63,900 nucleotides of DNA from Candidatus Didemnitutus sp. Lineage in GTDB: Bacteria > Verrucomicrobiota > Verrucomicrobiia > Opitutales > Opitutaceae. A program made the position numbers and the translations under genes. The notes beneath the pieces were generated by a model, which had not been told where the DNA came from, did no database searches, and saw only the letters and a list, made by a program, of their open reading frames with translations. Of the stretch, positions 1-63,900 are shown in pieces (the first letter of the stretch is position 1; the number at the start of each line of letters is the position of its first letter). The DNA lies in contig JAMPXH010000007.1 of assembly GCA_023701285.1 (NCBI GenBank), positions 1 through 63,900 on the forward strand, in the 5' to 3' direction.

Positions 1-187
1 TCTCGCCTGACGCGGAGTCGGCTGCGAGCCCCGCGCCCGCGTCCTGACTTGCCTGCCCACGAGGCGACCGCGTCGCAGCAAGGCTGGCGCGCCCGGTCGA
101 TGCCCCGTCGCCGCTCGCCGCAGCGGATGCGCCGTTCGCCAACCCGCAGTTGCCGTCCGCCCGGAAGCCGGTTTCGTTCACCCCCCT
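1..187. other. Left edge: possible tail of an upstream gene
   Basis: No complete gene lies here. In the + frame beginning at base 3 the window opens with an Ala/Pro-rich stretch that stops at a TGA at 45-47. The same frame then stays open until a TGA at 189-191, which overlaps the ATG of the peptidase as ATGA. That second stretch has GC-rich third positions and reads as plausible protein toward its end (…FANPQLPSARKPVSFTPL). It could be the tail of a truncated or frameshifted upstream gene, or plain GC-rich spacer. The window edge prevents a decision. Confidence 0.25.
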
Positions 188-2245
188 ATGAACTTGCCCC
201 GCTTCCTGTCGCTCGCCGCGCTCGGCGCCGGCGCCGCCACGGCCTTGCTCGCCGCCGATCCCGCTCCCGAGGCCCCCGCCAAGCTCCCCAGCGGCTTCAG
301 CACCCAGCACATGGACCTCAGCGTCGACCCCAAGGTCGACTTCGCCCAGTTCGCCGCCGGCGGCTGGTATAAGAACTTCCAGATGCCGGCCGACAAGTCG
401 CGCTTCGGCGCCTTCGACACGCTGGAGCAGAACAACTGGACCAACCTCAAGGCCATCCTCGAGGACGTCTCCGCCCGGACTCACGCCCCCGGTTCCCTCG
501 AGCAGAAGGTCGGCGATTTCTTCGCCAGCGCGATGGACACCGCCGCGATCGACGCCGCGGGCACGCGCCCGATCGAGCGGCAGCTCGTCGCCGTCGCCAA
601 CATCCGCAATCTCGACGATCTCTCGCGCGTCATCGCCACCTTCCGGCGCGACGGCTCGGGCGGCGGCCTGTTCTCCGCCTTCGTCTTCGCCGACCAGAAG
701 CAGAGCGACATCAACGCCCTCTACCTTTTCCAGGGCGGCACCAGCCTGCCGAGCAAGGACTACTATTTCTCCGACGCCTTCGCCAAGGTCCGCGAGCAAT
801 TCCAGGAGCACGTCGCCAAGATGTTCGTCCTCCTCGGTGACGCCCCTGACACCGCGGCGAAGGAGGCCGCCACCGTCCTCGCCGTCGAGACCGCTCTCGC
901 CGAGCACATGAAGACGCCCGTCGAGCTCCGCGACCGCCTCGCCAACTACAACCGCATGACGTTCGACGAACTCGCCGCGCTCGTGCCGGCGTTCCCGATC
1001 CGTCAGCACCTGCTCGACTCCGGCCTCGATCCGAAAGCGACCGACTACGTGGTCGTCGGCCAGCCCAAGTTCTTCGAGGGGCTCAACCAGATCATCGCCT
1101 CGCGTCCGGTCCGCGACTTCAAGATCTACCTGCGTTACCGCGTCGTGTCCGGCGCCGCGCCGCTGCTCGCCGCGCCCTTCGAACAGGAACACTTCCGCTT
1201 CTACAGCACCGTCCTCCGCGGCACACCGCAGATGGAGCCTCGCTGGCAGCGCGCCGCCCGCGCCACGGACAACGCGCTCGGCGAGGCCCTCGGCCAGCTC
1301 TACGTCGCCAAGCATTACCCGCCCGAGGCCAAGGCCCGCATGGACGAGATGATCAAGAACATCAAAGCCGTCATGCGCGACCGCCTCACCACCCTCGAGT
1401 GGATGAGCCCGGCCACCCGCGAGAAGGCCGTCGCCAAGTTCGACCGCTTCGTCGCCCGCATCGGCCACACCGACCAGTGGCGCGACTACTCCACCGTCGC
1501 CATCGCGCGCGGCTCCTACTTCGAGAACGCCCGCGCCGCCGCCGCCTTCGAGGCCAAGCGCAACCGCGACAAACTCGGCCAGCCCGTCGACAAGGGCGAG
1601 TGGGGCATGACGCCCCCGACGGTGAACGCCTACTTCCAGCCCACCGCCAACCAGATCGTGTTCCCCGCCGGCATCCTCCAGCCGCCCTTCTTCGACTTCA
1701 CCATGGATGACGCCGTCAACTACGGCATGATCGGCGGCGTCATCGGCCACGAGATCACCCACGGCTTCGACGACCAAGGCCGCCGCTACGACGCCGACGG
1801 CAACCTCACCGACTGGTGGACGCCCGAGGACGACGCGCAATTCCGCGCGCGCGCGCAGAAGCTCATCGACCAATACTCCTCCTACGAGGCGCTCCCCGGC
1901 CTGAAGGTCAACGGCGCCCTCTCGCTCGGCGAGAACGTTGCCGACCTCGGCGGCACCTCGATCGCCTACGAGGCCTTCCAGCGCTCGCTCCAAGGCAAGC
2001 CCACGCCGCCGAAGATCGACGGCTTCACCGCCGAGCAGCGTTTCTTCATCTCCTGGGCGCAGGGTTGGCGCACGGCCTACCGCGAGGACGCGATGCGCCG
2101 CCAGGTGATGGTCGGCCCGCACGCCCCCGGCAACTTCCGCGCCATCGGTGCGCTGGTGAACTTCCAGCCCTTCTTCGACGCCTTCGGCATCAAGGAGGGC
2201 GACCCGATGTGGCGGAAGCCCGAGGATCGCACGAAGATCTGGTAA
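188..2245 (+). CDS. M13 family metallopeptidase (PepO/neprilysin-like)
   Basis: Zinc endopeptidase of family M13, which cleaves oligopeptides, probably in the periplasm. The 685-residue length is normal for the family. Residues 1-23 form a signal peptide (hydrophobic core, then LLAADP). The zinc motif HEITHGFDDQG begins at H521 (HExxH, catalytic E522). The second motif ENVADLGG at E582 supplies the third zinc ligand and D586. A substrate-binding NAYFQP motif lies about 40 residues before the zinc site, as in other M13 enzymes. No Shine-Dalgarno sequence is visible, and the ATG may overlap the stop of an upstream frame, so translational coupling is possible. A strong terminator follows at 2266. 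Confidence 0.95.
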   Translation: MNLPRFLSLAALGAGAATALLAADPAPEAPAKLPSGFSTQHMDLSVDPKVDFAQFAAGGWYKNFQMPADKSRFGAFDTLEQNNWTNLKAILEDVSARTHAPGSLEQKVGDFFASAMDTAAIDAAGTRPIERQLVAVANIRNLDDLSRVIATFRRDGSGGGLFSAFVFADQKQSDINALYLFQGGTSLPSKDYYFSDAFAKVREQFQEHVAKMFVLLGDAPDTAAKEAATVLAVETALAEHMKTPVELRDRLANYNRMTFDELAALVPAFPIRQHLLDSGLDPKATDYVVVGQPKFFEGLNQIIASRPVRDFKIYLRYRVVSGAAPLLAAPFEQEHFRFYSTVLRGTPQMEPRWQRAARATDNALGEALGQLYVAKHYPPEAKARMDEMIKNIKAVMRDRLTTLEWMSPATREKAVAKFDRFVARIGHTDQWRDYSTVAIARGSYFENARAAAAFEAKRNRDKLGQPVDKGEWGMTPPTVNAYFQPTANQIVFPAGILQPPFFDFTMDDAVNYGMIGGVIGHEITHGFDDQGRRYDADGNLTDWWTPEDDAQFRARAQKLIDQYSSYEALPGLKVNGALSLGENVADLGGTSIAYEAFQRSLQGKPTPPKIDGFTAEQRFFISWAQGWRTAYREDAMRRQVMVGPHAPGNFRAIGALVNFQPFFDAFGIKEGDPMWRKPEDRTKIW

Positions 2246-2265
2246 GCGTCCGCAACCCGTTCTCC

Positions 2266-2299
2266 GCCCGCGCCGATTCCCTGGCGCGGGCTTTTCTTT
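2266..2299 (+). terminator. Intrinsic terminator after the M13 peptidase
   Basis: A perfect 9-bp stem (GCCCGCGCC / GGCGCGGGC) with an 8-base loop is followed by TTTTCTTT. It sits 20 bases past the peptidase stop and directly before the convergent response-regulator gene. Confidence 0.85.
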
Positions 2300-2370
2300 G
2301 CCCTCGCGCCACCACGCGAGCGTAAAGCTGGAGAAATGCCGGGCGGTGTCGCCGAACCCCGCCTCGCTCC

Positions 2371-3291
2371 TCAGGCCCCGACCGGGCGGAGGATGTCGTT
2401 AGCCTTGGCGGCGGCGGCGAGCCGGTTTTCCACGCCGAGGCGTTCGAGCAGCTGCTCGACGTGCTTGTCGATCGTGCGCGGGCTCGTGCCGAGGATGATC
2501 GAGGTCTCGGCGTTAGTCTTGCCCTGCGCGATCCAGTAAAGCACCTCCGCTTGCCGCGGTGTCAGGCCGAGCGCGACGAGTTCCGCCGGACCCGGCGGGG
2601 CGTGCTCCTCGCCGAGATAGACGACGTTGAGCGGGTCGCCGTCCTTCGCAGCGAAGCGGCGCACGAGCAGGATGCCGTGCGGGCTCTCGCGGCGCTCGAC
2701 GCCGGCGAGCTCGGGCGGAAAACGGCCGGGCTCGTGCCCGGGCAGGTGCTTGTGCAGCAGGTGCGCGGCGCGGAGCGTGCGGAAGACGACCCGGCCGTCG
2801 CCGTCGATGACGAGGAGGGCGCGGTCGAGCGATTGGGCGAGCTGCGCCTCGGCGTCGGAGCGGAGCGCGATTTCGGCCTCGAGCTTGGCGTTCTGCTTTT
2901 CCAGCTCCTTGCGCGCGGCGCGAAGCTCCAGGTGCGTGCGCACGCGGGCGAGCACCTCGGGCGGGTGCACGGGCTTGCTGATGTAGTCGACGGCGCCGGC
3001 CTCGAGCGCGCGGACCTTTTGCGCGGGATCGTCGACCGCCGTCATGAAGAGCACGGGCAGATCCGCCCACGCGGGGTTGCTGCGCACGCGGGCGAAGGTG
3101 GTGAAGCCGTCGATGCCGGGCATGATCACGTCGAGCAGCACGAGATCGACGGGCTGCTTGGCGAGCAGGTCGAGGGCGCGCTGGCCGTTCTCGGCGACGA
3201 GCAGGCGGTAGCCCGCGCTGCCGAGCGATTCCAGGACGACGCCAAGGTTGGCAGGCGTATCGTCGACGATCAGGACGGTGGGTGCTTTCAT
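2371..3291 (-). CDS. Response regulator, REC plus LuxR-type HTH
   Basis: Two-component response regulator of 306 residues. The N-terminal receiver (about 5-120) shows IVDD at 8-11, the phospho-acceptor D54 in VLLDVIMPG and the K of ISKPV. A linker with coiled-coil character follows (about 120-150: KELEKQNAKLEAEIALRSDAE), then a short divergent region, and a C-terminal LuxR/NarL-type winged region (about 235-300) with LTPRQAEVLYWIAQGKTNAE and TIDKHVEQLLERLG. The start ATG overlaps the stop of hybrid kinase 1 by four bases (3288-3291), so the two are co-translated and the kinase is its likely partner. DNA targets are unknown. Confidence 0.93.
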   Translation of the reverse strand: MKAPTVLIVDDTPANLGVVLESLGSAGYRLLVAENGQRALDLLAKQPVDLVLLDVIMPGIDGFTTFARVRSNPAWADLPVLFMTAVDDPAQKVRALEAGAVDYISKPVHPPEVLARVRTHLELRAARKELEKQNAKLEAEIALRSDAEAQLAQSLDRALLVIDGDGRVVFRTLRAAHLLHKHLPGHEPGRFPPELAGVERRESPHGILLVRRFAAKDGDPLNVVYLGEEHAPPGPAELVALGLTPRQAEVLYWIAQGKTNAETSIILGTSPRTIDKHVEQLLERLGVENRLAAAAKANDILRPVGA

Positions 3292-6200
3292 CCGGCGGCG
3301 GGCGCTCCATGGAGGAGCTGGCGCACGCGCTCAAGTTGGTAGGAATTCGCCGCGGTTTCAACCTGCGTCAGCAAACTATCGCCGGGATAAGCTTTGAGAG
3401 CGGCGGTCAGCGCCGTGCGCAGGGCGGCGATGTCGCCGCTCTCAGCCTGGGCGAGGAGCTCCTCGACGAGGGCGCGGGGCAGTGGCTGGGCGGGGAAGGG
3501 ATTGGCGGTGTTGGGCCGGGCGGCGTGCGTCCAGGTGAGGGTGAGCGCGGAGGCGAGGGCCTTGAACAGATCCTCCTCGCGGTAGGGCTTGGGGAGGAAA
3601 CCGTCGCAGCCGGCGCGGAAGGCGTCGTCGCGGGTGAAGGAGAGCACGCTGGCCGACATGGCGAGGATCGCCGCGGATTGCGTGCGCGGCGAGGCTCGCA
3701 GGCGCTGCGCGACTTCGACGCCGTGGATGTCCGGCAGGCGCAGGTCGAGGAAGACAAGGTCGGGCGGGTTTTCCTCGGCGGCGCGCACGCCGTCGAGGCC
3801 GGTGGCGGCCTGATCGACGAGGAAGCCGAGCGGGGTAAGCAGGTCGGCGAGCAGCTGACGGTTCGTCGTCACGTCGTCGATCACCAGCAGCCGGCGGCGC
3901 CGGCCGGCGTAACCGATGATCTCGGCCGCGGATTCCGCGCGCGCCTCGGTCTCGAGGCGGGGCAGGGGCACGGTGAAGGAGAACACGCTGCCACGACCGG
4001 GCTCGCTGGCGAGGGTGAGCGCGCCGCCCATCAGCTCGACAAGGCGGCGGCTGATGGCGAGGCCGAGGCCGGTGCCGGGGACATTGGGCCGGTTCTCGCG
4101 CGCCTGCTGGAACGGCTCGAACAGCCGCGCCGCGTCCGCCGGGGCGATGCCGACGCCGGTGTCGCGGACGTGGAAAGCCACCTTCTCTCCCTGCACGACC
4201 ACTTCGAGGCCGACGCGTCCGGCGGCGGTGAACTTGATCGCGTTGGAGAGGAGGTTGTCGATGACTTGGCGAAGCTTCTGCGCGTCACCGAGCACGAGGT
4301 GTTGGCTCACGCCCTGGAGATGGAGATCGAGTGCGAGACCCTTCTCGCGGGCGCGGAGCTCGAAGTTGGTGGCGAGTTCCTGCACGAGCTGGCCGAGCGC
4401 GAACGGTGCGGGGCGCACGTCGAGCTTGCCGGCCTCGATCTTGGCGAAATCGAGCACCTCGTTGATCATGTGCAGCAGGTGCTCGCCGCTGTTGGCCACC
4501 ACCTCGAGGCGCTGGCGGTCCTCCGGCGCGATGCGCGGGCTGCGGCGCAGGATCTGCGAGTAGCCGATGATGCCGTTGAGCGGCGTGCGCAGTTCGTGGC
4601 TCATGTGCGCGAGGAAGGTGCTCTTGGCGCGGTTGGCGTCGTCGGCCTTCTGCTTGGCGTCGCGCAGCTCGGCGGTGCGCTCGGTGACGACCCGCTCCAG
4701 CCGGTCGCGCTCGCGGCGGACGGTGGCGATGCGCCAGCGCACGTAGCCGGCGAAGGCGCCGAGCAGGAGCAGGCCGTAGGCGGCGTAGGCGAGCGGCCGG
4801 CGGTGCCAGGGCGGCGTGACGCTGAAGGTCACGCGCGCGACCTCGCTCAGGTTGCCGTCGGCATCGCGCCCGCGCACCTCGAAGGTGAAAGGCCCGCCCT
4901 CGAGGTTGGTGAAGGTCGTCTCGGTCTCCGCACTGAAGGCCGACCACGCGTCGCGGAAGCCGACGAGACGCGTCTGGAACTGCGCGTCGGCGCCGGGGCG
5001 GAACAGGCCGGCGGCGTAACGGAAGACGTAGGGCTCGCGGTTGTAGCCGAAGCGGAGCGGCCCGCCGAGCAACGGCTGGGCGCGCCCCTCGGCCTGCAAC
5101 CCGCGGAGCAGCGGCGTCCACGCGACGCGCCGCGGCTCGGGCTGGGCGGACTCGATGCGCAGCACCACGTCCATGCCCTTTACCCACGCGACGCCGCCGG
5201 CGGGCGTGCGCTCGTAGAGGATCGCCTGCGCGCCACTAATGCCGAGCAGCGAGCGCACGACGCCGGGCAATTCGGTGCCGACGATGCGGCCGCTAGGACC
5301 GCTCCGCGCGCGCACGAGGGGAAATTGCGCCGTCATGCGGTCGGGCGAGGCGGCGAACCACACCTCGCCCGCGTCGCCCTGGGTGAGCGCCTCGACGCAC
5401 AGGCCGCCGCGGTCCGCGACGGTGAAGCGGTCATCCGCCACGAACTGCCCGCCGACCGCGTCGAAGCGGTAAAGACCTTTCTCCGTCGCGAAATGCACGC
5501 CGAAGTCCGTCGCGCGCACGAACACCCAGCCATGGCCCGGCGGCAGGCCGTGGCTTTCGAACGCGTGGAGCACCCGGCCTTCCTGCCAGCGTCCGCCGCC
5601 GGCGGGACGCTCAATGCGATAGACGCCGCGCGTCGAAGTCGCCACCCACAGCGCGCCGTCGCGCTCGACCAGCGAGAACGGTTCACCCTCCACGCCCGGG
5701 ATCGGACCTTCGTCGTGCCAGGCGCCGTCGCGGAACACCGCGCTGGACACGTAGAGATCGTAGCCGATGAAAACGCGCGCGGGATCGCTCGTGGAGACGA
5801 GCAGCGAGGTGGGTTGCTTGGCCTGCACCGGGAGCAGCTCAGGCGCGCCGTCGCGCAGCAACATGACGCCGCGGCTCGTCGCAAGCAACAGGCCCTGCGC
5901 ATGGCTCGCGAGTTGCGCGATGACGAGGTCCTTCGGCACGCGCGGATCGTTTTCCCAACGCGCCGCGCCGGGTTTTTCGCCGGGGACGAGCCGCACCAAC
6001 TGCTGGTTGAAGACCGCGTAGAGCACGCCGTCGTGGTGGCGCTCCCAGCCGATCAGGATGCCGTCGCCGAGGCCGTTGCTGCCGTCGAACACCGTCGCGC
6101 GCACGGTGCGGTCGACGCGGGTGATGCCGTTCTGCGTCGCCAGCCACAGGCCGCCTTCGCGGTCCTCGACCACGCCGAGCACGGTGTCGTGCGTGAGGCC

Positions 6201-7106
6201 GTCGGCCGCGGTGTGATGTTCGTAGCGGCTGCCGTCCGCCGCCACGATGAAGAGCCCGCCGCCGACGGTGCCGAAGGCGTAGGCGCCGTCCGCGAGCCGG
6301 CGGCCGGAGAAAAGGCGCGTCGTCCGCATCGCCTCGGCGGCGGCGTGGGTCCACGGCGTCGCCGCGCCGGCGCGGTCGAGCAGGAACAGGCCGTCCGTGC
6401 CGAGCGCGAGCAGCGCCACGGCTTCGGTGCCGGCGGGCGGCGGCAGCAGGAAGGTGAATTGCGCTTTCTTCATCCCTTCGGGCTGCGCCCAGGCTTCGAA
6501 CTCCGCGCCGCGCAGCCGCCGGATGCCCTCGGCGCCGCGCAGCAGGTAAACCTCGTCGCCGACCACATCGACGACGTTGCGCCGCTCGGGCGGGAAGGTC
6601 CACGCGGTGAGCCGGCCGCCCTGCCAGCGGAACACGGCGCGATCCGCGGCGTAGAACACCGCGTCGCCGTGCGCCACGACGCGCCGCGCGAGCCCGATGG
6701 GTTTGAGCGCGGCGTCGACGTGTTCCATGAGCGAGTGGTAAACCGCGCGCCCGTCCTCCTCGCGGCGGATGAAGCCGAACTCGTCCTCGCCCGCCACGTG
6801 GAGCGCGCCGTCCGCGCCGACGGCCATCTGGCGCACGAACGAGGTCGGCACGCGCACGTCGCCCCATTCGCGTCCGTCGAAATACACCGCGCCGCCCGCG
6901 CTGCCGAACCACAGCGAGCCGTCCGGCGCCTGTTGTCCGCACCAGACCTGGTAGTGCGAACGATAATCCTTGGCGCTGAATCGCTGGAGCAGCGGCCGGC
7001 CGGTGTCGTGCGCCGCGAGTGCGGTGCAACCGATCAGGAAGAGAGCGCCGGACAGGACGCGACGCCACCGCCGCAGGCGGTCGAGGGGGTTACGCATGGC
7101 GGCCAT
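3288..7106 (-). CDS. Hybrid sensor histidine kinase 1 with periplasmic propeller
   Basis: Membrane hybrid kinase of 1272 residues. Order of parts: signal/anchor segment (about 14-31), a long periplasmic sensor of two-component-regulator-propeller type (about 35-690), a Y_Y_Y domain (about 690-775, GGPFTFEVRGRDADGN), a membrane helix (about 783-800), HisKA with H837 in [16 protein letters not shown], HATPase with NLLSNAIKFT, DTGVGI and [18 protein letters not shown], and a receiver with D1121 in FLDLRLPDIHG. The last 90 residues are helical without an obvious phosphotransfer His. In Bacteroidota related hybrid sensors detect polysaccharide fragments; here the ligand is unknown. ATG codons at residues 1 and 4 are both usable. 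A 20-base palindrome lies 46 bases upstream. Confidence 0.93.
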   Translation of the reverse strand: MAAMRNPLDRLRRWRRVLSGALFLIGCTALAAHDTGRPLLQRFSAKDYRSHYQVWCGQQAPDGSLWFGSAGGAVYFDGREWGDVRVPTSFVRQMAVGADGALHVAGEDEFGFIRREEDGRAVYHSLMEHVDAALKPIGLARRVVAHGDAVFYAADRAVFRWQGGRLTAWTFPPERRNVVDVVGDEVYLLRGAEGIRRLRGAEFEAWAQPEGMKKAQFTFLLPPPAGTEAVALLALGTDGLFLLDRAGAATPWTHAAAEAMRTTRLFSGRRLADGAYAFGTVGGGLFIVAADGSRYEHHTAADGLTHDTVLGVVEDREGGLWLATQNGITRVDRTVRATVFDGSNGLGDGILIGWERHHDGVLYAVFNQQLVRLVPGEKPGAARWENDPRVPKDLVIAQLASHAQGLLLATSRGVMLLRDGAPELLPVQAKQPTSLLVSTSDPARVFIGYDLYVSSAVFRDGAWHDEGPIPGVEGEPFSLVERDGALWVATSTRGVYRIERPAGGGRWQEGRVLHAFESHGLPPGHGWVFVRATDFGVHFATEKGLYRFDAVGGQFVADDRFTVADRGGLCVEALTQGDAGEVWFAASPDRMTAQFPLVRARSGPSGRIVGTELPGVVRSLLGISGAQAILYERTPAGGVAWVKGMDVVLRIESAQPEPRRVAWTPLLRGLQAEGRAQPLLGGPLRFGYNREPYVFRYAAGLFRPGADAQFQTRLVGFRDAWSAFSAETETTFTNLEGGPFTFEVRGRDADGNLSEVARVTFSVTPPWHRRPLAYAAYGLLLLGAFAGYVRWRIATVRRERDRLERVVTERTAELRDAKQKADDANRAKSTFLAHMSHELRTPLNGIIGYSQILRRSPRIAPEDRQRLEVVANSGEHLLHMINEVLDFAKIEAGKLDVRPAPFALGQLVQELATNFELRAREKGLALDLHLQGVSQHLVLGDAQKLRQVIDNLLSNAIKFTAAGRVGLEVVVQGEKVAFHVRDTGVGIAPADAARLFEPFQQARENRPNVPGTGLGLAISRRLVELMGGALTLASEPGRGSVFSFTVPLPRLETEARAESAAEIIGYAGRRRRLLVIDDVTTNRQLLADLLTPLGFLVDQAATGLDGVRAAEENPPDLVFLDLRLPDIHGVEVAQRLRASPRTQSAAILAMSASVLSFTRDDAFRAGCDGFLPKPYREEDLFKALASALTLTWTHAARPNTANPFPAQPLPRALVEELLAQAESGDIAALRTALTAALKAYPGDSLLTQVETAANSYQLERVRQLLHGAPAAG

Positions 7107-7151
7107 GTTGGCAGGCGGCTGGAAACGGTCAACGGGCGGGGCGCCGCGCCG

Positions 7152-7171
7152 CCTACGCGTTCATGCGTAAA
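7152..7171. promoter_or_regulatory. Palindrome copy 1 (TACGC-type operator candidate)
   Basis: CCTACGCG-TTCA-TGCGTAAA. It shares the core TACGC[A/G]-N4-TGCGTA with sites at 17580, 54259 and 60809. It lies 46 bases upstream of hybrid kinase 1. The binding protein is unknown. Confidence 0.5.
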
Positions 7172-7213
7172 CTCGCTCCGGAAGGCCGGCCGCTCCGTGC
7201 GCGCGACTGCGCT

Positions 7214-11079
<3,866 letters not shown>

Positions 11080-11080
<1 letters not shown>

Positions 11081-11098
11081 GCGCCAAGGTTTGGCGCG
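11080..11098. promoter_or_regulatory. Palindrome at the start of hybrid kinase 2
   Basis: CGCGCCAA-GGT-TTGGCGCG, perfect 8-base arms. It touches the GTG start of the kinase, where it could hide the ribosome-binding region in a hairpin or act as an operator. Confidence 0.35.
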
Positions 11099-11162
11099 GA
11101 CGAAAGTGAGTCAACCGCCCGCTTGCCGACGCGCGCCGTGTGACGCACACGCGCCGCGCCGG

Positions 11163-11296
11163 CTCAGGCGGACTCCTGCCGTTGGACGCGATTCCCGACG
11201 GATGAACTCCTGACCATGGGGTGGTCGCCGCTGTCCCAGCGGCGACAGGCGTCGGCAGAGACACCGACGCCCACCACCTGCATGATCCCGGCTCAG
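11163..11296. repeat. Dispersed 134-base element, copy 1 (MITE-like)
   Basis: Bounded by CTCAG at both ends, with inverted termini (left GCGGACTCCTGC, right GCATGATCCCGG). It contains two strong hairpins: GTCGCCGCTG-TCC-CAGCGGCGAC (11224-11246) and GGCGTCGG…CCGACGCC (11248-11271). It differs from the copy at 25023 at about eight positions by eye. The right edge contains the TGA (minus strand) of the DUF3999 gene. No coding capacity. Confidence 0.8.
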
Positions 11297-13275
11297 GCGG
11301 CGGGCGGCTTCGGCAACAATTTCGCGACGACGACCAGCAGGACAACCACGACGACCGCGAGCGCGATCCAGAACGCCACGCCACCGCGCAGCGAGGCGAA
11401 CAAGGGCGCCGGGCGTTCCGCGGCCGGGGCTGCATCGTCCGCAAGACGGGCCGGATGCCGGTCGGCGGCGAGCAGTTGCCGCGCGACCAGCGCGAGATCG
11501 TAACGTGGGGCGGTGGCGGTGGGCTTGCCGGCGTGGAGCGTGAGCGTCTCGCCGGTCTGGCCCTTGAAAACCAGCCGCACGACCGGATAGGTCGCTTGGA
11601 GCGCGCCGAGTTGGAGCGGGGGATTGTCGCCGTTGTCGATCTCGAGCGTGAGCGTGTCCGTCTCGGGCGCGGTATCGAGAGCGAGCGTGAAGGTGTCCGT
11701 TGCCGCGGTGTCCGGTGTGCGGGTCCATGTGGCCTGGCCGAGCGAGCGCTCGTAGGTGTCGCCGCGCCGGGTGGTGATCGTCTCGTGCACGCGCAGCGTG
11801 CGCTGGAACAGCGGATCGGGAGAGCGAAAAACCAGTGCGCGCAACGGCAGCCGCGCGTGTGGCAGTGCGATCGTCCAGCGACCGGCGGCCGGCCGGCGCG
11901 GATCGGGCACCGGCGTGAGGGTGAGCTCGAGCCGGCGCGCGAGGGCGGGGCGTTCCAGCAGGTAGGCGACTTGTTTGCCGTCGCGGGCGAGGCGCAGGTC
12001 GGCGAAATCCGCGCGCGCCGCCGCCAGCGCGGGCACATCGAGCTCGAGTTCCTGCACGCCCGAGGTGGCGAGCGTGACGGTGCGGGCGTGCATCCAACCC
12101 GTCGGGTCGAACGGGCCGCCGGTGGCGGAGGCTTCCGGCAGGGTGTCGGGCGGGCGGTGTCCGGGGTTGGCGCGGCGTTCGCCGAGCGTGAGCGCGACGG
12201 CCTCGGCGCGACGCAAATCCTGGCCCAGCGCCGCCAGATCGTAGCGCGGCATGCGGGCCTGCGCGTGGCCGGTGAGCACGGCGTAATCGCCGGCCGCGGG
12301 CGCGGCGAACACGAGCGCCGCGGGTTGTTGCCAGGCTTGCACCGCCGTGGGCTGGAGCGGCGGGGAATCGGCGTCGTGGATGTGCACGAGCAGCTCGCGC
12401 GTCGTGGGCGCGAAGTCGAGGGGCAGGCTCAATTGCTCGCGCGGCGGCACGCCCGGGAGTTGCACGCGGTAGATCGTGCCGTGGGCGACGATGCGTTCGC
12501 TCGCCTCGCCGTCGCGCAGCTCGCGTTCGGCCACCGTCACCCGGCGCGTGAAGAGCGGCTCGGGCGTGGTGAAATCCAGCCGCGCGAGCGGCAGATGCCG
12601 GCCGGGCAGGGTGATCGTGAGCACGGTCTCGCCGGCGAACGCCTCGCGGCGCGCGAGGTGTGTCTCCACGGGTTGCAACGCCGCCGGCTCGCCCGCGGCG
12701 GGCTCCAGCCAGACGCTGGTGATGGTCAGGGCGGACGAGCGGAAATCGTCGAGTTCCAGCCGCACGTAGGCGGCGCGGCGCCCCTGCAGGTCCACGCGCA
12801 GGTTTTCCGCCCCGGCCTGCCGGAAGAGCGGCAGGCCCCGGTCGATCGTCGTCCACGTCTCGCCGTCGTCGGAGATCTCCACGTTCGCGGCTTTGAGGAA
12901 CAGCCGGGCAGGCGTCTCGATCCGCAGCGCGGCGAGCGGGCCGTCGATGCCGGTGGCGATCGTCGTCTGGGAAAAACTCCCAAGGAGGCGCGTGGCCACC
13001 TGCGCGGCGCGCCGCGGTTCCGGGCGTTGCTCGCGTTCGATCGTGAGCAGGTAGGCCTGTTCGCGACCGTCGGCGTCGATCACGCGCCAATCGCGCTGGT
13101 CCGCCTCGCCGCCGTCGAAGGTCGCGGGCGTCGGGGCGACACGCACGAGGCCCGGCGCGGCGACGGTGAAATCCTGCCGGTGGCGCCAGTCCGCAGGTTG
13201 GAGCGCGGCGGCCACCGCGAGTGGCGGGGCGAGCAGCAGGCAGGCGAGGCTAGGGCGACGGAGGAGTTTTCTCAT
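11293..13275 (-). CDS. DUF3999 family exported protein
   Basis: A 660-residue protein of the DUF3999 family, whose function is not known. An N-terminal signal peptide (about 1-25, LACLLLAPPLAVAAALQP) is followed by beta-rich sequence with two repeated modules (each with HLPLARLDFTTPEPLF or ARLPLRALVFRSPDPLF, followed by RRV/RTLRVHE). A C-terminal membrane helix (VAFWIALAVVVVVLLVVVAKLL) precedes a short basic tail. The start codon lies inside the end of the DUF2339 gene (26-base overlap). The two families are commonly paired, so they probably act together at the inner membrane. The stop codon is part of repeat copy 1. Confidence 0.85.
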   Translation of the reverse strand: MRKLLRRPSLACLLLAPPLAVAAALQPADWRHRQDFTVAAPGLVRVAPTPATFDGGEADQRDWRVIDADGREQAYLLTIEREQRPEPRRAAQVATRLLGSFSQTTIATGIDGPLAALRIETPARLFLKAANVEISDDGETWTTIDRGLPLFRQAGAENLRVDLQGRRAAYVRLELDDFRSSALTITSVWLEPAAGEPAALQPVETHLARREAFAGETVLTITLPGRHLPLARLDFTTPEPLFTRRVTVAERELRDGEASERIVAHGTIYRVQLPGVPPREQLSLPLDFAPTTRELLVHIHDADSPPLQPTAVQAWQQPAALVFAAPAAGDYAVLTGHAQARMPRYDLAALGQDLRRAEAVALTLGERRANPGHRPPDTLPEASATGGPFDPTGWMHARTVTLATSGVQELELDVPALAAARADFADLRLARDGKQVAYLLERPALARRLELTLTPVPDPRRPAAGRWTIALPHARLPLRALVFRSPDPLFQRTLRVHETITTRRGDTYERSLGQATWTRTPDTAATDTFTLALDTAPETDTLTLEIDNGDNPPLQLGALQATYPVVRLVFKGQTGETLTLHAGKPTATAPRYDLALVARQLLAADRHPARLADDAAPAAERPAPLFASLRGGVAFWIALAVVVVVLLVVVAKLLPKPPAA

Positions 13276-16200
13276 GGCCGGGCAGGAAACGTTGGTAGGC
13301 GAACGACGCGAGGATGGCGATGACCGCCACCGCGAAGAGCGCGCCGATGCGGTAGAGCGCCTCGAGGCGCGCGAGGTCGTGCAGGAACAGCTTCAGCAGC
13401 GCCACGCCCAGCAGGCCCAGCGCGGCGTAGCGGGCCGCGCGCTGCTGTCGCCAGATGCCGGCGCCGAGCAGGCCGAGCGCGAAGAGCGCCCACGCGATCG
13501 TGTAGGACATGTCGCGCGCGAAATTCCCGCCGAACTGGAACGTCAGCACGCTCGCCCCCGCCGGCGTGAAGGCGTCCGCGATCTCGATGTTCACGAGCAG
13601 GAACGCCAGCACGGCACCCAGCGCGCGCAGCAGGCCCGGCAGCGAATGGCCCCGCACGCGGTCGTGCGGCGGACGGAGCAGCGCGGCGCCGGCGAAGAGC
13701 GCCAGCGTCACGAGCCCGTAGGCGTAGAGATACCAGTTGAGGACCGGCGTGTCGCTGCGCGGGTGGTAGGAGAGCACGGCGGGGTTCAGCGCGAGACGGG
13801 CGAACGCGACGACCAGCAGCACCACACCCGTGCCGAGCAGACCGCGGTGCGGCACGCGGTGGAACAGCCACAGCAGCGCCACGCCCTCGAGCGCCCACGC
13901 GATCGTCACCCACTGGCGCTCGAACTGCACGGGGAAGACCAGCGTGATGAAGAGCAGCGCGACCGCGCCGAACCACGCGAGCTGGTTCAGCCGGTGGGGA
14001 TTGTCCGCCCCGCTGAGCCGCAGCACGCCCACGAGGCTGATCAGCGGCGCGAGCGCGAAGGCCGCGGGGATGAGGCCCGGCACCGCGAGCGGGCCGGCGG
14101 CGTCGAGCAGGCGGTAGACCAGCGGGAATTGCGCCACGCCGGCGAGCGCGGCCACGGCCCACGGCCCCGTCGTGCGCGCGAAGTTCCGTGCGAAGACGAA
14201 CGGATAGACGGTGAACACGGCGTAGAAGCCCGCATACCAGAGCAACGGCCCGCGCGCCGCGTCCGCCGCGAAGTGCCGCGCGTGCCATGTGTATTCGAGC
14301 GCCGCCACGCCGGCCAGCGCGCACGCCGGCAGCCACGCGGCCGAGAGCAGGCGCGCCAGCCCGAGCGTCAGCGCCGTGAGCAGCAGCGCGAGGCCGAAGA
14401 GCAGCGACGGGTCCGGCACCGCGAGCCGTGCGCCCACCATCACGAGCAGCAGGAACGGCAGCAGCGAGGAAAACGCCGGCAACTGCGCGCGCGGTCCGCC
14501 CAGCGCGCGGAGCCACGGCGGGCTTTCGTTTTCGCCCAGTTGCGCGCCGAGCCGGCGGGTCAGCCACAACGTCGCGGCGAAGAAGAACACCGCGAAGCCG
14601 CCCAGCATGGCCAGCAGCACGGGTTCGATCGGGACGTCGGCCGGGCCGCCGAGCAGGCTCACACCGGTCACGATGAAGGTCAGCACGAGCACCGCGGCGA
14701 TGCCGGTGAGCGAGGCGGTCGCGACGGCCAGGCCGATGGCGAGCACGTCGACCAGCAGCACGGCGGGCCAGAGCAACCACGGCGTCGGGCCGAGGTCCGC
14801 CAGCGGCACCAGCATGAGCACGAGCGTGAGCGGCGGGAAGAGCTGGCTCCACCACGCGGGCGACGAGGCCGGCCGCCGCCGCTCCAGCAGCAGCGGGAAG
14901 GCCGTGTGCAGCCCCGCGAAGACGAGGTAGGCCGCCAGCGCCCACGGCAGCGTCTCGGGCGTCACGCGCGCCAGGCTCCACCCGGCGAACAGCGCGAACG
15001 CGATCATGCCGCCGAGGAAATGCAGTCGCGGCAACGTCTCCTCCCGCCACGCGAGCGCGAGCAGGAAGGCGTCGAGCGCGAGCACGTAGCCGAGGTAGAG
15101 CGGCGCGTTGCCCGCCACGGCCGGCATGCCGAGGAAGAACAGCGCGAAGGCGAGCCCGGCCAGCGGCAGCGCCGCCGCGGTGGAGGTGTAGGAGCGGTCG
15201 TGGGCGCCGCGGCGTCGCGCCAATTCGAGCGCCACGAAGTAGAGCGCGCTGAACGCCAGCGCCACCGTCATCGCGACCGGGGCCTTGGCGACCGTGAGAA
15301 ATTTCTCCGCCCAGGCGAGCAGCATGACGAGTGTGCCGGCCGCGCTCAACGGCACGAGGTAGCGCCAGCCGGTGCGCAGCGCGACGGCGACGAGGCCGGC
15401 GTCGAGCAGTGCGAGGTAGCCGAAGAGGCCCGGCGGGTTGTCCTGTCCGGTGGACAACAGCACCGGCGTGAGGAAACCGCCGAGCAGGCCGAGGATCGCC
15501 ACGACCGGTGCGGCGAGCCGCACGGCGAGCAGGAAGGCCGCCGCGGTGATCAGCACCATGAGCAGGAAGGTCGGCACCGGCCCGAAGAACGCGAAGTGGT
15601 AGATCGAATTACACGCGAACGTCACGGCGTAGAGCGACACCACGCCGGCGCCGATCAGCGTCTGGCAGGTGATGCGGTAGCGCTCGCGGTCGAGCCGCAG
15701 CCCGCCGACGATGAGCCCGGCGCCGAGCAGGAACCCGAGCGCGACCCGCACCTCCGGCGGGATCAGGTCGTGCTCGAAGGAATACTTCACGAAGAACGCC
15801 ACGCCGAGGAACAGCGCCAGGCCGCCGAGCCACGCGAAGAGTTTCGCGCCCATGAATTGCTCCCAGTCGATCGTCGGCAACGCCCGCGCGGGCGGCGTTG
15901 TGGGTGTGATGGGTGCGGCGGACGCAACGGGCGCGACGGGTCTGACCGGCGCGACGATGACAGGGGGCGCGTCCGGTTCGAGCGGCGCCGTGGCGCGCGC
16001 CGGCGGCGGCGCCGCGACGGGGATCGGAGCAGGAGAAACGGGTAGGGCGGGCGCCGGCGCAGGGACGGAGACGCTCACGCTCGGGATCGCCGGTGTGCTG
16101 CTGGTCGCACTTGCGGGCGCTTCGGGCGCGGCGTGCTTCAAGCTCTCGCGCAGGGTGCGCACCTCGCGTTGCAGTTGGTCCAGTTCGTAGGCGAGCTCCT

Positions 16201-16303
16201 CGTGTTCGCGGCGGACGCGGCCGAATTTGACGAACGTCCAGATCGGCAGCACCACGAGCGCTCCGACCAGATAGACGACGAGCAGGATGATGAGGGATTC
16301 CAT
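13250..16303 (-). CDS. DUF2339 family polytopic membrane protein
   Basis: A 1017-residue membrane protein of DUF2339, function unknown. I chose the ATG at 16303 because the protein then begins with the membrane helix MESLIILLVVYLVGALVVLP; the 52 codons upstream read as Arg/Pro-rich non-coding sequence. A short coiled coil (about 28-55: REHEELAYELDQLQREVRTLRESL), then a long Pro/Ala/Val linker (about 60-125), then a signature stretch IDWEQFMGAKLFAWLGGLALFLGVAFFVKYSFEHDLIPPEVR, then well over 20 predicted membrane segments. It overlaps the following DUF3999 gene by 26 bases, which indicates an operon. Confidence 0.87.
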   Translation of the reverse strand: MESLIILLVVYLVGALVVLPIWTFVKFGRVRREHEELAYELDQLQREVRTLRESLKHAAPEAPASATSSTPAIPSVSVSVPAPAPALPVSPAPIPVAAPPPARATAPLEPDAPPVIVAPVRPVAPVASAAPITPTTPPARALPTIDWEQFMGAKLFAWLGGLALFLGVAFFVKYSFEHDLIPPEVRVALGFLLGAGLIVGGLRLDRERYRITCQTLIGAGVVSLYAVTFACNSIYHFAFFGPVPTFLLMVLITAAAFLLAVRLAAPVVAILGLLGGFLTPVLLSTGQDNPPGLFGYLALLDAGLVAVALRTGWRYLVPLSAAGTLVMLLAWAEKFLTVAKAPVAMTVALAFSALYFVALELARRRGAHDRSYTSTAAALPLAGLAFALFFLGMPAVAGNAPLYLGYVLALDAFLLALAWREETLPRLHFLGGMIAFALFAGWSLARVTPETLPWALAAYLVFAGLHTAFPLLLERRRPASSPAWWSQLFPPLTLVLMLVPLADLGPTPWLLWPAVLLVDVLAIGLAVATASLTGIAAVLVLTFIVTGVSLLGGPADVPIEPVLLAMLGGFAVFFFAATLWLTRRLGAQLGENESPPWLRALGGPRAQLPAFSSLLPFLLLVMVGARLAVPDPSLLFGLALLLTALTLGLARLLSAAWLPACALAGVAALEYTWHARHFAADAARGPLLWYAGFYAVFTVYPFVFARNFARTTGPWAVAALAGVAQFPLVYRLLDAAGPLAVPGLIPAAFALAPLISLVGVLRLSGADNPHRLNQLAWFGAVALLFITLVFPVQFERQWVTIAWALEGVALLWLFHRVPHRGLLGTGVVLLVVAFARLALNPAVLSYHPRSDTPVLNWYLYAYGLVTLALFAGAALLRPPHDRVRGHSLPGLLRALGAVLAFLLVNIEIADAFTPAGASVLTFQFGGNFARDMSYTIAWALFALGLLGAGIWRQQRAARYAALGLLGVALLKLFLHDLARLEALYRIGALFAVAVIAILASFAYQRFLPGHEKTPPSP

Positions 16304-16470
16304 GAGGTGCCGCAGCGGCGGAGGAAGTTCTCTGCGAAACGCACGAGCGAGGCAAGACGGCGCGGGCGGACGATGGCACGCGAACGTGCGGCGCGGCAGG
16401 CGACGGCGCGGTCGAGCGCGCGGAGAATCCAGCGATTTGCACTGCGCACGCGCAATCACCCGCGGTCGTG

Positions 16471-16499
16471 TTGGGTGGAATTACTTATTCGATTGATAG
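16471..16499 (+). promoter_or_regulatory. Candidate sigma70-type promoter for the 2-hydroxyacid dehydrogenase
   Basis: TTGGGT, 17 bases, TGATAG, in an AT-rich island (TTACTTATTCGATTGATAG) that stands out in this GC-rich DNA. Predicted transcription would begin around 16506, 32 bases before the ATG at 16538. Confidence 0.45.
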
Positions 16500-16537
16500 C
16501 GCTTGCCGCGCGTTCCGCGCAGCGGCGTGATGCGCGC

Positions 16538-17515
16538 ATGAGTCTCACGGTTTGGGCCAACCACGAGCTTCGACCCGGTGCGCGCGAGCTGTTCTACGAC
16601 AGCCTCGCCCGCCTCGGTTGCCGCGTGCTGCAATCCGCGAAGTCCTCGCGCTCCGTCCTGACTCCGGGCGAGCCCGACCCGTTGCTGGCCGAGGCCGACA
16701 TCGCCTACGGGCAACCCGATCCGGTCGATGTCATGCGGCATCCGCGCCTGCGCTGGGTGGCGGTCTCCACCGCGGGTTACACGCGCTACGACCGCGACGA
16801 TTTCCGGCAGGCGATGCGTTCGCGCGGCACGCTGGTGAGCAACGCCTCCAGCGTCTTCGCCAATCCCTGCGCCGAGCACGCGCTGGCCATGATGCTGTGT
16901 TTCAGCCGCGAGTTGCCCGGCTACATCCTGAACAAGGCCGGCGCCCGCGCATGGAACTACGCCGAGGGCCGCTACACGATCCAGACGCTCACCGGCAAGA
17001 CGGTGGTGCTGCTCGGCTACGGCGCTATCGCGAAGCGCCTCACGGAGCTGCTCGCGCCGTTCCGCTGCCGCATCATCGGCGTGCGCCGCGCGCCGCGCGG
17101 CGACGAAGGCATCGAGATGGTGCGCGAGGCGGACGTGGCGACCGTGCTCCCGCTGGCCGACCATGTGGTCAACTGCCTGCCCGATGCGGCCGGCACGCGG
17201 CACTTCTGCAACGAGCGGTTCTTCGGCGCGCTGCGCCGCGGCGCGTATTTCTACAACATCGGGCGCGGCTCCACCGTCGATCAGCTGGCGCTCCTCCTCG
17301 CGCTGCAAAGCCGTCAGGTCGGCGCGGCCTTCCTCGACGCGCTCGATCCCGAGCCGCTGCCGCCGGAGCATGCGCTGTGGAACGAGCCGCATTGCCACCT
17401 CACGCCGCACCTCGCCGGCGGGCACCGCGAGCAGGACGAGAACCTCGTGCGGCATTTCACGGACAACCTCGGGCGTTTCCTGCGGCAGGAGCCGCTGGTC
17501 GACCGCATCGTTTGA
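16538..17515 (+). CDS. D-2-hydroxyacid dehydrogenase family protein
   Basis: NAD(P)-dependent oxidoreductase of the D-isomer-specific 2-hydroxyacid dehydrogenase family, 325 residues. The NAD-binding core has VVLLGYGAIAKRLTELL. The catalytic Arg lies in NIGRGSTVDQLALL, the Glu in DALDPEPLPPEH, and the catalytic His in LTPHLAGGH. The open frame extends far upstream, but I start at ATG 16538 (MSLTVWANHEL), where the family homology begins and after the promoter-like sequence. Divergent from the DUF2339 gene. The substrate cannot be told from sequence; glyoxylate, hydroxypyruvate and longer 2-oxoacids are all possible for the family. Confidence 0.88.
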   Translation: MSLTVWANHELRPGARELFYDSLARLGCRVLQSAKSSRSVLTPGEPDPLLAEADIAYGQPDPVDVMRHPRLRWVAVSTAGYTRYDRDDFRQAMRSRGTLVSNASSVFANPCAEHALAMMLCFSRELPGYILNKAGARAWNYAEGRYTIQTLTGKTVVLLGYGAIAKRLTELLAPFRCRIIGVRRAPRGDEGIEMVREADVATVLPLADHVVNCLPDAAGTRHFCNERFFGALRRGAYFYNIGRGSTVDQLALLLALQSRQVGAAFLDALDPEPLPPEHALWNEPHCHLTPHLAGGHREQDENLVRHFTDNLGRFLRQEPLVDRIV

Positions 17516-17579
17516 GCGGCTGTTGCCCGGGGAGCTGAAACGCGGCGGCGCCGGGCGTCCCGGGCGCCTCCGATGCGCG

Positions 17580-17599
17580 GCTACGCAGCTCTGCGTATG
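17580..17599. promoter_or_regulatory. Palindrome copy 2 (TACGC-type operator candidate)
   Basis: CTACGCA-GCTC-TGCGTAT (17581-17598), 75 bases before the ATG of the small exported protein. It closely matches the reverse complement of the site at 60809 (CTACGCAGCTC-[T/C]-GCGTATGGT). Confidence 0.5.
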
Positions 17600-17674
17600 G
17601 TTGGGTGCGGCGACGCGTGCTAAAACAGGCGCTCGCGCGGCCTGTCGCGCGAGCAACCTTCAATCCGTTACCCC

Positions 17675-18316
17675 ATGTCCCGGTCCCTGCGTCCTCTCGT
17701 TCTCGCCGCGTTGTTCACGACGGCTTCCCTGCCGGCCTTCGCCCTCTCCGCGGGTGACGCGGCCGACATCGCCCGCGCCCAGAAGGTCATCACCCAGGTG
17801 CTGAAGGTCGTCGAAAAATACCAGCAGTCCACCGTCACGCTGCAGGCCCCCGCGCCGATCGCGGGCAGCAAGGGCAAATACCTCCTGCCCTACAAAGCCG
17901 ACGGCCAGATGACCGAATGGGCCGGCAAGATCCTCAACGTCGCCGCGAGCAAGATCGTGGGCGAGAAGGTCGGCGAGAAGGCCACCGAGGCCGTCGCCTC
18001 CAAGGTCCCCTTCGGCGGTCTCGCCGGCGGCTTGCTCAAGAAGAAGTCCAAGGAAGTGACCGCGCAGGCCTTCCTCGGTGGACCGGAATACCTGAAGAAA
18101 ACCTCCGATCTCTCCTTCGACAATCTCACGGACTACGCGCTCTACCTGCACGTGCAGCACAGCAACTCCGCCAATTACCAACAAGCGCTCGCCGCGGCGA
18201 TGGCGCTCTACCCTGACCTCGAAGGCTCCTTCGAGGGTGCGATCAAGAACGCTTATCGCACGCAGGCCGCGAGCGCCGCGAAGGCCGCCGCTGCTGCGGC
18301 CAAGACTTCGAACTGA
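17675..18316 (+). CDS. Small exported protein of unknown family
   Basis: Not recognised. 213 residues with a clear signal peptide (MSRSLRPLVLAALFTTASLPAFALS). The mature part is mostly helical. A Lys-rich middle (KILNVAASKIVGEKVGEKATEAVASKVPFGG, then GGLLKKKSKEV) contains a Gly-rich helix that might associate with membranes. A region rich in aromatic residues follows (DYALYLHVQHSNSANYQQALAAAMALYP), then an Ala-rich C-terminal tail (about 195-213). Its own palindromic upstream site and a downstream hairpin suggest a single-gene transcription unit. Probably periplasmic. Confidence 0.75.
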   Translation: MSRSLRPLVLAALFTTASLPAFALSAGDAADIARAQKVITQVLKVVEKYQQSTVTLQAPAPIAGSKGKYLLPYKADGQMTEWAGKILNVAASKIVGEKVGEKATEAVASKVPFGGLAGGLLKKKSKEVTAQAFLGGPEYLKKTSDLSFDNLTDYALYLHVQHSNSANYQQALAAAMALYPDLEGSFEGAIKNAYRTQAASAAKAAAAAAKTSN

Positions 18317-18319
18317 ACC

Positions 18320-18346
18320 CGGACCGGCTTCCGCCCGTCCGGTCCG
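18320..18346. terminator. Hairpin between convergent genes, no T-run
   Basis: CGGACCGG…CCGGTCCG, perfect 8-bp arms with an 11-base loop, three bases after the exported-protein stop. A second GC hairpin follows directly (GGCGG-TTC-GCCGCC). No T-run, so termination is only a suggestion. Confidence 0.4.
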
Positions 18347-18431
18347 GCGGTTCGCCGCCGCCCGGACAGGGCGGCAGCGCGGGATGAGGCGGGGCGCGGC
18401 GCGGATTTTTCGCCGCCGCCGCGTCGATTCA

Positions 18432-19277
18432 TCAGGCCTTCGGCGGGCCGACGAGTTGCTCGTAGGCCGCGACCAGCGTCGTGTAGAACAGCGGCGCCGT
18501 CAGCACGTAGCCGATGCCGACGAGGATGAGGCCGAGCGAAGACAGCAACGCGGCCACGATGATGAGAAGAAGCATCATGAACCAGTTGGCGGTGATGACG
18601 CGGCGGCTGACTTCCATCGCGGGCCAGAACTCCAGCTTGTGATCGAGAATGAGCAGATAGACGAATTGGTAGGCCACCGCGAGGTAGATGGCTGGCAGGA
18701 TGAGCGCGAAGACGCCCAGAATCACGAACACCGTCACCAGCAGGCTCGCGATAATGAGCGCACCGGTCATGCTTGAGAAACCGACAAAGCAATCCTCGAA
18801 CGCGGCGGGTTCGCCGCGCAGCTTGCGCAGGATGTAGAGTTGCAGGCCGCCGGCGAGGATGCCGAGCAGCAGCAGGCCCGCGATCGGGATGAAATTCGCG
18901 GCGGCGATGAGGATCGTCATCGCGAACGTGACGCCGACCAGCGGCCAGAAGTGAGCCTTCAGGAGTTCCCAGCCGCGGCCGAGAGCGGCACCGAGATCGA
19001 GCTGGGCGTTGCGCGCCAACAGGGCGTCGGCGTAGGCCTTCGGGTCGATCGGGCCGGTGGCGGGCGGGACGAATTCCGCGCGCGGCGCGCTGGCGCCGGT
19101 GGAGCCGCCGAAGAGTCCGGCGAATTCCGGCAATGAGCCGAGCGTGCTCCACGCGACTTCGCCATCGCGGCGGCATTGCGTCTGGGCGTTGGCCCGGCCG
19201 GTCGCGATCCATTCCCGCAGTTTCTCGGCCGAAACCGGCCCGTATTCCTTCCCGTCAGCGCCGATGATGGTGAACAT
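18432..19277 (-). CDS. GYF_2-domain membrane protein
   Basis: 281 residues. The N-terminal GYF_2-type domain (about 1-55: FTIIGADGKEYGPVSAEKLREWIATGR…LGSLPEF) is a presumed peptide-interaction module. The remainder has several membrane segments (FWPLVGVTFAMTILIAAANFIPIAGLLLLGILAGGLQLYIL, LLVTVFVILGVFALILPAIYLAVAYQFVYLLIL, WFMMLLLIIVAALLSSLGLILVGIGYVLTAPLFY), resembling the membrane part found in GYF/DUF4339 proteins. I prefer the ATG at 19277, where the domain begins; an upstream ATG at 19295 adds MENRRT. Function unknown. Confidence 0.8.
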   Translation of the reverse strand: MFTIIGADGKEYGPVSAEKLREWIATGRANAQTQCRRDGEVAWSTLGSLPEFAGLFGGSTGASAPRAEFVPPATGPIDPKAYADALLARNAQLDLGAALGRGWELLKAHFWPLVGVTFAMTILIAAANFIPIAGLLLLGILAGGLQLYILRKLRGEPAAFEDCFVGFSSMTGALIIASLLVTVFVILGVFALILPAIYLAVAYQFVYLLILDHKLEFWPAMEVSRRVITANWFMMLLLIIVAALLSSLGLILVGIGYVLTAPLFYTTLVAAYEQLVGPPKA

Positions 19278-19398
19278 AGTGCGGCGATTTTCCACGCCCG
19301 GGCGGCCGCGTCAATGGCGTGCCGGTGAGCGGTTCACCCGGGGGACTAACGGGTGCCCTTCGCTGCGTGCGGTCGCGGTCGCGCCGGAGCAGGCGGAG

Positions 19399-20376
19399 TC
19401 ATCCGGTGCGTTGCGATTCCTCGGGGAGCCAGCGGAAGGTGCCGCCCTCCGTGGCGATGCGACCGAGGGCCGGAAAGGGCAGGTGAAAACCGAAGACGCG
19501 TTCGCCCGACGCAGCGAGTGCACGGAATGCCGCCGTGCGCGTGCGGCTGGCCTGCGCCGGATGCGAATCGGATGCCAAGCTCCATTCCGGATGCGGCAGC
19601 CACAGGCCGGCGTGGTGCGTGAGGTCGGAGATGTGGTGCAGCACCTCGCCGCGCGACTCGATGCGCAGCGTGAGGTGGCCGGGCGTGTGTCCGGGAGACA
19701 GGATCGGAGTAAGACCGGCGGGCAGTTCAGCTTGGGTGCCGATCCGCACGAATGGCACGCGCGCGAAAACTTGTCGCGCGTGCGGCCAGAGAAATTTCGG
19801 ATCCATGCGGAGTTCGCTGAAATCCGGCTGCTCGCTGGTCCAGAAATCGATTTCCTCGGGCAGGCAGAGGTGGGTCGCGCGGGGGAAGACGGGATTGCGC
19901 CGGGCATCGAGCAGGCCACCGGAGTGATCGAAGTGCGCGTGGGTGAGGATGACGTGCGTGATATCGTCCGGGGCGAGGCCCAGCGCCGCGAGGCTGCTGA
20001 GGAGGTGATAGGGCTTGCCTTCGGTTTTGGCCGGACCGGCATCAATGAGGATGCGCTCGGTGCCGCGACAGAGCAGCAACACATTGAAAGGGTAGAGCAG
20101 GCTCGCAGGTTGTCCGAGGGCGGCCAAGGCGTCGGCGAAGGCGGCTTCGGCAGCTTCGGGCGGGCACTGCGGCTTCACCTCCATGAACCCCGAGAAAAGG
20201 ACGGAGGCCTCGAAGTCACCCACGCGGAAACGGTGGATCGGCTGGGCCGGCACGCCGGCGGGCGTTGCGACGCCCGTGCCCGTTTCATCCGCGCGAGCCG
20301 CGGTGCGGCCGAGGAAGGCAAGCGCCAGCAGGGCACTGCCTTGTTGCAACCAAAGACGACGGCTCAGGGGCTTCAT
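19399..20376 (-). CDS. MBL-fold metallo-hydrolase, Tat-type signal
   Basis: Metallo-beta-lactamase-fold hydrolase of 325 residues. The metal motif is present as HAHFDHSGG with further ligands in SPGHTPGHLTL and HHISDLTHHAGLW. The N-terminus MKPLSRRLWLQQGSALLALAFLG has a twin-arginine pattern (S-R-R-L-W-L) and a hydrophobic core, so folded export to the periplasm is likely. I start at ATG 20376; a GTG 30 bases upstream would place a non-typical extension before the Tat motif. The substrate is unknown; exported relatives include quorum-quenching and lactone-type hydrolases. Confidence 0.85.
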   Translation of the reverse strand: MKPLSRRLWLQQGSALLALAFLGRTAARADETGTGVATPAGVPAQPIHRFRVGDFEASVLFSGFMEVKPQCPPEAAEAAFADALAALGQPASLLYPFNVLLLCRGTERILIDAGPAKTEGKPYHLLSSLAALGLAPDDITHVILTHAHFDHSGGLLDARRNPVFPRATHLCLPEEIDFWTSEQPDFSELRMDPKFLWPHARQVFARVPFVRIGTQAELPAGLTPILSPGHTPGHLTLRIESRGEVLHHISDLTHHAGLWLPHPEWSLASDSHPAQASRTRTAAFRALAASGERVFGFHLPFPALGRIATEGGTFRWLPEESQRTG

Positions 20377-20436
20377 CGAGCTGGAGAAGATGCCGCCGCT
20401 GCGCACCGACGCAACGGGCGATTGGCCGCCAGCGGC

Positions 20437-21516
20437 TCAGTCCTCGCCGCGCTTTTCCTGCACGCGCTGGCGGAGTTGCTTGGTGATTTTTTTCCACTCC
20501 GTCTTGTGCTTCTGGGAGGCGCGGCGGTCGACGCGGCGGATTTCGAAGGCGGTCTCGCGTTGGAGGCGTTGGTAGCTTTGCCAGCGGGAGAGTTCGAGCG
20601 AGCCGTCGGCGAGGGCGGGGGCGATGGCGCAGCCGGGCTCGGTGGTGTGCGAGCAGTCGGTGAATTTGCAACGGAGCGTGAGATCGCGGATGTCGGCGAA
20701 GACATCGTCGACGGCCTCGTCGGCCTGCCAGGGCTGGAGCTCGCGCATGCCGGGCGTGTCGATGATGAGCACGCCTTCGGGCGAGAGGATGAGCTCGCGT
20801 TGCGTGGTGGTGTGCCGGCCCTTGCCGTCGATGTCGCGGACTTCCTGGGTGAACAGGACCTCTTCGCCGACGAGTTCGTTGATGAGGGTGGATTTGCCGA
20901 CGCCGGAGGAGCCGAGGAAGGCGACGGTGGTGCGGGGCTGGAGCCAGGCGCGAAGAGGTTTGACGCCGCCGCGTTTGAGCGCGCTGGTGACGACGATGGG
21001 CACGTCGCGGGCGATGGCGGCAACCTCGGCACGCAGGGCGGCGGCTTCTCGGGTGAGGTCGGATTTGTTGAGGACGATGACGGGTTGGGCGCCGCTGGCG
21101 CGGGCGGCGGCGAGGTAGCGCTCGATGCGGCGGAGGTTGAAATTGGCGTCGAGGGAGCTGACGAGGAAGACGGTGTCGATGTTGGCGGCGACGACTTGCT
21201 CGACGTCGCGCTCGCCGGCGGCTTTGCGGGAGAACTTGGTGCGCCGTGGCAGCACGGCGTGGATGAGGGCGCGGGTGTCGTCGCCGGGGAGCGGCTCGAT
21301 GGCCACCCAATCGCCGACGGCGGGCATGTCGGCGATGGCGGCAGTCTCGGAGAGGAATTTGCCCGTGCACTGGGCGAGGCGCGCAGTGTCGGGCGTGGTG
21401 GTTTCCCAGAAGCCTTTCAGTTGAAGGGTGACGCGCGCGGGCTGGCGCCCGGCCGCGGTGTGCGGCGCGAAGGCGGTGGCCCATTCGTCGGTCCAGCCGA
21501 GGTCGGCGAGCGTCAT
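20437..21516 (-). CDS. rsgA: Ribosome small subunit-dependent GTPase A
   Basis: Circularly permuted GTPase that aids late 30S subunit maturation. 359 residues from ATG 21516. N-terminal OB-fold region (about 1-110), then the permuted G motifs in the order NKSDL (G4), SSGVGKSTLINEL (G1) and DTPGMRELQPW (G3). The C-terminal zinc-binding knuckle reads CKFTDCSHTTEPGCAI. The frame remains open 99 bases further upstream, but those codons do not match the family. Divergent from the TonB gene; the MBL hydrolase follows on the same strand after a 60-base gap. Confidence 0.95.
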   Translation of the reverse strand: MTLADLGWTDEWATAFAPHTAAGRQPARVTLQLKGFWETTTPDTARLAQCTGKFLSETAAIADMPAVGDWVAIEPLPGDDTRALIHAVLPRRTKFSRKAAGERDVEQVVAANIDTVFLVSSLDANFNLRRIERYLAAARASGAQPVIVLNKSDLTREAAALRAEVAAIARDVPIVVTSALKRGGVKPLRAWLQPRTTVAFLGSSGVGKSTLINELVGEEVLFTQEVRDIDGKGRHTTTQRELILSPEGVLIIDTPGMRELQPWQADEAVDDVFADIRDLTLRCKFTDCSHTTEPGCAIAPALADGSLELSRWQSYQRLQRETAFEIRRVDRRASQKHKTEWKKITKQLRQRVQEKRGED

Positions 21517-21640
21517 GAACCCAGTCTGGCAGCGTGGGTTAGGTGGGTGCAATGGCGCACTTGCCGGGGGCTGCAAACGATGCGCACCCTTGGGCAAGCG
21601 ATGCAGGGGTTGCAAGGGCCGGGGGGAGTATTATGTTGGC

Positions 21641-22435
21641 ATGCTCAAGCTGGATGCCACCCCTGCGAGTCACTCGCTGACCGCACCAAAGCCCATGCCG
21701 ACTACGCCCACTCCCAAAAACCCGACTGCCCGCAATCCCGGCGCTTGGCGCTACCAGTCGAATGATCGCCCTTGGTTGATGTTGGCGATAGGTCTGATCG
21801 CTTCGGCGTCATTCCATGTCGTTCTTCTCTATGGGTTTAATGGACCTCGCAAGGTCATCAGAGCCGCTCCGGTCGAGGAGGTTGCCGTCGTGCAAATCGC
21901 CATGCCGGACCTGAAGGAAGAGGAGCCCGAGACCGTGCAGGAACTCGGCGAGGTCGCGGACGAAACTCCCGCGATGGCGGTGCCGATGCTGGCGGATGCC
22001 CCGTCGGTCACCGTGAGCGCCTTCGTGCAGCCGCTGCAATACGCTCCGGATGTCACCAGCAATTTGCAGGCCGCCAAGGTCACGCAGATCCCGGTGAACA
22101 TCGCCCGCGGCGGGCGCACCATGCAGAACCTCGGCAAGGTGTTCGAGATCTCCCAGCTCGACCGCCAGCCCTCGCCGATCGCGCAGCCCGCGCCGAACTT
22201 CCCGTTCCAGATGAAGCAGCAATACACGCAGGCGACCGTGATCGTGGAGTTCATCGTCACCGAGAACGGCGACGTGGTGAACGCCACCGCGCAGCCGTCC
22301 GTGCATCGCGACTTCGAAGACGCGGCCATCATGGGCGTGAGCAAGTGGAAGTTCCGTCCCGGCATGAAGAGCGGCAAGCGCGTGAACACCCGCGTCCGCA
22401 TCCCGATCAACTTCACCGTCCAAGACGAGGAATGA
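21641..22435 (+). CDS. TonB-family energy transducer
   Basis: 264 residues. A short cytoplasmic N-terminus, one membrane helix (about 46-67: WLMLAIGLIASASFHVVLLYGF), a charged periplasmic spacer rather than the usual Pro-rich one (EEEPETVQELGEVADETPAM), and a C-terminal TonB domain (about 185-264: VIVEFIVTENGDVVNATAQPSVHRDFEDAAIMGVSKWKFRPG). It would carry proton-motive-force energy from ExbB/ExbD to outer-membrane receptors. No exbB, exbD or receptor lies nearby. The upstream GGGGGGAG stretch at 21621-21628 could serve as ribosome-binding site. Two T-less hairpins follow the stop. Confidence 0.85.
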   Translation: MLKLDATPASHSLTAPKPMPTTPTPKNPTARNPGAWRYQSNDRPWLMLAIGLIASASFHVVLLYGFNGPRKVIRAAPVEEVAVVQIAMPDLKEEEPETVQELGEVADETPAMAVPMLADAPSVTVSAFVQPLQYAPDVTSNLQAAKVTQIPVNIARGGRTMQNLGKVFEISQLDRQPSPIAQPAPNFPFQMKQQYTQATVIVEFIVTENGDVVNATAQPSVHRDFEDAAIMGVSKWKFRPGMKSGKRVNTRVRIPINFTVQDEE

Positions 22436-22445
22436 GCGTGGCTCC

Positions 22446-22509
22446 CGCGCCGGTCACCCGGCGCGCCGGCGCTTCCGTTGACCGCCGCCCGCCCGGCCGA
22501 CCGGGCGGG
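22446..22509. terminator. Pair of GC hairpins after the tonB-like gene
   Basis: CGCGCCGG-TCAC-CCGGCGCG at 22446-22465 and CCCGCCCGG-CCGA-CCGGGCGGG at 22488-22509, both with perfect arms and tetraloops, and without T-runs. They lie between the tonB-like gene and the permease. Confidence 0.4.
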
Positions 22510-22587
22510 GACGAAGTGTCTGCGTAGTTTCTGCAACTGCGCGCGGCCGGGGTGTGTTGTCAGGACAACCACCACCCAGGCCCCGCC

Positions 22588-25008
22588 ATGCTTTCCGATC
22601 TCCGCCTCGCCGCGCGGACTCTCGCCCGGAGTCCGTTGTTCACCTTGGTCGCCGTCTTCACGCTCACGCTCGGCATCGGCGTGAACACCGCGATGTTCGG
22701 CATCGTCAACGCGGTCGTGCTGCGCGGTCTGCCCTTCCCCGAGCAGCACCGCGTCCTGCATGTCGAGAACAACAATCTCAAGGCGGGCATCGACAGCATG
22801 GGCATGTCGTCGGACGACTTCCGCGACCTCCGCGCCGGGCAGAGCTCGTTCGAGGATCTCGCCGCCTACCAGGAACGCACCTTCAACATCAGCAGCGAGG
22901 GCGCCGATCCCGAGCGCGTCACCGGTTGCGCCATCACCTTCAGCGGCCCGGCCATGCTGCGCGTGCCGGTGTTGCATGGACGCTGGTTCCTGCCGACCGA
23001 GGGAGAGCCCTCGGCCGCCCCCGTCGTCGTGCTCGGGCACTCGCTCTGGCGCGACCGTTTCAAATCCGATCCCTCCATCCTTGGCCGTAGCGTGAAGGTG
23101 AACGGCGAATGGGCCACCGTCGTCGGCGTCGCGCCGGCGGATTTCCGTTTTCCGGAGGAATCCGATGCCTGGATGCCGCTCCGCCAGATGCCGGACGAGA
23201 AACGCGACAACCGCTACTGGGAAGTCATGGGGCGCTTGAAGGACGGGGTCTCGCTCGAAGCCGCCCGCGCCGAGATCGCCGGCCTCGCCCGCCAGCTGGA
23301 GACCGCCCACGCCGACACGAACCGGGATGTGGGCGTGACGGTGAAGCCCTTGCGCGACGAGTTCATCGACGACGAGACGCGCCAGCTCATGGGCCTGATG
23401 TTCGGCGCGGTGTTCCTCGTCATGCTCATCGCCTGCGCCAACGTCGCCAATCTCCTCCTCGCGCGCGCCGCCGTGCGCGGCAAGGAGATCGCGGTGCGCT
23501 CCGCCCTCGGCTCGGGCCGCCGCCGCCTCGTGCAACTGCTGCTCTCCGAGGCCCTGCTGCTCTCGTCCGCCGGCGCCGCGCTCGGCCTCGGCGTCGCCTA
23601 CGGGTTGATGGCCATCTTCAACCACTACGTCGAAGGCACGTCGCCGCCCTACTGGATGGTGTTCGACATCGACGCCACGGGCATCGCCTACGTCGTCGGC
23701 CTCGCGTTGTTCTCCTGTCTCGCGGCCGGGCTCTGGCCGGCGTGGCGCGCGTCGCGCAGCGATCTCGTCACTGTGTTGAAGGATGGCGGACGCGGCTCGA
23801 CCGGTTTCTCGCTGAGCAAGTTCACGCGCGCGATGGTCGTGGGCGAGGTCGTGCTGTCGTGCGTGCTGCTGGTCCTGTCGGGACTCTACGTGCGCTCGGT
23901 GATGGCGATCCAGTCCACCGACATCGGCTACCGCACCGCGGGCATCTTCACGAACCGCATCGGCCTGCCCGAGGCGGAGTTCAAGACCGCCGACGCGCAG
24001 CGTGAGTTTTACCGCCAACTCGTGGAGCGCCTCGCCGCGCGCCCCGAGATCGAGTCCGCCGCCATCTCCTCGGCACAGCCGACGTGGAACAACCGCAACG
24101 TGATCGTCATCGACGGTCGGCCCGCCGGCCCGGATGCGCCGCGCCAGTTCGCCACGGAGGTCGGCGTCTCCGGCGGCTATTTCGACACCCTCGGCATCAA
24201 GCTGCTGCAAGGGCGCACGTTCGACGACCGCGACACCGCCTCCGCTCTGCCCGTGGCGATCGTGAGCTCGCGCTTCGTGGAAAAATATTGGCCCGGCGAG
24301 AATCCGCTCGGCCAGCGCTTCGCCTACGGCGACGGCAGCAAGCCCGCCGAGTTGAAGTGGCTGACCGTCATCGGCGTCGTCAGCCCGACGCTCCAGGGCA
24401 ATTTCCAAGGCGAGTGGAGCAACATGCCGCAGGCCTACGTGCCGTTCAGCCAGCGCAACGAGGCGCGCTTCATGACGGTCTTCACCCGCGCGCGCACGGG
24501 CGACGCGGCGGCGCTCGCCCCGGTCGTGCGCACGACAGTGCGCGCGCTCAACGACGACCTCCCGATCTACTGGCCGCGCACGCTGGAGGCGATGGTCGCG
24601 CAGGCGAAATTCTTCAAGCAACTCTTCGCTTGGATCTTCGGCATCTTCGGCGGCGTGGCGCTCGTGCTCTCGGGCGTCGGCCTCTACGGCGTCATGGCCT
24701 ACAGCGTGAACCAACGCACGCAGGAGATCGGCGTGCGCATGGCGCTCGGCGCCGCGCCCGGTGCCGTGCTGCGGCTCATCCTGCGCGAAGGCGGCCTGCG
24801 GCTCGCCCTCGGTCTGGCGATCGGGCTCGGCCTCGGTTTCCTCGCCGGAAAATTGCAGACGAACTTCCTCTACGGTGTCACCCCGACGGATCCGGCCACG
24901 TTCCTCGGCGTCGCGCTCACGCTCGGCACCGCCGGCCTGCTCGCGTGCCTCGTGCCCGCGTTGCGCGCCGTGCGGGTGAATCCCGTCGAGGCGCTGCGCA
25001 GCGAGTGA
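22588..25008 (+). CDS. MacB/FtsX-type ABC permease (orphan, duplicated architecture)
   Basis: 806-residue permease with the duplicated architecture of the ADOP group: N-terminal helix (FTLVAVFTLTLGIGVNTAMFGIVNAVVL), MacB_PCD periplasmic core, an FtsX triplet of helices (MGLMFGAVFLVMLIACANVANLLLARAAVRGKEIAVRSALGSGR), a second helix and second core (about 435-660), and a second FtsX triplet (FGIFGGVALVLSGVGLYGVMAYSVNQRTQEIGVRMALGA) to a conserved C-terminus (RVNPVEALRSE). No ATPase gene is nearby, as usual for this group. I use ATG 22588, where the conserved start (MLSDLRLAARTLARSP) begins. Role and substrate are unknown. The stop lies 15 bases before repeat copy 2. Confidence 0.92.
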   Translation: MLSDLRLAARTLARSPLFTLVAVFTLTLGIGVNTAMFGIVNAVVLRGLPFPEQHRVLHVENNNLKAGIDSMGMSSDDFRDLRAGQSSFEDLAAYQERTFNISSEGADPERVTGCAITFSGPAMLRVPVLHGRWFLPTEGEPSAAPVVVLGHSLWRDRFKSDPSILGRSVKVNGEWATVVGVAPADFRFPEESDAWMPLRQMPDEKRDNRYWEVMGRLKDGVSLEAARAEIAGLARQLETAHADTNRDVGVTVKPLRDEFIDDETRQLMGLMFGAVFLVMLIACANVANLLLARAAVRGKEIAVRSALGSGRRRLVQLLLSEALLLSSAGAALGLGVAYGLMAIFNHYVEGTSPPYWMVFDIDATGIAYVVGLALFSCLAAGLWPAWRASRSDLVTVLKDGGRGSTGFSLSKFTRAMVVGEVVLSCVLLVLSGLYVRSVMAIQSTDIGYRTAGIFTNRIGLPEAEFKTADAQREFYRQLVERLAARPEIESAAISSAQPTWNNRNVIVIDGRPAGPDAPRQFATEVGVSGGYFDTLGIKLLQGRTFDDRDTASALPVAIVSSRFVEKYWPGENPLGQRFAYGDGSKPAELKWLTVIGVVSPTLQGNFQGEWSNMPQAYVPFSQRNEARFMTVFTRARTGDAAALAPVVRTTVRALNDDLPIYWPRTLEAMVAQAKFFKQLFAWIFGIFGGVALVLSGVGLYGVMAYSVNQRTQEIGVRMALGAAPGAVLRLILREGGLRLALGLAIGLGLGFLAGKLQTNFLYGVTPTDPATFLGVALTLGTAGLLACLVPALRAVRVNPVEALRSE

Positions 25009-25022
25009 GCGCGCGGCGCGGC

Positions 25023-25156
25023 CTCAGCCGGACTCATGCCGTTGGACGCGATTCCCGACTGATGAGCTCCTGCCAATGGGGTGGTCGCCGCTGTCCCAGC
25101 GGCGACAGGCGTCGGCAGGGACACCGACGCACACCACCTGCATGATCCCGGCTCAG
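25023..25156. repeat. Dispersed 134-base element, copy 2 (MITE-like)
   Basis: Same orientation and length as copy 1, flanked by CTCAG on both sides, with inverted termini CCGGACTCATGC (left) and GCATGATCCCGG (right). Fills the convergent gap between the permease and the PLP enzyme. The right edge contains the PLP enzyme's TGA on the minus strand. Confidence 0.8.
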
Positions 25157-26292
25157 CCCAGCGCCTGCGCGAGATCGGCGCGCAGGTCGTCCGCGTGTTC
25201 GAGACCGACGGAGAAGCGCAGCAAACCCGGAGGCGTCACGGAGTCGGGGCCTTCGACCGGGCGGCGATGCTCGATCAGGCTCTCCACGCCGCCGAGGCTG
25301 GTGGCGGGCGTGATGAGCCGCACGCGGCCCGCGACGGCCTTGGCCGCGTCGTGTCCGCCGCGCACTTCGAATGAAATCATGCCGCCGCCCGCAGCCATCT
25401 GGCGCACCGCGACGGCATGGTGCGGATGCGAGGCGAGGCCGGGATAATAGACGCGTTCCACTTGGGGATGCTCGGCCAGCCAGGCGGCGAGCGTGGCGGC
25501 CGTGGCGGATTGGGCGCGCACGCGCAGCGGCAGCGTGCTGAGGCTGCGCAACAACAGCCAGCAATCGAACGGGGCGGGGACGGCGCCGCCGAGATTCTGC
25601 CATGAGCGCAGCCGCGCGAGCAGCTCCGCCGGCGCGTCCGCGCCGAGCACGAGCGCGCCGCCGAGCAGGTCGCTGTGTCCGCCGAGATACTTCGTCGTCG
25701 AGTGCAGCACGAGGTGCGCGCCGAGCGCGATCGGCTGTGTGAGCACGGGCGTCGCCCAGGTGTTGTCGACCACGACGAGCGCGCCGGCCGCACGGGCGAG
25801 CTGGGCGGCGGCGGCGATGTCGGAGATCTTCAGGCGCGGGTTGGAAGGCGTCTCGAGCCAGAGCAGGCGCGCGGGCCGTTGCAGCGCGGTGGCGATGGCG
25901 GCGAGGTCGCTCGTGTCGACGAATTCCGGGACGAGGCCCCAGCGCGCGAACTCGTTTTTCGCGAGGTAACGCGTGCCGTGGTAGAGGTCGTCGGGCAACA
26001 GCACGCGGTCGCCCGGGGCGAGCGCGGCGAACACCGCGGTGGCGGCGGCCTGGCCGGAGGCGAAGGCGAGGGCTTGGGCACCGCCTTCGAGCGCGGCGAG
26101 GGCGGATTCGACGGCGGCGCGGTTGGGATTGGAGGTGCGCGAGTAGATGTGGCCGCCGGGCAGCCGGCCCTGTTCGTCGCGGGCGAAGGTGGAGCTGAAG
26201 ACGAGGCTCGGCGTGACGGCGCCGGTGGCCGGATCGGGTGCGCGGCCGGCGTGCACGGCGAGCGTCTCTGCGTGGCGGGAAGGGGAGGACAT
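25153..26292 (-). CDS. Transsulfuration-family PLP enzyme (Cys/Met metabolism)
   Basis: Fold-type I PLP enzyme of the cystathionine gamma-synthase/gamma-lyase/methionine gamma-lyase family, 379 residues. The PLP lysine is K201 in LHSTTKYLGGHSDLLGG. The phosphate-binding loop lies in FASGQAAATAVF and the cofactor-contact motif YSRTSNPNR is present (Y50-R58). Substrate preference cannot be set by eye. The open frame extends far upstream but overlaps the MarR and DUF6428 genes; the correct start is ATG 26292, five bases after the MarR stop. It is the last gene of the DUF6428-marR operon. The stop codon lies in repeat copy 2. Confidence 0.9.
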   Translation of the reverse strand: MSSPSRHAETLAVHAGRAPDPATGAVTPSLVFSSTFARDEQGRLPGGHIYSRTSNPNRAAVESALAALEGGAQALAFASGQAAATAVFAALAPGDRVLLPDDLYHGTRYLAKNEFARWGLVPEFVDTSDLAAIATALQRPARLLWLETPSNPRLKISDIAAAAQLARAAGALVVVDNTWATPVLTQPIALGAHLVLHSTTKYLGGHSDLLGGALVLGADAPAELLARLRSWQNLGGAVPAPFDCWLLLRSLSTLPLRVRAQSATAATLAAWLAEHPQVERVYYPGLASHPHHAVAVRQMAAGGGMISFEVRGGHDAAKAVAGRVRLITPATSLGGVESLIEHRRPVEGPDSVTPPGLLRFSVGLEHADDLRADLAQALG

Positions 26293-26297
26293 GGGAA

Positions 26298-26768
26298 TCA
26301 GGATGATGGAGTGCAGTCGCGGAGGCAGCGGGCAAGGGCGTCGCGGAGGTGCGTGAGAGCGCGCTCGACGTTGGCACGCTCGGTGGCGGGCACGCAGCCG
26401 AGGAGCGTGACGGCGTTGGCATTGAGCGATTTTTCGAGCTCGGCGCGCTCTTTCCGACCTTTGGCGGTGAGTTCGATCAGCCAGCTGCGGCCGTCGACCG
26501 GATGATCGATGCGGCGGATATGACCGCCTTGCTCGAGGCGCGCGACGAGCCGGCTGGCCCAGGTTTTCTCCAAGCCCATGAGATCGGCGAAGGCCTGCAC
26601 GGTGAGTGGCTCCGGCTGCGCGCCGAGCAACAGCAGTGCTTCGCACTCCTTCGCGGTCGCGTCGGTGCAGCAGGAGGTCATCGTGCGCTGGGCCTGCAGG
26701 AAGAGGCGCACGACGTCGCGCAGGAGCGCATCGGTCTGCTGGGCGGTGGAGGTGGCGGAGCGGGCCAT
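26298..26768 (-). CDS. MarR-family regulator with a Cys-rich dimer region
   Basis: 156-residue winged-helix regulator. The DNA-binding core is LTVQAFADLMGLEKTWASRLVARLEQGGHIRR, followed by the wing DHPVDGRSWLIELTAKGRK. The helix before it contains C33, C34 and C42 (TSCCTDATAKECEALLLLG), an arrangement that suggests thiol, metal or metalloid sensing (inference). Start chosen at ATG 26768, where homology begins. Lies 56 bases after the DUF6428 gene and 5 before the PLP enzyme. Two MarR-like palindromes cover the operon promoter, so autoregulation is likely. Confidence 0.87.
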   Translation of the reverse strand: MARSATSTAQQTDALLRDVVRLFLQAQRTMTSCCTDATAKECEALLLLGAQPEPLTVQAFADLMGLEKTWASRLVARLEQGGHIRRIDHPVDGRSWLIELTAKGRKERAELEKSLNANAVTLLGCVPATERANVERALTHLRDALARCLRDCTPSS

Positions 26769-26824
26769 GCGGGGGAAATTGGGGCGGCCTCTGCGTTTTG
26801 GCGAGCGCCGCGTGCCGGGACGCC

Positions 26825-27394
26825 TCAGGTGCAGCAGGCGGAGCTGGGACTTGCGACGACGGGGCGATTGTCGTGATCGCATCCGCAGCCGGCCGACTCG
26901 GTGGGTGAGGAGGTGTCCGCGGCGGCGGAGGCGGCGCTGCCGCAGCAGCCGCCGGTGAGCGAGGCGACGCGGCGTTCGGCGGACTTGCAGCGCGTGCGGT
27001 CGGGCGTGAGCTCGACCAGGAGCTGGCCTTCGTGCACGTGCAACGCGGCGATGTCGTAGAGCGCAGCGGGGTGGGCGCCGAGGCTGGCGTGCACACGGGC
27101 CTCCGTCTCATCGTCGAGCGGGAGTTCCTTGTCGACGCGGTCGATGATGGCGGTGAACTTGCCCGCGGACATAGGACCGCGACCCGGCAGGCCGCCGACG
27201 AGCGGCGGGACCCAGAGTTCGAACTGCGTCTCGGCCCAGCGGTGCGTCATGGCGCCGCAATCCATCGTCTCGTAGCTGACGCGCTTCACCTCCGTGAGGT
27301 GATAGCCGGAGGCAAGGGGCGCGCTGCCGGAGCGGAAGACCAGCGGGAGCGCAGGATGGGCGCGGAGGGCGGTGAGGAAGGCGGAGGTGTTCAT
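26825..27394 (-). CDS. DUF6428 family protein with Cys-rich tail
   Basis: 189 residues. The first about 140 residues match DUF6428 (GYHLTEVKRVSYETMDCGAMTHRWAETQFELW), a family of unknown function. The tail (about 140-189) is rich in cysteine (GGCCGS, GCGCDHD, ACCT at the very end) and probably binds metal, metalloid or another thiol ligand. First gene of the operon with marR and the transsulfuration-type enzyme; its ATG lies about 35 bases downstream of the predicted transcription start. A link to thiol or metalloid handling is an inference from the three cysteine-related neighbours. Confidence 0.83.
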   Translation of the reverse strand: MNTSAFLTALRAHPALPLVFRSGSAPLASGYHLTEVKRVSYETMDCGAMTHRWAETQFELWVPPLVGGLPGRGPMSAGKFTAIIDRVDKELPLDDETEARVHASLGAHPAALYDIAALHVHEGQLLVELTPDRTRCKSAERRVASLTGGCCGSAASAAADTSSPTESAGCGCDHDNRPVVASPSSACCT

Positions 27395-27428
27395 GGAATT
27401 TTCGTTTTGGTTTTGGGGGCGGCTTGAT

Positions 27429-27471
27429 GGTTGCGTATAGCAACCAAACTATGAAGGTTGTCAATAACAAC
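27429..27471 (-). promoter_or_regulatory. Promoter with two MarR-type palindromes (DUF6428 operon)
   Basis: Read on the minus strand: TTGACA (27464-27459), 17 bases, GCTATA (27441-27436). Two palindromes overlap it. GGTTGC-GTATA-GCAACC (27429-27445) covers the -10 region and GTTGT-CAATA-ACAAC (27457-27471) covers the -35 region; their centres are 27 bases apart. The GTTGC-N5-GCAAC pattern is typical for MarR-family operators, and a marR gene is in this operon. Confidence 0.7.
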
Positions 27472-27515
27472 TATCAGGAGCTGCGCCTGCGGGCCGGTTG
27501 CCGGGGGCGGACACG

Positions 27516-27540
27516 AAAAAGCGCGACCGGCGGGTCGCGC
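27516..27540 (-). terminator. Intrinsic terminator after gamma-glutamyltransferase
   Basis: On the minus strand a perfect stem GCGCGACC / GGTCGCGC with loop CGCC is followed by TTTTT. It lies 35 bases past the ggt stop. Confidence 0.85.
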
Positions 27541-27574
27541 TGGGTGGGGCGGATCGGCTGCGCCGCAGGACTTG

Positions 27575-29329
<1,755 letters not shown>

Positions 29330-29511
29330 GGGAGGGATTTTCCGCGCTAAAACCGCCCGCACAAGACCCAAGACCGGTGACGCTTACGCCCGGCGCATGG
29401 CGTAGGAGTCTGACTTTCGGCGCCTTCCCGCGCGGGGACGGCGGCGCGGCGGCAGACGGGAGATGCGACTTTAGGGTGGCGCGGGCGGGAGGCCGGCTTT
29501 TCCATGCGGCC

Positions 29512-29961
29512 ATGCCTCACGTGCCCGGTCTGCGCAGCCCCTACGACAAGACGGTCGGCGGTCTCCATCATCTCGGGCGCATGCTCGACAAGATCCGGTT
29601 GCACCTCGCCGGGCAGTTGCCGGAGGAATATCACCGCAACTACGGGCTGTCGCTCGGCCTCGACGGGCAGTTGTGCGGTTTTCTCAACGTGTCGTTCGCG
29701 GACGTGGAAGCGCGCGTGCGCGAGGGCGGCACGGACGCGGAACTCGCCGAGTGGATCTTCGCCCGCGGCTTGCGGCCGAACCGCACCCAGGCGCTCGTCT
29801 GGAATGAGCACTCGCGCAAGCTCGGGTGGAACGACCGCGTCGGCGCCTACCTGCAGAAACTCAAGGAGGAGGCCGGCCAGACCGATGGCATCGCGCACAC
29901 GTCGTTCGAGATGATCGAGCTGAACGAGGGGCGCGAGCCGCCGGCGCGGGTGACGGCCTGA
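29512..29961 (+). CDS. DUF5069 family protein
   Basis: 149 residues of DUF5069 (LRSPYDKTVGGLHHLGRMLDKIRLHLAGQLPEEYHRNYG), a family of unknown function. No signal peptide, so cytoplasmic. The frame extends upstream to 29320, but the conserved start is MPHVPGLRSPYDK at 29512. It stands alone between ggt and a very small reading frame. Confidence 0.85.
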   Translation: MPHVPGLRSPYDKTVGGLHHLGRMLDKIRLHLAGQLPEEYHRNYGLSLGLDGQLCGFLNVSFADVEARVREGGTDAELAEWIFARGLRPNRTQALVWNEHSRKLGWNDRVGAYLQKLKEEAGQTDGIAHTSFEMIELNEGREPPARVTA

Positions 29962-30070
29962 CGCGGGCAAAAACCCTCCTTGCTGACGCCGGCGCGAGGG
30001 CGCCACAAGAGGCGCGCGCACCTAAACTAAGGCTCTTTTGCGCGATGAGCGCGCGGAGGCACGATCTAGA

Positions 30071-30226
30071 ATGCGCGGCATGTATTTCATGGAGCGACAC
30101 GAACGGATACCTCTCGAGGAAGTGGGCGCGTTCGTGCAGCGTTGGCTGGCGCAGGGAGCGAAAGTCGTGGTGGTGACGCGCAACGCCGACGGCGTGACGT
30201 GCAATGTGAGTCTGCAACGCGACTGA
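30071..30226 (+). CDS. Very small hypothetical protein (51 residues)
   Basis: Not recognised. A short frame beginning MRGMYFMERHERIPLEEVGAFVQRWLAQGAKVVVVTRNADG. It has a plausible amphipathic helix and a beta strand. GGAGG at 30055-30059 precedes the ATG by 11 bases. No shadowing by a gene on the other strand. Could be real, or chance reading in GC-rich DNA. Confidence 0.45.
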   Translation: MRGMYFMERHERIPLEEVGAFVQRWLAQGAKVVVVTRNADGVTCNVSLQRD

Positions 30227-30272
30227 AGCTCCACCGACCTGAAACCAGGCGCAGCCAGAGCGACTGGCTCGC

Positions 30273-30298
30273 GGCAGGAAGGCCGGCGCTTTCCTGCC
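30273..30298. terminator. Hairpin between convergent genes
   Basis: GGCAGGAA…TTCCTGCC, perfect 8-bp arms, 10-base loop. It lies between the small frame ending at 30226 and the NAT gene that ends at 30332 on the other strand. No T-run. Confidence 0.35.
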
Positions 30299-30331
30299 AA
30301 TCGCGGCACCAAAGTCAGTCGCAACGCGACC

Positions 30332-31165
30332 CTACTTTGCCCACGGCGCTTCAGGCGGGCCGAAGCGTGTAGCCGCGGGGAAGTGCAGGCCGAAATGCTC
30401 CGCGAGCAACGCGAGCACGTGGGCGCCGTCGCGCACGGGTTCGCGGTGCAGGATCTCGCCGCCGCGACGATGCGTGAATCCGTCCGAGCGGAGGCCCTTG
30501 CGCGTGCCGTCGCGCAGCGCGAGTCCGATGGTGAGGTTGTGCCGGAAATGCGAGGCCGGGCTCGCGCTCGTCCACCAGTTGGCGAGCTCCCAATCGATCG
30601 GGTGCATCTCGTCGGTCGTGAACTCCAACACGTCGGCCCATTCGTCGCCGAGCTTCATCTGGTGGAACAGGCGTCCGCCTTCCTTGACGAAGCGGCGCGG
30701 TTCGTGCGGCGTGCCTTGTTCGGGGCCGAACACGAGGGCAAGCGGGCGGGTGAGCGAGGCGGCACCGAGTCCGGCATCGGCGACGAAGTCTCCCTCGGGC
30801 AGATGCACGCGAAGAAAGAGGTGCGTGCGCGCAGGGACGACATCGCGCGGGATCTGCCAGCGCACGCGTCCGCCCAGCGGGGTCACGCGGTAGCCGAGCG
30901 TGCGCAGGGCGAGGAGGAAGAGATTGTTCTGCTCGAAGCAGTAGCCGCCGCGTCCGTCGTGGACGAGTTTGGTCATGAGTGCGGCCGGCGTGAGCGCGAT
31001 CGGGCGACCGAGGAGGACGTCGAGGTTCTCGAATGGGATCGTCGTTGTGTGGTGCCAGAGCAACGCGTGCAGCGTGTCGAGCGTGGGCGCGCGCGGACCG
31101 GAGTAGCCGATGCGGGCGAGATAGGCGTCGAGATCGAAACCGGCGGCAGGCAAAGGAGCGGACAT
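30332..31165 (-). CDS. Arylamine N-acetyltransferase
   Basis: NAT-family enzyme of 277 residues that transfers an acetyl group from acetyl-CoA to arylamines, hydrazines or related amines. The catalytic triad is complete: C76 in DGRGGYCFEQNNLF, H115 in ARTHLFLRVHL, D130 in VADAGLG. Length matches the family (about 270-280). Cytoplasmic, with no obvious operon partner. Some relatives act in secondary metabolism, but nothing nearby supports that here. Confidence 0.93.
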   Translation of the reverse strand: MSAPLPAAGFDLDAYLARIGYSGPRAPTLDTLHALLWHHTTTIPFENLDVLLGRPIALTPAALMTKLVHDGRGGYCFEQNNLFLLALRTLGYRVTPLGGRVRWQIPRDVVPARTHLFLRVHLPEGDFVADAGLGAASLTRPLALVFGPEQGTPHEPRRFVKEGGRLFHQMKLGDEWADVLEFTTDEMHPIDWELANWWTSASPASHFRHNLTIGLALRDGTRKGLRSDGFTHRRGGEILHREPVRDGAHVLALLAEHFGLHFPAATRFGPPEAPWAK

Positions 31166-31252
31166 GGGGGAAAGGTGTAGGAAATCGCGGGCGCTGAACA
31201 GTGGCCGTTCGGAGAAGGGGCGCGGCGGTCAGGAGTTGAAATGCAAGCCGGG

Positions 31253-31402
31253 GTCGCCAAACCCCGCTTTGCTCGAAGGCGGTATCACGTTCGAGGCGGG
31301 GTGCGGCGACCCCGCCCTACAGATGATCCGGGCGATGGGGTATCGGTTCGCCGGCCTCAACCTCTCCGTGCAACCTCAGCCGGGCCGTTCGGAGACCGGC
31401 CC
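31253..31402. repeat. REP-like intergenic hairpins between NAT and aas
   Basis: Two hairpins: GGCGGGG-TGCGGCGA-CCCCGCC (31295-31316) and GGGCCG…CGGCCC (31382-31402, touching the TAG of the aas-like gene). A 22-base stretch at 31253-31274 (GTCGCCAAACCCCGCTTTGC and two more bases) recurs at 2348-2369 with three differences. The pattern looks like short interspersed palindromic repeats. No coding sequence here. Confidence 0.5.
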
Positions 31403-33579
31403 TACGCGGAGGCTTCGGTCGTGGCGACCGTCGTCTCGCCGTCGCGGAGCATGCGGGCGAGTTCGCGGTGATCGACCTTGCCGGAGCCGAGCTTGGGGAT
31501 GGCGTGCACGAAGCGCAGCTCGCGCGGCGCGCAGAGATTGATCAGGCCCTTGGCGCGCACGGCGGCGCGGACGTCGGCGAGTTGCAGGCGGGGCTCGTTG
31601 GCGAGGGCGACGAGTTTCTCGCCTTTCTCCGCGTCGGGCACGGCGACGACGGCGAGCGTGCAGCGCAGGCCGTAGGTGGCGGCGAAGGCGCCGGCGAGCG
31701 CGTCCTCGACGGCCGTGAGCGAGATCATCTCGCCGCTGACCTTGGCGAAGCGCTTGAGGCGGCCGAGCACGGTGACGTAGCCGTCGGCGTCCACCTGCGC
31801 GATGTCACCCGTATCATACCAGCCGCCGAGCGCCTGGAACTGCGCGTTGGCGTCGGGATTGAGGTAACCCTTCATCATCGCCGGTGTGCGCACGAAGAGC
31901 CTTCCGCCCTCGGGCACGCCCTCGACGGGTTCGAGACGCCACTCGATGCCGGGGAGGAGCCGGCCGGCGGTGAGCGTGTTGGGGTCCATCTTGGTGTTGA
32001 GGCAGAGCACGGGCCCGCACTCGGTGGCGCCGTAGCCTTCGTGGATGCGCACGCCGAACTTGCGCGCGTAGGTCTCGAAGGTAGCGGTCTGCACCTTCTC
32101 CGCGCCGGCGACGAGGTAGCGGACGGTGTGGAAATCGTAGGGGTGCGCCTTGCGCGCGTAGCCGTTGAGAAAGGTGTTCGTGCCGAGGAGAATCGTGCAG
32201 TTCTTCTCGTAGACGACGGTCGGCACGATGCGGTAGTGGAGCGGCGAAGGGTAGTTGAAGACGTAGCAGCCGCGCACGAGCGGCGCGATGATGCCGCCGA
32301 CGAGGCCGAAGCTGTGGAAGAAGGGCAGGGCGTTGAAGAAGCGGTCCTCGTCGCGCAGGTCCGCGGCGACGAAGAGCTGGCGGAGGTTGGCGAGCAGGCC
32401 GCGGTGGCTGAGCTCGACGCCCTTCGGGATGCCTTCGGAGCCGCTGGTAAAGATGATGGCGGCAGTGTCGCCGGCTGCGACCGGGGAGCGGCGCAGGGCG
32501 CGGCCGACGGAGAAAAGGTTGCCGAGCAGCGCGCGGAGCTTGGCGCCGCCGCCGATGCGCGTGCGGACATCCTCCAGGTAGATGAAGCGGATGCCGGCCT
32601 CCTCGAGCGGAGCGAGGTTGAGCCGCGCCTTCTCGAGGAACACGCGCGAGGTCAGCACTTGGCGGAGGCCGGCGAGCCGCGCGCAACTCACCATCACGGG
32701 CCCGCCGCTGGAGTAGTTGAGATAGGCGGGCGTCTTGCCCAGCGACCAGAGCGCGAGCGTGGTGACCATGGCGCCGTTGACGGTCGGGAGCATGACGCCG
32801 ATGCGCTCGCCGCGGTCCGGCGAGAAATCCCGGGCGAGGGCGCCGGCGAGCGCTTCGGTGCCGATCATGAGCTTGCGGTAGGTGGACTCGGTCCAGGTGA
32901 GGTCCTCGGCGATGATCTTGCCGGGCAGGGCGCGCGCCATCTCGACGATGGCGGCGGGCAGCGTGGCGGGGCCGTCGCGCATTTCGACCTCGAATTGCTG
33001 GCGCATCATCTGGTCGCGCAGCCACTGGGTGAGCTTCTGGCGCGCAACGTTGTGGGCGAGATGGGAAAAATCCGGGGCGGTGAGCGGCGGGCTGAAGTGG
33101 ACCGAGAGTTGCGGGAACCACTTCGTCCACCCCGTGTGGCGCACCCAGCGCACGCGGACGGCGTTGCGGAGGTAGCAGGTGACGACCTTGGCGCCGGTGC
33201 GGTGCACGAGGAAGGCCGTGCCGTCGTAGACGCGCATGAGGTTGGTCGTGGCGCTGATGCGGCCCTCGGGGAAGAGCACGAGCTTGCCGCCGCGCTCGAG
33301 GTGCTCGGCCATGCCGCGCACGGCGTAGGACGAGGTGTTGTCCACCGGGAACGTGCGCGAGTTGATCATCATCTTGCGATGGATCCACGTGGTCTGCGCG
33401 GTGGTGGAGGAGGCGACGAATTTCCAGCTGTCGTCGAGGCACACGAGCACGAGCGCCCAGTCGAGCCACGAGGTGTGGTTGGGGCAGAGGAGCATCGGGC
33501 CCGGGCCGTGCAGCGCCTCGGCGCCCTCGACACGGAGACGGAAAAGCACCTTCAACAACAGGCGGAGCAACGTGAGCAT
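31402..33579 (-). CDS. aas: Fused acyltransferase / acyl-ACP or acyl-CoA synthetase (Aas-like)
   Basis: 725 residues, close to the 719 of E. coli Aas. The N-terminal PlsC acyltransferase carries the HX4D motif H35-D40 (NHTSWLD) and FPEGRIS. The C-terminal AMP-forming synthetase carries the P-loop FTSGSEGIPKGVELSHRG, HEGYGATECGPV and YDTGDIAQVDADGYVTVLGR. The predicted role is re-acylation of lysophospholipids, activating a fatty acid and transferring it. Membrane-associated at the inner face. The lysine of the final motif (KVDHRELAR) is present. No lplT-type transporter domain is fused or adjacent. Confidence 0.88.
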   Translation of the reverse strand: MLTLLRLLLKVLFRLRVEGAEALHGPGPMLLCPNHTSWLDWALVLVCLDDSWKFVASSTTAQTTWIHRKMMINSRTFPVDNTSSYAVRGMAEHLERGGKLVLFPEGRISATTNLMRVYDGTAFLVHRTGAKVVTCYLRNAVRVRWVRHTGWTKWFPQLSVHFSPPLTAPDFSHLAHNVARQKLTQWLRDQMMRQQFEVEMRDGPATLPAAIVEMARALPGKIIAEDLTWTESTYRKLMIGTEALAGALARDFSPDRGERIGVMLPTVNGAMVTTLALWSLGKTPAYLNYSSGGPVMVSCARLAGLRQVLTSRVFLEKARLNLAPLEEAGIRFIYLEDVRTRIGGGAKLRALLGNLFSVGRALRRSPVAAGDTAAIIFTSGSEGIPKGVELSHRGLLANLRQLFVAADLRDEDRFFNALPFFHSFGLVGGIIAPLVRGCYVFNYPSPLHYRIVPTVVYEKNCTILLGTNTFLNGYARKAHPYDFHTVRYLVAGAEKVQTATFETYARKFGVRIHEGYGATECGPVLCLNTKMDPNTLTAGRLLPGIEWRLEPVEGVPEGGRLFVRTPAMMKGYLNPDANAQFQALGGWYDTGDIAQVDADGYVTVLGRLKRFAKVSGEMISLTAVEDALAGAFAATYGLRCTLAVVAVPDAEKGEKLVALANEPRLQLADVRAAVRAKGLINLCAPRELRFVHAIPKLGSGKVDHRELARMLRDGETTVATTEASA

Positions 33580-33630
33580 CGGCGGAGAGGCGGTGGTCCG
33601 GGCAACAAATCCGGGCGCACCCGCCGCCGC

Positions 33631-33666
33631 AAAACAAAAGAGGCGGCACCGGTGGGTGCGCGCCTC
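33631..33666 (-). terminator. Intrinsic terminator after the outer-membrane protein gene
   Basis: On the minus strand: GAGGCG-(C)-GCACC, loop CACC, GGTGCCGCCTC, an 11-bp stem with one bulged C, followed by TTTTGTTTT. It ends the unit of the barrel gene (stop at 33693) and separates it from aas. Confidence 0.88.
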
Positions 33667-33692
33667 GGGGAAAAGGGATGGCTGGCGCCGGC

Positions 33693-34208
33693 TCAGAACT
33701 TGAAGCTCACGCCGGCCTCGATGGCGAGGTCGTCACCGACTTCGACCGCGGTGCCGAAGAGCTTCACGTCGTCGATCCAGAGGTAGCGCACGCCTAGGGT
33801 GAGCGTCGCGTTCGCGCTGGCCTTGTAGCCCACGCCGGCGAAGCCCTGCAGGGCGAACGTCCAATCGTCCTGGCTGCCGAACCAGGCCTTGAGGCTGGCG
33901 CGGGCCATGCCGGCGCCGACGCCGACATACGGGGTCCAGCCCTGCTGGTTTTTGAACTCCGCGCGGTAGTTGAGCATCAGCGGAAGGATGTCCGCCTTGA
34001 TGCCCGCGTCGGAGTCCTGCGTGTAGCCGATCTCAAACTCTCCCTGGTGGGAGATGCTGTCGTTCTCGGAGAAAGCGCCGCCGATGCGGGCGGCGAAGTA
34101 GGCTTCCTGGCTGTCCACGAGATAGCCGGTGTTGACGCCGATGATGACGGCTTGGGCCGAAGCCGTGAGGCTGAGGGCGATGAGACTGAGGAGTGCGAAT
34201 CGTTTCAT
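33693..34208 (-). CDS. Small outer-membrane beta-barrel protein
   Basis: 171 residues from ATG 34208 with a signal peptide (MKRFALLSLIALSLTASAQA). Alternating polar/hydrophobic strands (WTPYVGVGAGMARASLKAWF, WTFALQGFAGVGYKASANATLTLGVRYLWID) fit an eight-stranded barrel of OmpX/OmpA/OmpW size, and the sequence ends in Phe (EAGVSFKF), as expected for BAM-recognised barrels. The frame is open 123 bases upstream but that part is not signal-like. Ligand or role unknown. Followed by a strong terminator. Confidence 0.85.
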   Translation of the reverse strand: MKRFALLSLIALSLTASAQAVIIGVNTGYLVDSQEAYFAARIGGAFSENDSISHQGEFEIGYTQDSDAGIKADILPLMLNYRAEFKNQQGWTPYVGVGAGMARASLKAWFGSQDDWTFALQGFAGVGYKASANATLTLGVRYLWIDDVKLFGTAVEVGDDLAIEAGVSFKF

Positions 34209-34459
34209 ACGGATCTGGGTTGGGTCGGTTGAGTTTTGGCCCGTGGACCGCGATGGAGTGCCGGCCGCGTGCCTGGAACAACGTGGGATTTGCCGGCGCG
34301 GGCGGTTATTTCTCCCGCTCACCAAAGCCAAAAGTTCCGCTTCATGCTCCGGGTTTGCCTCGTGCTGACAGGTGCGCGCTGCCGCGCCCGCGTCCGCGCG
34401 GTGTTCTGGCTGGCGGAAAAGGCGCGGATGCGAATCGTCCGGGACAACCCTTCTTCATC

Positions 34460-35344
34460 ATGATCGAACGCATCGGATTTGTCGGCGTCGGGCGCATGGG
34501 CGCGAACATGGCGCGGCGCCTCAAGGACTGCGGCCGCACGATCACGGTCGTGCACGACGTGCACGCGCCGGCCGCGGCGGAGCTCGCGCGCGAGCTGGGC
34601 TGCCGCGCGGCGACGTGCCTGGCGGAGGTCACGGCGGAAGCCGATCTGATCTTCACGGTCGTCACCGACGATGCGGCGCAGCTGGCGGTGTTCGCCGAGA
34701 GCGGCGACTCGCTGCTCGCCGGCGCGCAGGGACGGGTGTTCGTCAACTGCGCCACGATCACGCCGGCCGTGCATGTCGAGGTGGGGCGCCGCGCGCGGGC
34801 GGCGGGGGCGGTCTCGCTCGAAGGTTGCATGGCCTCGTCGATCCCGCAGGCGCGCAACGGCACACTTTACCTGATGTGCGGCGGCGATCGCGCGGCGTTC
34901 GAGCGGGTGCGTCCGGTGCTGGAGCAGCTCAGCTCCGCCCTGCGCTACATCGGCTCGGCCGGGCAGGCGGCGCAGGTGAAGGCGCTGGTGAACCTGGTGA
35001 TGAACATCAACACCGCCGGCCTCGCCGAGGGGCTCGGCCTCGGACACGCACTCGGGCTCGATCTTGCGATGTTGCGCGAGGTGTTTGCACAGACCGGCGC
35101 CAACTCGCAGGTGCTGAAGACCGACGGCGAGGACATGCAGCACCGCGCGCACGAGTGCTTCTTCTCGGCCGCGCACGCCGCGAAGGACACGACGATCGCA
35201 TGGCAACTCGGACGCGACGCCGGCCTCGAGCTGCCGCTAGCGGCGGCGACCAAGGCGCAGTTCGAGCGGATGCAGGCCTTGGGGCTGGGCCAGCTCGACA
35301 AGAGCGGCGTGGCCGAGCTGACCTTCAAGGGCCGGCACGCCTGA
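34460..35344 (+). CDS. NAD(P)-dependent dehydrogenase, 3-hydroxyisobutyrate dehydrogenase family
   Basis: 294 residues. Rossmann motif GFVGVGRMGANMARRL at the N-terminus; the family substrate motif appears as NCATITPAVHVEVGRRARAAG and EGCMASSIPQARNGTL; the catalytic lysine lies in AAQVKALVNLVMNINTAGLAEGL. Family members oxidise 3-hydroxyisobutyrate (valine breakdown) or reduce glyoxylate or succinic semialdehyde; which one is not settled by sequence. Start at ATG 34460 (MIERIGFVG), although the frame remains open upstream. The divergent outer-membrane gene leaves a 251-base gap with no clear promoter. An acyl-CoA and 2-oxoacid dehydrogenase cluster lies 3-8 kb downstream. Confidence 0.88.
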   Translation: MIERIGFVGVGRMGANMARRLKDCGRTITVVHDVHAPAAAELARELGCRAATCLAEVTAEADLIFTVVTDDAAQLAVFAESGDSLLAGAQGRVFVNCATITPAVHVEVGRRARAAGAVSLEGCMASSIPQARNGTLYLMCGGDRAAFERVRPVLEQLSSALRYIGSAGQAAQVKALVNLVMNINTAGLAEGLGLGHALGLDLAMLREVFAQTGANSQVLKTDGEDMQHRAHECFFSAAHAAKDTTIAWQLGRDAGLELPLAAATKAQFERMQALGLGQLDKSGVAELTFKGRHA

Positions 35345-35394
35345 GATCGCAGGCTGCGCCGCGCAAGGCCGTCGCTGAGTCCAGCCGTCGACGC

Positions 35395-36996
35395 TCAAGC
35401 GCCTGACGCCGGCTCCCGCAGCGGCGGTTGCGAACCGCCGGCGTGGAAGCGCGCGATGCCGGCGAGCTGGTCGGCCACGCGCCGGTCGTTGCGGCAGGGA
35501 GAGAGCTTGGCCAGTCCGCCCGGCGCGGCGTGCGTCTGCGCCCACCGGGCGAAGGTGCCGGGCATGACGAGGCGCACGATGGGCTCGGCGATCTGGCCGT
35601 GCAGGCGGCGCGCTTCGTAGTCGGGGTTGCGCCGGCGCAGCTCCTCGTCGAGCTCGAGCGCCAGCACCGGACCCGTGGGCGTGCGCACGGTGCCGGAGCG
35701 CAACTCGATCCACCACTCGTGGCAATGGAGCGGGCGCGGCGCGGGGCGCAGCGCGTAGGGGGCGACGTGGAAGGCCACCGGTTTCCAATCGCTGCGCGTG
35801 CACACGCCCTGCAGCAGCGTCGTGAGCGTGCGCTCGCCGATCTGTTCGCCGCAGGTGTCGAGTTGCAGCTCCGTGCGGCCGGTGACGATGAGGCGCGGCG
35901 GGGTGGTCGAGACGAAGCGCACGCGGTCGCCCATCACGCAGCGGCAGAGCCCGCCCGGGGTCGTGACGACCAGCGCGTAGTCGGTGCCCGTCTGCACCTC
36001 GGCGAGCGTGAGGCACGTGAGCCCGGGCGGCAGCTCGCCGCCGGCGGGCAGTTCGCGCACCGGCACGAATTCGAAGAAGAGACCGGCATCCGTGAACAGG
36101 CGCAGCCCGGCGCTCGCCTCGCCGTCCTGCGCGGCGAAGATGCCTTCCGCCGCCGCATAGACCTCGTGCGGGCAAACGCCGGGGCCGAGAGCGGCGCGAA
36201 GGTCGTCGAGCAGCAGGAGCGGCAGCGCGCCCGTGTGCACGGCGCATTCCAACCGTGGCCAGCGCGCGCGCAGCGGTGCGGCTTCCGCGTCCGGCCCGCG
36301 CGCGGCCTCCGCGAGCGCGAGCAGCGCGGCGGGCGTGCCGGCGAGAAGGGAGACGGGCGCGCCGGTGGGGTAGCGTTGCACGATGGCGGCGGTGCGTTCG
36401 GGGCTGTCCGAGCGATCGGCGAGCGCGCGATCGGGGGCGTAGAGATTTTCGCGGGCCCAGTCCGAGAGCGAGAGCCAAGCCATGGCATCGAGGTAACCGG
36501 CGGAGGATTCGCCCGCGCAGGTGAGCGCCGTGCCCGAGCCGAGGTGCAGGTGGCGGCCGAGGAAAATCTCGCGGCTGCCCGTGCGCAGCACGTGGAGCAG
36601 GAGCGCGTCGGCGAGTGCGCCGCGGTAGTGGGCGAGCAGGTCGGCGGTCACGGGCAGCGGGCGCGGCGTGCCGGTGACGGTGCCCGCAGTATAGACGAAG
36701 TGCCGGCAGCGGCCGGGCCAGAGCACGTCGCTGGCGCCGCCCGCCATGCGCTCGATCCAGCCGCGAAACTCCTCCACGCGGCGCAACGGCACGCGTTGAC
36801 GGAAGGTCGCCAGGTCGGCTCCCGCCGGCAGGCCGTGCAGGCGGCCGAATTCCGTGCGCGCCAGCGCGCCGCAGAGCCGCGCCAACGCCGTTTGTTGCGC
36901 CGCGATGCCCGGGCCGCCGGCCGCCAGCCGGTGTCGCAACCGGGCTGCACGATAGCTCGCGAGGATTTTCACGAGGAAGGCCGGCGCCAACGTCAT
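35395..36996 (-). CDS. GH3 family protein (acyl-adenylate-type ligase relative)
   Basis: 533 residues, GH3 family. In plants GH3 enzymes join amino acids to jasmonate or auxin through an adenylated acid; bacterial members are poorly characterised. Visible are the conserved FVYTAGTVTGTPRPLPVT near residue 100 (nucleotide-binding-like), an acid-rich YAAAEGIFAAQDGE, TDYALVVTTPGGLCRCVMGDRVRF, and RTELQLDTCGEQIGERTL. Full length. Convergent with the preceding dehydrogenase (50-base gap) and divergent from the RluA-type gene. Substrate unknown. Confidence 0.87.
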   Translation of the reverse strand: MTLAPAFLVKILASYRAARLRHRLAAGGPGIAAQQTALARLCGALARTEFGRLHGLPAGADLATFRQRVPLRRVEEFRGWIERMAGGASDVLWPGRCRHFVYTAGTVTGTPRPLPVTADLLAHYRGALADALLLHVLRTGSREIFLGRHLHLGSGTALTCAGESSAGYLDAMAWLSLSDWARENLYAPDRALADRSDSPERTAAIVQRYPTGAPVSLLAGTPAALLALAEAARGPDAEAAPLRARWPRLECAVHTGALPLLLLDDLRAALGPGVCPHEVYAAAEGIFAAQDGEASAGLRLFTDAGLFFEFVPVRELPAGGELPPGLTCLTLAEVQTGTDYALVVTTPGGLCRCVMGDRVRFVSTTPPRLIVTGRTELQLDTCGEQIGERTLTTLLQGVCTRSDWKPVAFHVAPYALRPAPRPLHCHEWWIELRSGTVRTPTGPVLALELDEELRRRNPDYEARRLHGQIAEPIVRLVMPGTFARWAQTHAAPGGLAKLSPCRNDRRVADQLAGIARFHAGGSQPPLREPASGA

Positions 36997-37116
36997 GCCG
37001 GAGAGACAAGCAGTTCGCCGCGCGGAAGCCAGACCGGACCTGCGACGGGGTGGAAATCATCCCGGCCCCGGGGCCTTCCCGGGCGTGCCCGGTATAGGGT
37101 TGCGCGGAGGCGCTCC

Positions 37117-37938
37117 ATGGCGTTGAACACGCCGCGCATGTCGTCCCTTCCGCCCGTGATCTTCGAAGACGAAGCGGTCATCGCCTTCGACAAGCCCAGC
37201 GGGCTGCTGATCGCGCCTGACCGCTGGGACAAGACCCGCGTGAACCTGATGGGGCTCGTCCACGAGCGCCTGGGGCACGGCGTCGCCAACGTGCACCGCA
37301 TCGACGCCGACACGAGCGGCCTCGTGCTCTGCGCCAAGTCCAAGCCCGCGCTCGATTTCCTCAGCGGCCAGTTCCAGTCGAAGACCGTCGAAAAACGTTA
37401 CCTTGCGTTCGTCGTCGGGGCGGGCGAATGCGCCGCGCCGTGGGCCGGTGGCACGAAGCCGGTCGCGGATGCCGCGGGCGGGTTGCCGGATGAGTTCGCC
37501 GTGGACCTCGTGCTGAAGGAGGACGATGCCGCGCCGGGTCGCATGTGCGTCGTGCGCAAGCACGGCAAGGGCGCCGTGACCGAGTTCCGGGTGCTCGAGC
37601 GTTTCGGCACGTTCACGCTGCTCGAGTGCCGGCCGCAGACCGGCCGCACGCACCAGATCCGCGTGCACCTCGCCGCCAGCGGCTGGCCGATCCTCAACGA
37701 TCCGTTCTACGGCAACGCCACGCCGCTGCTCCTCTCCGACCTGAAGCGCGGCTACAAGGGCCGCGCCGACGAGCGGCCGCTGCTTGCGCGCCTCGCGCTC
37801 CACGCACAGGCGCTCACCTTCACGCATCCGCTCACGCGCGAGCGCGTGACGCTCACGGCGCCGCTGCCGCACGATTTCGAGGTGGCGTTGAAATACCTGC
37901 GCAAGTTCGCCGGGCCGGACGCGAAGCGCCGGCGCTGA
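37117..37938 (+). CDS. RluA-family pseudouridine synthase
   Basis: 273 residues. The catalytic Asp lies in NVHRIDADTSGLVL, the family HR[L/I]DxxTSG motif. Other family motifs: AFDKPSGLLIAPDRWD, EKRYLAFVVG, LECRPQTGRTHQIRVHLAASGWPILNDPFYG. It converts uridine to pseudouridine in rRNA or tRNA; the exact site is unknown. No S4 domain is present. I start at ATG 37117, because GGAGG at 37106-37110 lies six bases before it; another in-frame ATG at 37138 is possible. Confidence 0.92.
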   Translation: MALNTPRMSSLPPVIFEDEAVIAFDKPSGLLIAPDRWDKTRVNLMGLVHERLGHGVANVHRIDADTSGLVLCAKSKPALDFLSGQFQSKTVEKRYLAFVVGAGECAAPWAGGTKPVADAAGGLPDEFAVDLVLKEDDAAPGRMCVVRKHGKGAVTEFRVLERFGTFTLLECRPQTGRTHQIRVHLAASGWPILNDPFYGNATPLLLSDLKRGYKGRADERPLLARLALHAQALTFTHPLTRERVTLTAPLPHDFEVALKYLRKFAGPDAKRRR

Positions 37939-38075
37939 GCGCGCGCGGCGCCGTTTCCCGCGGGCGGCCAGTAGCGCGTCAACCCATGTCATACGCGCGC
38001 TAATAGTTGGGGACGCGGCCGGCCTTGGCGTTTACAGGGCGGCGTCCGCTGCGTTCCTATGGGTGAAATTCCCCC

Positions 38076-40091
38076 ATGACTCACCCCGTCACGGTCACGC
38101 ATTCCGTCGATGGCGACGGCATCGGCTGGATCACCTTCGACGATCCCGCGAGCCGCGCCAATGTTTTCAACCCCGCCACGCAGGCCGCGCTGCGCGCCGC
38201 CGTGGAGGCGCTCGCCGCCCAGCCGGTGCGCGCGGTCGTCGTCACCAGCGCGAAGGAGAAGATCTTCATCGCCGGCGCGGACCTCAAGTGGCTCGGCCGG
38301 CTGGAGGACGCCGCGGCCGCGCGCGCCGCCTCGCGAGCGGGGCAGGAGCTGTTCGCGTTGCTCGACAACTTTAAGGTGCCGGTCGTGTGTGCGATCCACG
38401 GCGCGTGCGCCGGCGGCGGCTTCGAGCTCGCGCTCGCGTGCCACTGGCGCGTGGCGAGCGACGCGCCCGCGACGGTCATCGGCCTGCCCGAGGTCGGCAT
38501 CGGTTTGATCCCGGGTTGGGGTGGTTGCGCGCGGTTGCCGCGTCTCATCGGCGCGGCGGCGGCGGTGGAACACATTCTCAAGGCCCAGCTCGTGCCCGCG
38601 GCGGAGGCGCTCCGCGCGGGTCTGATCGACGAGGTTGCGTCCGCTGCCGAGCTGCGCGAGCGGGCGAAGGCCGCCGCGCTCAAGCTCGCTGCGGGCGGCA
38701 AACCGGCGCGCGCCACCGGGGCACCGGCGGGCGCGGCGTTCTTCGCTGCGCAGCGCAAATCCGCGCTCACGCGCCTGCGCGGTCAGCCCGCGCCGCTCGC
38801 CGTGCTCGATGCGATCGAGCAGGGCGCGACCTTGCCGCTCGCCGCCGCACTCGACCTCGAGGCGGCGCTCTTCGGCGACATCGCGGCCGGCGAGGTCGCG
38901 CAGAACATGGTGCACGTCTTCTTCCTCAAGGACGCCGTGAAGAAGATCACGGTCGACGCGTGGTTCCCGAAATCCGAAGGCGCGCCGGCCGCGGCGCCCG
39001 CCCCGTTCCGCAAGATCGGGGTCGTGGGCGCGGGCGTGATGGGTTCCGGCATCGCGCAGTGGTGCGCGGCGCGCGGCTACGAGGTCGTGTTGCGCGACGT
39101 GAAGCCCGAGTTGCTCGAGCGCGGGCTCGGCGTGATCAAGGCGCTCTTCGACGAGGCCGCGAAGCGCGGCAAGCTTTCCCCGGCCGCCGCCGCGCAGGGC
39201 TGGGCGCGCGTGAAGGGCACGACGGAGCTCGCGCCCTTCGCGGATTGCGACCTCGTGGTCGAGGCGATCGTCGAGCGCGTCGCGGACAAGCAGCGGCTCT
39301 TCGCCGAGCTGACGCAGGTCGTGCGCCCCGATTGCGTGCTCGCGTCGAACACGTCGGCGCTGCCCATCGAGGAGCTGGCGGCGACGGCCACGTTCCCCGG
39401 CCGCACGATCGGCATCCATTTCTTCAATCCCGTCAGCCGCATGCCGCTGGTCGAGCTGGTGCTCTCGCCGCACACGACGCGCGACACGGCGGAGCGCGTG
39501 CTCGCGTTCGCCAAGCAGCTGGGCAAGACGCCGGTCATCTGCCGCTCGTCGCCCGGCTTCCTCGTCACGCGTGCGCTGTTCTTCTACCTCAACGAGGCCT
39601 GCCTCCTCTGGGAGCAGGGCGTGCCCGCGGCGGCGCTCGACGCCGCGATGCGCGACTGGGGCTGGCCGATGGGGCCGATGCGGCTGATCGACGAAGTCGG
39701 CGTCGACGTGACGGACTTCATCTACGGTGAGATGGCGCACTATTTCCCCGCGCGTTTCCGCGCCGCCACCGTGTGCCGCCGCATGCTCGCGGCCGGCCTG
39801 AAGGGGCGGAAGAACGGCGCCTCCTCCGGCTTCTACACCTACGCCGGCGGCAAGGAGGCCCCCAACCCCGCGCTGCAGGCGCTCGCGCCCGCGGCGATGA
39901 AGGCGATGGACGCGCGCGCGATCCAGGATCATCTCAACGGCGTGATGATCGCCGAGACGCAGCGCGTGCTCGACGAAGGCGTGTTGAAATCGGCCGACGA
40001 CGCGGACTTTGCGCTGCTCATGGGCGCGGGCTTCCCGGCGTTCCGCGGCGGACTCATGCGCTACGCGCGTCGCACCGGCCGGAGCGCGTGA
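38076..40091 (+). CDS. Bifunctional enoyl-CoA hydratase / 3-hydroxyacyl-CoA dehydrogenase (FadB/FadJ-like)
   Basis: 671 residues, a little shorter than FadB (729) or FadJ (714). N-terminal crotonase part with the oxyanion loop AIHGACAGGGFELALACHW and the two catalytic glutamates E117 and E139 (PEVGIGLIPGWGG). The NAD-binding part starts near 308 (KIGVVGAGVMGSGIAQWCAARGYEVVLRD), with the catalytic His in IGIHFFNPVSRMPLVELV. C-terminal dehydrogenase domains are complete (GWPMGPMRLIDEVGVDV). It performs hydration and oxidation in beta-oxidation or in branched-chain acyl-CoA breakdown. No thiolase gene is adjacent. Confidence 0.92.
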   Translation: MTHPVTVTHSVDGDGIGWITFDDPASRANVFNPATQAALRAAVEALAAQPVRAVVVTSAKEKIFIAGADLKWLGRLEDAAAARAASRAGQELFALLDNFKVPVVCAIHGACAGGGFELALACHWRVASDAPATVIGLPEVGIGLIPGWGGCARLPRLIGAAAAVEHILKAQLVPAAEALRAGLIDEVASAAELRERAKAAALKLAAGGKPARATGAPAGAAFFAAQRKSALTRLRGQPAPLAVLDAIEQGATLPLAAALDLEAALFGDIAAGEVAQNMVHVFFLKDAVKKITVDAWFPKSEGAPAAAPAPFRKIGVVGAGVMGSGIAQWCAARGYEVVLRDVKPELLERGLGVIKALFDEAAKRGKLSPAAAAQGWARVKGTTELAPFADCDLVVEAIVERVADKQRLFAELTQVVRPDCVLASNTSALPIEELAATATFPGRTIGIHFFNPVSRMPLVELVLSPHTTRDTAERVLAFAKQLGKTPVICRSSPGFLVTRALFFYLNEACLLWEQGVPAAALDAAMRDWGWPMGPMRLIDEVGVDVTDFIYGEMAHYFPARFRAATVCRRMLAAGLKGRKNGASSGFYTYAGGKEAPNPALQALAPAAMKAMDARAIQDHLNGVMIAETQRVLDEGVLKSADDADFALLMGAGFPAFRGGLMRYARRTGRSA

Positions 40092-40103
40092 GCTGCGCGC
40101 ATC

Positions 40104-40178
40104 CGCGCCGCGCTTTTTTCGCGCGGCGATGACGCTTTCGGGTCTCGCCATGCGCGACGGCGCGGCGAAATTTCGCCG
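40104..40178. promoter_or_regulatory. Hairpin and 16-base palindrome before the E1-E2 fusion gene
   Basis: CGCCGCGC-TTTTTTC-GCGCGGCG (40104-40126), just after the hydratase stop, followed by the perfect palindrome CGGCGAAATTTCGCCG (40163-40178), 82 bases before the fusion's ATG. The first could end upstream transcription; the second looks like an operator. Both are by-eye calls. Confidence 0.4.
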
Positions 40179-40260
40179 TTCCCGCCGATGCGATTCCAGA
40201 AAAAGCCATTGCCGCTTATGACAATTTGGGAAACCTCTCCGCTCTGCCACGCCCTCTGAA

Positions 40261-43200
40261 ATGGCCCACGCCGCGATCCCGCCTTTGAATCAGGAACAAC
40301 GCCGTCACTTGCTGCGCACGATGCTCGAGAGCCGTCTCGGCGATCTGCGCGAGGAAAACCTGAACCGGCAGGGCAAGGGGCATTTCCACGTCTCCGGGCG
40401 CGGCCACGAGGCGCTGTGCGCCCTCGGCGCGCAGCTGCGCGCGGGCGACTACGTCGTGCCGTATTACCGCGACCGCGGCCTCGTGATGGGGCGCGGCCTC
40501 GGCACGCGCCACCTCGCGCTGGAGTATTTCGCCAAGCGCGAGTCCGTCTCCCGCGGCCGCATGATGCCGTCGCATTTCTCCTGCCGGGCGTTGAACATCG
40601 TCACCGTCTCCACGCCGCTCGGTGCGCAGCTGCTGCCCGCGTGCGGCATCGCCTGGGGCCTGCAGCTCGACGGCAAGGACGGCGTGGTCGTCACCACGAT
40701 CGGCGACGCCGCCACGCGCCAGGGCGATTTCTACGAAGCCGTCGCCTTCGCGGCGGAGCGCAAGCTGCCCGTGCTCTTCATCGTCGAGGACAACGCCTAC
40801 GGCATCTCCACGCCGACGCGGAAGACCAACCCGCTCGCGCTCGACGTGCTCAACCGCGCGCAGTGGCGCGCCGTCGACGGGCACGACATCGAGGCCGTGC
40901 ACGCCGCCACGCAGGAGGCGCTCGCCCAGCTCCGCGCCGGCGGCGGTCCGGTCTTCCTCTGGTGTCAGGTGGAGCGGCTCTCCAGCCACACGAGTTCCGA
41001 CGACCACACGCTCTACCGCTCGAAGGAGGACATCGCGGCGATGGAGCGGCGCGATCCCATCCGCGTGCTCCGCGACCGCATGATCGCGGCCGGCGAGCTG
41101 ACCGCGGCGGAGTTCACGCGGCTCGAGGAGGAGATCAAGGAGCGCGTGCGCGCCGAATACGCCGCCGCCGAACAGGCCGAGGATCCGCGCGCCGACGAGC
41201 TGTTCCACGAGGTCACCGGCCCGCTGCCAGAGCTGGACGAGGAATTGTTCAAGCCCGGCAGCTACCGCATGGGCGACCTCATCAACCGCACGCTCCGCGC
41301 CGGCCTCGACGCCGAGCCGGGTCGCATGATCTTCGGCGAGGATGTGGAGGACCCGAAGGGTGGCGTCTTCCGCCTCACGCAGAAGCTCTCGACGGATTTT
41401 CCGGAGCAGGTGTTCAACTCGCCGCTGGCCGAGTCGACGATCGTCGGCGTCGCGGGCGGCCTCGCGCTCTACGGCCGCCGGCCGGTGTTCGAGCTGCAGT
41501 TCATCGATTTCAGTTTCCCCGGTTTCAACCAGGTCGTGTCGAACCTCGCCAACATCCGCTGGCGCTCGAACGGCGAGTGGAAGGTGCCGGCCGTGTTCTA
41601 CGCGCCCTACGGCGCCTACCTGCCCGGCGGCTCGCTCTGGCATTCGCAGGCCAACGAGGCCGCTTACGCGCATTTCCCCGGCATCAACATCGTCATCCCG
41701 TCCACGCCCGAGGATGCGGCCGGCCTGCTCTGGACCGCGATGCACAGCGAGGACATCACCTTCTTCCTCGCGCCGAAGCACATGCTCTGGGCCGAGCGCG
41801 CCAGCGCCACACCGATCCGTTCGATCCCGCTCGGCCGCGCTCGCGTCGTCACCGAGGGCGAGGACCTCACACTTGTCGCCTGGGGCAACACGGTGGAGAA
41901 GGCGCAGGAGGCCATTGCCGAGCTGCAGGGCGAGGTCAGCGTCGAGTTGATCGACCTGCGCTCCATCGTGCCGTGGGACAAGGAAACGCTCGCCTCGTCC
42001 GTCCGCAAGACCGGCCGCCTCATCGTCGTGCAGGAGGACACCGAAGCTTGCTCCGTCGGCCAGATGATCATCCAGCACCTCACGGGCCGGCCCGAGATCT
42101 TCGCCGCGTTGAAAGCGCCGCCGACGCTCGTGACGAAGGGCAACGTGATGATCGGCTACAATCCGATCTACGAATACGCCGCGCTGCCCGACGTGCCGCG
42201 CATCGTCGACGCCATCTGGCAAAGCGTCTCCGTCGATCTCGCCCGCGGCGCCGCCACCCCGGCCCGCGCCGTGCCCGCCACGCCGCCCCCGGCACCCGCG
42301 CCGGCCCGGCCCGTCGACACGCATGCGCCGCAAAACACCGTCATCGCCGGCACGCACGACATCCTCGTGCGCGTGCCGATCATGGGCGAGGGCCTGCGCT
42401 CGGCCAAGGTCGTCGCGCTGAACAAGCAGCCCGGCGACGCGATCAAGCACGACGAGGTGCTCTGCGAACTCGAGACGGACAAGGCCGTCTACCCGGTCGA
42501 GTCCTCGTTTGCCGGCCGGTTGAAGGAGTGGCGCATCCGGCTCGATGACACCGTGCTCATCGGCCAGGAGATCGCGCTCGTCACCGGCGATGCGGCCAGC
42601 GTGGCCGGCCTGCCGGTCGAAGGCGCGGCCAAGCCCGCCGCCGCTCCGGCCGCGCCCCGGCCCGCCGCCGCTCCGGCCGCGCCCCGGCCCGCGCCCACCG
42701 TGGCGAAAACGTCACCCGCTGCGCCCGCCGTCGCGAGCGCGCCCGTCGCATCCTCTTCCTCCATGAAAGGCAACGTCCGCCCGCCCGCGCTACCTCCCGC
42801 CATCACCAAGCGACTCGATGCGGTCGTCCCTGCGAACATGCTGATGGACGTGCGCTGGGATGCGCTCCGCGCCGCGCGCGAAGCGGCGAAGCAGCGCCTC
42901 GGCAAGGACGCGCCCTCGCCCTCGGCGTTGATGGCGTGGTGCGTCACGCGCGCGCAGGAGAAGCACGCGGCGTTCCGCTGCCTCGCGGCCAAGGACGGCG
43001 CGATTTACGAGCAGGCCGACTTCGACCAGGGCGTGGCCGTGGCGCTCGAGGGCGACCGGCTCGCGACTGCGGCGATCGCGGCGGCGAACCGGCTCTCTTT
43101 CGCGGATTTCTGCGCCGCCTATCAGCGCGCCATCGAGGAGACGCGTGCCGGCAAGATCGTCGACGTGCAGGCTCCGCTCAACATCACCAGTCTCGGTGCG

Positions 43201-43425
43201 TTCGGCGTCGAGTGCGCGACGCCCATCGTGGTGCCGCCGGCCGTGGGCACGCTCTTCATCGGCACGGCGCACGAGCGCATGGTGAACGACGGCGGCGTCA
43301 TCCATCCCTGCGAAGTCGTCACGCTCTCGCTCACCTTCGATCACAAGGTCGTGAACGGCGCCGGCGCGGCGGCGTTCATGCAGGACGTGAAGCGCGAGTT
43401 CGAGACGTTCCGCCTGCCGGCCTGA
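40261..43425 (+). CDS. Single-chain 2-oxoacid dehydrogenase: E1-alpha, E1-beta and lipoyl-E2 fused
   Basis: 1054 residues. E1-alpha (about 10-320) has the TPP motif IGDAATRQGDFYEAV…EDNAYG (148-181). E1-beta (about 335-660) has the IFGEDVEDPKGGVF and FNSPLAESTIVGVAGG signatures. A Pro/Ala linker leads to one lipoyl domain (about 698-778) with lipoylation site K741 (ELETDKAVYP). A second Ala/Pro linker carries PAAAPAAPR twice (792-809). The acyltransferase domain (about 843-1052) has NITSLGAFG and the active-site region FDHKVVNGAGAAAF, with H1028. No peripheral subunit-binding domain is visible between lipoyl and catalytic parts. The branched-chain 2-oxoacid is the likeliest substrate by context. 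E3 is not encoded in the window. Confidence 0.93.
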   Translation: MAHAAIPPLNQEQRRHLLRTMLESRLGDLREENLNRQGKGHFHVSGRGHEALCALGAQLRAGDYVVPYYRDRGLVMGRGLGTRHLALEYFAKRESVSRGRMMPSHFSCRALNIVTVSTPLGAQLLPACGIAWGLQLDGKDGVVVTTIGDAATRQGDFYEAVAFAAERKLPVLFIVEDNAYGISTPTRKTNPLALDVLNRAQWRAVDGHDIEAVHAATQEALAQLRAGGGPVFLWCQVERLSSHTSSDDHTLYRSKEDIAAMERRDPIRVLRDRMIAAGELTAAEFTRLEEEIKERVRAEYAAAEQAEDPRADELFHEVTGPLPELDEELFKPGSYRMGDLINRTLRAGLDAEPGRMIFGEDVEDPKGGVFRLTQKLSTDFPEQVFNSPLAESTIVGVAGGLALYGRRPVFELQFIDFSFPGFNQVVSNLANIRWRSNGEWKVPAVFYAPYGAYLPGGSLWHSQANEAAYAHFPGINIVIPSTPEDAAGLLWTAMHSEDITFFLAPKHMLWAERASATPIRSIPLGRARVVTEGEDLTLVAWGNTVEKAQEAIAELQGEVSVELIDLRSIVPWDKETLASSVRKTGRLIVVQEDTEACSVGQMIIQHLTGRPEIFAALKAPPTLVTKGNVMIGYNPIYEYAALPDVPRIVDAIWQSVSVDLARGAATPARAVPATPPPAPAPARPVDTHAPQNTVIAGTHDILVRVPIMGEGLRSAKVVALNKQPGDAIKHDEVLCELETDKAVYPVESSFAGRLKEWRIRLDDTVLIGQEIALVTGDAASVAGLPVEGAAKPAAAPAAPRPAAAPAAPRPAPTVAKTSPAAPAVASAPVASSSSMKGNVRPPALPPAITKRLDAVVPANMLMDVRWDALRAAREAAKQRLGKDAPSPSALMAWCVTRAQEKHAAFRCLAAKDGAIYEQADFDQGVAVALEGDRLATAAIAAANRLSFADFCAAYQRAIEETRAGKIVDVQAPLNITSLGAFGVECATPIVVPPAVGTLFIGTAHERMVNDGGVIHPCEVVTLSLTFDHKVVNGAGAAAFMQDVKREFETFRLPA

Positions 43426-43556
43426 GTCGGGATCATGCCGGAGGTGGGCGTCGGTGTCCCGACCGACGCCTGTCGCCGCCGGGACAGCGGCGACCACCCC
43501 CCTTGTCAGAAGCTCATCAGTCGGGAGTGGTGTCCAACTGCATGAGTCCGGTCGAG
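43422..43556. repeat. Dispersed 135-base element, copy 3 (inverted, diverged)
   Basis: Opposite orientation to copies 1 and 2. It begins with CTGAG, whose TGA is the stop of the E1-E2 fusion, then TCGGGATCATGC; the far end reads GCATGAGTCCGG-TCGAG. Both internal hairpins persist (GGCGTCGG…CCGACGCC and GTCGCCGC…GCGGCGAC at 43472-43494). More substitutions than between copies 1 and 2. Confidence 0.75.
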
Positions 43557-43617
43557 TCGCGCCGGTGCGGCCAGCGGCGGCGTTTCGGCGTGAGGGCCCG
43601 CGCCCCGGGGCAGCGGT

Positions 43618-44004
43618 CTACGCGAGTCGCTCGACGGTGTGCTCGGCGTTCCGGAGCGTGCGCACGGCGTCCTCCACTTGCGCCTGTTTCACGAGCACGT
43701 AGTCGGTGTCGAAGGTCGAGTGCGCGAGGATGCTGATGCGCGAGAAGGCGAGGGGATCGAGGACGGAGGACAGGATGCCCGTCTCGGTGAAATTGAACGG
43801 TCCGCGGAGCTTGAAGAGGCGCCAGCCGGCCTCGTGTTTCACCGTGGCCGGGATCTGCGCGGCGGGGCAGAGGAGAGAGAGCTCGTCGGTGGTGCGGGTC
43901 GTTGCGCTGAAGACAGTGGAGCGGGCCCAGTCGGGGATCGCGGCGTCGGCGGGCAGGCGGGCGATCGCGAACTCGCCGGGCAGGAGCTGGATGACGAGCG
44001 GCAT
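43618..44004 (-). CDS. ACT-domain protein (COG3603-like)
   Basis: 128 residues from ATG 44004 (MPLVIQLLPGEFAIARLPADAAIPDWA). It contains a paired ACT-type fold (ELSLLCPAAQIPATVKHEAGWRLFKLRG, then ETGILSSVLDPLAFSRISILAHSTFDTDYVLVK). Family members are small ligand-binding proteins thought to sense amino acids; the ligand is not known. A GTG 39 bases upstream (44043) is a possible longer start. Convergent with the fusion gene; the gap is occupied by repeat copy 3. Confidence 0.8.
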   Translation of the reverse strand: MPLVIQLLPGEFAIARLPADAAIPDWARSTVFSATTRTTDELSLLCPAAQIPATVKHEAGWRLFKLRGPFNFTETGILSSVLDPLAFSRISILAHSTFDTDYVLVKQAQVEDAVRTLRNAEHTVERLA

Positions 44005-44100
44005 GAAGTCAGCCAAGCGCGCGGCGAGTGGCTCCGCAAGCACGCGGGCTGTATCAAGCGCGGCGCCGCGCCCGGAGCGTGCGAGGAACGAAATGCGGGC

Positions 44101-44132
44101 AAAAAAAGACCCGCGCCGGGTGGGCGCGGGTC
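44101..44132 (-). terminator. Intrinsic terminator of the mla operon
   Basis: On the minus strand: GACCCGCGCC, loop CACCC, GGCGCGGGTC, followed by TTTTTTT. Perfect 10-bp stem; it lies 50 bases past the mlaD stop. Confidence 0.92.
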
Positions 44133-44181
44133 GGAAGAGGGAGAACGTTGCTGACGGCGCGATGGGCGCGGCGGGTTTGAT

Positions 44182-45171
44182 TTAGAACAGCGCGTTGGCG
44201 ACGACGCCGACGGCGGTGATCGGGCCGGTGTCGCCCATGCCTTCGAGCGCGCGGTCGGCTTTCTTCACGACGCTCTGGATCTCGCGATACATGGAGTCGT
44301 CGACGAGAAGCTTGCCGAGCGTGCCCTCGCCGTTGTTCAGCTTCTGGGAGAGCTCGCGGATGTTGTTCATCGAGAGCTTCAGGTTCTGGGCGGTGGCGTC
44401 GTCGTAGAGCAGGACGCCGAGGGTGCCCTTGCCGGCCTTGACGTCGGCGACGATGGCGCGGGTGTCGCCGAGGAAGAGCTTGGCGTCGGCCGCGGCGGTC
44501 TTGATCTCGCCGACGGCGCCGAGGAGCTCGTCGTGGAGCGTGGGGTCGTTGACGAGTTTGCCGAGCGTGCCTTCGCCGTTGCGGAGCTTGGCGGTGATGT
44601 CCTGGAGGTTGGCGATGGTCTCGGTGAGCTTGGGGCCGTTGGCGTCGACGAGCTGGTCGATCTTGCCGAAGAGCGAGCCGGAGCCGCCCTTGCCGCCGAG
44701 GGCCTGGCCGATGTTGTCGGCGACGCCTTCGAGCTTGGCGCCGAGGGATCCGAGTTGGGAAATGACCTCGCCGATGTCGACGGTGTTCTTGGTGCGGATC
44801 TCCGCGCCGTCGGCGAGCATCGTGGCGGATTGGCCGAAGGAGACGGCGAGGTGCTGGCTGCCGAGGAGGCTGGAGGTCTCGACGGAGGCGACGGCGTCAT
44901 CGGGGATGCGGACGGTGCGGTCGATGGTGAGCACGGCCTCGACGCGTTGCTGGCCGAGGCGCGTGGCCTTCACCGTGCCGATCTTCACGCCGGCCATGAG
45001 GACCTCGTCGCCGGTCTTGAGGCCCTTGAGGTTGGCGAAGGGGGCGATGACGGTGTAGCCCTGCGGGCGGAAGACCTGGCCGCCGCTGAGGGATTCGAAG
45101 GTGATCCAGGCGAGCGCGCAGCCGAGAAGGAAAAAGAGGCCCACGCGAATGGATTGTTGGGTGCTGTTCAT
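44182..45171 (-). CDS. mlaD: MlaD-type MCE protein
   Basis: 329 residues. One N-terminal membrane helix (about 9-27, VGLFFLLGCALAWITFESL), then a single MCE domain (about 36-115: GYTVIAPFANLKGLKTGDEVLMAGVKIGTV…SLLGSQHLAVSFG), then a helical periplasmic tail with repeated NGEGTLGKL-type units (about 195-300). It is the substrate-binding ring subunit of a lipid transporter at the inner membrane. Starts one base after mlaF ends. Longer than E. coli MlaD (183), because of the tail. Terminator at 44101. Confidence 0.92.
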   Translation of the reverse strand: MNSTQQSIRVGLFFLLGCALAWITFESLSGGQVFRPQGYTVIAPFANLKGLKTGDEVLMAGVKIGTVKATRLGQQRVEAVLTIDRTVRIPDDAVASVETSSLLGSQHLAVSFGQSATMLADGAEIRTKNTVDIGEVISQLGSLGAKLEGVADNIGQALGGKGGSGSLFGKIDQLVDANGPKLTETIANLQDITAKLRNGEGTLGKLVNDPTLHDELLGAVGEIKTAAADAKLFLGDTRAIVADVKAGKGTLGVLLYDDATAQNLKLSMNNIRELSQKLNNGEGTLGKLLVDDSMYREIQSVVKKADRALEGMGDTGPITAVGVVANALF

Positions 45172-45172
45172 G

Positions 45173-45970
45173 TCAGGAGTTCTCCAGTTGTTTGAAACGG
45201 GGGTTCTTGAGGTCGATGACGGGGCTCAGGAAGTTGGCGATGGCGGGGTCCTTCGGCGCGCGGAAGTCCGCGGGCGTGCCCTGGGCCTGGATGCGGCCGT
45301 CGATGAGGATGGCGATGCGGTCGGCGATGCTGAGGGCGAGATCGCGGTCGTGGGTGACGACGATGCTGGTGACGGCGGTCTGCTCGCGGAGGGTGGCGAT
45401 GATCTCGCTGATCGTGGCGCCCATGACGGGGTCGAGCTCGGAGGTCGGCTCGTCGTAGATGAGGAGCTGGGGCTCCATCACGAGGGCGCGGGCGATGGCG
45501 ACGCGCTTCTTCATGCCGCCGGAGAGTTCGGACGGGTATTTCTTCACCGCCTTCTCGAGCGAAAGGATGGAGAGGGCGTGCATCACGCGCTCGCGGATGC
45601 CGGCCTCGTTGCAGAGGCGGTGTTCGCGGAGGTAGAGGGCGAGGTTGTCGTAGACGGTGAGGGAGTTGAAGAGCGCGCCGGCCTGGAAGACGAGGGCGAG
45701 GTGGACCTTCTCGCGCGTGGCGGGATCGGCGGCGTCGAAGGCGCCGATGCGCACTTCGCCGCTCGTGGCGCATTCGAGGCCGGCGATGTGTTTCACGAGC
45801 ACGCTCTTGCCGGAGCCGCTCGGGCCCATGATGCAGAAGATTTCGCCGGGCTGGATGTCGAGGCTGACGTCGTGCAGGACGGTGGTGGAGCCGAACTGCT
45901 TCGTGAGGTTCGCGATGGTGACGCCGAAGGTCTTGTCGGCGAGCGAAGGAGCGGAGGAGGTGGGGCTCAT
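45173..45970 (-). CDS. mlaF: MlaF-type ABC ATPase
   Basis: 265 residues. Walker A GPSGSGKSVLVKHI, signature LSGGMKKRVAIARAL, Walker B LLIYDEPTSELDP, and switch His in IVVTHDRDLA. It powers the MlaE permease. The N-terminal extension (SPTSSAPSLADKTF) is not conserved. Four bases separate it from mlaE and one from mlaD, so this is a compact operon. No mlaB (STAS) gene follows. Confidence 0.94.
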   Translation of the reverse strand: MSPTSSAPSLADKTFGVTIANLTKQFGSTTVLHDVSLDIQPGEIFCIMGPSGSGKSVLVKHIAGLECATSGEVRIGAFDAADPATREKVHLALVFQAGALFNSLTVYDNLALYLREHRLCNEAGIRERVMHALSILSLEKAVKKYPSELSGGMKKRVAIARALVMEPQLLIYDEPTSELDPVMGATISEIIATLREQTAVTSIVVTHDRDLALSIADRIAILIDGRIQAQGTPADFRAPKDPAIANFLSPVIDLKNPRFKQLENS

Positions 45971-45974
45971 GGCT

Positions 45975-46727
45975 TCAGAGGAGGGCCTTGGTCACGAAGT
46001 AATCGAGGACCAGGATGAGGATGAGCGAGGAGACGACGGCCTTGGTGACGGACATGCCGATCTCGCGCGGGCCGCCGCGGGTGTTGAGGCCGATGTAGCA
46101 GCAGACGAGGACGACGACGAAGCCGAAGACCTCGGCCTTCACGAGGCCGTCCCACACGTCCTTCCACTCCATGTAGCGCTTGAGCGCGGCGAAGTAGGCC
46201 TCGTTGTCGACGGAGATGAAGGTGGTGTATTGGCTGACGAGCGCGCCGCCATACCAGCCGCAGAGGTTGGCGATGAGCGTGAGCACGGGCATCATGAACA
46301 GCACGGCGGCGAGGCGCGGCAGCACGAGCATGCGCTCGGGCGGGATGTTCATGGTCACGAGCGCGTCGATCTCCTGGTAAACCTTCATCGAGGCGAGCTC
46401 GGCGGTGATGGCGGAGCCGACGCGGCCGGCGAGGAGGATGGCGACCATGACGGGGCCGAGCTCGCGGACGAGGGAGAGGCCGACGAGGGAGCCGATGAAC
46501 TGCTTGGCGCCGAAGTTCTGCATCGAGTAGCCGGCCTGGAGCGCAAGCACGCTGCCGATGAAGAAGCTCAGGATGGTGACGATCGGCAACGAGGTGTAGC
46601 CGATGAGGAAGCACTGCTCGATGAAGCGCCGGGCCTGGTGGCGCAGCGTGGGCACGTGCCGCGCGGTGCGCGCGGCGAGCAGCACGACGCCGCCGATGTG
46701 CCCAAGGATGAGGTTGAGCTGGTTCAT
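45975..46727 (-). CDS. mlaE: MlaE-type lipid-transport permease
   Basis: 250-residue MlaE/YrbE permease: FLIGYTSLPIVTILSFFIGSVLALQAGYSMQNFGAKQFIGSLVGLSLVRELGPVMVAILLAGRVGSAITAELASMKVYQEIDAL is the family core and the protein ends in two membrane helices. Its ATG overlaps the stop of the upstream repeat protein (46724-46727, ATGA), which shows coupling. I reject longer starts, as the upstream frame overlaps the repeat protein. Confidence 0.93.
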   Translation of the reverse strand: MNQLNLILGHIGGVVLLAARTARHVPTLRHQARRFIEQCFLIGYTSLPIVTILSFFIGSVLALQAGYSMQNFGAKQFIGSLVGLSLVRELGPVMVAILLAGRVGSAITAELASMKVYQEIDALVTMNIPPERMLVLPRLAAVLFMMPVLTLIANLCGWYGGALVSQYTTFISVDNEAYFAALKRYMEWKDVWDGLVKAEVFGFVVVLVCCYIGLNTRGGPREIGMSVTKAVVSSLILILVLDYFVTKALL

Positions 46728-48196
46728 GGGGAGGAGGCCGCGGCGCCGGGGGTGGCGTTCGGGCGGGAGAAATCGAAGGCGGAGAACTGCCAGCGGCGTT
46801 CGCCGGCCGCGCGGCGCCAGCTGAGCAACCCGGCGCCGAGCGTGATGCGCGAGCCCTGCGTCGTGTGCTGCGCGCCGTAGAGCGGGCCGAGGTGGAATTC
46901 GCTCTCCTGCGACGTGCGCCGGCGCGTGACGGCGCTCCAGAGGAACGACCAGCGGACATCGTCCGGCGCGCGCTGATCGTAGCGGTAGAGGGCGAAGAGC
47001 GGCGTGTAGAGCTGACGCACGGGATCGTCGTGCGGGAAGAAAACCTCGAGCGGGCTGAGCAGCTGGAGCTGGCGGCGGCCGGCGCCGTTGTCCCACACGC
47101 TGACGAGGGGCCAGAGGTGTTTCTTGTAAGCCGGCGCGGCGGCCGGGTTGGCCAGGCTGCGCTGCACGTTGGCCCAGTAGAGGAAGACGAGGAACTGGTG
47201 GCGCTCCTGCGCGACGCCCTCGCCCTGCCATGCGCCGCGGCGGTAGAGCGGCCAGAGGAGCCAGGTCTTGTCGTAACCCTTCGCGACCGAGTGCGTGTAG
47301 AACGGCGCCCAGCGGTTCACGTGGCGCGTCTCGCCGCGGCCCTGCACGAGGAAGGGCCAGAGGTAACGCGTCTCGCGGTAGGCCTGCGCTGCCGGTGCGG
47401 TGCGCTCGGTGTGTCCGAAGAAGGGCCAGAGGTAATTCTCGTTGCGGTAACCCGGCGCGGTGTCGCGCGTGTAGAACGGCAGCACGCCGATGCTCGTGTG
47501 GACGCCGTCCTCGCGCGTGCGCTCCTGCCGGTGGAGCAGCGGCCACAGTGCGAACTGCTGCCGGTAATCGCCTTCGCGTCCGCGCGAGCCGGCGAGCGGC
47601 CACAGCTCGAAACCGTGGTGCCCGTTGCCGTCGACGAGGCGCACGAAAGGCCACGGCGCATGTGTCGTCTCGCGGCCGTCGCGCGCGGTGACGTGCGCAT
47701 AGAGCGGGAACAGGCGCCAGGTGAGCTCGTCCTTGCCGAAGCGGTGCTTGATGGTGCCGCTGAGCGGGAAGAAGGCTCGATAGCTGGTCTCGGGCTCGCT
47801 GGTCGTGCGCGAGAAATAGAACGGCCACACGTCGAAGCCGCCCGTGGCTGCGCCGTCCGCGGCGGTGGTGCGGCGCGAGTTGACGAGCCGGAAGAGCGAG
47901 AAGGACGCGTCGTGTTCGCCCGTGCGTTGCCAGCTCAACAGCGGATAGAGCACGTGACCCTGTTCGCCGGCCGCGGTCTTCTGCCAGAGAAAGAACGGCC
48001 GCCACACCTGCGTCTCGGCGCCGGCTTTCCCCGTGCGTTGCACGAGCAACGGCCCGAGCGCCTGCGCCGCCGTGACCTCACCCGTGCGCTCGTCCTCCTG
48101 CCCGACCCAGAACGGCCACGCGTTGCGCTCCGCGGCGCGGGCGGGAAGCGCCAGCGTCGCTGCGAGGAGCAGCCAGACGGCGGATCGGGAGTTCAT
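46724..48196 (-). CDS. Exported WPF/WPL-repeat protein heading the mla operon
   Basis: Family not recognised. 490 residues with a signal peptide (MNSRSAVWLLLAATLALPARAAE). The whole mature protein is built from about twenty short units of roughly 18-22 residues, each with a hydrophobic/aromatic core such as AWPFW, VWPFYF, PWPFV, LWPLA, LWPLLH, LWPFFG, LWPFLV, LWPLYR and LWPLV (nine exact WP[F/L] matches), separated by charged turns. That is the look of a long beta-hairpin array or beta barrel. It is coupled by ATGA overlap to mlaE. It may be an envelope or outer-membrane partner of the lipid transporter; no mlaA or mlaC gene is present. Inference only. Confidence 0.8.
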   Translation of the reverse strand: MNSRSAVWLLLAATLALPARAAERNAWPFWVGQEDERTGEVTAAQALGPLLVQRTGKAGAETQVWRPFFLWQKTAAGEQGHVLYPLLSWQRTGEHDASFSLFRLVNSRRTTAADGAATGGFDVWPFYFSRTTSEPETSYRAFFPLSGTIKHRFGKDELTWRLFPLYAHVTARDGRETTHAPWPFVRLVDGNGHHGFELWPLAGSRGREGDYRQQFALWPLLHRQERTREDGVHTSIGVLPFYTRDTAPGYRNENYLWPFFGHTERTAPAAQAYRETRYLWPFLVQGRGETRHVNRWAPFYTHSVAKGYDKTWLLWPLYRRGAWQGEGVAQERHQFLVFLYWANVQRSLANPAAAPAYKKHLWPLVSVWDNGAGRRQLQLLSPLEVFFPHDDPVRQLYTPLFALYRYDQRAPDDVRWSFLWSAVTRRRTSQESEFHLGPLYGAQHTTQGSRITLGAGLLSWRRAAGERRWQFSAFDFSRPNATPGAAASSP

Positions 48197-48212
48197 GCTG
48201 GGTGGAAAAGGT

Positions 48213-48260
48213 AAGGCATTGCCTTTGACTCGGAGCGGGCCAGTTAAGTGAAGGCATTGC
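48213..48260. promoter_or_regulatory. Direct repeat AAGGCATTGC between mla operon and rsmD
   Basis: AAGGCATTGC occurs at 48213-48222 and 48251-48260, 38 bases apart start to start. The first is part of the palindrome AAGGCA-T-TGCCTT. The second is followed by TTGAAC. They lie 17 and 55 bases upstream of the repeat-protein start, in the divergent gap, so they are operator candidates. Confidence 0.35.
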
Positions 48261-48337
48261 TTGAACGCCGACAGCTAATTCCGCGTCAAGTAAGGCGCAA
48301 CCAGTATGTTAAAACCGCCCCGCAGCCGAAGTGTTCC

Positions 48338-48358
48338 CCCGCACGACGTCCGTGCGGG
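48338..48358. promoter_or_regulatory. Hairpin in the rsmD leader
   Basis: CCCGCACG-ACGTC-CGTGCGGG, perfect 8-bp arms, about 36 bases before the rsmD ATG at 48395. Could be a 5'-leader structure. No T-run. Confidence 0.3.
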
Positions 48359-48394
48359 TCGATCCTGCCGCGCGCGGCGGGGGGAGGAGGGGTC

Positions 48395-48958
48395 ATGCGC
48401 ATAACCGGCGGTGGAGCACGTGGCATACCGCTCGTGTTGCCCAAAGGCGACGCCGTGCGGCCCGCCACGGACGCGATGCGCCAGGCGGTCTTCTCCAGCA
48501 TCGCGAGCCGCGTGTCCGGGGCGGTTTTCTGGGATCTGTTCGCCGGCAGCGGCGCCTACGGGCTCGAGGCCCTGAGCCGCGGCGCCGCCGGCGGGGTGTT
48601 CGTGGAGAAGAATGCCAAGGCGGCGGCCTGCCTCCGGCGCAACCTCGAGGCGGTCTGCAAGAGCCTCGGTCGCGACCCAGAGGGGCTCGACGTATGGAAC
48701 ACCGACGCGCTCACGGCCTCGTTTGCCACGGTGCCGGTGGCCGACCTCGTCTTCATCGATCCGCCCTACGATCTGATCGAGGCCGTGGCACCGAAGCTTT
48801 TCGAGCACCTCGGCGCCGCCCTCGCCGCCAAGGCGGACCCGGTGATCGTGTTCGAGATGCCCGGCGAAACCGAGCTCAACCCGCCCGGCTGGACCTGTGC
48901 CAAACGCCTCGGCAAGGGCAACCGCCAGCCGACCGTCTGCTTCTTCAAGCGCGCCTGA
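48395..48958 (+). CDS. rsmD: 16S rRNA (guanine-N2)-methyltransferase RsmD
   Basis: 187 residues. Starts MRITGGGARGIPLVLP, the family start, with PATDAMRQAVFSSI, the SAM-binding FWDLFAGSGAYGLEALSRGA and the catalytic DPPYDLI. It methylates G966 of 16S rRNA in E. coli. GGAGGAGG at 48383-48390 precedes the ATG. The frame is open to 48248 but homology starts at 48395. Confidence 0.94.
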   Translation: MRITGGGARGIPLVLPKGDAVRPATDAMRQAVFSSIASRVSGAVFWDLFAGSGAYGLEALSRGAAGGVFVEKNAKAAACLRRNLEAVCKSLGRDPEGLDVWNTDALTASFATVPVADLVFIDPPYDLIEAVAPKLFEHLGAALAAKADPVIVFEMPGETELNPPGWTCAKRLGKGNRQPTVCFFKRA

Positions 48959-49148
48959 CCCGGGCCGCTTTGTCGTCTAGAGTGCAAACACCTCGCCGCC
49001 CGCGCAGCGTGCGATGCCCGCCGCCGAAATCTTGTGCCATCGCGCCTCGGCTGCAGCCGGCCCACGCCGCCGCTTTCACGCGAGGTAGGTCGGCGGAGGT
49101 GGGGCGGGCGTTTGCCTAACGGCGGGGCTTGTGCAACGTTGCGCGCCG

Positions 49149-49793
<645 letters not shown>

Positions 49794-49833
49794 GTGTTGC
49801 GGCCGGCGGCGCGTGGCCCGTGGCGCGCGCCAC

Positions 49834-51225
49834 TCACGGGTAGAGCCAGTATTTGCGGCTCTGCTTCTGGTAAACGGCGGCGCGCTCCTGCCAGTTCCTG
49901 ATGAACGAGGCGACGTCCACCTTGCCACCTTGTTTCTTCAGCGCCTGATACCAAGCGGTGGAGCCGACGTGGATGTTGAACGTGCGCTCTTCCGCGCTGG
50001 TGAGCGCGGCGAAGGGGTTGAGCGGCTGCCACAGCGCGGCCTGCTTGTGCATGTAGAACGAGAGCTCGGTGGGGCGCCATGCGTCCCAATCGACGACCTC
50101 GACGTAGACGCCGGTGCGCGGCTTGTTGTCGGGGCCCATCGCCTGCATCTTGAGGAACTTGATGCCGGGGATCTTGTAGGCCTCCATCGTCTTGATGATC
50201 TCGTCGGGCGTCTTCTTCGGAAAGCTGATGCCGCGGAAGGGGAATTCGCGTCCGATGCCGGATGTCCAGGGCGTGTTCTGCGTGCCGAGGCCGACCATGG
50301 CATAGCCGACGGCGGCCTCGTAGGTCGGCACCATCGGGGACGTGCGCACCCATTTGAGGCCGGTGTCGGGCCAGCGCATGGAGCGCCGCCAGCCCTGCAT
50401 CGGCACGATGGTGAGGCGGCCCTTCTCGCGCACCTTGTCGCTGACGTTGATGCCGGTGGCGCCGGGCACGGCCATGATGCGCGGCAGGTCCTTGGCGAGG
50501 TGGGCGAGCTCGCCGATGGTGAGGCCGTGCACGTAGGGCACGAGGAAGGCGCCGACGTAGCTCTTCCATTCGAAATCGAGCGGCGGGCCGTCGACCTTCA
50601 GTCCGCCGAGCGGATTGGGGCGGTCGAGCACGATGACCTCGACGTTATTCTCGAAGCACGCCGCCATCGTGTAGAGCATGCAGCTGGTGAACGTGTAGGA
50701 GCGCGAACCGATGTCCTGCAGGTCGATCACGACGGCGTCGAGGCCCTTGAGCATGGCCGGCGTGGGTTTGCGGGTCTTGCCGTGGAGGGAGAAGATCGGC
50801 AGCCCCGTGGGCTGGTGGAGGGTGTCGCCGAAGTTGACCGCGGCGAGGATCTGACCGTCGAAGCCGTGTTCGGGGGCGAAGAGCGAGACGAGCTTGGTCT
50901 GGCGCGCGCGGGTGCGGATGACGTCGATGGTGCTCTCGCCGCGGCGGTTCACGCCGGCCGGGTGGGTGAGCAGGCCGATTTTTTTGCCGGCGATGGCCTT
51001 GAAGCCCGAGGCTTCGAGCACGTCGATACCGAGCATGACGGGAGGCAACGTCGCGGGGGCGGGCAGCTGGCCGAAGGCCGGCGCGGTCGCGGCGACGGTG
51101 CCCTTGCCGTCGGCTCCGGCGGGTGGGGAGGCCTTGGTGGTTTTGCTCGCGCAGCCGAGGCCGAGCGCGAGCGCGGCGGAGAAAAGGAGACCGAGGGAAA
51201 TCTTCACGAGCAGCCGGCGGGACAT
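49834..51225 (-). CDS. namZ: DUF1343 / NamZ-type exo-beta-N-acetylmuramidase, lipoprotein
   Basis: 463 residues. Lipoprotein signal with lipobox LGCASK at about residue 20-25. DUF1343 follows, with LGIDVLEASGFKAIAGKKIGLLTHPAGVNRRGESTIDV, SLFAPEHGFDG, DLQDIGSRSYTF and DRPNPLGG. Founding members (NamZ) remove terminal MurNAc from peptidoglycan fragments. Start at ATG 51225, the only one that gives a lipoprotein signal. Convergent with msrB (40-base gap with a perfect GTGGCGCGCGCCAC palindrome). Confidence 0.88.
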   Translation of the reverse strand: MSRRLLVKISLGLLFSAALALGLGCASKTTKASPPAGADGKGTVAATAPAFGQLPAPATLPPVMLGIDVLEASGFKAIAGKKIGLLTHPAGVNRRGESTIDVIRTRARQTKLVSLFAPEHGFDGQILAAVNFGDTLHQPTGLPIFSLHGKTRKPTPAMLKGLDAVVIDLQDIGSRSYTFTSCMLYTMAACFENNVEVIVLDRPNPLGGLKVDGPPLDFEWKSYVGAFLVPYVHGLTIGELAHLAKDLPRIMAVPGATGINVSDKVREKGRLTIVPMQGWRRSMRWPDTGLKWVRTSPMVPTYEAAVGYAMVGLGTQNTPWTSGIGREFPFRGISFPKKTPDEIIKTMEAYKIPGIKFLKMQAMGPDNKPRTGVYVEVVDWDAWRPTELSFYMHKQAALWQPLNPFAALTSAEERTFNIHVGSTAWYQALKKQGGKVDVASFIRNWQERAAVYQKQSRKYWLYP

Positions 51226-51289
51226 GCGCCCGCTTTTTTGCGAGCGGTGGCGCGGGCTGGCGAGGGAAAACGCCGGCGCGACGGCGTGC

Positions 51290-52012
51290 TCACGCGGCGC
51301 CCGGCGGCGCCTGTCCGGGCGGAGCATCGCCGTCCGGCGCACGCTTGCGGCGGCGCGGCGTGTGGGTGTGGTGCTGCCAGTAGTTGCGATAGAGGATGTC
51401 GAGCACGGCGCCGAGCGCGGCGCCGCTGAGGATGCCGCCGATGATGAGCGCGTTGATCGCGGTCGCGATCTTGCGGACGTTCGAGACGGGCAGGTGCTTC
51501 GCGGGCGGCGACGGTTCGCGGAAGCTCGGCGTGGCGGGCGCGCCGTCGTGCTCCTGCAGCGGGAGCACGGCCTCGTCCGGATCGGCGGCGGGGAGGGCCT
51601 CGCCGAAGCCCGCGGTGCGGATCACGTAGGCGCCGAGCTGGTGCGTGGCGTAGTAGATCGGGGCGGCGGTGAAGGGGTTGGTGATGAACTGCAGCCCGCC
51701 CAGCACCATGAAGTTGGCCCGCAGCAGCAGCGAGAGCAGGAGGGCCAGCGGGAGTTGGAGTCCCATCACCGGCAGCAGCGAGAGAATGGAGCCGGCGTAG
51801 AGCGCCGGGCGCATGTGCTCGGGCTTGATCGACCAGAGGTAGGCGCGGCGGCGGGCGATCTCGGAGAAGCGGCCCACGATGGGGTATTTGTGCATGACCG
51901 CGCGGCGCGGCATGAATTTGAGCATCGCCTTCACGCGCCGGATGCGGGCGAAGCGCTCCGCGCGGTGATGCGGGGGCTCGTCATGCGGGGGCGGCGCGGG
52001 GTTCTCAGCCAT
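51290..52012 (-). CDS. DUF2062 family membrane protein
   Basis: 240 residues of DUF2062. A basic N-terminal region (HHRAERFARIRRVKAMLKFMPRRA) precedes the domain core (IKPEHMRPALYAGSILSLLPVMGLQLPLALLLSLLLRANFMVLGGLQFITNPFTAAPIYYATHQLGA) with two membrane helices, plus a C-terminal helix (TAINALIIGGILSGAALGAVLDIL) and a basic tail. Function unknown. Lies between DAHP synthase and NamZ on the same strand, gaps of 61 and 64 bases. Confidence 0.87.
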   Translation of the reverse strand: MAENPAPPPHDEPPHHRAERFARIRRVKAMLKFMPRRAVMHKYPIVGRFSEIARRRAYLWSIKPEHMRPALYAGSILSLLPVMGLQLPLALLLSLLLRANFMVLGGLQFITNPFTAAPIYYATHQLGAYVIRTAGFGEALPAADPDEAVLPLQEHDGAPATPSFREPSPPAKHLPVSNVRKIATAINALIIGGILSGAALGAVLDILYRNYWQHHTHTPRRRKRAPDGDAPPGQAPPGAA

Positions 52013-52073
52013 CGGGGGTGGGACGCGGAATCTGCCGGAACGGCGGGGGCGGGCAACCGGATTTCCGAACCGC

Positions 52074-53135
52074 TCAGCCGCGGCGGCGCGTCGCGACGGC
52101 GCGTGCCAACTCCTCGAGCAGCGGGACGGTCGCCTCGAGGCCGAGGCACGCGTCGGTGATGCTCTGGCCGTAGACCAGCGGCTGGCCGGTCTCGTGCTTC
52201 TGCGCGCCGCCGACGAGGTTGCTCTCGAACATGAGGCCCATGATCGCGCGGCTGCCGCCGGCGACCTGCGCCGCGACGTCGCGCAACACGTCGGCCTGGC
52301 GCTCGGCCTGCTTGCCGCTGTTGCCGTGGCTGCAATCGACCATCACCGCGGGCGTGCGGCCGGCCTTCTGCAGCAGCGCGACGGCCTCCGCGATGCTGGC
52401 GGCGGAGTAATTCGGCCCCGAGCGACTGCCGCCGCGGAGCACGAGGTGGCAATCGGTGTTGCCGGTCGTGGCGAGCACGGCGGGCGCGCCCTCGCGGGTG
52501 AGCGAGGGAAACCAATGCGGGTGGCTGGCGGAGACGATGGCGTCGACGGCCACCTGGAGGTCGCCGTCGGTGCGGTTCTTGAAGCCGACGGGCATCGAGA
52601 GACCGGAGGCGAGCTCGCGGTGGATCTGGCTCTCGGTGGTGCGCGCGCCGATGGCGGCCCACGAGATCAGATCCGCGTAATATTGGCCGAGCGTGGTATC
52701 GAGGAACTCCGTGCCGATGGGCAGGCCGGCGGCGTTCACGTCGAGCAGCAGCTTGCGCGCGATGCGCAGGCCCGCGTTGACCATGAAGGAGCCGTCGAGG
52801 TGCGGGTCGTTGATCAGGCCCTTCCAGCCGACGACCGTGCGGGGCTTCTCGAAATACACGCGCATCACGATGAGCAGGTCCGGCGCCAGGCGGTCGGCGA
52901 CGGGCTTCAACTGCCGGGCGTAGTCGAGCGCGGCCTTCGGATCGTGGATGGAGCAGGGGCCGACGACGGCGACGAGGCGGTCGTCGCGGCCGGCGAGGAT
53001 GTCGGCCACTTCGCGGCGCGCGCGGTGCACCAGCGCGGCGCCCGCCTCGGCGAGCGGCAGGTCCTCCTCGAGGATGGCCGGCGACAGCAGCGGTCGCGCG
53101 GTGCGGATGCGGAGGTCGGAAGTGGGCTGGCGCAT
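52074..53135 (-). CDS. 3-deoxy-7-phosphoheptulonate synthase (class I, AroG/F/H type)
   Basis: First enzyme of the shikimate pathway, 353 residues, matching AroG/F/H. Visible signatures: VVGPCSIHDPKAALDYARQLK, YFEKPRTVVGWKGLINDPHLDGSF, GARTTESQIHRELASGLSMPVGFKNRTDGDL, and VDCSHGNSGK near the C-terminus. Metal ligands are consistent (Cys in GPCS, His in DCSHGNS). Start at ATG 53135. No tyr/phe/trp genes adjoin. Feedback specificity cannot be told from sequence by eye. Confidence 0.94.
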   Translation of the reverse strand: MRQPTSDLRIRTARPLLSPAILEEDLPLAEAGAALVHRARREVADILAGRDDRLVAVVGPCSIHDPKAALDYARQLKPVADRLAPDLLIVMRVYFEKPRTVVGWKGLINDPHLDGSFMVNAGLRIARKLLLDVNAAGLPIGTEFLDTTLGQYYADLISWAAIGARTTESQIHRELASGLSMPVGFKNRTDGDLQVAVDAIVSASHPHWFPSLTREGAPAVLATTGNTDCHLVLRGGSRSGPNYSAASIAEAVALLQKAGRTPAVMVDCSHGNSGKQAERQADVLRDVAAQVAGGSRAIMGLMFESNLVGGAQKHETGQPLVYGQSITDACLGLEATVPLLEELARAVATRRRG

Positions 53136-53220
53136 GGGAAGGGTCGATTCAAGGCCGCGGGGGCGATTTTGCACGGAGATTTTCGTCGCTTCGTCGCAGC
53201 TATGACGGATAAACGCGGGC

Positions 53221-54237
53221 ATGCTCTTCCTCTGTCAACACGGCTACGAATCCCTGTTGGAGCGCGAGCTCATAGCGGACGGGTTGACCGTGGTGGAGAC
53301 GGGGCCGGGCTGGGCGGGCGCGGAGCCGGTGCCGGGTGACGCGGTGCCGCAGTCGATCGACGAACTCTGTTTCCCGCACCTCACGTTCCTCGCGCCGCGC
53401 GAGATCCGCGGCGAGTCGGTCAACGCGCTCGCGCAGCAGCTGGCGGATTTTTTCCTCGAGAGCCTGCGCGGGGAGCGCGTGGAGGCGGCGTGGCCCTGCG
53501 TGTTCATGGAGGCGGCGGAGATCCCCGGGCTCGGGCGGCGCACGGCGGGCGTGGAGAAGGCCTTCCATGAGTTGCTGGCGAAGAAGCTGCGGCGCATCGC
53601 CAAGCTGGCGGAGCCGGAGATCCCGCGCGGGCCGGGCGCGGCGCGCGGATTCTTCGTGTTCTTCGCGGATTTCGGCCGCGTCTTCGCCGGGCGCGAGGTG
53701 TGGCGCGGCGGTCAGCGTCGCATGGCGGACGACCCGCTGGCGCCCTCGCGTTCCTACCTGAAGGTCGAGGAGGCCTACGTCGTGCTCGGGCGCGAGCCGG
53801 CCGCCGGCGAGACGGTGTGCGATCTCGGCGCAGCGCCGGGCGGCTGGAGCTACAGCGCGGCGAAGCGCGGCGCGCGCGTGGTGGCGATCGACAACGGCCC
53901 GCTCAAGGGCGGCGCGTTCGGCCACGAGCGCATCGACCACCGGCGGGAGGACGCTTTCAAGTTCCGGCCCGCCGAGGGCGAAGTGTTCGACTGGCTGTTC
54001 TGCGACCTCGTCGAGGAGCCGCATCACGTGCTGGAGAACCTGATCGCGCCGTGGCTGCAGCGCGGCTGGTGCCGGCGCTTTGTCATCATCTTCAAGTTCG
54101 GCCGCACGGACGCGCTGGCGCTGCTGCGCACCGTGCGCGAACCGGGCGGCGTCTTCGCCACGCACGCGAAAAACCTTCGCATCCGTCACCTCTACCACGA
54201 CCGCGAGGAATTCACGCTCGTGGGCGAGGTGAAGTGA
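53221..54237 (+). CDS. RlmM-like 23S rRNA 2'-O-methyltransferase
   Basis: 338 residues. N-terminal region resembling the RlmM THUMP-type part (LFLCQHGYESLLERELIADG), then an FtsJ/RrmJ-type Rossmann domain from about 180 (VCDLGAAPGGWSYSAAKRGARVVAIDNGPLKGG; FDWLFCDLVEEPHHV; FVIIFKFGRTDALALL). The catalytic K-D-K-E set is plausible (K in SYLKVEEAY, D in FCDLVE, K in FKFGR). RlmM modifies C2498 of 23S rRNA in E. coli. Shorter than E. coli RlmM (366). Divergent from DAHP synthase. Confidence 0.82.
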   Translation: MLFLCQHGYESLLERELIADGLTVVETGPGWAGAEPVPGDAVPQSIDELCFPHLTFLAPREIRGESVNALAQQLADFFLESLRGERVEAAWPCVFMEAAEIPGLGRRTAGVEKAFHELLAKKLRRIAKLAEPEIPRGPGAARGFFVFFADFGRVFAGREVWRGGQRRMADDPLAPSRSYLKVEEAYVVLGREPAAGETVCDLGAAPGGWSYSAAKRGARVVAIDNGPLKGGAFGHERIDHRREDAFKFRPAEGEVFDWLFCDLVEEPHHVLENLIAPWLQRGWCRRFVIIFKFGRTDALALLRTVREPGGVFATHAKNLRIRHLYHDREEFTLVGEVK

Positions 54238-54258
54238 GCGCCGCACGCCGACGCGCGA

Positions 54259-54278
54259 CCTACGCAGGGTTGCGTAGG
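54259..54278. promoter_or_regulatory. Palindrome copy 3, perfect (TACGC-type operator candidate)
   Basis: CCTACGCA-GGGT-TGCGTAGG, the perfect copy, 55 bases upstream of the unknown gene starting at 54333 and 22 bases past the RlmM-like stop. Confidence 0.55.
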
Positions 54279-54332
54279 CGCGGGGAGTTGAACGGGCTTC
54301 ACGGGCCCAACGGGCGGACGCACAGTCGCGGC

Positions 54333-55277
54333 ATGCGTATCCGCGTGAGTTTCGAATTCGGGGCCGGCGCCTGCCTGTGGGCGGATGATGCCGAGGCGCG
54401 CGAGCGTTGGTGCTCGGCGGTGGAGTTCGCCGACGTGGCGCTGGATGCGGTGATCGTCGCCGAAGGCGAGGCGCTGATGGCGGAAGTGAACCGGAGTTTC
54501 CTCGTCGCTGAACACGGCGTGGAGCCGCGTTGGACAGCGGTGGAGGAAGCCGCCTTTCACGAGCGGGCCGCGGCGTGGACCGCGCGCGTGGCGGCGGCGC
54601 TGGCGGCCGAGGACATCGCGGTCGCGCCTTACGGCGCAGAGGCGATGGCGAGCGACGATGCGCCGGAAATCGCGGGCGAGGTGGTCGCGTGTTTCGCCCA
54701 CGAAGCCGCGTGCGCGGCGGCGGCGGAGCGCTTTCTCGCGGGTCACGTCTGGGGAGAAGCAGCGACGTGGCCGGGGACGGACTTCGTCCACCGTGCGAGC
54801 GAGACGACGCCGGAGGAATTGCTCGCGGCGCTGGAGGCGCAGCCGGGTTTCGTCTGCGGCTGGTGGCAGGAGCGCGCCGGCGGGGAGGGCGCGATGCTGG
54901 AGGGCGATCCGGTCGAGCATGCGGTCGCCTGCGTGCGCGAGCGCAACGCGACGGGGCTCGTCAACTTCCTCTCGTGGCTGGCCATGCGCCGCGTGCATCT
55001 GGCGGAGGATTTCGCGGGTCTGTCGTGGTTGCCGGGCAAGCGGCACCGGCTGGCCCCGGCGGGCGGCACGTGGTGGGAGTGGTTCACGTTTTTCCGTCAG
55101 GCGCGGGCGGCGTTGCGCGGCGACCGGCCGAGCGCGCGTTACCTCAAGGCCGAGCGCGAACGCCTGCTCTGGCGCTGGACGCACGGCGGCAGCCGCGCGG
55201 GCTGGCCTGCAACTTACGGCGAGGCGCTGGAGCGCAGCGGCCTGCGCCGCGAGGCGTTCAACCGCTGGGCGAAGTGA
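54333..55277 (+). CDS. Hypothetical cytoplasmic protein
   Basis: Not recognised. 314 residues starting MRIRVSFEFGAGACLWADDAEAR; no signal peptide or membrane helix. Middle part acidic and Ala-rich (AERFLAGHVWGEAATWPGTDF). The C-terminal third is aromatic and basic (SWLPGKRHRLAPAGGTWWEWFTFFRQARAALRGDR … ERLLWRWTHGGSRAG), suggesting nucleic-acid or anionic-ligand contact (inference). The open frame extends upstream to 53700 over the RlmM-like gene; 54333 fits with the upstream palindrome. It has its own candidate operator. Confidence 0.75.
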   Translation: MRIRVSFEFGAGACLWADDAEARERWCSAVEFADVALDAVIVAEGEALMAEVNRSFLVAEHGVEPRWTAVEEAAFHERAAAWTARVAAALAAEDIAVAPYGAEAMASDDAPEIAGEVVACFAHEAACAAAAERFLAGHVWGEAATWPGTDFVHRASETTPEELLAALEAQPGFVCGWWQERAGGEGAMLEGDPVEHAVACVRERNATGLVNFLSWLAMRRVHLAEDFAGLSWLPGKRHRLAPAGGTWWEWFTFFRQARAALRGDRPSARYLKAERERLLWRWTHGGSRAGWPATYGEALERSGLRREAFNRWAK

Positions 55278-55332
55278 GTCGCGCGTGAGGTCCGCCCTGT
55301 CGCGCGTGAGCGCGTGGGCGCGCGTGGGCGCT

Positions 55333-55361
55333 CGCGCGACGGAAGCATTATCCGTCGCGCG
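55333..55361. terminator. Strong hairpin between convergent genes
   Basis: CGCGCGACGG-AAGCATTAT-CCGTCGCGCG, perfect 10-bp stem. It sits between 54333-55277 (+) and the HAF-repeat gene (-). GTCGCGCGTGAG also occurs twice just upstream. No T-run; a two-way terminator is plausible. Confidence 0.45.
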
Positions 55362-55373
55362 GCGGCGCAAGCC

Positions 55374-58229
55374 TCACGGCGTGAGGCGCGTGATCTTGAG
55401 GCGGAGCAGGCGGGCACCGGTGTCGAGCGGCACCGTGGCGGTGGTCAGGCCGTTGGCGTCGGGCGAGCCTTGATTAACCCCCGCGGTGGTCCAGCCGGCG
55501 GCGTTGGCGAGGTCGGTGTTGGTCTCGACCTCGTAGAGGAATTCGGTGGGTTGGGCGCGGCGGTAGGTGAACGAAAGCACGCTGGGCTCGCTCGTGCCGA
55601 CCGCGGGAGCGCCGGCGGGATCGGCGGCGCCGGGCGCGAGACCGAGTGCGAATTCGAGGAGGTTGCCCAAGCCGTCGCCGTCGGGGTCGTCGAGCGGGCC
55701 GCGGGCGCCGACGGGCACGCCTTGGGCGGCAAGGTAATCGGCGAAGGCGTCGACGATGGCGCCCTCGGTCACCGTGAAGGTGCGTTCGACGAAGGTGGCG
55801 GGCGCGTAGGTGGTGTTGCCGCTCTGGGTGGCGCGGAGGGTGACGGTGCCGGTGCCCGTGATGGTGATGACGCCGGTGGTGGTGTCGCGCGTGGCGATGG
55901 AGCCGCCGGCGACGATGGTCAGCGAGACGGGCAGGCCGGAGCTCGCGGTGGCGGTGGGCGTGATGGTGAGCGGCGTGCCGGCGTAGCCGAGGTTGGACAA
56001 CGGGGCGAAGGTGATCGTCTGGCCGAGGCGCGGCGCGGCGGTCAGCAGGTAATCGAGCGTGGTCGGCGCGTAGTTGGCGTCGCCGGCCTGGGTGGCGCGG
56101 AAGACGACGTTGCCGCTGCCGGTGTAGATGATGGAGGAGCCGTTGACGGTGGCGGGGCCGGAGACGATCTGGAGCGTGACGGGCAGGCCGGAGGTCGACG
56201 TGACGGTGAGCGGCACAGGGGTGTCGATGGCGCCGGTGTAGCGGGCGACGAGGCCGGTGACGGAGATGGCCTGCGGGGCCGGGCCGGAGACGAAGGAGAG
56301 CGGCACGACGGCGACGCCGCGCGGGTTGACGAGATCGGTGAGGAGATCGGTGACGTCCCCGCCGGTGAGCGTGGAGCGGCGGATCTTGCCGGTCATGAGC
56401 TCGGTCCAGTAGATCGCGTCTTCGGTGACATCGATGCCGTAGGGGAAGGGCGCGTTGGCGACGAGCGTGACGAGGCCGGTGCCGTCGGTGTTCACGCGTT
56501 TGATGGAGTTGGTGGTGATGTCGCCGAAGTAGACATAGTCGCCCACGACCTCGAAGTCGTAGATGGAGGGCGCACTGGCGTCGGCGGCGGTGAGGATCGG
56601 CACGGGGTCGGTGCCGACGAGGGCGGAGTCGATCTTGTAGAGGCCGGCGGGGCTGACGGAGGAGTTGCTGAAGTAGATCGTGGTGCCGACGACCTGGAGG
56701 GCGTTGGTGAAGAGGCCGGTGTTGGCGGCGGCGATGTTAGTGTAGGTGCGGTCGATCACGAGGCCGTTGTTGGTGAACGAGGCCGACTGCCGCGTGGAAT
56801 AGAGCGAGCGGCCGGTGCCGTCGGCGCGCCAGAGCTGGCCGGGCGTGGCGTCGAGGTCGTAGCCGCTGGCGTTGGTGACGAGGATCGGGCGGTAGCGCTC
56901 GAGGTGCGAGCGCGTGCCGGTGCCGGCGGTGGCGGAGTTGGGCACGAGGAGGAGGCCGTTGGCGTATTCGACGCCGCCGAAGCCGCCGTTGGAGGCGCCG
57001 AGGTGCGTGGCGATGTCGGTCTTGCCGGTGCCGTTATCGAGCGCGAGGCGGAGCACGGAGTTGGCCTTGAAGGCCTCGGTCTGCGGGAGATCCTCGGTCC
57101 AGATCAACGCGACCGTGGCGGGCGGGGGCGGCGGTGCATCGAGGTCGAGCAACCAGCCCTCGGTCTGGCCGGATTTGTTGGTGCCGTAGCCGATGACCTT
57201 CTTGCCGTCGGCGGAGACGCCGGTCGCGGCGGTGATGGACCAGCCGACGGCCTGGCCGGCCTCGGTCAGGAGGGCGCGGATGCTGCGGAGGCCGTTGGCG
57301 GCGTCCCAGACGAAGGCGCCGTCGGTGAAGGAGGAGGATTCGCCGCGACCGACGATGACGGAGCTGTCGGCGGAGACGGCGAGCGCCTCGGAGTAGACGC
57401 GGCCGCCGGCGAGGTCGCCGAGGAGCGTGTAGCCATCGGCGGCGCTCCAGCGGAAAGCGCCACGCGCGAAATTGGGCAGCTCGCCGTAGCCCACGACGAC
57501 GTTGCCGTCGGCGGAGAGCGCGTTGGCGAAGGTGCGCGTGGAGTCGGTCACCAGATCAAGCGCCGTCAAACCGGTGGCGGCGGTCCAGCGGAAGTGCTGG
57601 CGGTTGCCGGTGGCGTTGAAATAATTGTAGCCGATCACGACCGTGCCGTCGGCGGAGACGGCGGTCGCCTCGCCGTAGGAGGCACCGGCGAGGAGGCCGA
57701 GATCGGTCAGTCCGCCGCCAGCGGTCCAGCGGAAGGGACGCAGCTGGCTGTCGGCGTTCATGGCGTAGCCGACGATGACGGAACCGTCGGAGGAGAGGCT
57801 GCGCGGTTCGCTGCCGTAGGGCGAGCCGGGCAGGGCGCCGAGACCGGTCATCCCGCCCGCGGCGGTCCAGCGGAAGCCCTCGTTGGTGATGGCGGTGCTG
57901 CCGCCGCCGGGCAGCGGCTTGCCGGCCGAAGTGCCGTGGCCGGCGACGACGGCTCCATCTGCGCTGACCGCGGTTGCGTAACTGTCCACCGTGCCGCCCG
58001 GCAGATCGCCGAGGTCGACGAGTCCGGTGGCGGCGGTCCAGCGGAAAGCCGTCTGGCTGACGGTGCCGCTGGAGGCCTTGCCGACGATGGTGGAGCCGTC
58101 GGCGGAGAGGGCGGCGGGTTGGTTGTAGCTGCCGCCCGGCAACTGGCCGAGGGCGGTGAACTTGATCGCGGCGCCGAGCGGGGCGCCGAGACCGAGGGCG
58201 AGACACGAGAGAAGCAAACGGGTGGACAT
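55374..58229 (-). CDS. Exported HAF-repeat protein with Ig-like modules
   Basis: 951 residues from ATG 58229. Signal peptide (MSTRLLLSCLALGLGAPLGAA). First half (about 25-415) is a series of HAF-type repeats: LGQLPGGSYNQPAALSADGSTIVG, LGDLPGGTVDSYATAVSADGAVVAG, LGALPGSPYGSEPRSLSSDGSVIVG and several more. Next a propeller-like part (about 430-690, YTNIAAANTGLFTNALQVVGTTIYF…KIRRSTLTGGDVTDLL), then beta-sandwich/MBG-like modules (ITFAPLSNLGYAGTPLTITPTATASSGLPVSLTIV…GTVTLRATQSGNTTYAPATFV), and a C-terminal module (LSFTYRRAQPTEFLYEVETNTDLANAAGW). It should be secreted or surface exposed. Function unknown. The upstream Imm31-like gene is 35 bases away on the same strand. Confidence 0.85.
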   Translation of the reverse strand: MSTRLLLSCLALGLGAPLGAAIKFTALGQLPGGSYNQPAALSADGSTIVGKASSGTVSQTAFRWTAATGLVDLGDLPGGTVDSYATAVSADGAVVAGHGTSAGKPLPGGGSTAITNEGFRWTAAGGMTGLGALPGSPYGSEPRSLSSDGSVIVGYAMNADSQLRPFRWTAGGGLTDLGLLAGASYGEATAVSADGTVVIGYNYFNATGNRQHFRWTAATGLTALDLVTDSTRTFANALSADGNVVVGYGELPNFARGAFRWSAADGYTLLGDLAGGRVYSEALAVSADSSVIVGRGESSSFTDGAFVWDAANGLRSIRALLTEAGQAVGWSITAATGVSADGKKVIGYGTNKSGQTEGWLLDLDAPPPPPATVALIWTEDLPQTEAFKANSVLRLALDNGTGKTDIATHLGASNGGFGGVEYANGLLLVPNSATAGTGTRSHLERYRPILVTNASGYDLDATPGQLWRADGTGRSLYSTRQSASFTNNGLVIDRTYTNIAAANTGLFTNALQVVGTTIYFSNSSVSPAGLYKIDSALVGTDPVPILTAADASAPSIYDFEVVGDYVYFGDITTNSIKRVNTDGTGLVTLVANAPFPYGIDVTEDAIYWTELMTGKIRRSTLTGGDVTDLLTDLVNPRGVAVVPLSFVSGPAPQAISVTGLVARYTGAIDTPVPLTVTSTSGLPVTLQIVSGPATVNGSSIIYTGSGNVVFRATQAGDANYAPTTLDYLLTAAPRLGQTITFAPLSNLGYAGTPLTITPTATASSGLPVSLTIVAGGSIATRDTTTGVITITGTGTVTLRATQSGNTTYAPATFVERTFTVTEGAIVDAFADYLAAQGVPVGARGPLDDPDGDGLGNLLEFALGLAPGAADPAGAPAVGTSEPSVLSFTYRRAQPTEFLYEVETNTDLANAAGWTTAGVNQGSPDANGLTTATVPLDTGARLLRLKITRLTP

Positions 58230-58264
58230 GGTGGTGAGTGAAGGGAAAGGGAGCGCGCGGTGGA

Positions 58265-58543
58265 TCACGCCGGATGACCGCGGCCGTCTTGGTCGACGCG
58301 CACGCGGACACGCTGGCTGTCGTCGTAGAAATCCTCGCGGCGAAACTGCCGGCCCGTCGCCTCGAGCTCCGCTTCGTCGCACGAAGCGATCTCGGCGATG
58401 CCGTGCAGCGCCACGCCGTAGCCGACCGGTTCGCCGGGTTCGGCGGCGAGGCCGACGACGACCCCGATGCGGCCGGCATGCTCGGCATTCTGCGGGGCGG
58501 GGCGCGCGATCCGCACTTCCTGGTAAAAGGCGAACCGGTTCAT
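58265..58543 (-). CDS. Imm31-like small protein (orphan immunity-type)
   Basis: 92 residues: an N-terminal FAFYQEVRI, then IGVVVGLAAEPGEPVGYGVALHG and a C-terminal ATGRQFRREDFYDDSQRVRVRVDQDG. This pattern (short strand-rich protein ending in REDFYD-x-S-x-x-VRV) matches my recollection of immunity-protein family Imm31, which protects against polymorphic toxins. No toxin or polymorphic-toxin gene is recognised nearby. ATG at 58543. It lies inside a longer frame that is otherwise a shadow. Confidence 0.6.
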   Translation of the reverse strand: MNRFAFYQEVRIARPAPQNAEHAGRIGVVVGLAAEPGEPVGYGVALHGIAEIASCDEAELEATGRQFRREDFYDDSQRVRVRVDQDGRGHPA

Positions 58544-58709
58544 GGGTGGACGTGCGCGGCGACGCACTCGCGATGGGAGCATCCGGTTCCGCTGTGGCCG
58601 GGCGAAGAGCCGCTGGCCGATCCTGCCAGCCGCGGTGCGGCCATTTTCCGCCGAGGTGTGGCGGTGGCCAGGCCTCGGGCGAGTGGCAGGGAAGGGCGCG
58701 GCGTCGGGT

Positions 58710-60134
58710 TCAAGGGGCGGCGGGTTTCGCGTCCGACAACAGGCGCTCAAGCTCGGAACGGGCGGCGTGCAACCACTCCGCCTGCGGCACGGCGGCCGCG
58801 GCGGCGGCGAAGGCCGCGTGGGCGGCGACGGCGTGGCGGGCACGGAGGAAGAGCGCGACGTGCGCGCGCCAGAAAAATTCCGTGCCGCCGAACAGCGGCG
58901 CGTAACGGTGATGGACGCGCAGCAGCGTGCCGGCGTCGCCGTTGGCGGCGCGCGCCTCGTTGCCGAAGGCGTTGATGATGTCGGGCGCGAGCACGGGGAA
59001 GAGCGCGGACTTCGCGGCATGGCGTTCGCCGACCCACGACAGGGCGGCGGCGCGCTCGGCCGGATCGCCGATGAAGCTGCAGGCGTAGAAACGGCGGGCG
59101 CGGTTGCGCGTGGCGGCGCGCGCCGCGCGCTCCGATGGAGCGCCGAGCGGGGCCGGTTCCTCGCCGGCGAGCTGCGCCAGCGTGCGCGCGGTGATGACCT
59201 GCATCGCCGCCTCGGCACTGACGAATTCCTGCCAGACGGAAGCGGGGATGCCCGGCGTGCCTTCCAGCAGCTGGCGCAACGGCGCGAGCGCCGGGTCCTG
59301 CGGGATCAGCGCGGACGCGACGAGGTAATCGCCGACCGCGCCGCGCCGCCAGCCGCGCTCAAAGCGCACGCGGCCGCGGGCCAGCCAGTGCGCGGCATTC
59401 GCGGGATCGGCGTCGATCAGCTCGGAGAGCACGGCGTCGAGCGCGAAGGTATCCGCCGTCTCCTGCAGCAGCAGCGGGAAGACTTCCGGCGCGGTGAGCG
59501 TCGCGGCGAAACGGGCAACCTCGGGCGCGGCGGGCGGCAACGCGCGGGCCTGCGCGACGGCGTCGTCGAGCGGTTGCTCGGCCATGCCGTGCCGGCGCAG
59601 CGCTGCGGCGGCCTCGCGGCGGGCGACCACGGAGGCGGATTGCGCGATCTGCCCGAGCGTGACGCCTTGATGCGCGCCTTGGATCAGTTGATAGGCCTTG
59701 GCCTGCGTGGAGATTTCGGCGGAGGGTTTGACGCCGGAGCGCGCAAGCGTGTTGGGCCGCGTGATCAGGAAGGGCGTGAGTTGCCACGACAGCGCGTGCA
59801 ACCGCGGGATCGCGGCTTCGAGCGCCGCCTCGGCGTCGCTGCGTTCCTGCGCGCTGACCCACGGGCTGAGCGCGGTGACACTCAGGTCCGCGCATTGCGC
59901 CTGGCGCGCGGCCATCTCGGCGCCGAGGCGTTCATGGAAACCGATCAGCACCTTGGCGGCGGCGGCGGGTTGCCCGGCGGAGTCGAGTTGCTGGGCCTCG
60001 AGCGCGACGGACAACGCGGCGGCCTCGACCTGCGCGAGATCGGTGAGTGCGGGATCGGGCTCGTCGGGCAACGTGACGGCGCACGCGACGGCGGCGAAGA
60101 GCGGCGCGGAAAACAGGGCAACGGTGAGTCGCAT
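58710..60134 (-). CDS. Exported protein of unknown family
   Basis: Not recognised. 474 residues from ATG 60134 with a signal peptide (MRLTVALFSAPLFAAVACAV). Mostly helical and Ala-rich throughout, with TPR-like pairs in the middle and end (AAHWLARGRVRFERGWRRGAVGDYLVASALIPQDP; FFWRAHVALFLRARHAVAAHAAFAAAAAAVPQ). No catalytic motif seen. Probably periplasmic. Next gene upstream on the same strand is another unknown (65-base gap). Confidence 0.75.
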   Translation of the reverse strand: MRLTVALFSAPLFAAVACAVTLPDEPDPALTDLAQVEAAALSVALEAQQLDSAGQPAAAAKVLIGFHERLGAEMAARQAQCADLSVTALSPWVSAQERSDAEAALEAAIPRLHALSWQLTPFLITRPNTLARSGVKPSAEISTQAKAYQLIQGAHQGVTLGQIAQSASVVARREAAAALRRHGMAEQPLDDAVAQARALPPAAPEVARFAATLTAPEVFPLLLQETADTFALDAVLSELIDADPANAAHWLARGRVRFERGWRRGAVGDYLVASALIPQDPALAPLRQLLEGTPGIPASVWQEFVSAEAAMQVITARTLAQLAGEEPAPLGAPSERAARAATRNRARRFYACSFIGDPAERAAALSWVGERHAAKSALFPVLAPDIINAFGNEARAANGDAGTLLRVHHRYAPLFGGTEFFWRAHVALFLRARHAVAAHAAFAAAAAAVPQAEWLHAARSELERLLSDAKPAAP

Positions 60135-60199
60135 GACGGCGGGAGGGAACGGAAGCGCGGGACGTCCGGCGTGGCGGTCCGCGGCGGGAGTCGTTCGGT

Positions 60200-60760
60200 T
60201 CAGCGCGCGTAGAGGCCGCACGGGGCGTGGACCGCGGCGGGTCCGCCGGTGATGCCGACGGGCGGCAGCACAAGCGGGATCTCGCGACCGTCGAACCAGA
60301 GTTGGGCGGACGTCGCCGCGCACTCGAGGCCTTGTTGCCAGAACGGAGTCATCGCCGCCGGCGCGCGGTGGACGAGTGTCGCGGCACCGAGGCCGCTCAG
60401 GCGCGTGCGCAGCACGTGGCCACCGGTCCGCACCGTCGCGCCGACCGCGCCCGCGCCCGCCTCGATCTCGATCTGCGCCGCCAGCACCGGCGCCGCGGCG
60501 AACGGCGTATCGGCGAAGATGGACGGGCCGAAGTAGGCGCCCACGTGGTCCGGGTCCGAGGACACGAAGCCCATGACCAGCGGTGCGGCGGCGGGATCGG
60601 GTTGGAACAACACCATGCCCGCGGCGGCTGCGCCGCGCGGCGTTTGCACGAGGCGGGCGACGTGCACGATGACGTTCGGTTGCGGCAGGCCGGGAGCGGT
60701 GCAGGCGACGAGGTCGACGCCACCCACCCAGCTCATCCAGTTGGAAAAGGTCGTTGGCAT
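60200..60760 (-). CDS. Hypothetical beta-rich protein
   Basis: Not recognised. 186 residues, strand-rich, low in charged residues: NVIVHVARLVQTPRGAAAAGMVLFQPD, PVLAAQIEIEAGAGAVGATVRTGGHVLRTRL, AQLWFDGREIPLVLPPVG. No signal peptide, so cytoplasmic unless exported by another route. A candidate operator palindrome (60809) and the palindrome GGGAA-T-TTCCC (60789-60799) lie upstream. It heads a possible unit with the exported protein that ends at 58710. Confidence 0.7.
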   Translation of the reverse strand: MPTTFSNWMSWVGGVDLVACTAPGLPQPNVIVHVARLVQTPRGAAAAGMVLFQPDPAAAPLVMGFVSSDPDHVGAYFGPSIFADTPFAAAPVLAAQIEIEAGAGAVGATVRTGGHVLRTRLSGLGAATLVHRAPAAMTPFWQQGLECAATSAQLWFDGREIPLVLPPVGITGGPAAVHAPCGLYAR

Positions 60761-60808
60761 GTCAGGAAAAGGGGTGGCAACACCCTACGGGAATTTCCCT
60801 ATCCAGAC

Positions 60809-60828
60809 CATACGCGGAGCTGCGTAGG
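60809..60828. promoter_or_regulatory. Palindrome copy 4 (TACGC-type operator candidate)
   Basis: CATACGCG-GAGC-TGCGTAGG, 49 bases upstream of the unknown minus-strand gene (60760) and 107 before the TrmH-type gene. The reverse complement closely resembles copy 2. Confidence 0.5.
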
Positions 60829-60934
60829 TGCGCTCGCGCGGCGTGCGCGCGGGGCGGGAGGCGCCGCGGTCTGGGCTTGCCTGCCCGGGCCGGGCGCGGT
60901 GGCTTGCGGCGTGCGTTCGCCGAATCCCTCCCCA

Positions 60935-61684
60935 GTGGCCAAGACCTCGGAGCTCAATGTCTGCGGTTGGCAGGCCGTGTCCGCGCTCTTCGCGCGCCAT
61001 CCGGAGGACGTGCTGCGGCTCTTCTTCGATCCCGCCACCGGCAAGCGCGCGGGCGAGATGTGCCGTTACCTGGCGACGCACAAGAAGGTCTACCGGCAGG
61101 TGCCGCCGGAGGAACTGGAAAAGGTCGCCGGCACCGTGCACCACGGCGGCATCGTGGCCGTGATCGCCGCGCGGCCGCTGCGCAAGGTGACGCGCGAGGT
61201 GCTCTCCCGTTGGGCGCAGGAACGCGCGCCGCTGCTGCTGCTCGACCGCGTGAGCAACGCCAACAACCTCGGCGCGCTCGTGCGCACCGCCGCGTATTTC
61301 GGCGTGCGCGCCATCGTGTTGCCCGGCGCGCCCGGCGTCGCGTTGCCGAGCGAGGCCGCGTATCGCGTGGCGGAGGGCGGCATGGAGTTCGTCGACTTCT
61401 ACCGCGTGCCGTCGCTGCCGGATTTCTGCCGCGAGCTGCAGCGCAGCCACTTCCTCATCGGCACCAGCCTGCGCGGCACGCAGCTGTCGCCGCGCGCCGT
61501 CACCACCAAGGGCCTGCCGCGTCCGCCGGCCATCGTGCTCGGCAACGAGGAGAAGGGCATCGCGCCCGGCGTCGCCGCGGCGTGCGACCGGCTCGTGAAG
61601 ATCCCCGGCGTCGATTCCGTGGAGTCGCTCAACGTCTCCGCCGCCGCGGCCGTGCTTTGCTGGGAATTTTTCGGCGCGCGCTGA
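60935..61684 (+). CDS. TrmH-family RNA 2'-O-methyltransferase
   Basis: SpoU/TrmH (SPOUT) methyltransferase, 249 residues. Motifs: LLLLDRVSNANNLGALVRTAAYFGV (motif 1), PAIVLGNEEKGIAPG (motif 2), and IPGVDSVESLNVSAAAAVLCWEFF (motif 3, knotted SAM site). An N-terminal SpoU-substrate-binding part (ELNVCGWQAVSALFARHPEDVLRLFFDP). It would methylate a ribose in tRNA or rRNA. The reading frame has no ATG near the domain; I use GTG 60935, with GTG 60911 as alternative. Convergent with kynB. Confidence 0.88.
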   Translation: MAKTSELNVCGWQAVSALFARHPEDVLRLFFDPATGKRAGEMCRYLATHKKVYRQVPPEELEKVAGTVHHGGIVAVIAARPLRKVTREVLSRWAQERAPLLLLDRVSNANNLGALVRTAAYFGVRAIVLPGAPGVALPSEAAYRVAEGGMEFVDFYRVPSLPDFCRELQRSHFLIGTSLRGTQLSPRAVTTKGLPRPPAIVLGNEEKGIAPGVAAACDRLVKIPGVDSVESLNVSAAAAVLCWEFFGAR

Positions 61685-61713
61685 GCGCGCGGTGCGGTCT
61701 GGGCGCCGCGCGC
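61685..61713. terminator. Hairpin between TrmH-type gene and kynB
   Basis: GCGCGCGG…CCGCGCGC, perfect 8-bp arms and 13-base loop, in the 44-base convergent gap. No T-run. Confidence 0.35.
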
Positions 61714-61728
61714 GTGGTGCGGCGGTGG

Positions 61729-62352
61729 TCAGTCAATCACGCGCAACACCGCGCGCACGGGCGAGCCGTCCGCGTCGCGGATCTTCAGCGGGAGCGCGAT
61801 CAGTTCGTAAACGCCCGGCGCGACGGCGCTGAGGTCGAGGTTCTCAAGGATGAGCACATCGGCGGCATGCAGGGCGTGGTGCGTGGGCAATTCCTTGCTC
61901 GTCGGCGCGTCCACCGACGGAAAATCGATGCCGACGAGCCCGATGCCATGCGCGCCGAGCCAGGCGGGCAGCTCGGGAGCGAAGGCCGGCCATTGGGCAG
62001 GGAAAGTTGCGGGATCGGCCCACGCGTCGGTGCGGAAGAGCACGCGCGGGACCGCCTGCCAGTCGAAGCCGGCGAGCAGCGCGGGGGTCAGCTGCGCGTG
62101 GCCGCGGGCATCGATCACGCGCGCCGGTCCGACGTAGCGCTCCGGCGCGACCGCGTCGATCTTGGCGCCGCGGTCGTCGAAGTGGAACGGCGCGTCGACA
62201 TGCGTGCCGGCGTGCATGCTCGCGGTGAGGCGGCCGACGTTGCAGGAGTAACCGCCGGCCTTGGTCGCCACGAGGCCGAAGTCCGTGGCGGTGTCGCCGG
62301 GCCACACGACCATGCCGGAGTGCAGCGGACGGGAGAGGTCGATGAGTTTCAT
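61729..62352 (-). CDS. kynB: Arylformamidase / cyclase-family protein (KynB)
   Basis: 207 residues. Metal-dependent cyclase-family fold with the KynB metal motif HAGTHVDAPFHF near residue 48-59 and GIDFPSVDAPTSKELPTHHAL. It hydrolyses N-formylkynurenine to kynurenine, the second step of tryptophan breakdown. ATG at 62352 overlaps the stop of kynU by four bases (62349-62352), so the two are co-translated. Full length for the family. Confidence 0.93.
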   Translation of the reverse strand: MKLIDLSRPLHSGMVVWPGDTATDFGLVATKAGGYSCNVGRLTASMHAGTHVDAPFHFDDRGAKIDAVAPERYVGPARVIDARGHAQLTPALLAGFDWQAVPRVLFRTDAWADPATFPAQWPAFAPELPAWLGAHGIGLVGIDFPSVDAPTSKELPTHHALHAADVLILENLDLSAVAPGVYELIALPLKIRDADGSPVRAVLRVID

Positions 62353-63635
62353 GTCACGGAAGCGGAGTCGGTCGCGAAACGTTCGTGCGCGCGCGTGGCG
62401 AGGATCTCGCGCAGGCGCCGCACGGCCTCCACGCAATCGGAGAAGGTGGTGTAGAACGCCGCCGGGGCGAGGCGGATGAGGTCGGGCGGCCGGAAGTCGG
62501 GCACGACGCCGGCGGCCTTCAACGCCTGGCAAAGCCGCCACGCCTCCGGGTGCGCCAGCGCGAGGTGGCCGCCGCGACGGTGATCCTCGCGGGGCGTGAC
62601 GATCGTGATGTCCGTGCCGGCGAGGAGCGTGTCAACGCACTCTCGCAGCCACGCCGTGAGCGCGAGCGACTTGGCGCGCAGCGGCGCGATGCCTCCGGCC
62701 GCGGCGAAAAGTGCCAGCGAGCCCTGCAGCGGGGCGAGGCTGAGCAGGTGTGGCGTGCCCATGTGCAACGCCGACGCATCGGCCGCCGCCTCGTGCGCGT
62801 GCGACATCGCGAAGCGCCGGTCCGTCCGCACGCCCCACCAGCCGGCGAGGCCCGGCGCGCGCCCGTGGTGCTGGCGGTGCAGATAAAGGCCGCCGACGGC
62901 GCCGGGACCGGCGTTGAGGTATTTGTAGGAACACCAGAACGCGAAATCCGCGCCCGCCGCCGCGAGCGTGTGCGGCACCGCGCCGATCGAGTGCGAGCAA
63001 TCCCAGCCGATCGCGATGCCGCGCGCGTGCGCCTCGTGGGTCAGGCGGGCGACGTCGAGCAGTTGACCGCTCGTGTAGAGCACGGCGGGCAGCACGGCGA
63101 GTTGCACGTCGGGCGTGAAGGCCGCGACGATGTCCGCCTCGTCCAGCGTGCGGCCGTCGCGGCTGCGCACCTCGCGGTAGTGCTGCGCCGGATCGAGCCC
63201 GCGCAGGCGCAGGTGGCTGGCGATCGCGTGCGCGTCGCTGGGAAAATTCAGTTCGTCGCCGAGGATGGTGTTTCGCCCGGGCGTCGGCGTGAAGAGCGTC
63301 GCGAGCAACTGGTGCAGGTTGCCCGTGGTGGAGCCGGTGACGCAGACCTCGTCCGTCGCGGCGCCGACCAGCGGGGCGAGTTGCCCGGCGATCCGCTCTG
63401 CGAGCCCGACCCAGGCCGGCTGAGCCTCCGTCCAGCCGGCAATGCCGAGCGTGCGCCACTCGTCCAGCACGCGGCGGGCGCAGGCCTCCGCACGCCGCGG
63501 CTGCAGGCCGAGGGAATTGCCGTCGAGGTAGATCGTTCCGGGTGGGAGGGAAAATTCCTCCCGCCACCGCGCCAGCGCATCGGTGCGATCCAGCTCGGCG
63601 GCGCGCGCCTGCAACGCGGGGAGTGGGGACGGCAT
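62349..63635 (-). CDS. kynU: Kynureninase
   Basis: 428-residue fold-type I PLP enzyme that cleaves kynurenine to anthranilate and alanine. The PLP lysine is K238 in FAFWCSYKYLNAGPGAVGG. IYLDGNSLGLQP, GSTTGNLHQLLATLF and WDCSHSIGAVPHT (cofactor contact) are conserved. Start MPSPLPALQARAAELD at 63635. First gene of kynU-kynB. Neither tryptophan 2,3-dioxygenase nor anthranilate genes are in the window. Confidence 0.95.
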   Translation of the reverse strand: MPSPLPALQARAAELDRTDALARWREEFSLPPGTIYLDGNSLGLQPRRAEACARRVLDEWRTLGIAGWTEAQPAWVGLAERIAGQLAPLVGAATDEVCVTGSTTGNLHQLLATLFTPTPGRNTILGDELNFPSDAHAIASHLRLRGLDPAQHYREVRSRDGRTLDEADIVAAFTPDVQLAVLPAVLYTSGQLLDVARLTHEAHARGIAIGWDCSHSIGAVPHTLAAAGADFAFWCSYKYLNAGPGAVGGLYLHRQHHGRAPGLAGWWGVRTDRRFAMSHAHEAAADASALHMGTPHLLSLAPLQGSLALFAAAGGIAPLRAKSLALTAWLRECVDTLLAGTDITIVTPREDHRRGGHLALAHPEAWRLCQALKAAGVVPDFRPPDLIRLAPAAFYTTFSDCVEAVRRLREILATRAHERFATDSASVT

Positions 63636-63717
63636 GGTGCGCCCACAATCGCACGCGCCGCGCCGCCGCCAACGCGAAAATCCCGTCGTCCCGCTTCGCG
63701 TTACCCACCCCGCCCGC

Positions 63718-63846
63718 GTTGCGTGACCCGTCTCGCGAACGCACCGCGACCCGCCCTGCGAACGCAGCGCGATCCGTCCTGCGACGTAGCGCGATCCGTC
63801 ACGTGCCGTGCCCCGTCCCGCGGCCGTTGCGTGATCCGCATCGCAC
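63718..63846. repeat. Imperfect tandem repeats of about 22 bases
   Basis: Five to six degenerate units with a core like GCGCGATCCGTCCTGCGAAC (compare GCACCGCGACCCGCCCTGCG, GCAGCGCGATCCGTCCTGCG, GTAGCGCGATCCGTCACGTG and GTTGCGTGATCCGCATCGCA). They lie upstream of kynU, running to near the window end. No gene recognised in 63636-63900. Function unknown. Confidence 0.5.
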
Positions 63847-63900
63847 GGTCGTCATCGCGTTTGCCTTGCGCCTGTGCCTCGCCGTTTTCACCGCTTGTCA

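Follow-up and report, generated by a model that had tools for sequence, protein, structure and literature searches.

A probable single-chain 2-oxoacid dehydrogenase, a fusion of E1-alpha, E1-beta, lipoyl and E2 domains, in Candidatus Didemnitutus and its relatives

The window analysed here, a stretch of 63,900 nucleotides, is the entire contig C75 of a draft genome of Candidatus Didemnitutus sp. (4.02 Mb in 220 contigs, 95.4% complete). Positions 40261-43425 of its forward strand hold a single frame of 1054 residues, which starts with ATG and has no internal stops. A Pfam domain search places five domains along this frame, all above the curated cut-offs, and so bears out the original prediction of E1-alpha, E1-beta, lipoyl and E2 parts on one polypeptide. 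The E1-alpha domain (E1_dh, residues 19-309; 40315-41187) contains the thiamine diphosphate (ThDP) motif, from Gly148-Asp149 to Asn178, where a TPP motif had been noted (near residues 148-181), as well as His243. The E1-beta part consists of a pyrimidine-binding domain with Glu391 and His461 (Transket_pyr, residues 337-508; 41269-41784) and a C-terminal domain (Transketolase_C, residues 525-648; 41833-42204). It is joined to the lipoyl domain by a linker (residues 649-702; 42205-42366) that is rich in alanine and proline in its second part, varies in length among aligned relatives and falls below a pLDDT of 50 over residues 662-689 of the structure model. The lipoyl domain (Biotin_lipoyl, residues 703-772; 42367-42576) carries an ETDKA motif with Lys741, and the E2 acyltransferase catalytic domain (2-oxoacid_dh, residues 855-1049; 42823-43407) carries His1028 and Asn1032; Lys741, foreseen as the lipoylation site, and His1028 both stand at the positions predicted. 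Between these two domains lies an Ala/Pro-rich linker (42577-42762), the expected place of an E3-binding domain, in which neither Pfam nor a profile of our own found one. In a sequence search of solved structures, E1-beta, E1-alpha and E2 proteins match the corresponding stretches of the chain (e.g. 1um9, 1dtw).

The window protein holds Gly148, Asp149, Asn178, His243, Glu391, His461, Lys741, Asp1027, His1028 and Asn1032, and these ten residues are invariant in 22 aligned rows, except for Asp149, which is nearly so. The E1 residues among them recur at the equivalent positions of branched-chain 2-oxoacid dehydrogenase (BCKDH) and pyruvate dehydrogenase (PDH) controls; for Gly148, Asp149, Asn178, His243, Glu391 and His461 we assume the roles given in the BCKDH/PDH literature. 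The lipoyl domain has the DK motif of an E2, with Lys741 conserved in 22/22 rows, and the catalytic domain has its active-site histidine, His1028, in the form HxxxNG. The HxxxN arrangement, with Asn1032 in place of the usual aspartate, recurs in 33/33 fusions, one of them on a duplicate contig, and both other E2s of the source genome read HxxxD. This asparagine is no argument for a dead enzyme, a possibility that we rejected, because 1eaa from the PDB shows HxxxN at the aligned position and entries 1dpb, 1dpc and 1dpd, which we take to be from Azotobacter, name the part played by Asn614 in catalysis in their titles. A model of the E2 part (pLDDT 87.3) has E2 cores as its top Foldseek matches in the PDB, 1eaa among them with a TM-score of 0.80; the whole-chain model (pLDDT 70.5) is too weak for reading the domain arrangement and matches E1-beta and transketolase best. 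Loss of the inter-trimer tail of E2 was considered as well. The stretch between the active-site histidine and the C-terminus measures 25-27 residues in 30/33 fusions and 31, 32 and 38 residues in three more; in the two other E2s of the source genome it measures 28 and 30. Because several rows were trimmed by one or two residues where the match stops, these differences are too close to call. Judged by its residues, the window protein is probably active.

The window is a draft contig, and a frameshift, mis-assembly or chimaeric contig could have merged separate genes. A contig collection of genomes was scanned with six peptide patterns from the window protein, a search that reaches close relatives only. 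Twenty-six of its 61 matches encode a relative, corresponding to 25 loci besides the window, all of them titled Verrucomicrobia or genera that we take to belong there. In 21 of these loci a single frame spans the complete fusion, and in the other four (L023, L026, L027 and L030) a contig end cuts it; a split or interrupted frame was found in 0/25. Identity to the window protein ranges from 56 to 98% across 21 other aligned rows, and all five Pfam domains, including the E1_dh, Transket_pyr and Transketolase_C set of an alpha2beta2-type E1, are present in 22/22 aligned fusions. Since L033, another Candidatus Didemnitutus record, holds a copy 97-98% identical and none of the 25 loci is interrupted, the fusion is neither a product of chance nor an assembly error; the 21 complete frames in other records leave that explanation next to no probability, and the frameshift or stop that the original prediction had set against itself did not appear. 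The fusion is thus real and conserved.

A survey of 58 genomes, comprising the source genome and 57 that were chosen, not drawn at random, among the 110 (of 144) in which an acyltransferase had been matched, scored the fusion as a weak PF00198 match in a frame of 1021-1140 residues. By this measure it occurs in 12/58 genomes: 6/15 in the same family, 5/9 in the rest of the order, 1/10 in the rest of the class and 0/24 in the rest of the phylum. The search for it in Opitutaceae that had been proposed therefore finds it there and beyond. No clear copy was seen in plasmid or phage collections, where 80% or more of the fusion is covered by 2/745 and 1/33 matching records, respectively, in each case as three pieces of less than 60% identity.

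Upstream of the fusion in the window, 169 bases away and on the same strand, lies a gene for a FadJ-like enoyl-CoA hydratase/3-hydroxyacyl-CoA dehydrogenase (671 residues; 38076-40091). A FadJ-like gene is found upstream on the same strand in 18/25 loci, three of these being matched over a short piece only, at 36-39% identity. L022, L032 and L034 have no such match upstream, and L019, L020, L026 and L027 have almost no upstream sequence. Among eleven further loci the gene is present in L110, L111, L113 and L114 (L113 repeats L016) and absent from L112 and from all six order- and class-level fusion loci (L104-L109). The neighbours at these order- and class-level loci that could be assigned to named families (RlmN, TsaD, TolC-like, guanine deaminase-like, histidine kinase and threonine synthase) are unrelated genes, and their genomic context was set aside as a clue.

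The E3-binding, or peripheral subunit-binding, domain expected of an E2 was not found in the fusion. Pfam lists no E3_binding match in the window protein up to E = 10 (HMMER filters discard most matches above about E 0.1) and none in 22/22 fusions. A profile built from 29 domains, all from lipoyl/E3-binding proteins found in this analysis, detects the domain in 0/33 fusions; the best fusion reaches 1.8 bits, inside its lipoyl domain, compared with a maximum of 5.0 bits among 820 shuffled sequences and 13.1, 11.0, 9.6 and 2.9 bits for natural E2 controls outside the profile, one of the four thus scoring below the best shuffle. A hidden domain suggested by eye in the linker of L032 was rejected: the best profile score there is -3.8 bits, elsewhere in the protein. 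The predicted absence of this domain accordingly stands, with no match between the lipoyl and catalytic parts. The source genome has three E3-binding domains, in the PDH E2, the 2-oxoglutarate dehydrogenase (OGDH) E2 and a 155-residue lipoyl/E3-binding protein on contig C149, and 19 Pyr_redox_2 matches; among the four best of these, three carry a disulphide motif like that of E3.

In the familiar keto-acid dehydrogenases, E1-alpha, E1-beta and E2 are separate proteins. The branched-chain and pyruvate dehydrogenases used for comparison (1um9, 1dtw and Leisingera plasmid genes) share the domains and E1 catalytic residues of the fusion but, unlike it, are encoded by separate genes and have an E3-binding domain in E2. 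The fusion itself bears out the prediction of a departure from two to three separate proteins; a novelty in joining E1 to E2 does not survive, as the source genome has an E1-alpha-E1-beta fusion without E2 on contig C124 and actinobacterial OdhA is described, in the part of the source available, as a single chain with both E1o and E2o (PMC10415282). From the same part, OdhA, a homohexamer in which E1 forms dimers and E2 trimers, and mycobacterial KGD resemble the fusion in having E1 and E2 on one chain, with dimeric E1 and trimeric E2. OdhA, however, has a 2-oxoglutarate-type E1, an N-terminal E2 and a lipoyl group supplied in trans (PMC10415282), none of which is seen in the fusion, with its alpha/beta-type E1, C-terminal E2 and lipoyl domain in the chain.

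A tree of 44 E1 rows, rooted at its midpoint, groups the window family as a clade (100/98). The nearest E1 outside the family, adjoining it at 100/96, is that of Streptomyces plasmids (L008 and L009), in which the next gene, annotated as NRPS, begins lipoyl-E2-ACP-ketosynthase. This system shares the sister E1, a lipoyl domain and an E2 that also reads HxxxN, and differs in being divided between two genes and in having the acyl carrier protein (ACP) and ketosynthase after E2. Next to the window family and Streptomyces (99/96) stands a protein from a genome of the same order, G128, on a long branch that makes its placement less sure; it joins E1-alpha, E1-beta, lipoyl and FabH domains in one frame of 1131 residues and was found in 1/39 genomes. 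A second E1 of the window's bacterial family is placed elsewhere in the tree.

FabH, 3-oxoacyl-ACP synthase III, is the starter enzyme of fatty-acid synthesis. In seven same-family genomes that do not have the three-in-one fusion, a lipoyl/E3-binding protein runs on into FabH in one frame. Pfam was applied to one of the seven, and 7/7 show the lipoyl, Cys, His and Asn motifs. Among 29 lipoyl/E3-binding loci, four more have a separate FabH gene directly downstream, and no FabH lies beside the gene in the other 18 (one is a duplicate, and L059 ends just past the gene). Many of these loci, though not every one, are flanked by genes that we take to be pyrG, kdsA and rsmE. On plasmids, 0/373 matching records cover 80% of the lipoyl-FabH query. 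Among the matches listed in open-access PMC, no description of the fusion or of a lipoyl-FabH protein was found, which is weak evidence of absence.

We consider it likely that the window protein is a single-chain, three-in-one 2-oxoacid dehydrogenase that passes its acyl group to CoA, shares its E3 in trans, perhaps acts on a branched-chain substrate and assembles from six chains. The fused E1-alpha/E1-beta would decarboxylate a 2-oxoacid with thiamine diphosphate and acylate the lipoyl group on Lys741, which would swing on the two flexible linkers to the C-terminal E2 domain, where His1028 would serve transfer of the acyl group to CoA. A domain for holding E1 would not be needed, since E1 is covalently attached, and the lipoyl group would be reoxidized in trans by an E3 common to the cell's other complexes; a freely diffusing E3 is in principle enough and is the simplest reading. 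Since an alpha/beta-type E1 functions with two alpha/beta pairs and an E2 functions as a trimer, the smallest closed particle would be one of six chains, as in OdhA, with an estimated mass of about 0.7 MDa. The substrate is perhaps a branched-chain 2-oxoacid. The histidine loop reads HTSSDD in the fusion and HSTSDD in BCKDH controls, the only branched-chain-like feature in this comparison. The source genome (95.4% complete) has three PF00198 acyltransferase domains and, as two of them belong to the E2s of PDH (C63) and OGDH (C140), the fusion is by elimination its only candidate for a third acyl-CoA-forming complex of this kind. The FadJ-like beta-oxidation gene upstream in 18/25 loci also speaks for this reading. 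Points against it are that this gene is absent from L104-L109 and L112 and is matched by a short piece only in three of the 18, and that all 23 NCBIfam matches of the window protein lie below the curated cut-offs.

Docking of E3 onto the fusion by a small protein of the C149 type, in the manner of the mitochondrial E3-binding protein, would supply the missing domain, and such a protein is present in the source genome and in 15/25 fusion-bearing genomes. Its distribution nevertheless makes this quite improbable. It was not found in the other ten of the 25, which are drafts, nor in 7/12 surveyed fusion genomes, namely G018, of the same family, and six from other families (G001, G013, G039, G048, G119 and G131); a miss is possible in G018 and G119, where 107/136 and 107/154 candidates were scored, and the other five were scored fully. 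It occurs instead in 9/9 same-family genomes without the fusion and, fusion or not, in 14/15 family members, the exception being the fusion-bearing G018. It moreover tracks a different E1-alpha-beta protein, both being present in 14/15 family members and neither in G018, a pattern that comes from one family and turns on one contrast. As the small protein was not found in 7/12 fusion genomes, it is probably not a required adaptor, and an obligate role is unlikely even with G018 and G119 partly scored.

The acceptor might also not be CoA, since the Streptomyces sister proteins have an ACP directly after E2: the E2 domain would then load an ACP and prime fatty-acid or polyketide synthesis rather than serve catabolism. 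That the nearest outside E1 is followed by a lipoyl-E2-ACP-ketosynthase line whose E2 is likewise HxxxN, and that another member of the clade, G128, has FabH where E2 would be, speaks for such a role. Against it, Pfam finds no ACP domain in the window protein or in any of the 22 fusions, and the recurrent neighbour is a beta-oxidation enzyme. We regard ACP loading as unlikely, if less so than the docking protein, and retain CoA as the probable acceptor of the fusion.

Taken together, the E1 tree and the domain orders of the Streptomyces and G128 proteins suggest one donor design, an E1 with a lipoyl arm, whose acceptors change. More tentatively, and with somewhat less than even confidence, we propose a clade of fused E1-alpha-beta enzymes with a tethered lipoyl domain and interchangeable acceptors: an E2 working with CoA in the window family, an E2-ACP-ketosynthase line in Streptomyces and FabH itself in one genome. 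In this scheme G128 and the lipoyl/E3-binding/FabH proteins would start fatty-acid synthesis from the acyl-lipoyl group, without CoA, a direct step that we infer from fusions and gene order alone. By description, Photorhabdus BkdABC is similar in that a branched-chain 2-oxoacid dehydrogenase is tied to iso-fatty acid synthesis (PMC4578411, PMC3838401). In the parts of these sources available, an ACP domain is ascribed to BkdB and a 3-oxoacyl thioester to the BkdABC complex as its product (PMC4578411), or the product is given as isovaleryl-CoA (PMC3838401), as the usual route through CoA would yield; BkdABC may, by analogy, be a related idea to the change of acceptor. The polyoxypeptin system was rejected as a precedent, having ordinary separate subunits in the part of its source available (PMC3943440).

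The fusion indicates that the several proteins of a textbook 2-oxoacid dehydrogenase can be condensed into a single polypeptide that brings its own lipoyl arm and has no detectable docking domain. This makes it a simple system for asking if E3 requires docking in the first place. Judging from related proteins, the lipoyl arm may be able to supply acceptors besides CoA; if it does, the breakdown of branched-chain 2-oxoacids would be linked directly to the start of fatty-acid or polyketide chains.

A protein encoded in genome G128 (locus L101:6276-9668) carries E1-alpha, E1-beta, lipoyl and FabH domains in a single frame of 1131 residues; it differs from the window protein in having FabH, the fatty-acid starter enzyme, at the position occupied by E2 in the latter. 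FabH is also joined to the short lipoyl/E3-binding protein in single frames of 521-561 residues at seven loci, L069-L075 (genomes G085, G088, G045, G142, G091, G080 and G140), while at L055, L060, L077 and L080 it is encoded by its own gene directly 3' of the lipoyl/E3-binding gene. Loci L082 and L083 (G059) and L084 (G101), from distant members of the phylum, encode other small proteins in which a lipoyl-like stretch and an E3-binding stretch occur together; these differ from the lipoyl/E3-binding proteins of the window's bacterial family.

A fusion of E1-alpha and E1-beta with a C-terminal lipoyl domain, without E2, is found at L115:3236-6550 (G060, contig C14). In the E1 tree it groups with the pyruvate dehydrogenase of the window's own genome, at the meeting point of two long branches. 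Three segments of a phage-collection entry of 15 kb, deposited under the name 'Bacteriophage sp.' (MT835928.1, 6756-10279), together match 81% of the window fusion with 33% identity; they probably represent separate bacterial genes on a mislabelled contig. Beyond the fusion gene in the window, the minus strand from 44182-45970 onward encodes what we take, from the translations, to be an MCE-type lipid transporter operon, presumably comprising an MCE protein, an ABC ATPase and a permease.

On two Streptomyces plasmids (L008:5956-9789 and L009:4956-8781), an E1-alpha-beta gene is followed by a protein annotated as an NRPS, the start of which consists of lipoyl, E2, ACP and ketosynthase domains. 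This arrangement resembles the loading module of an assembly line, with a 2-oxoacid as its apparent feedstock.
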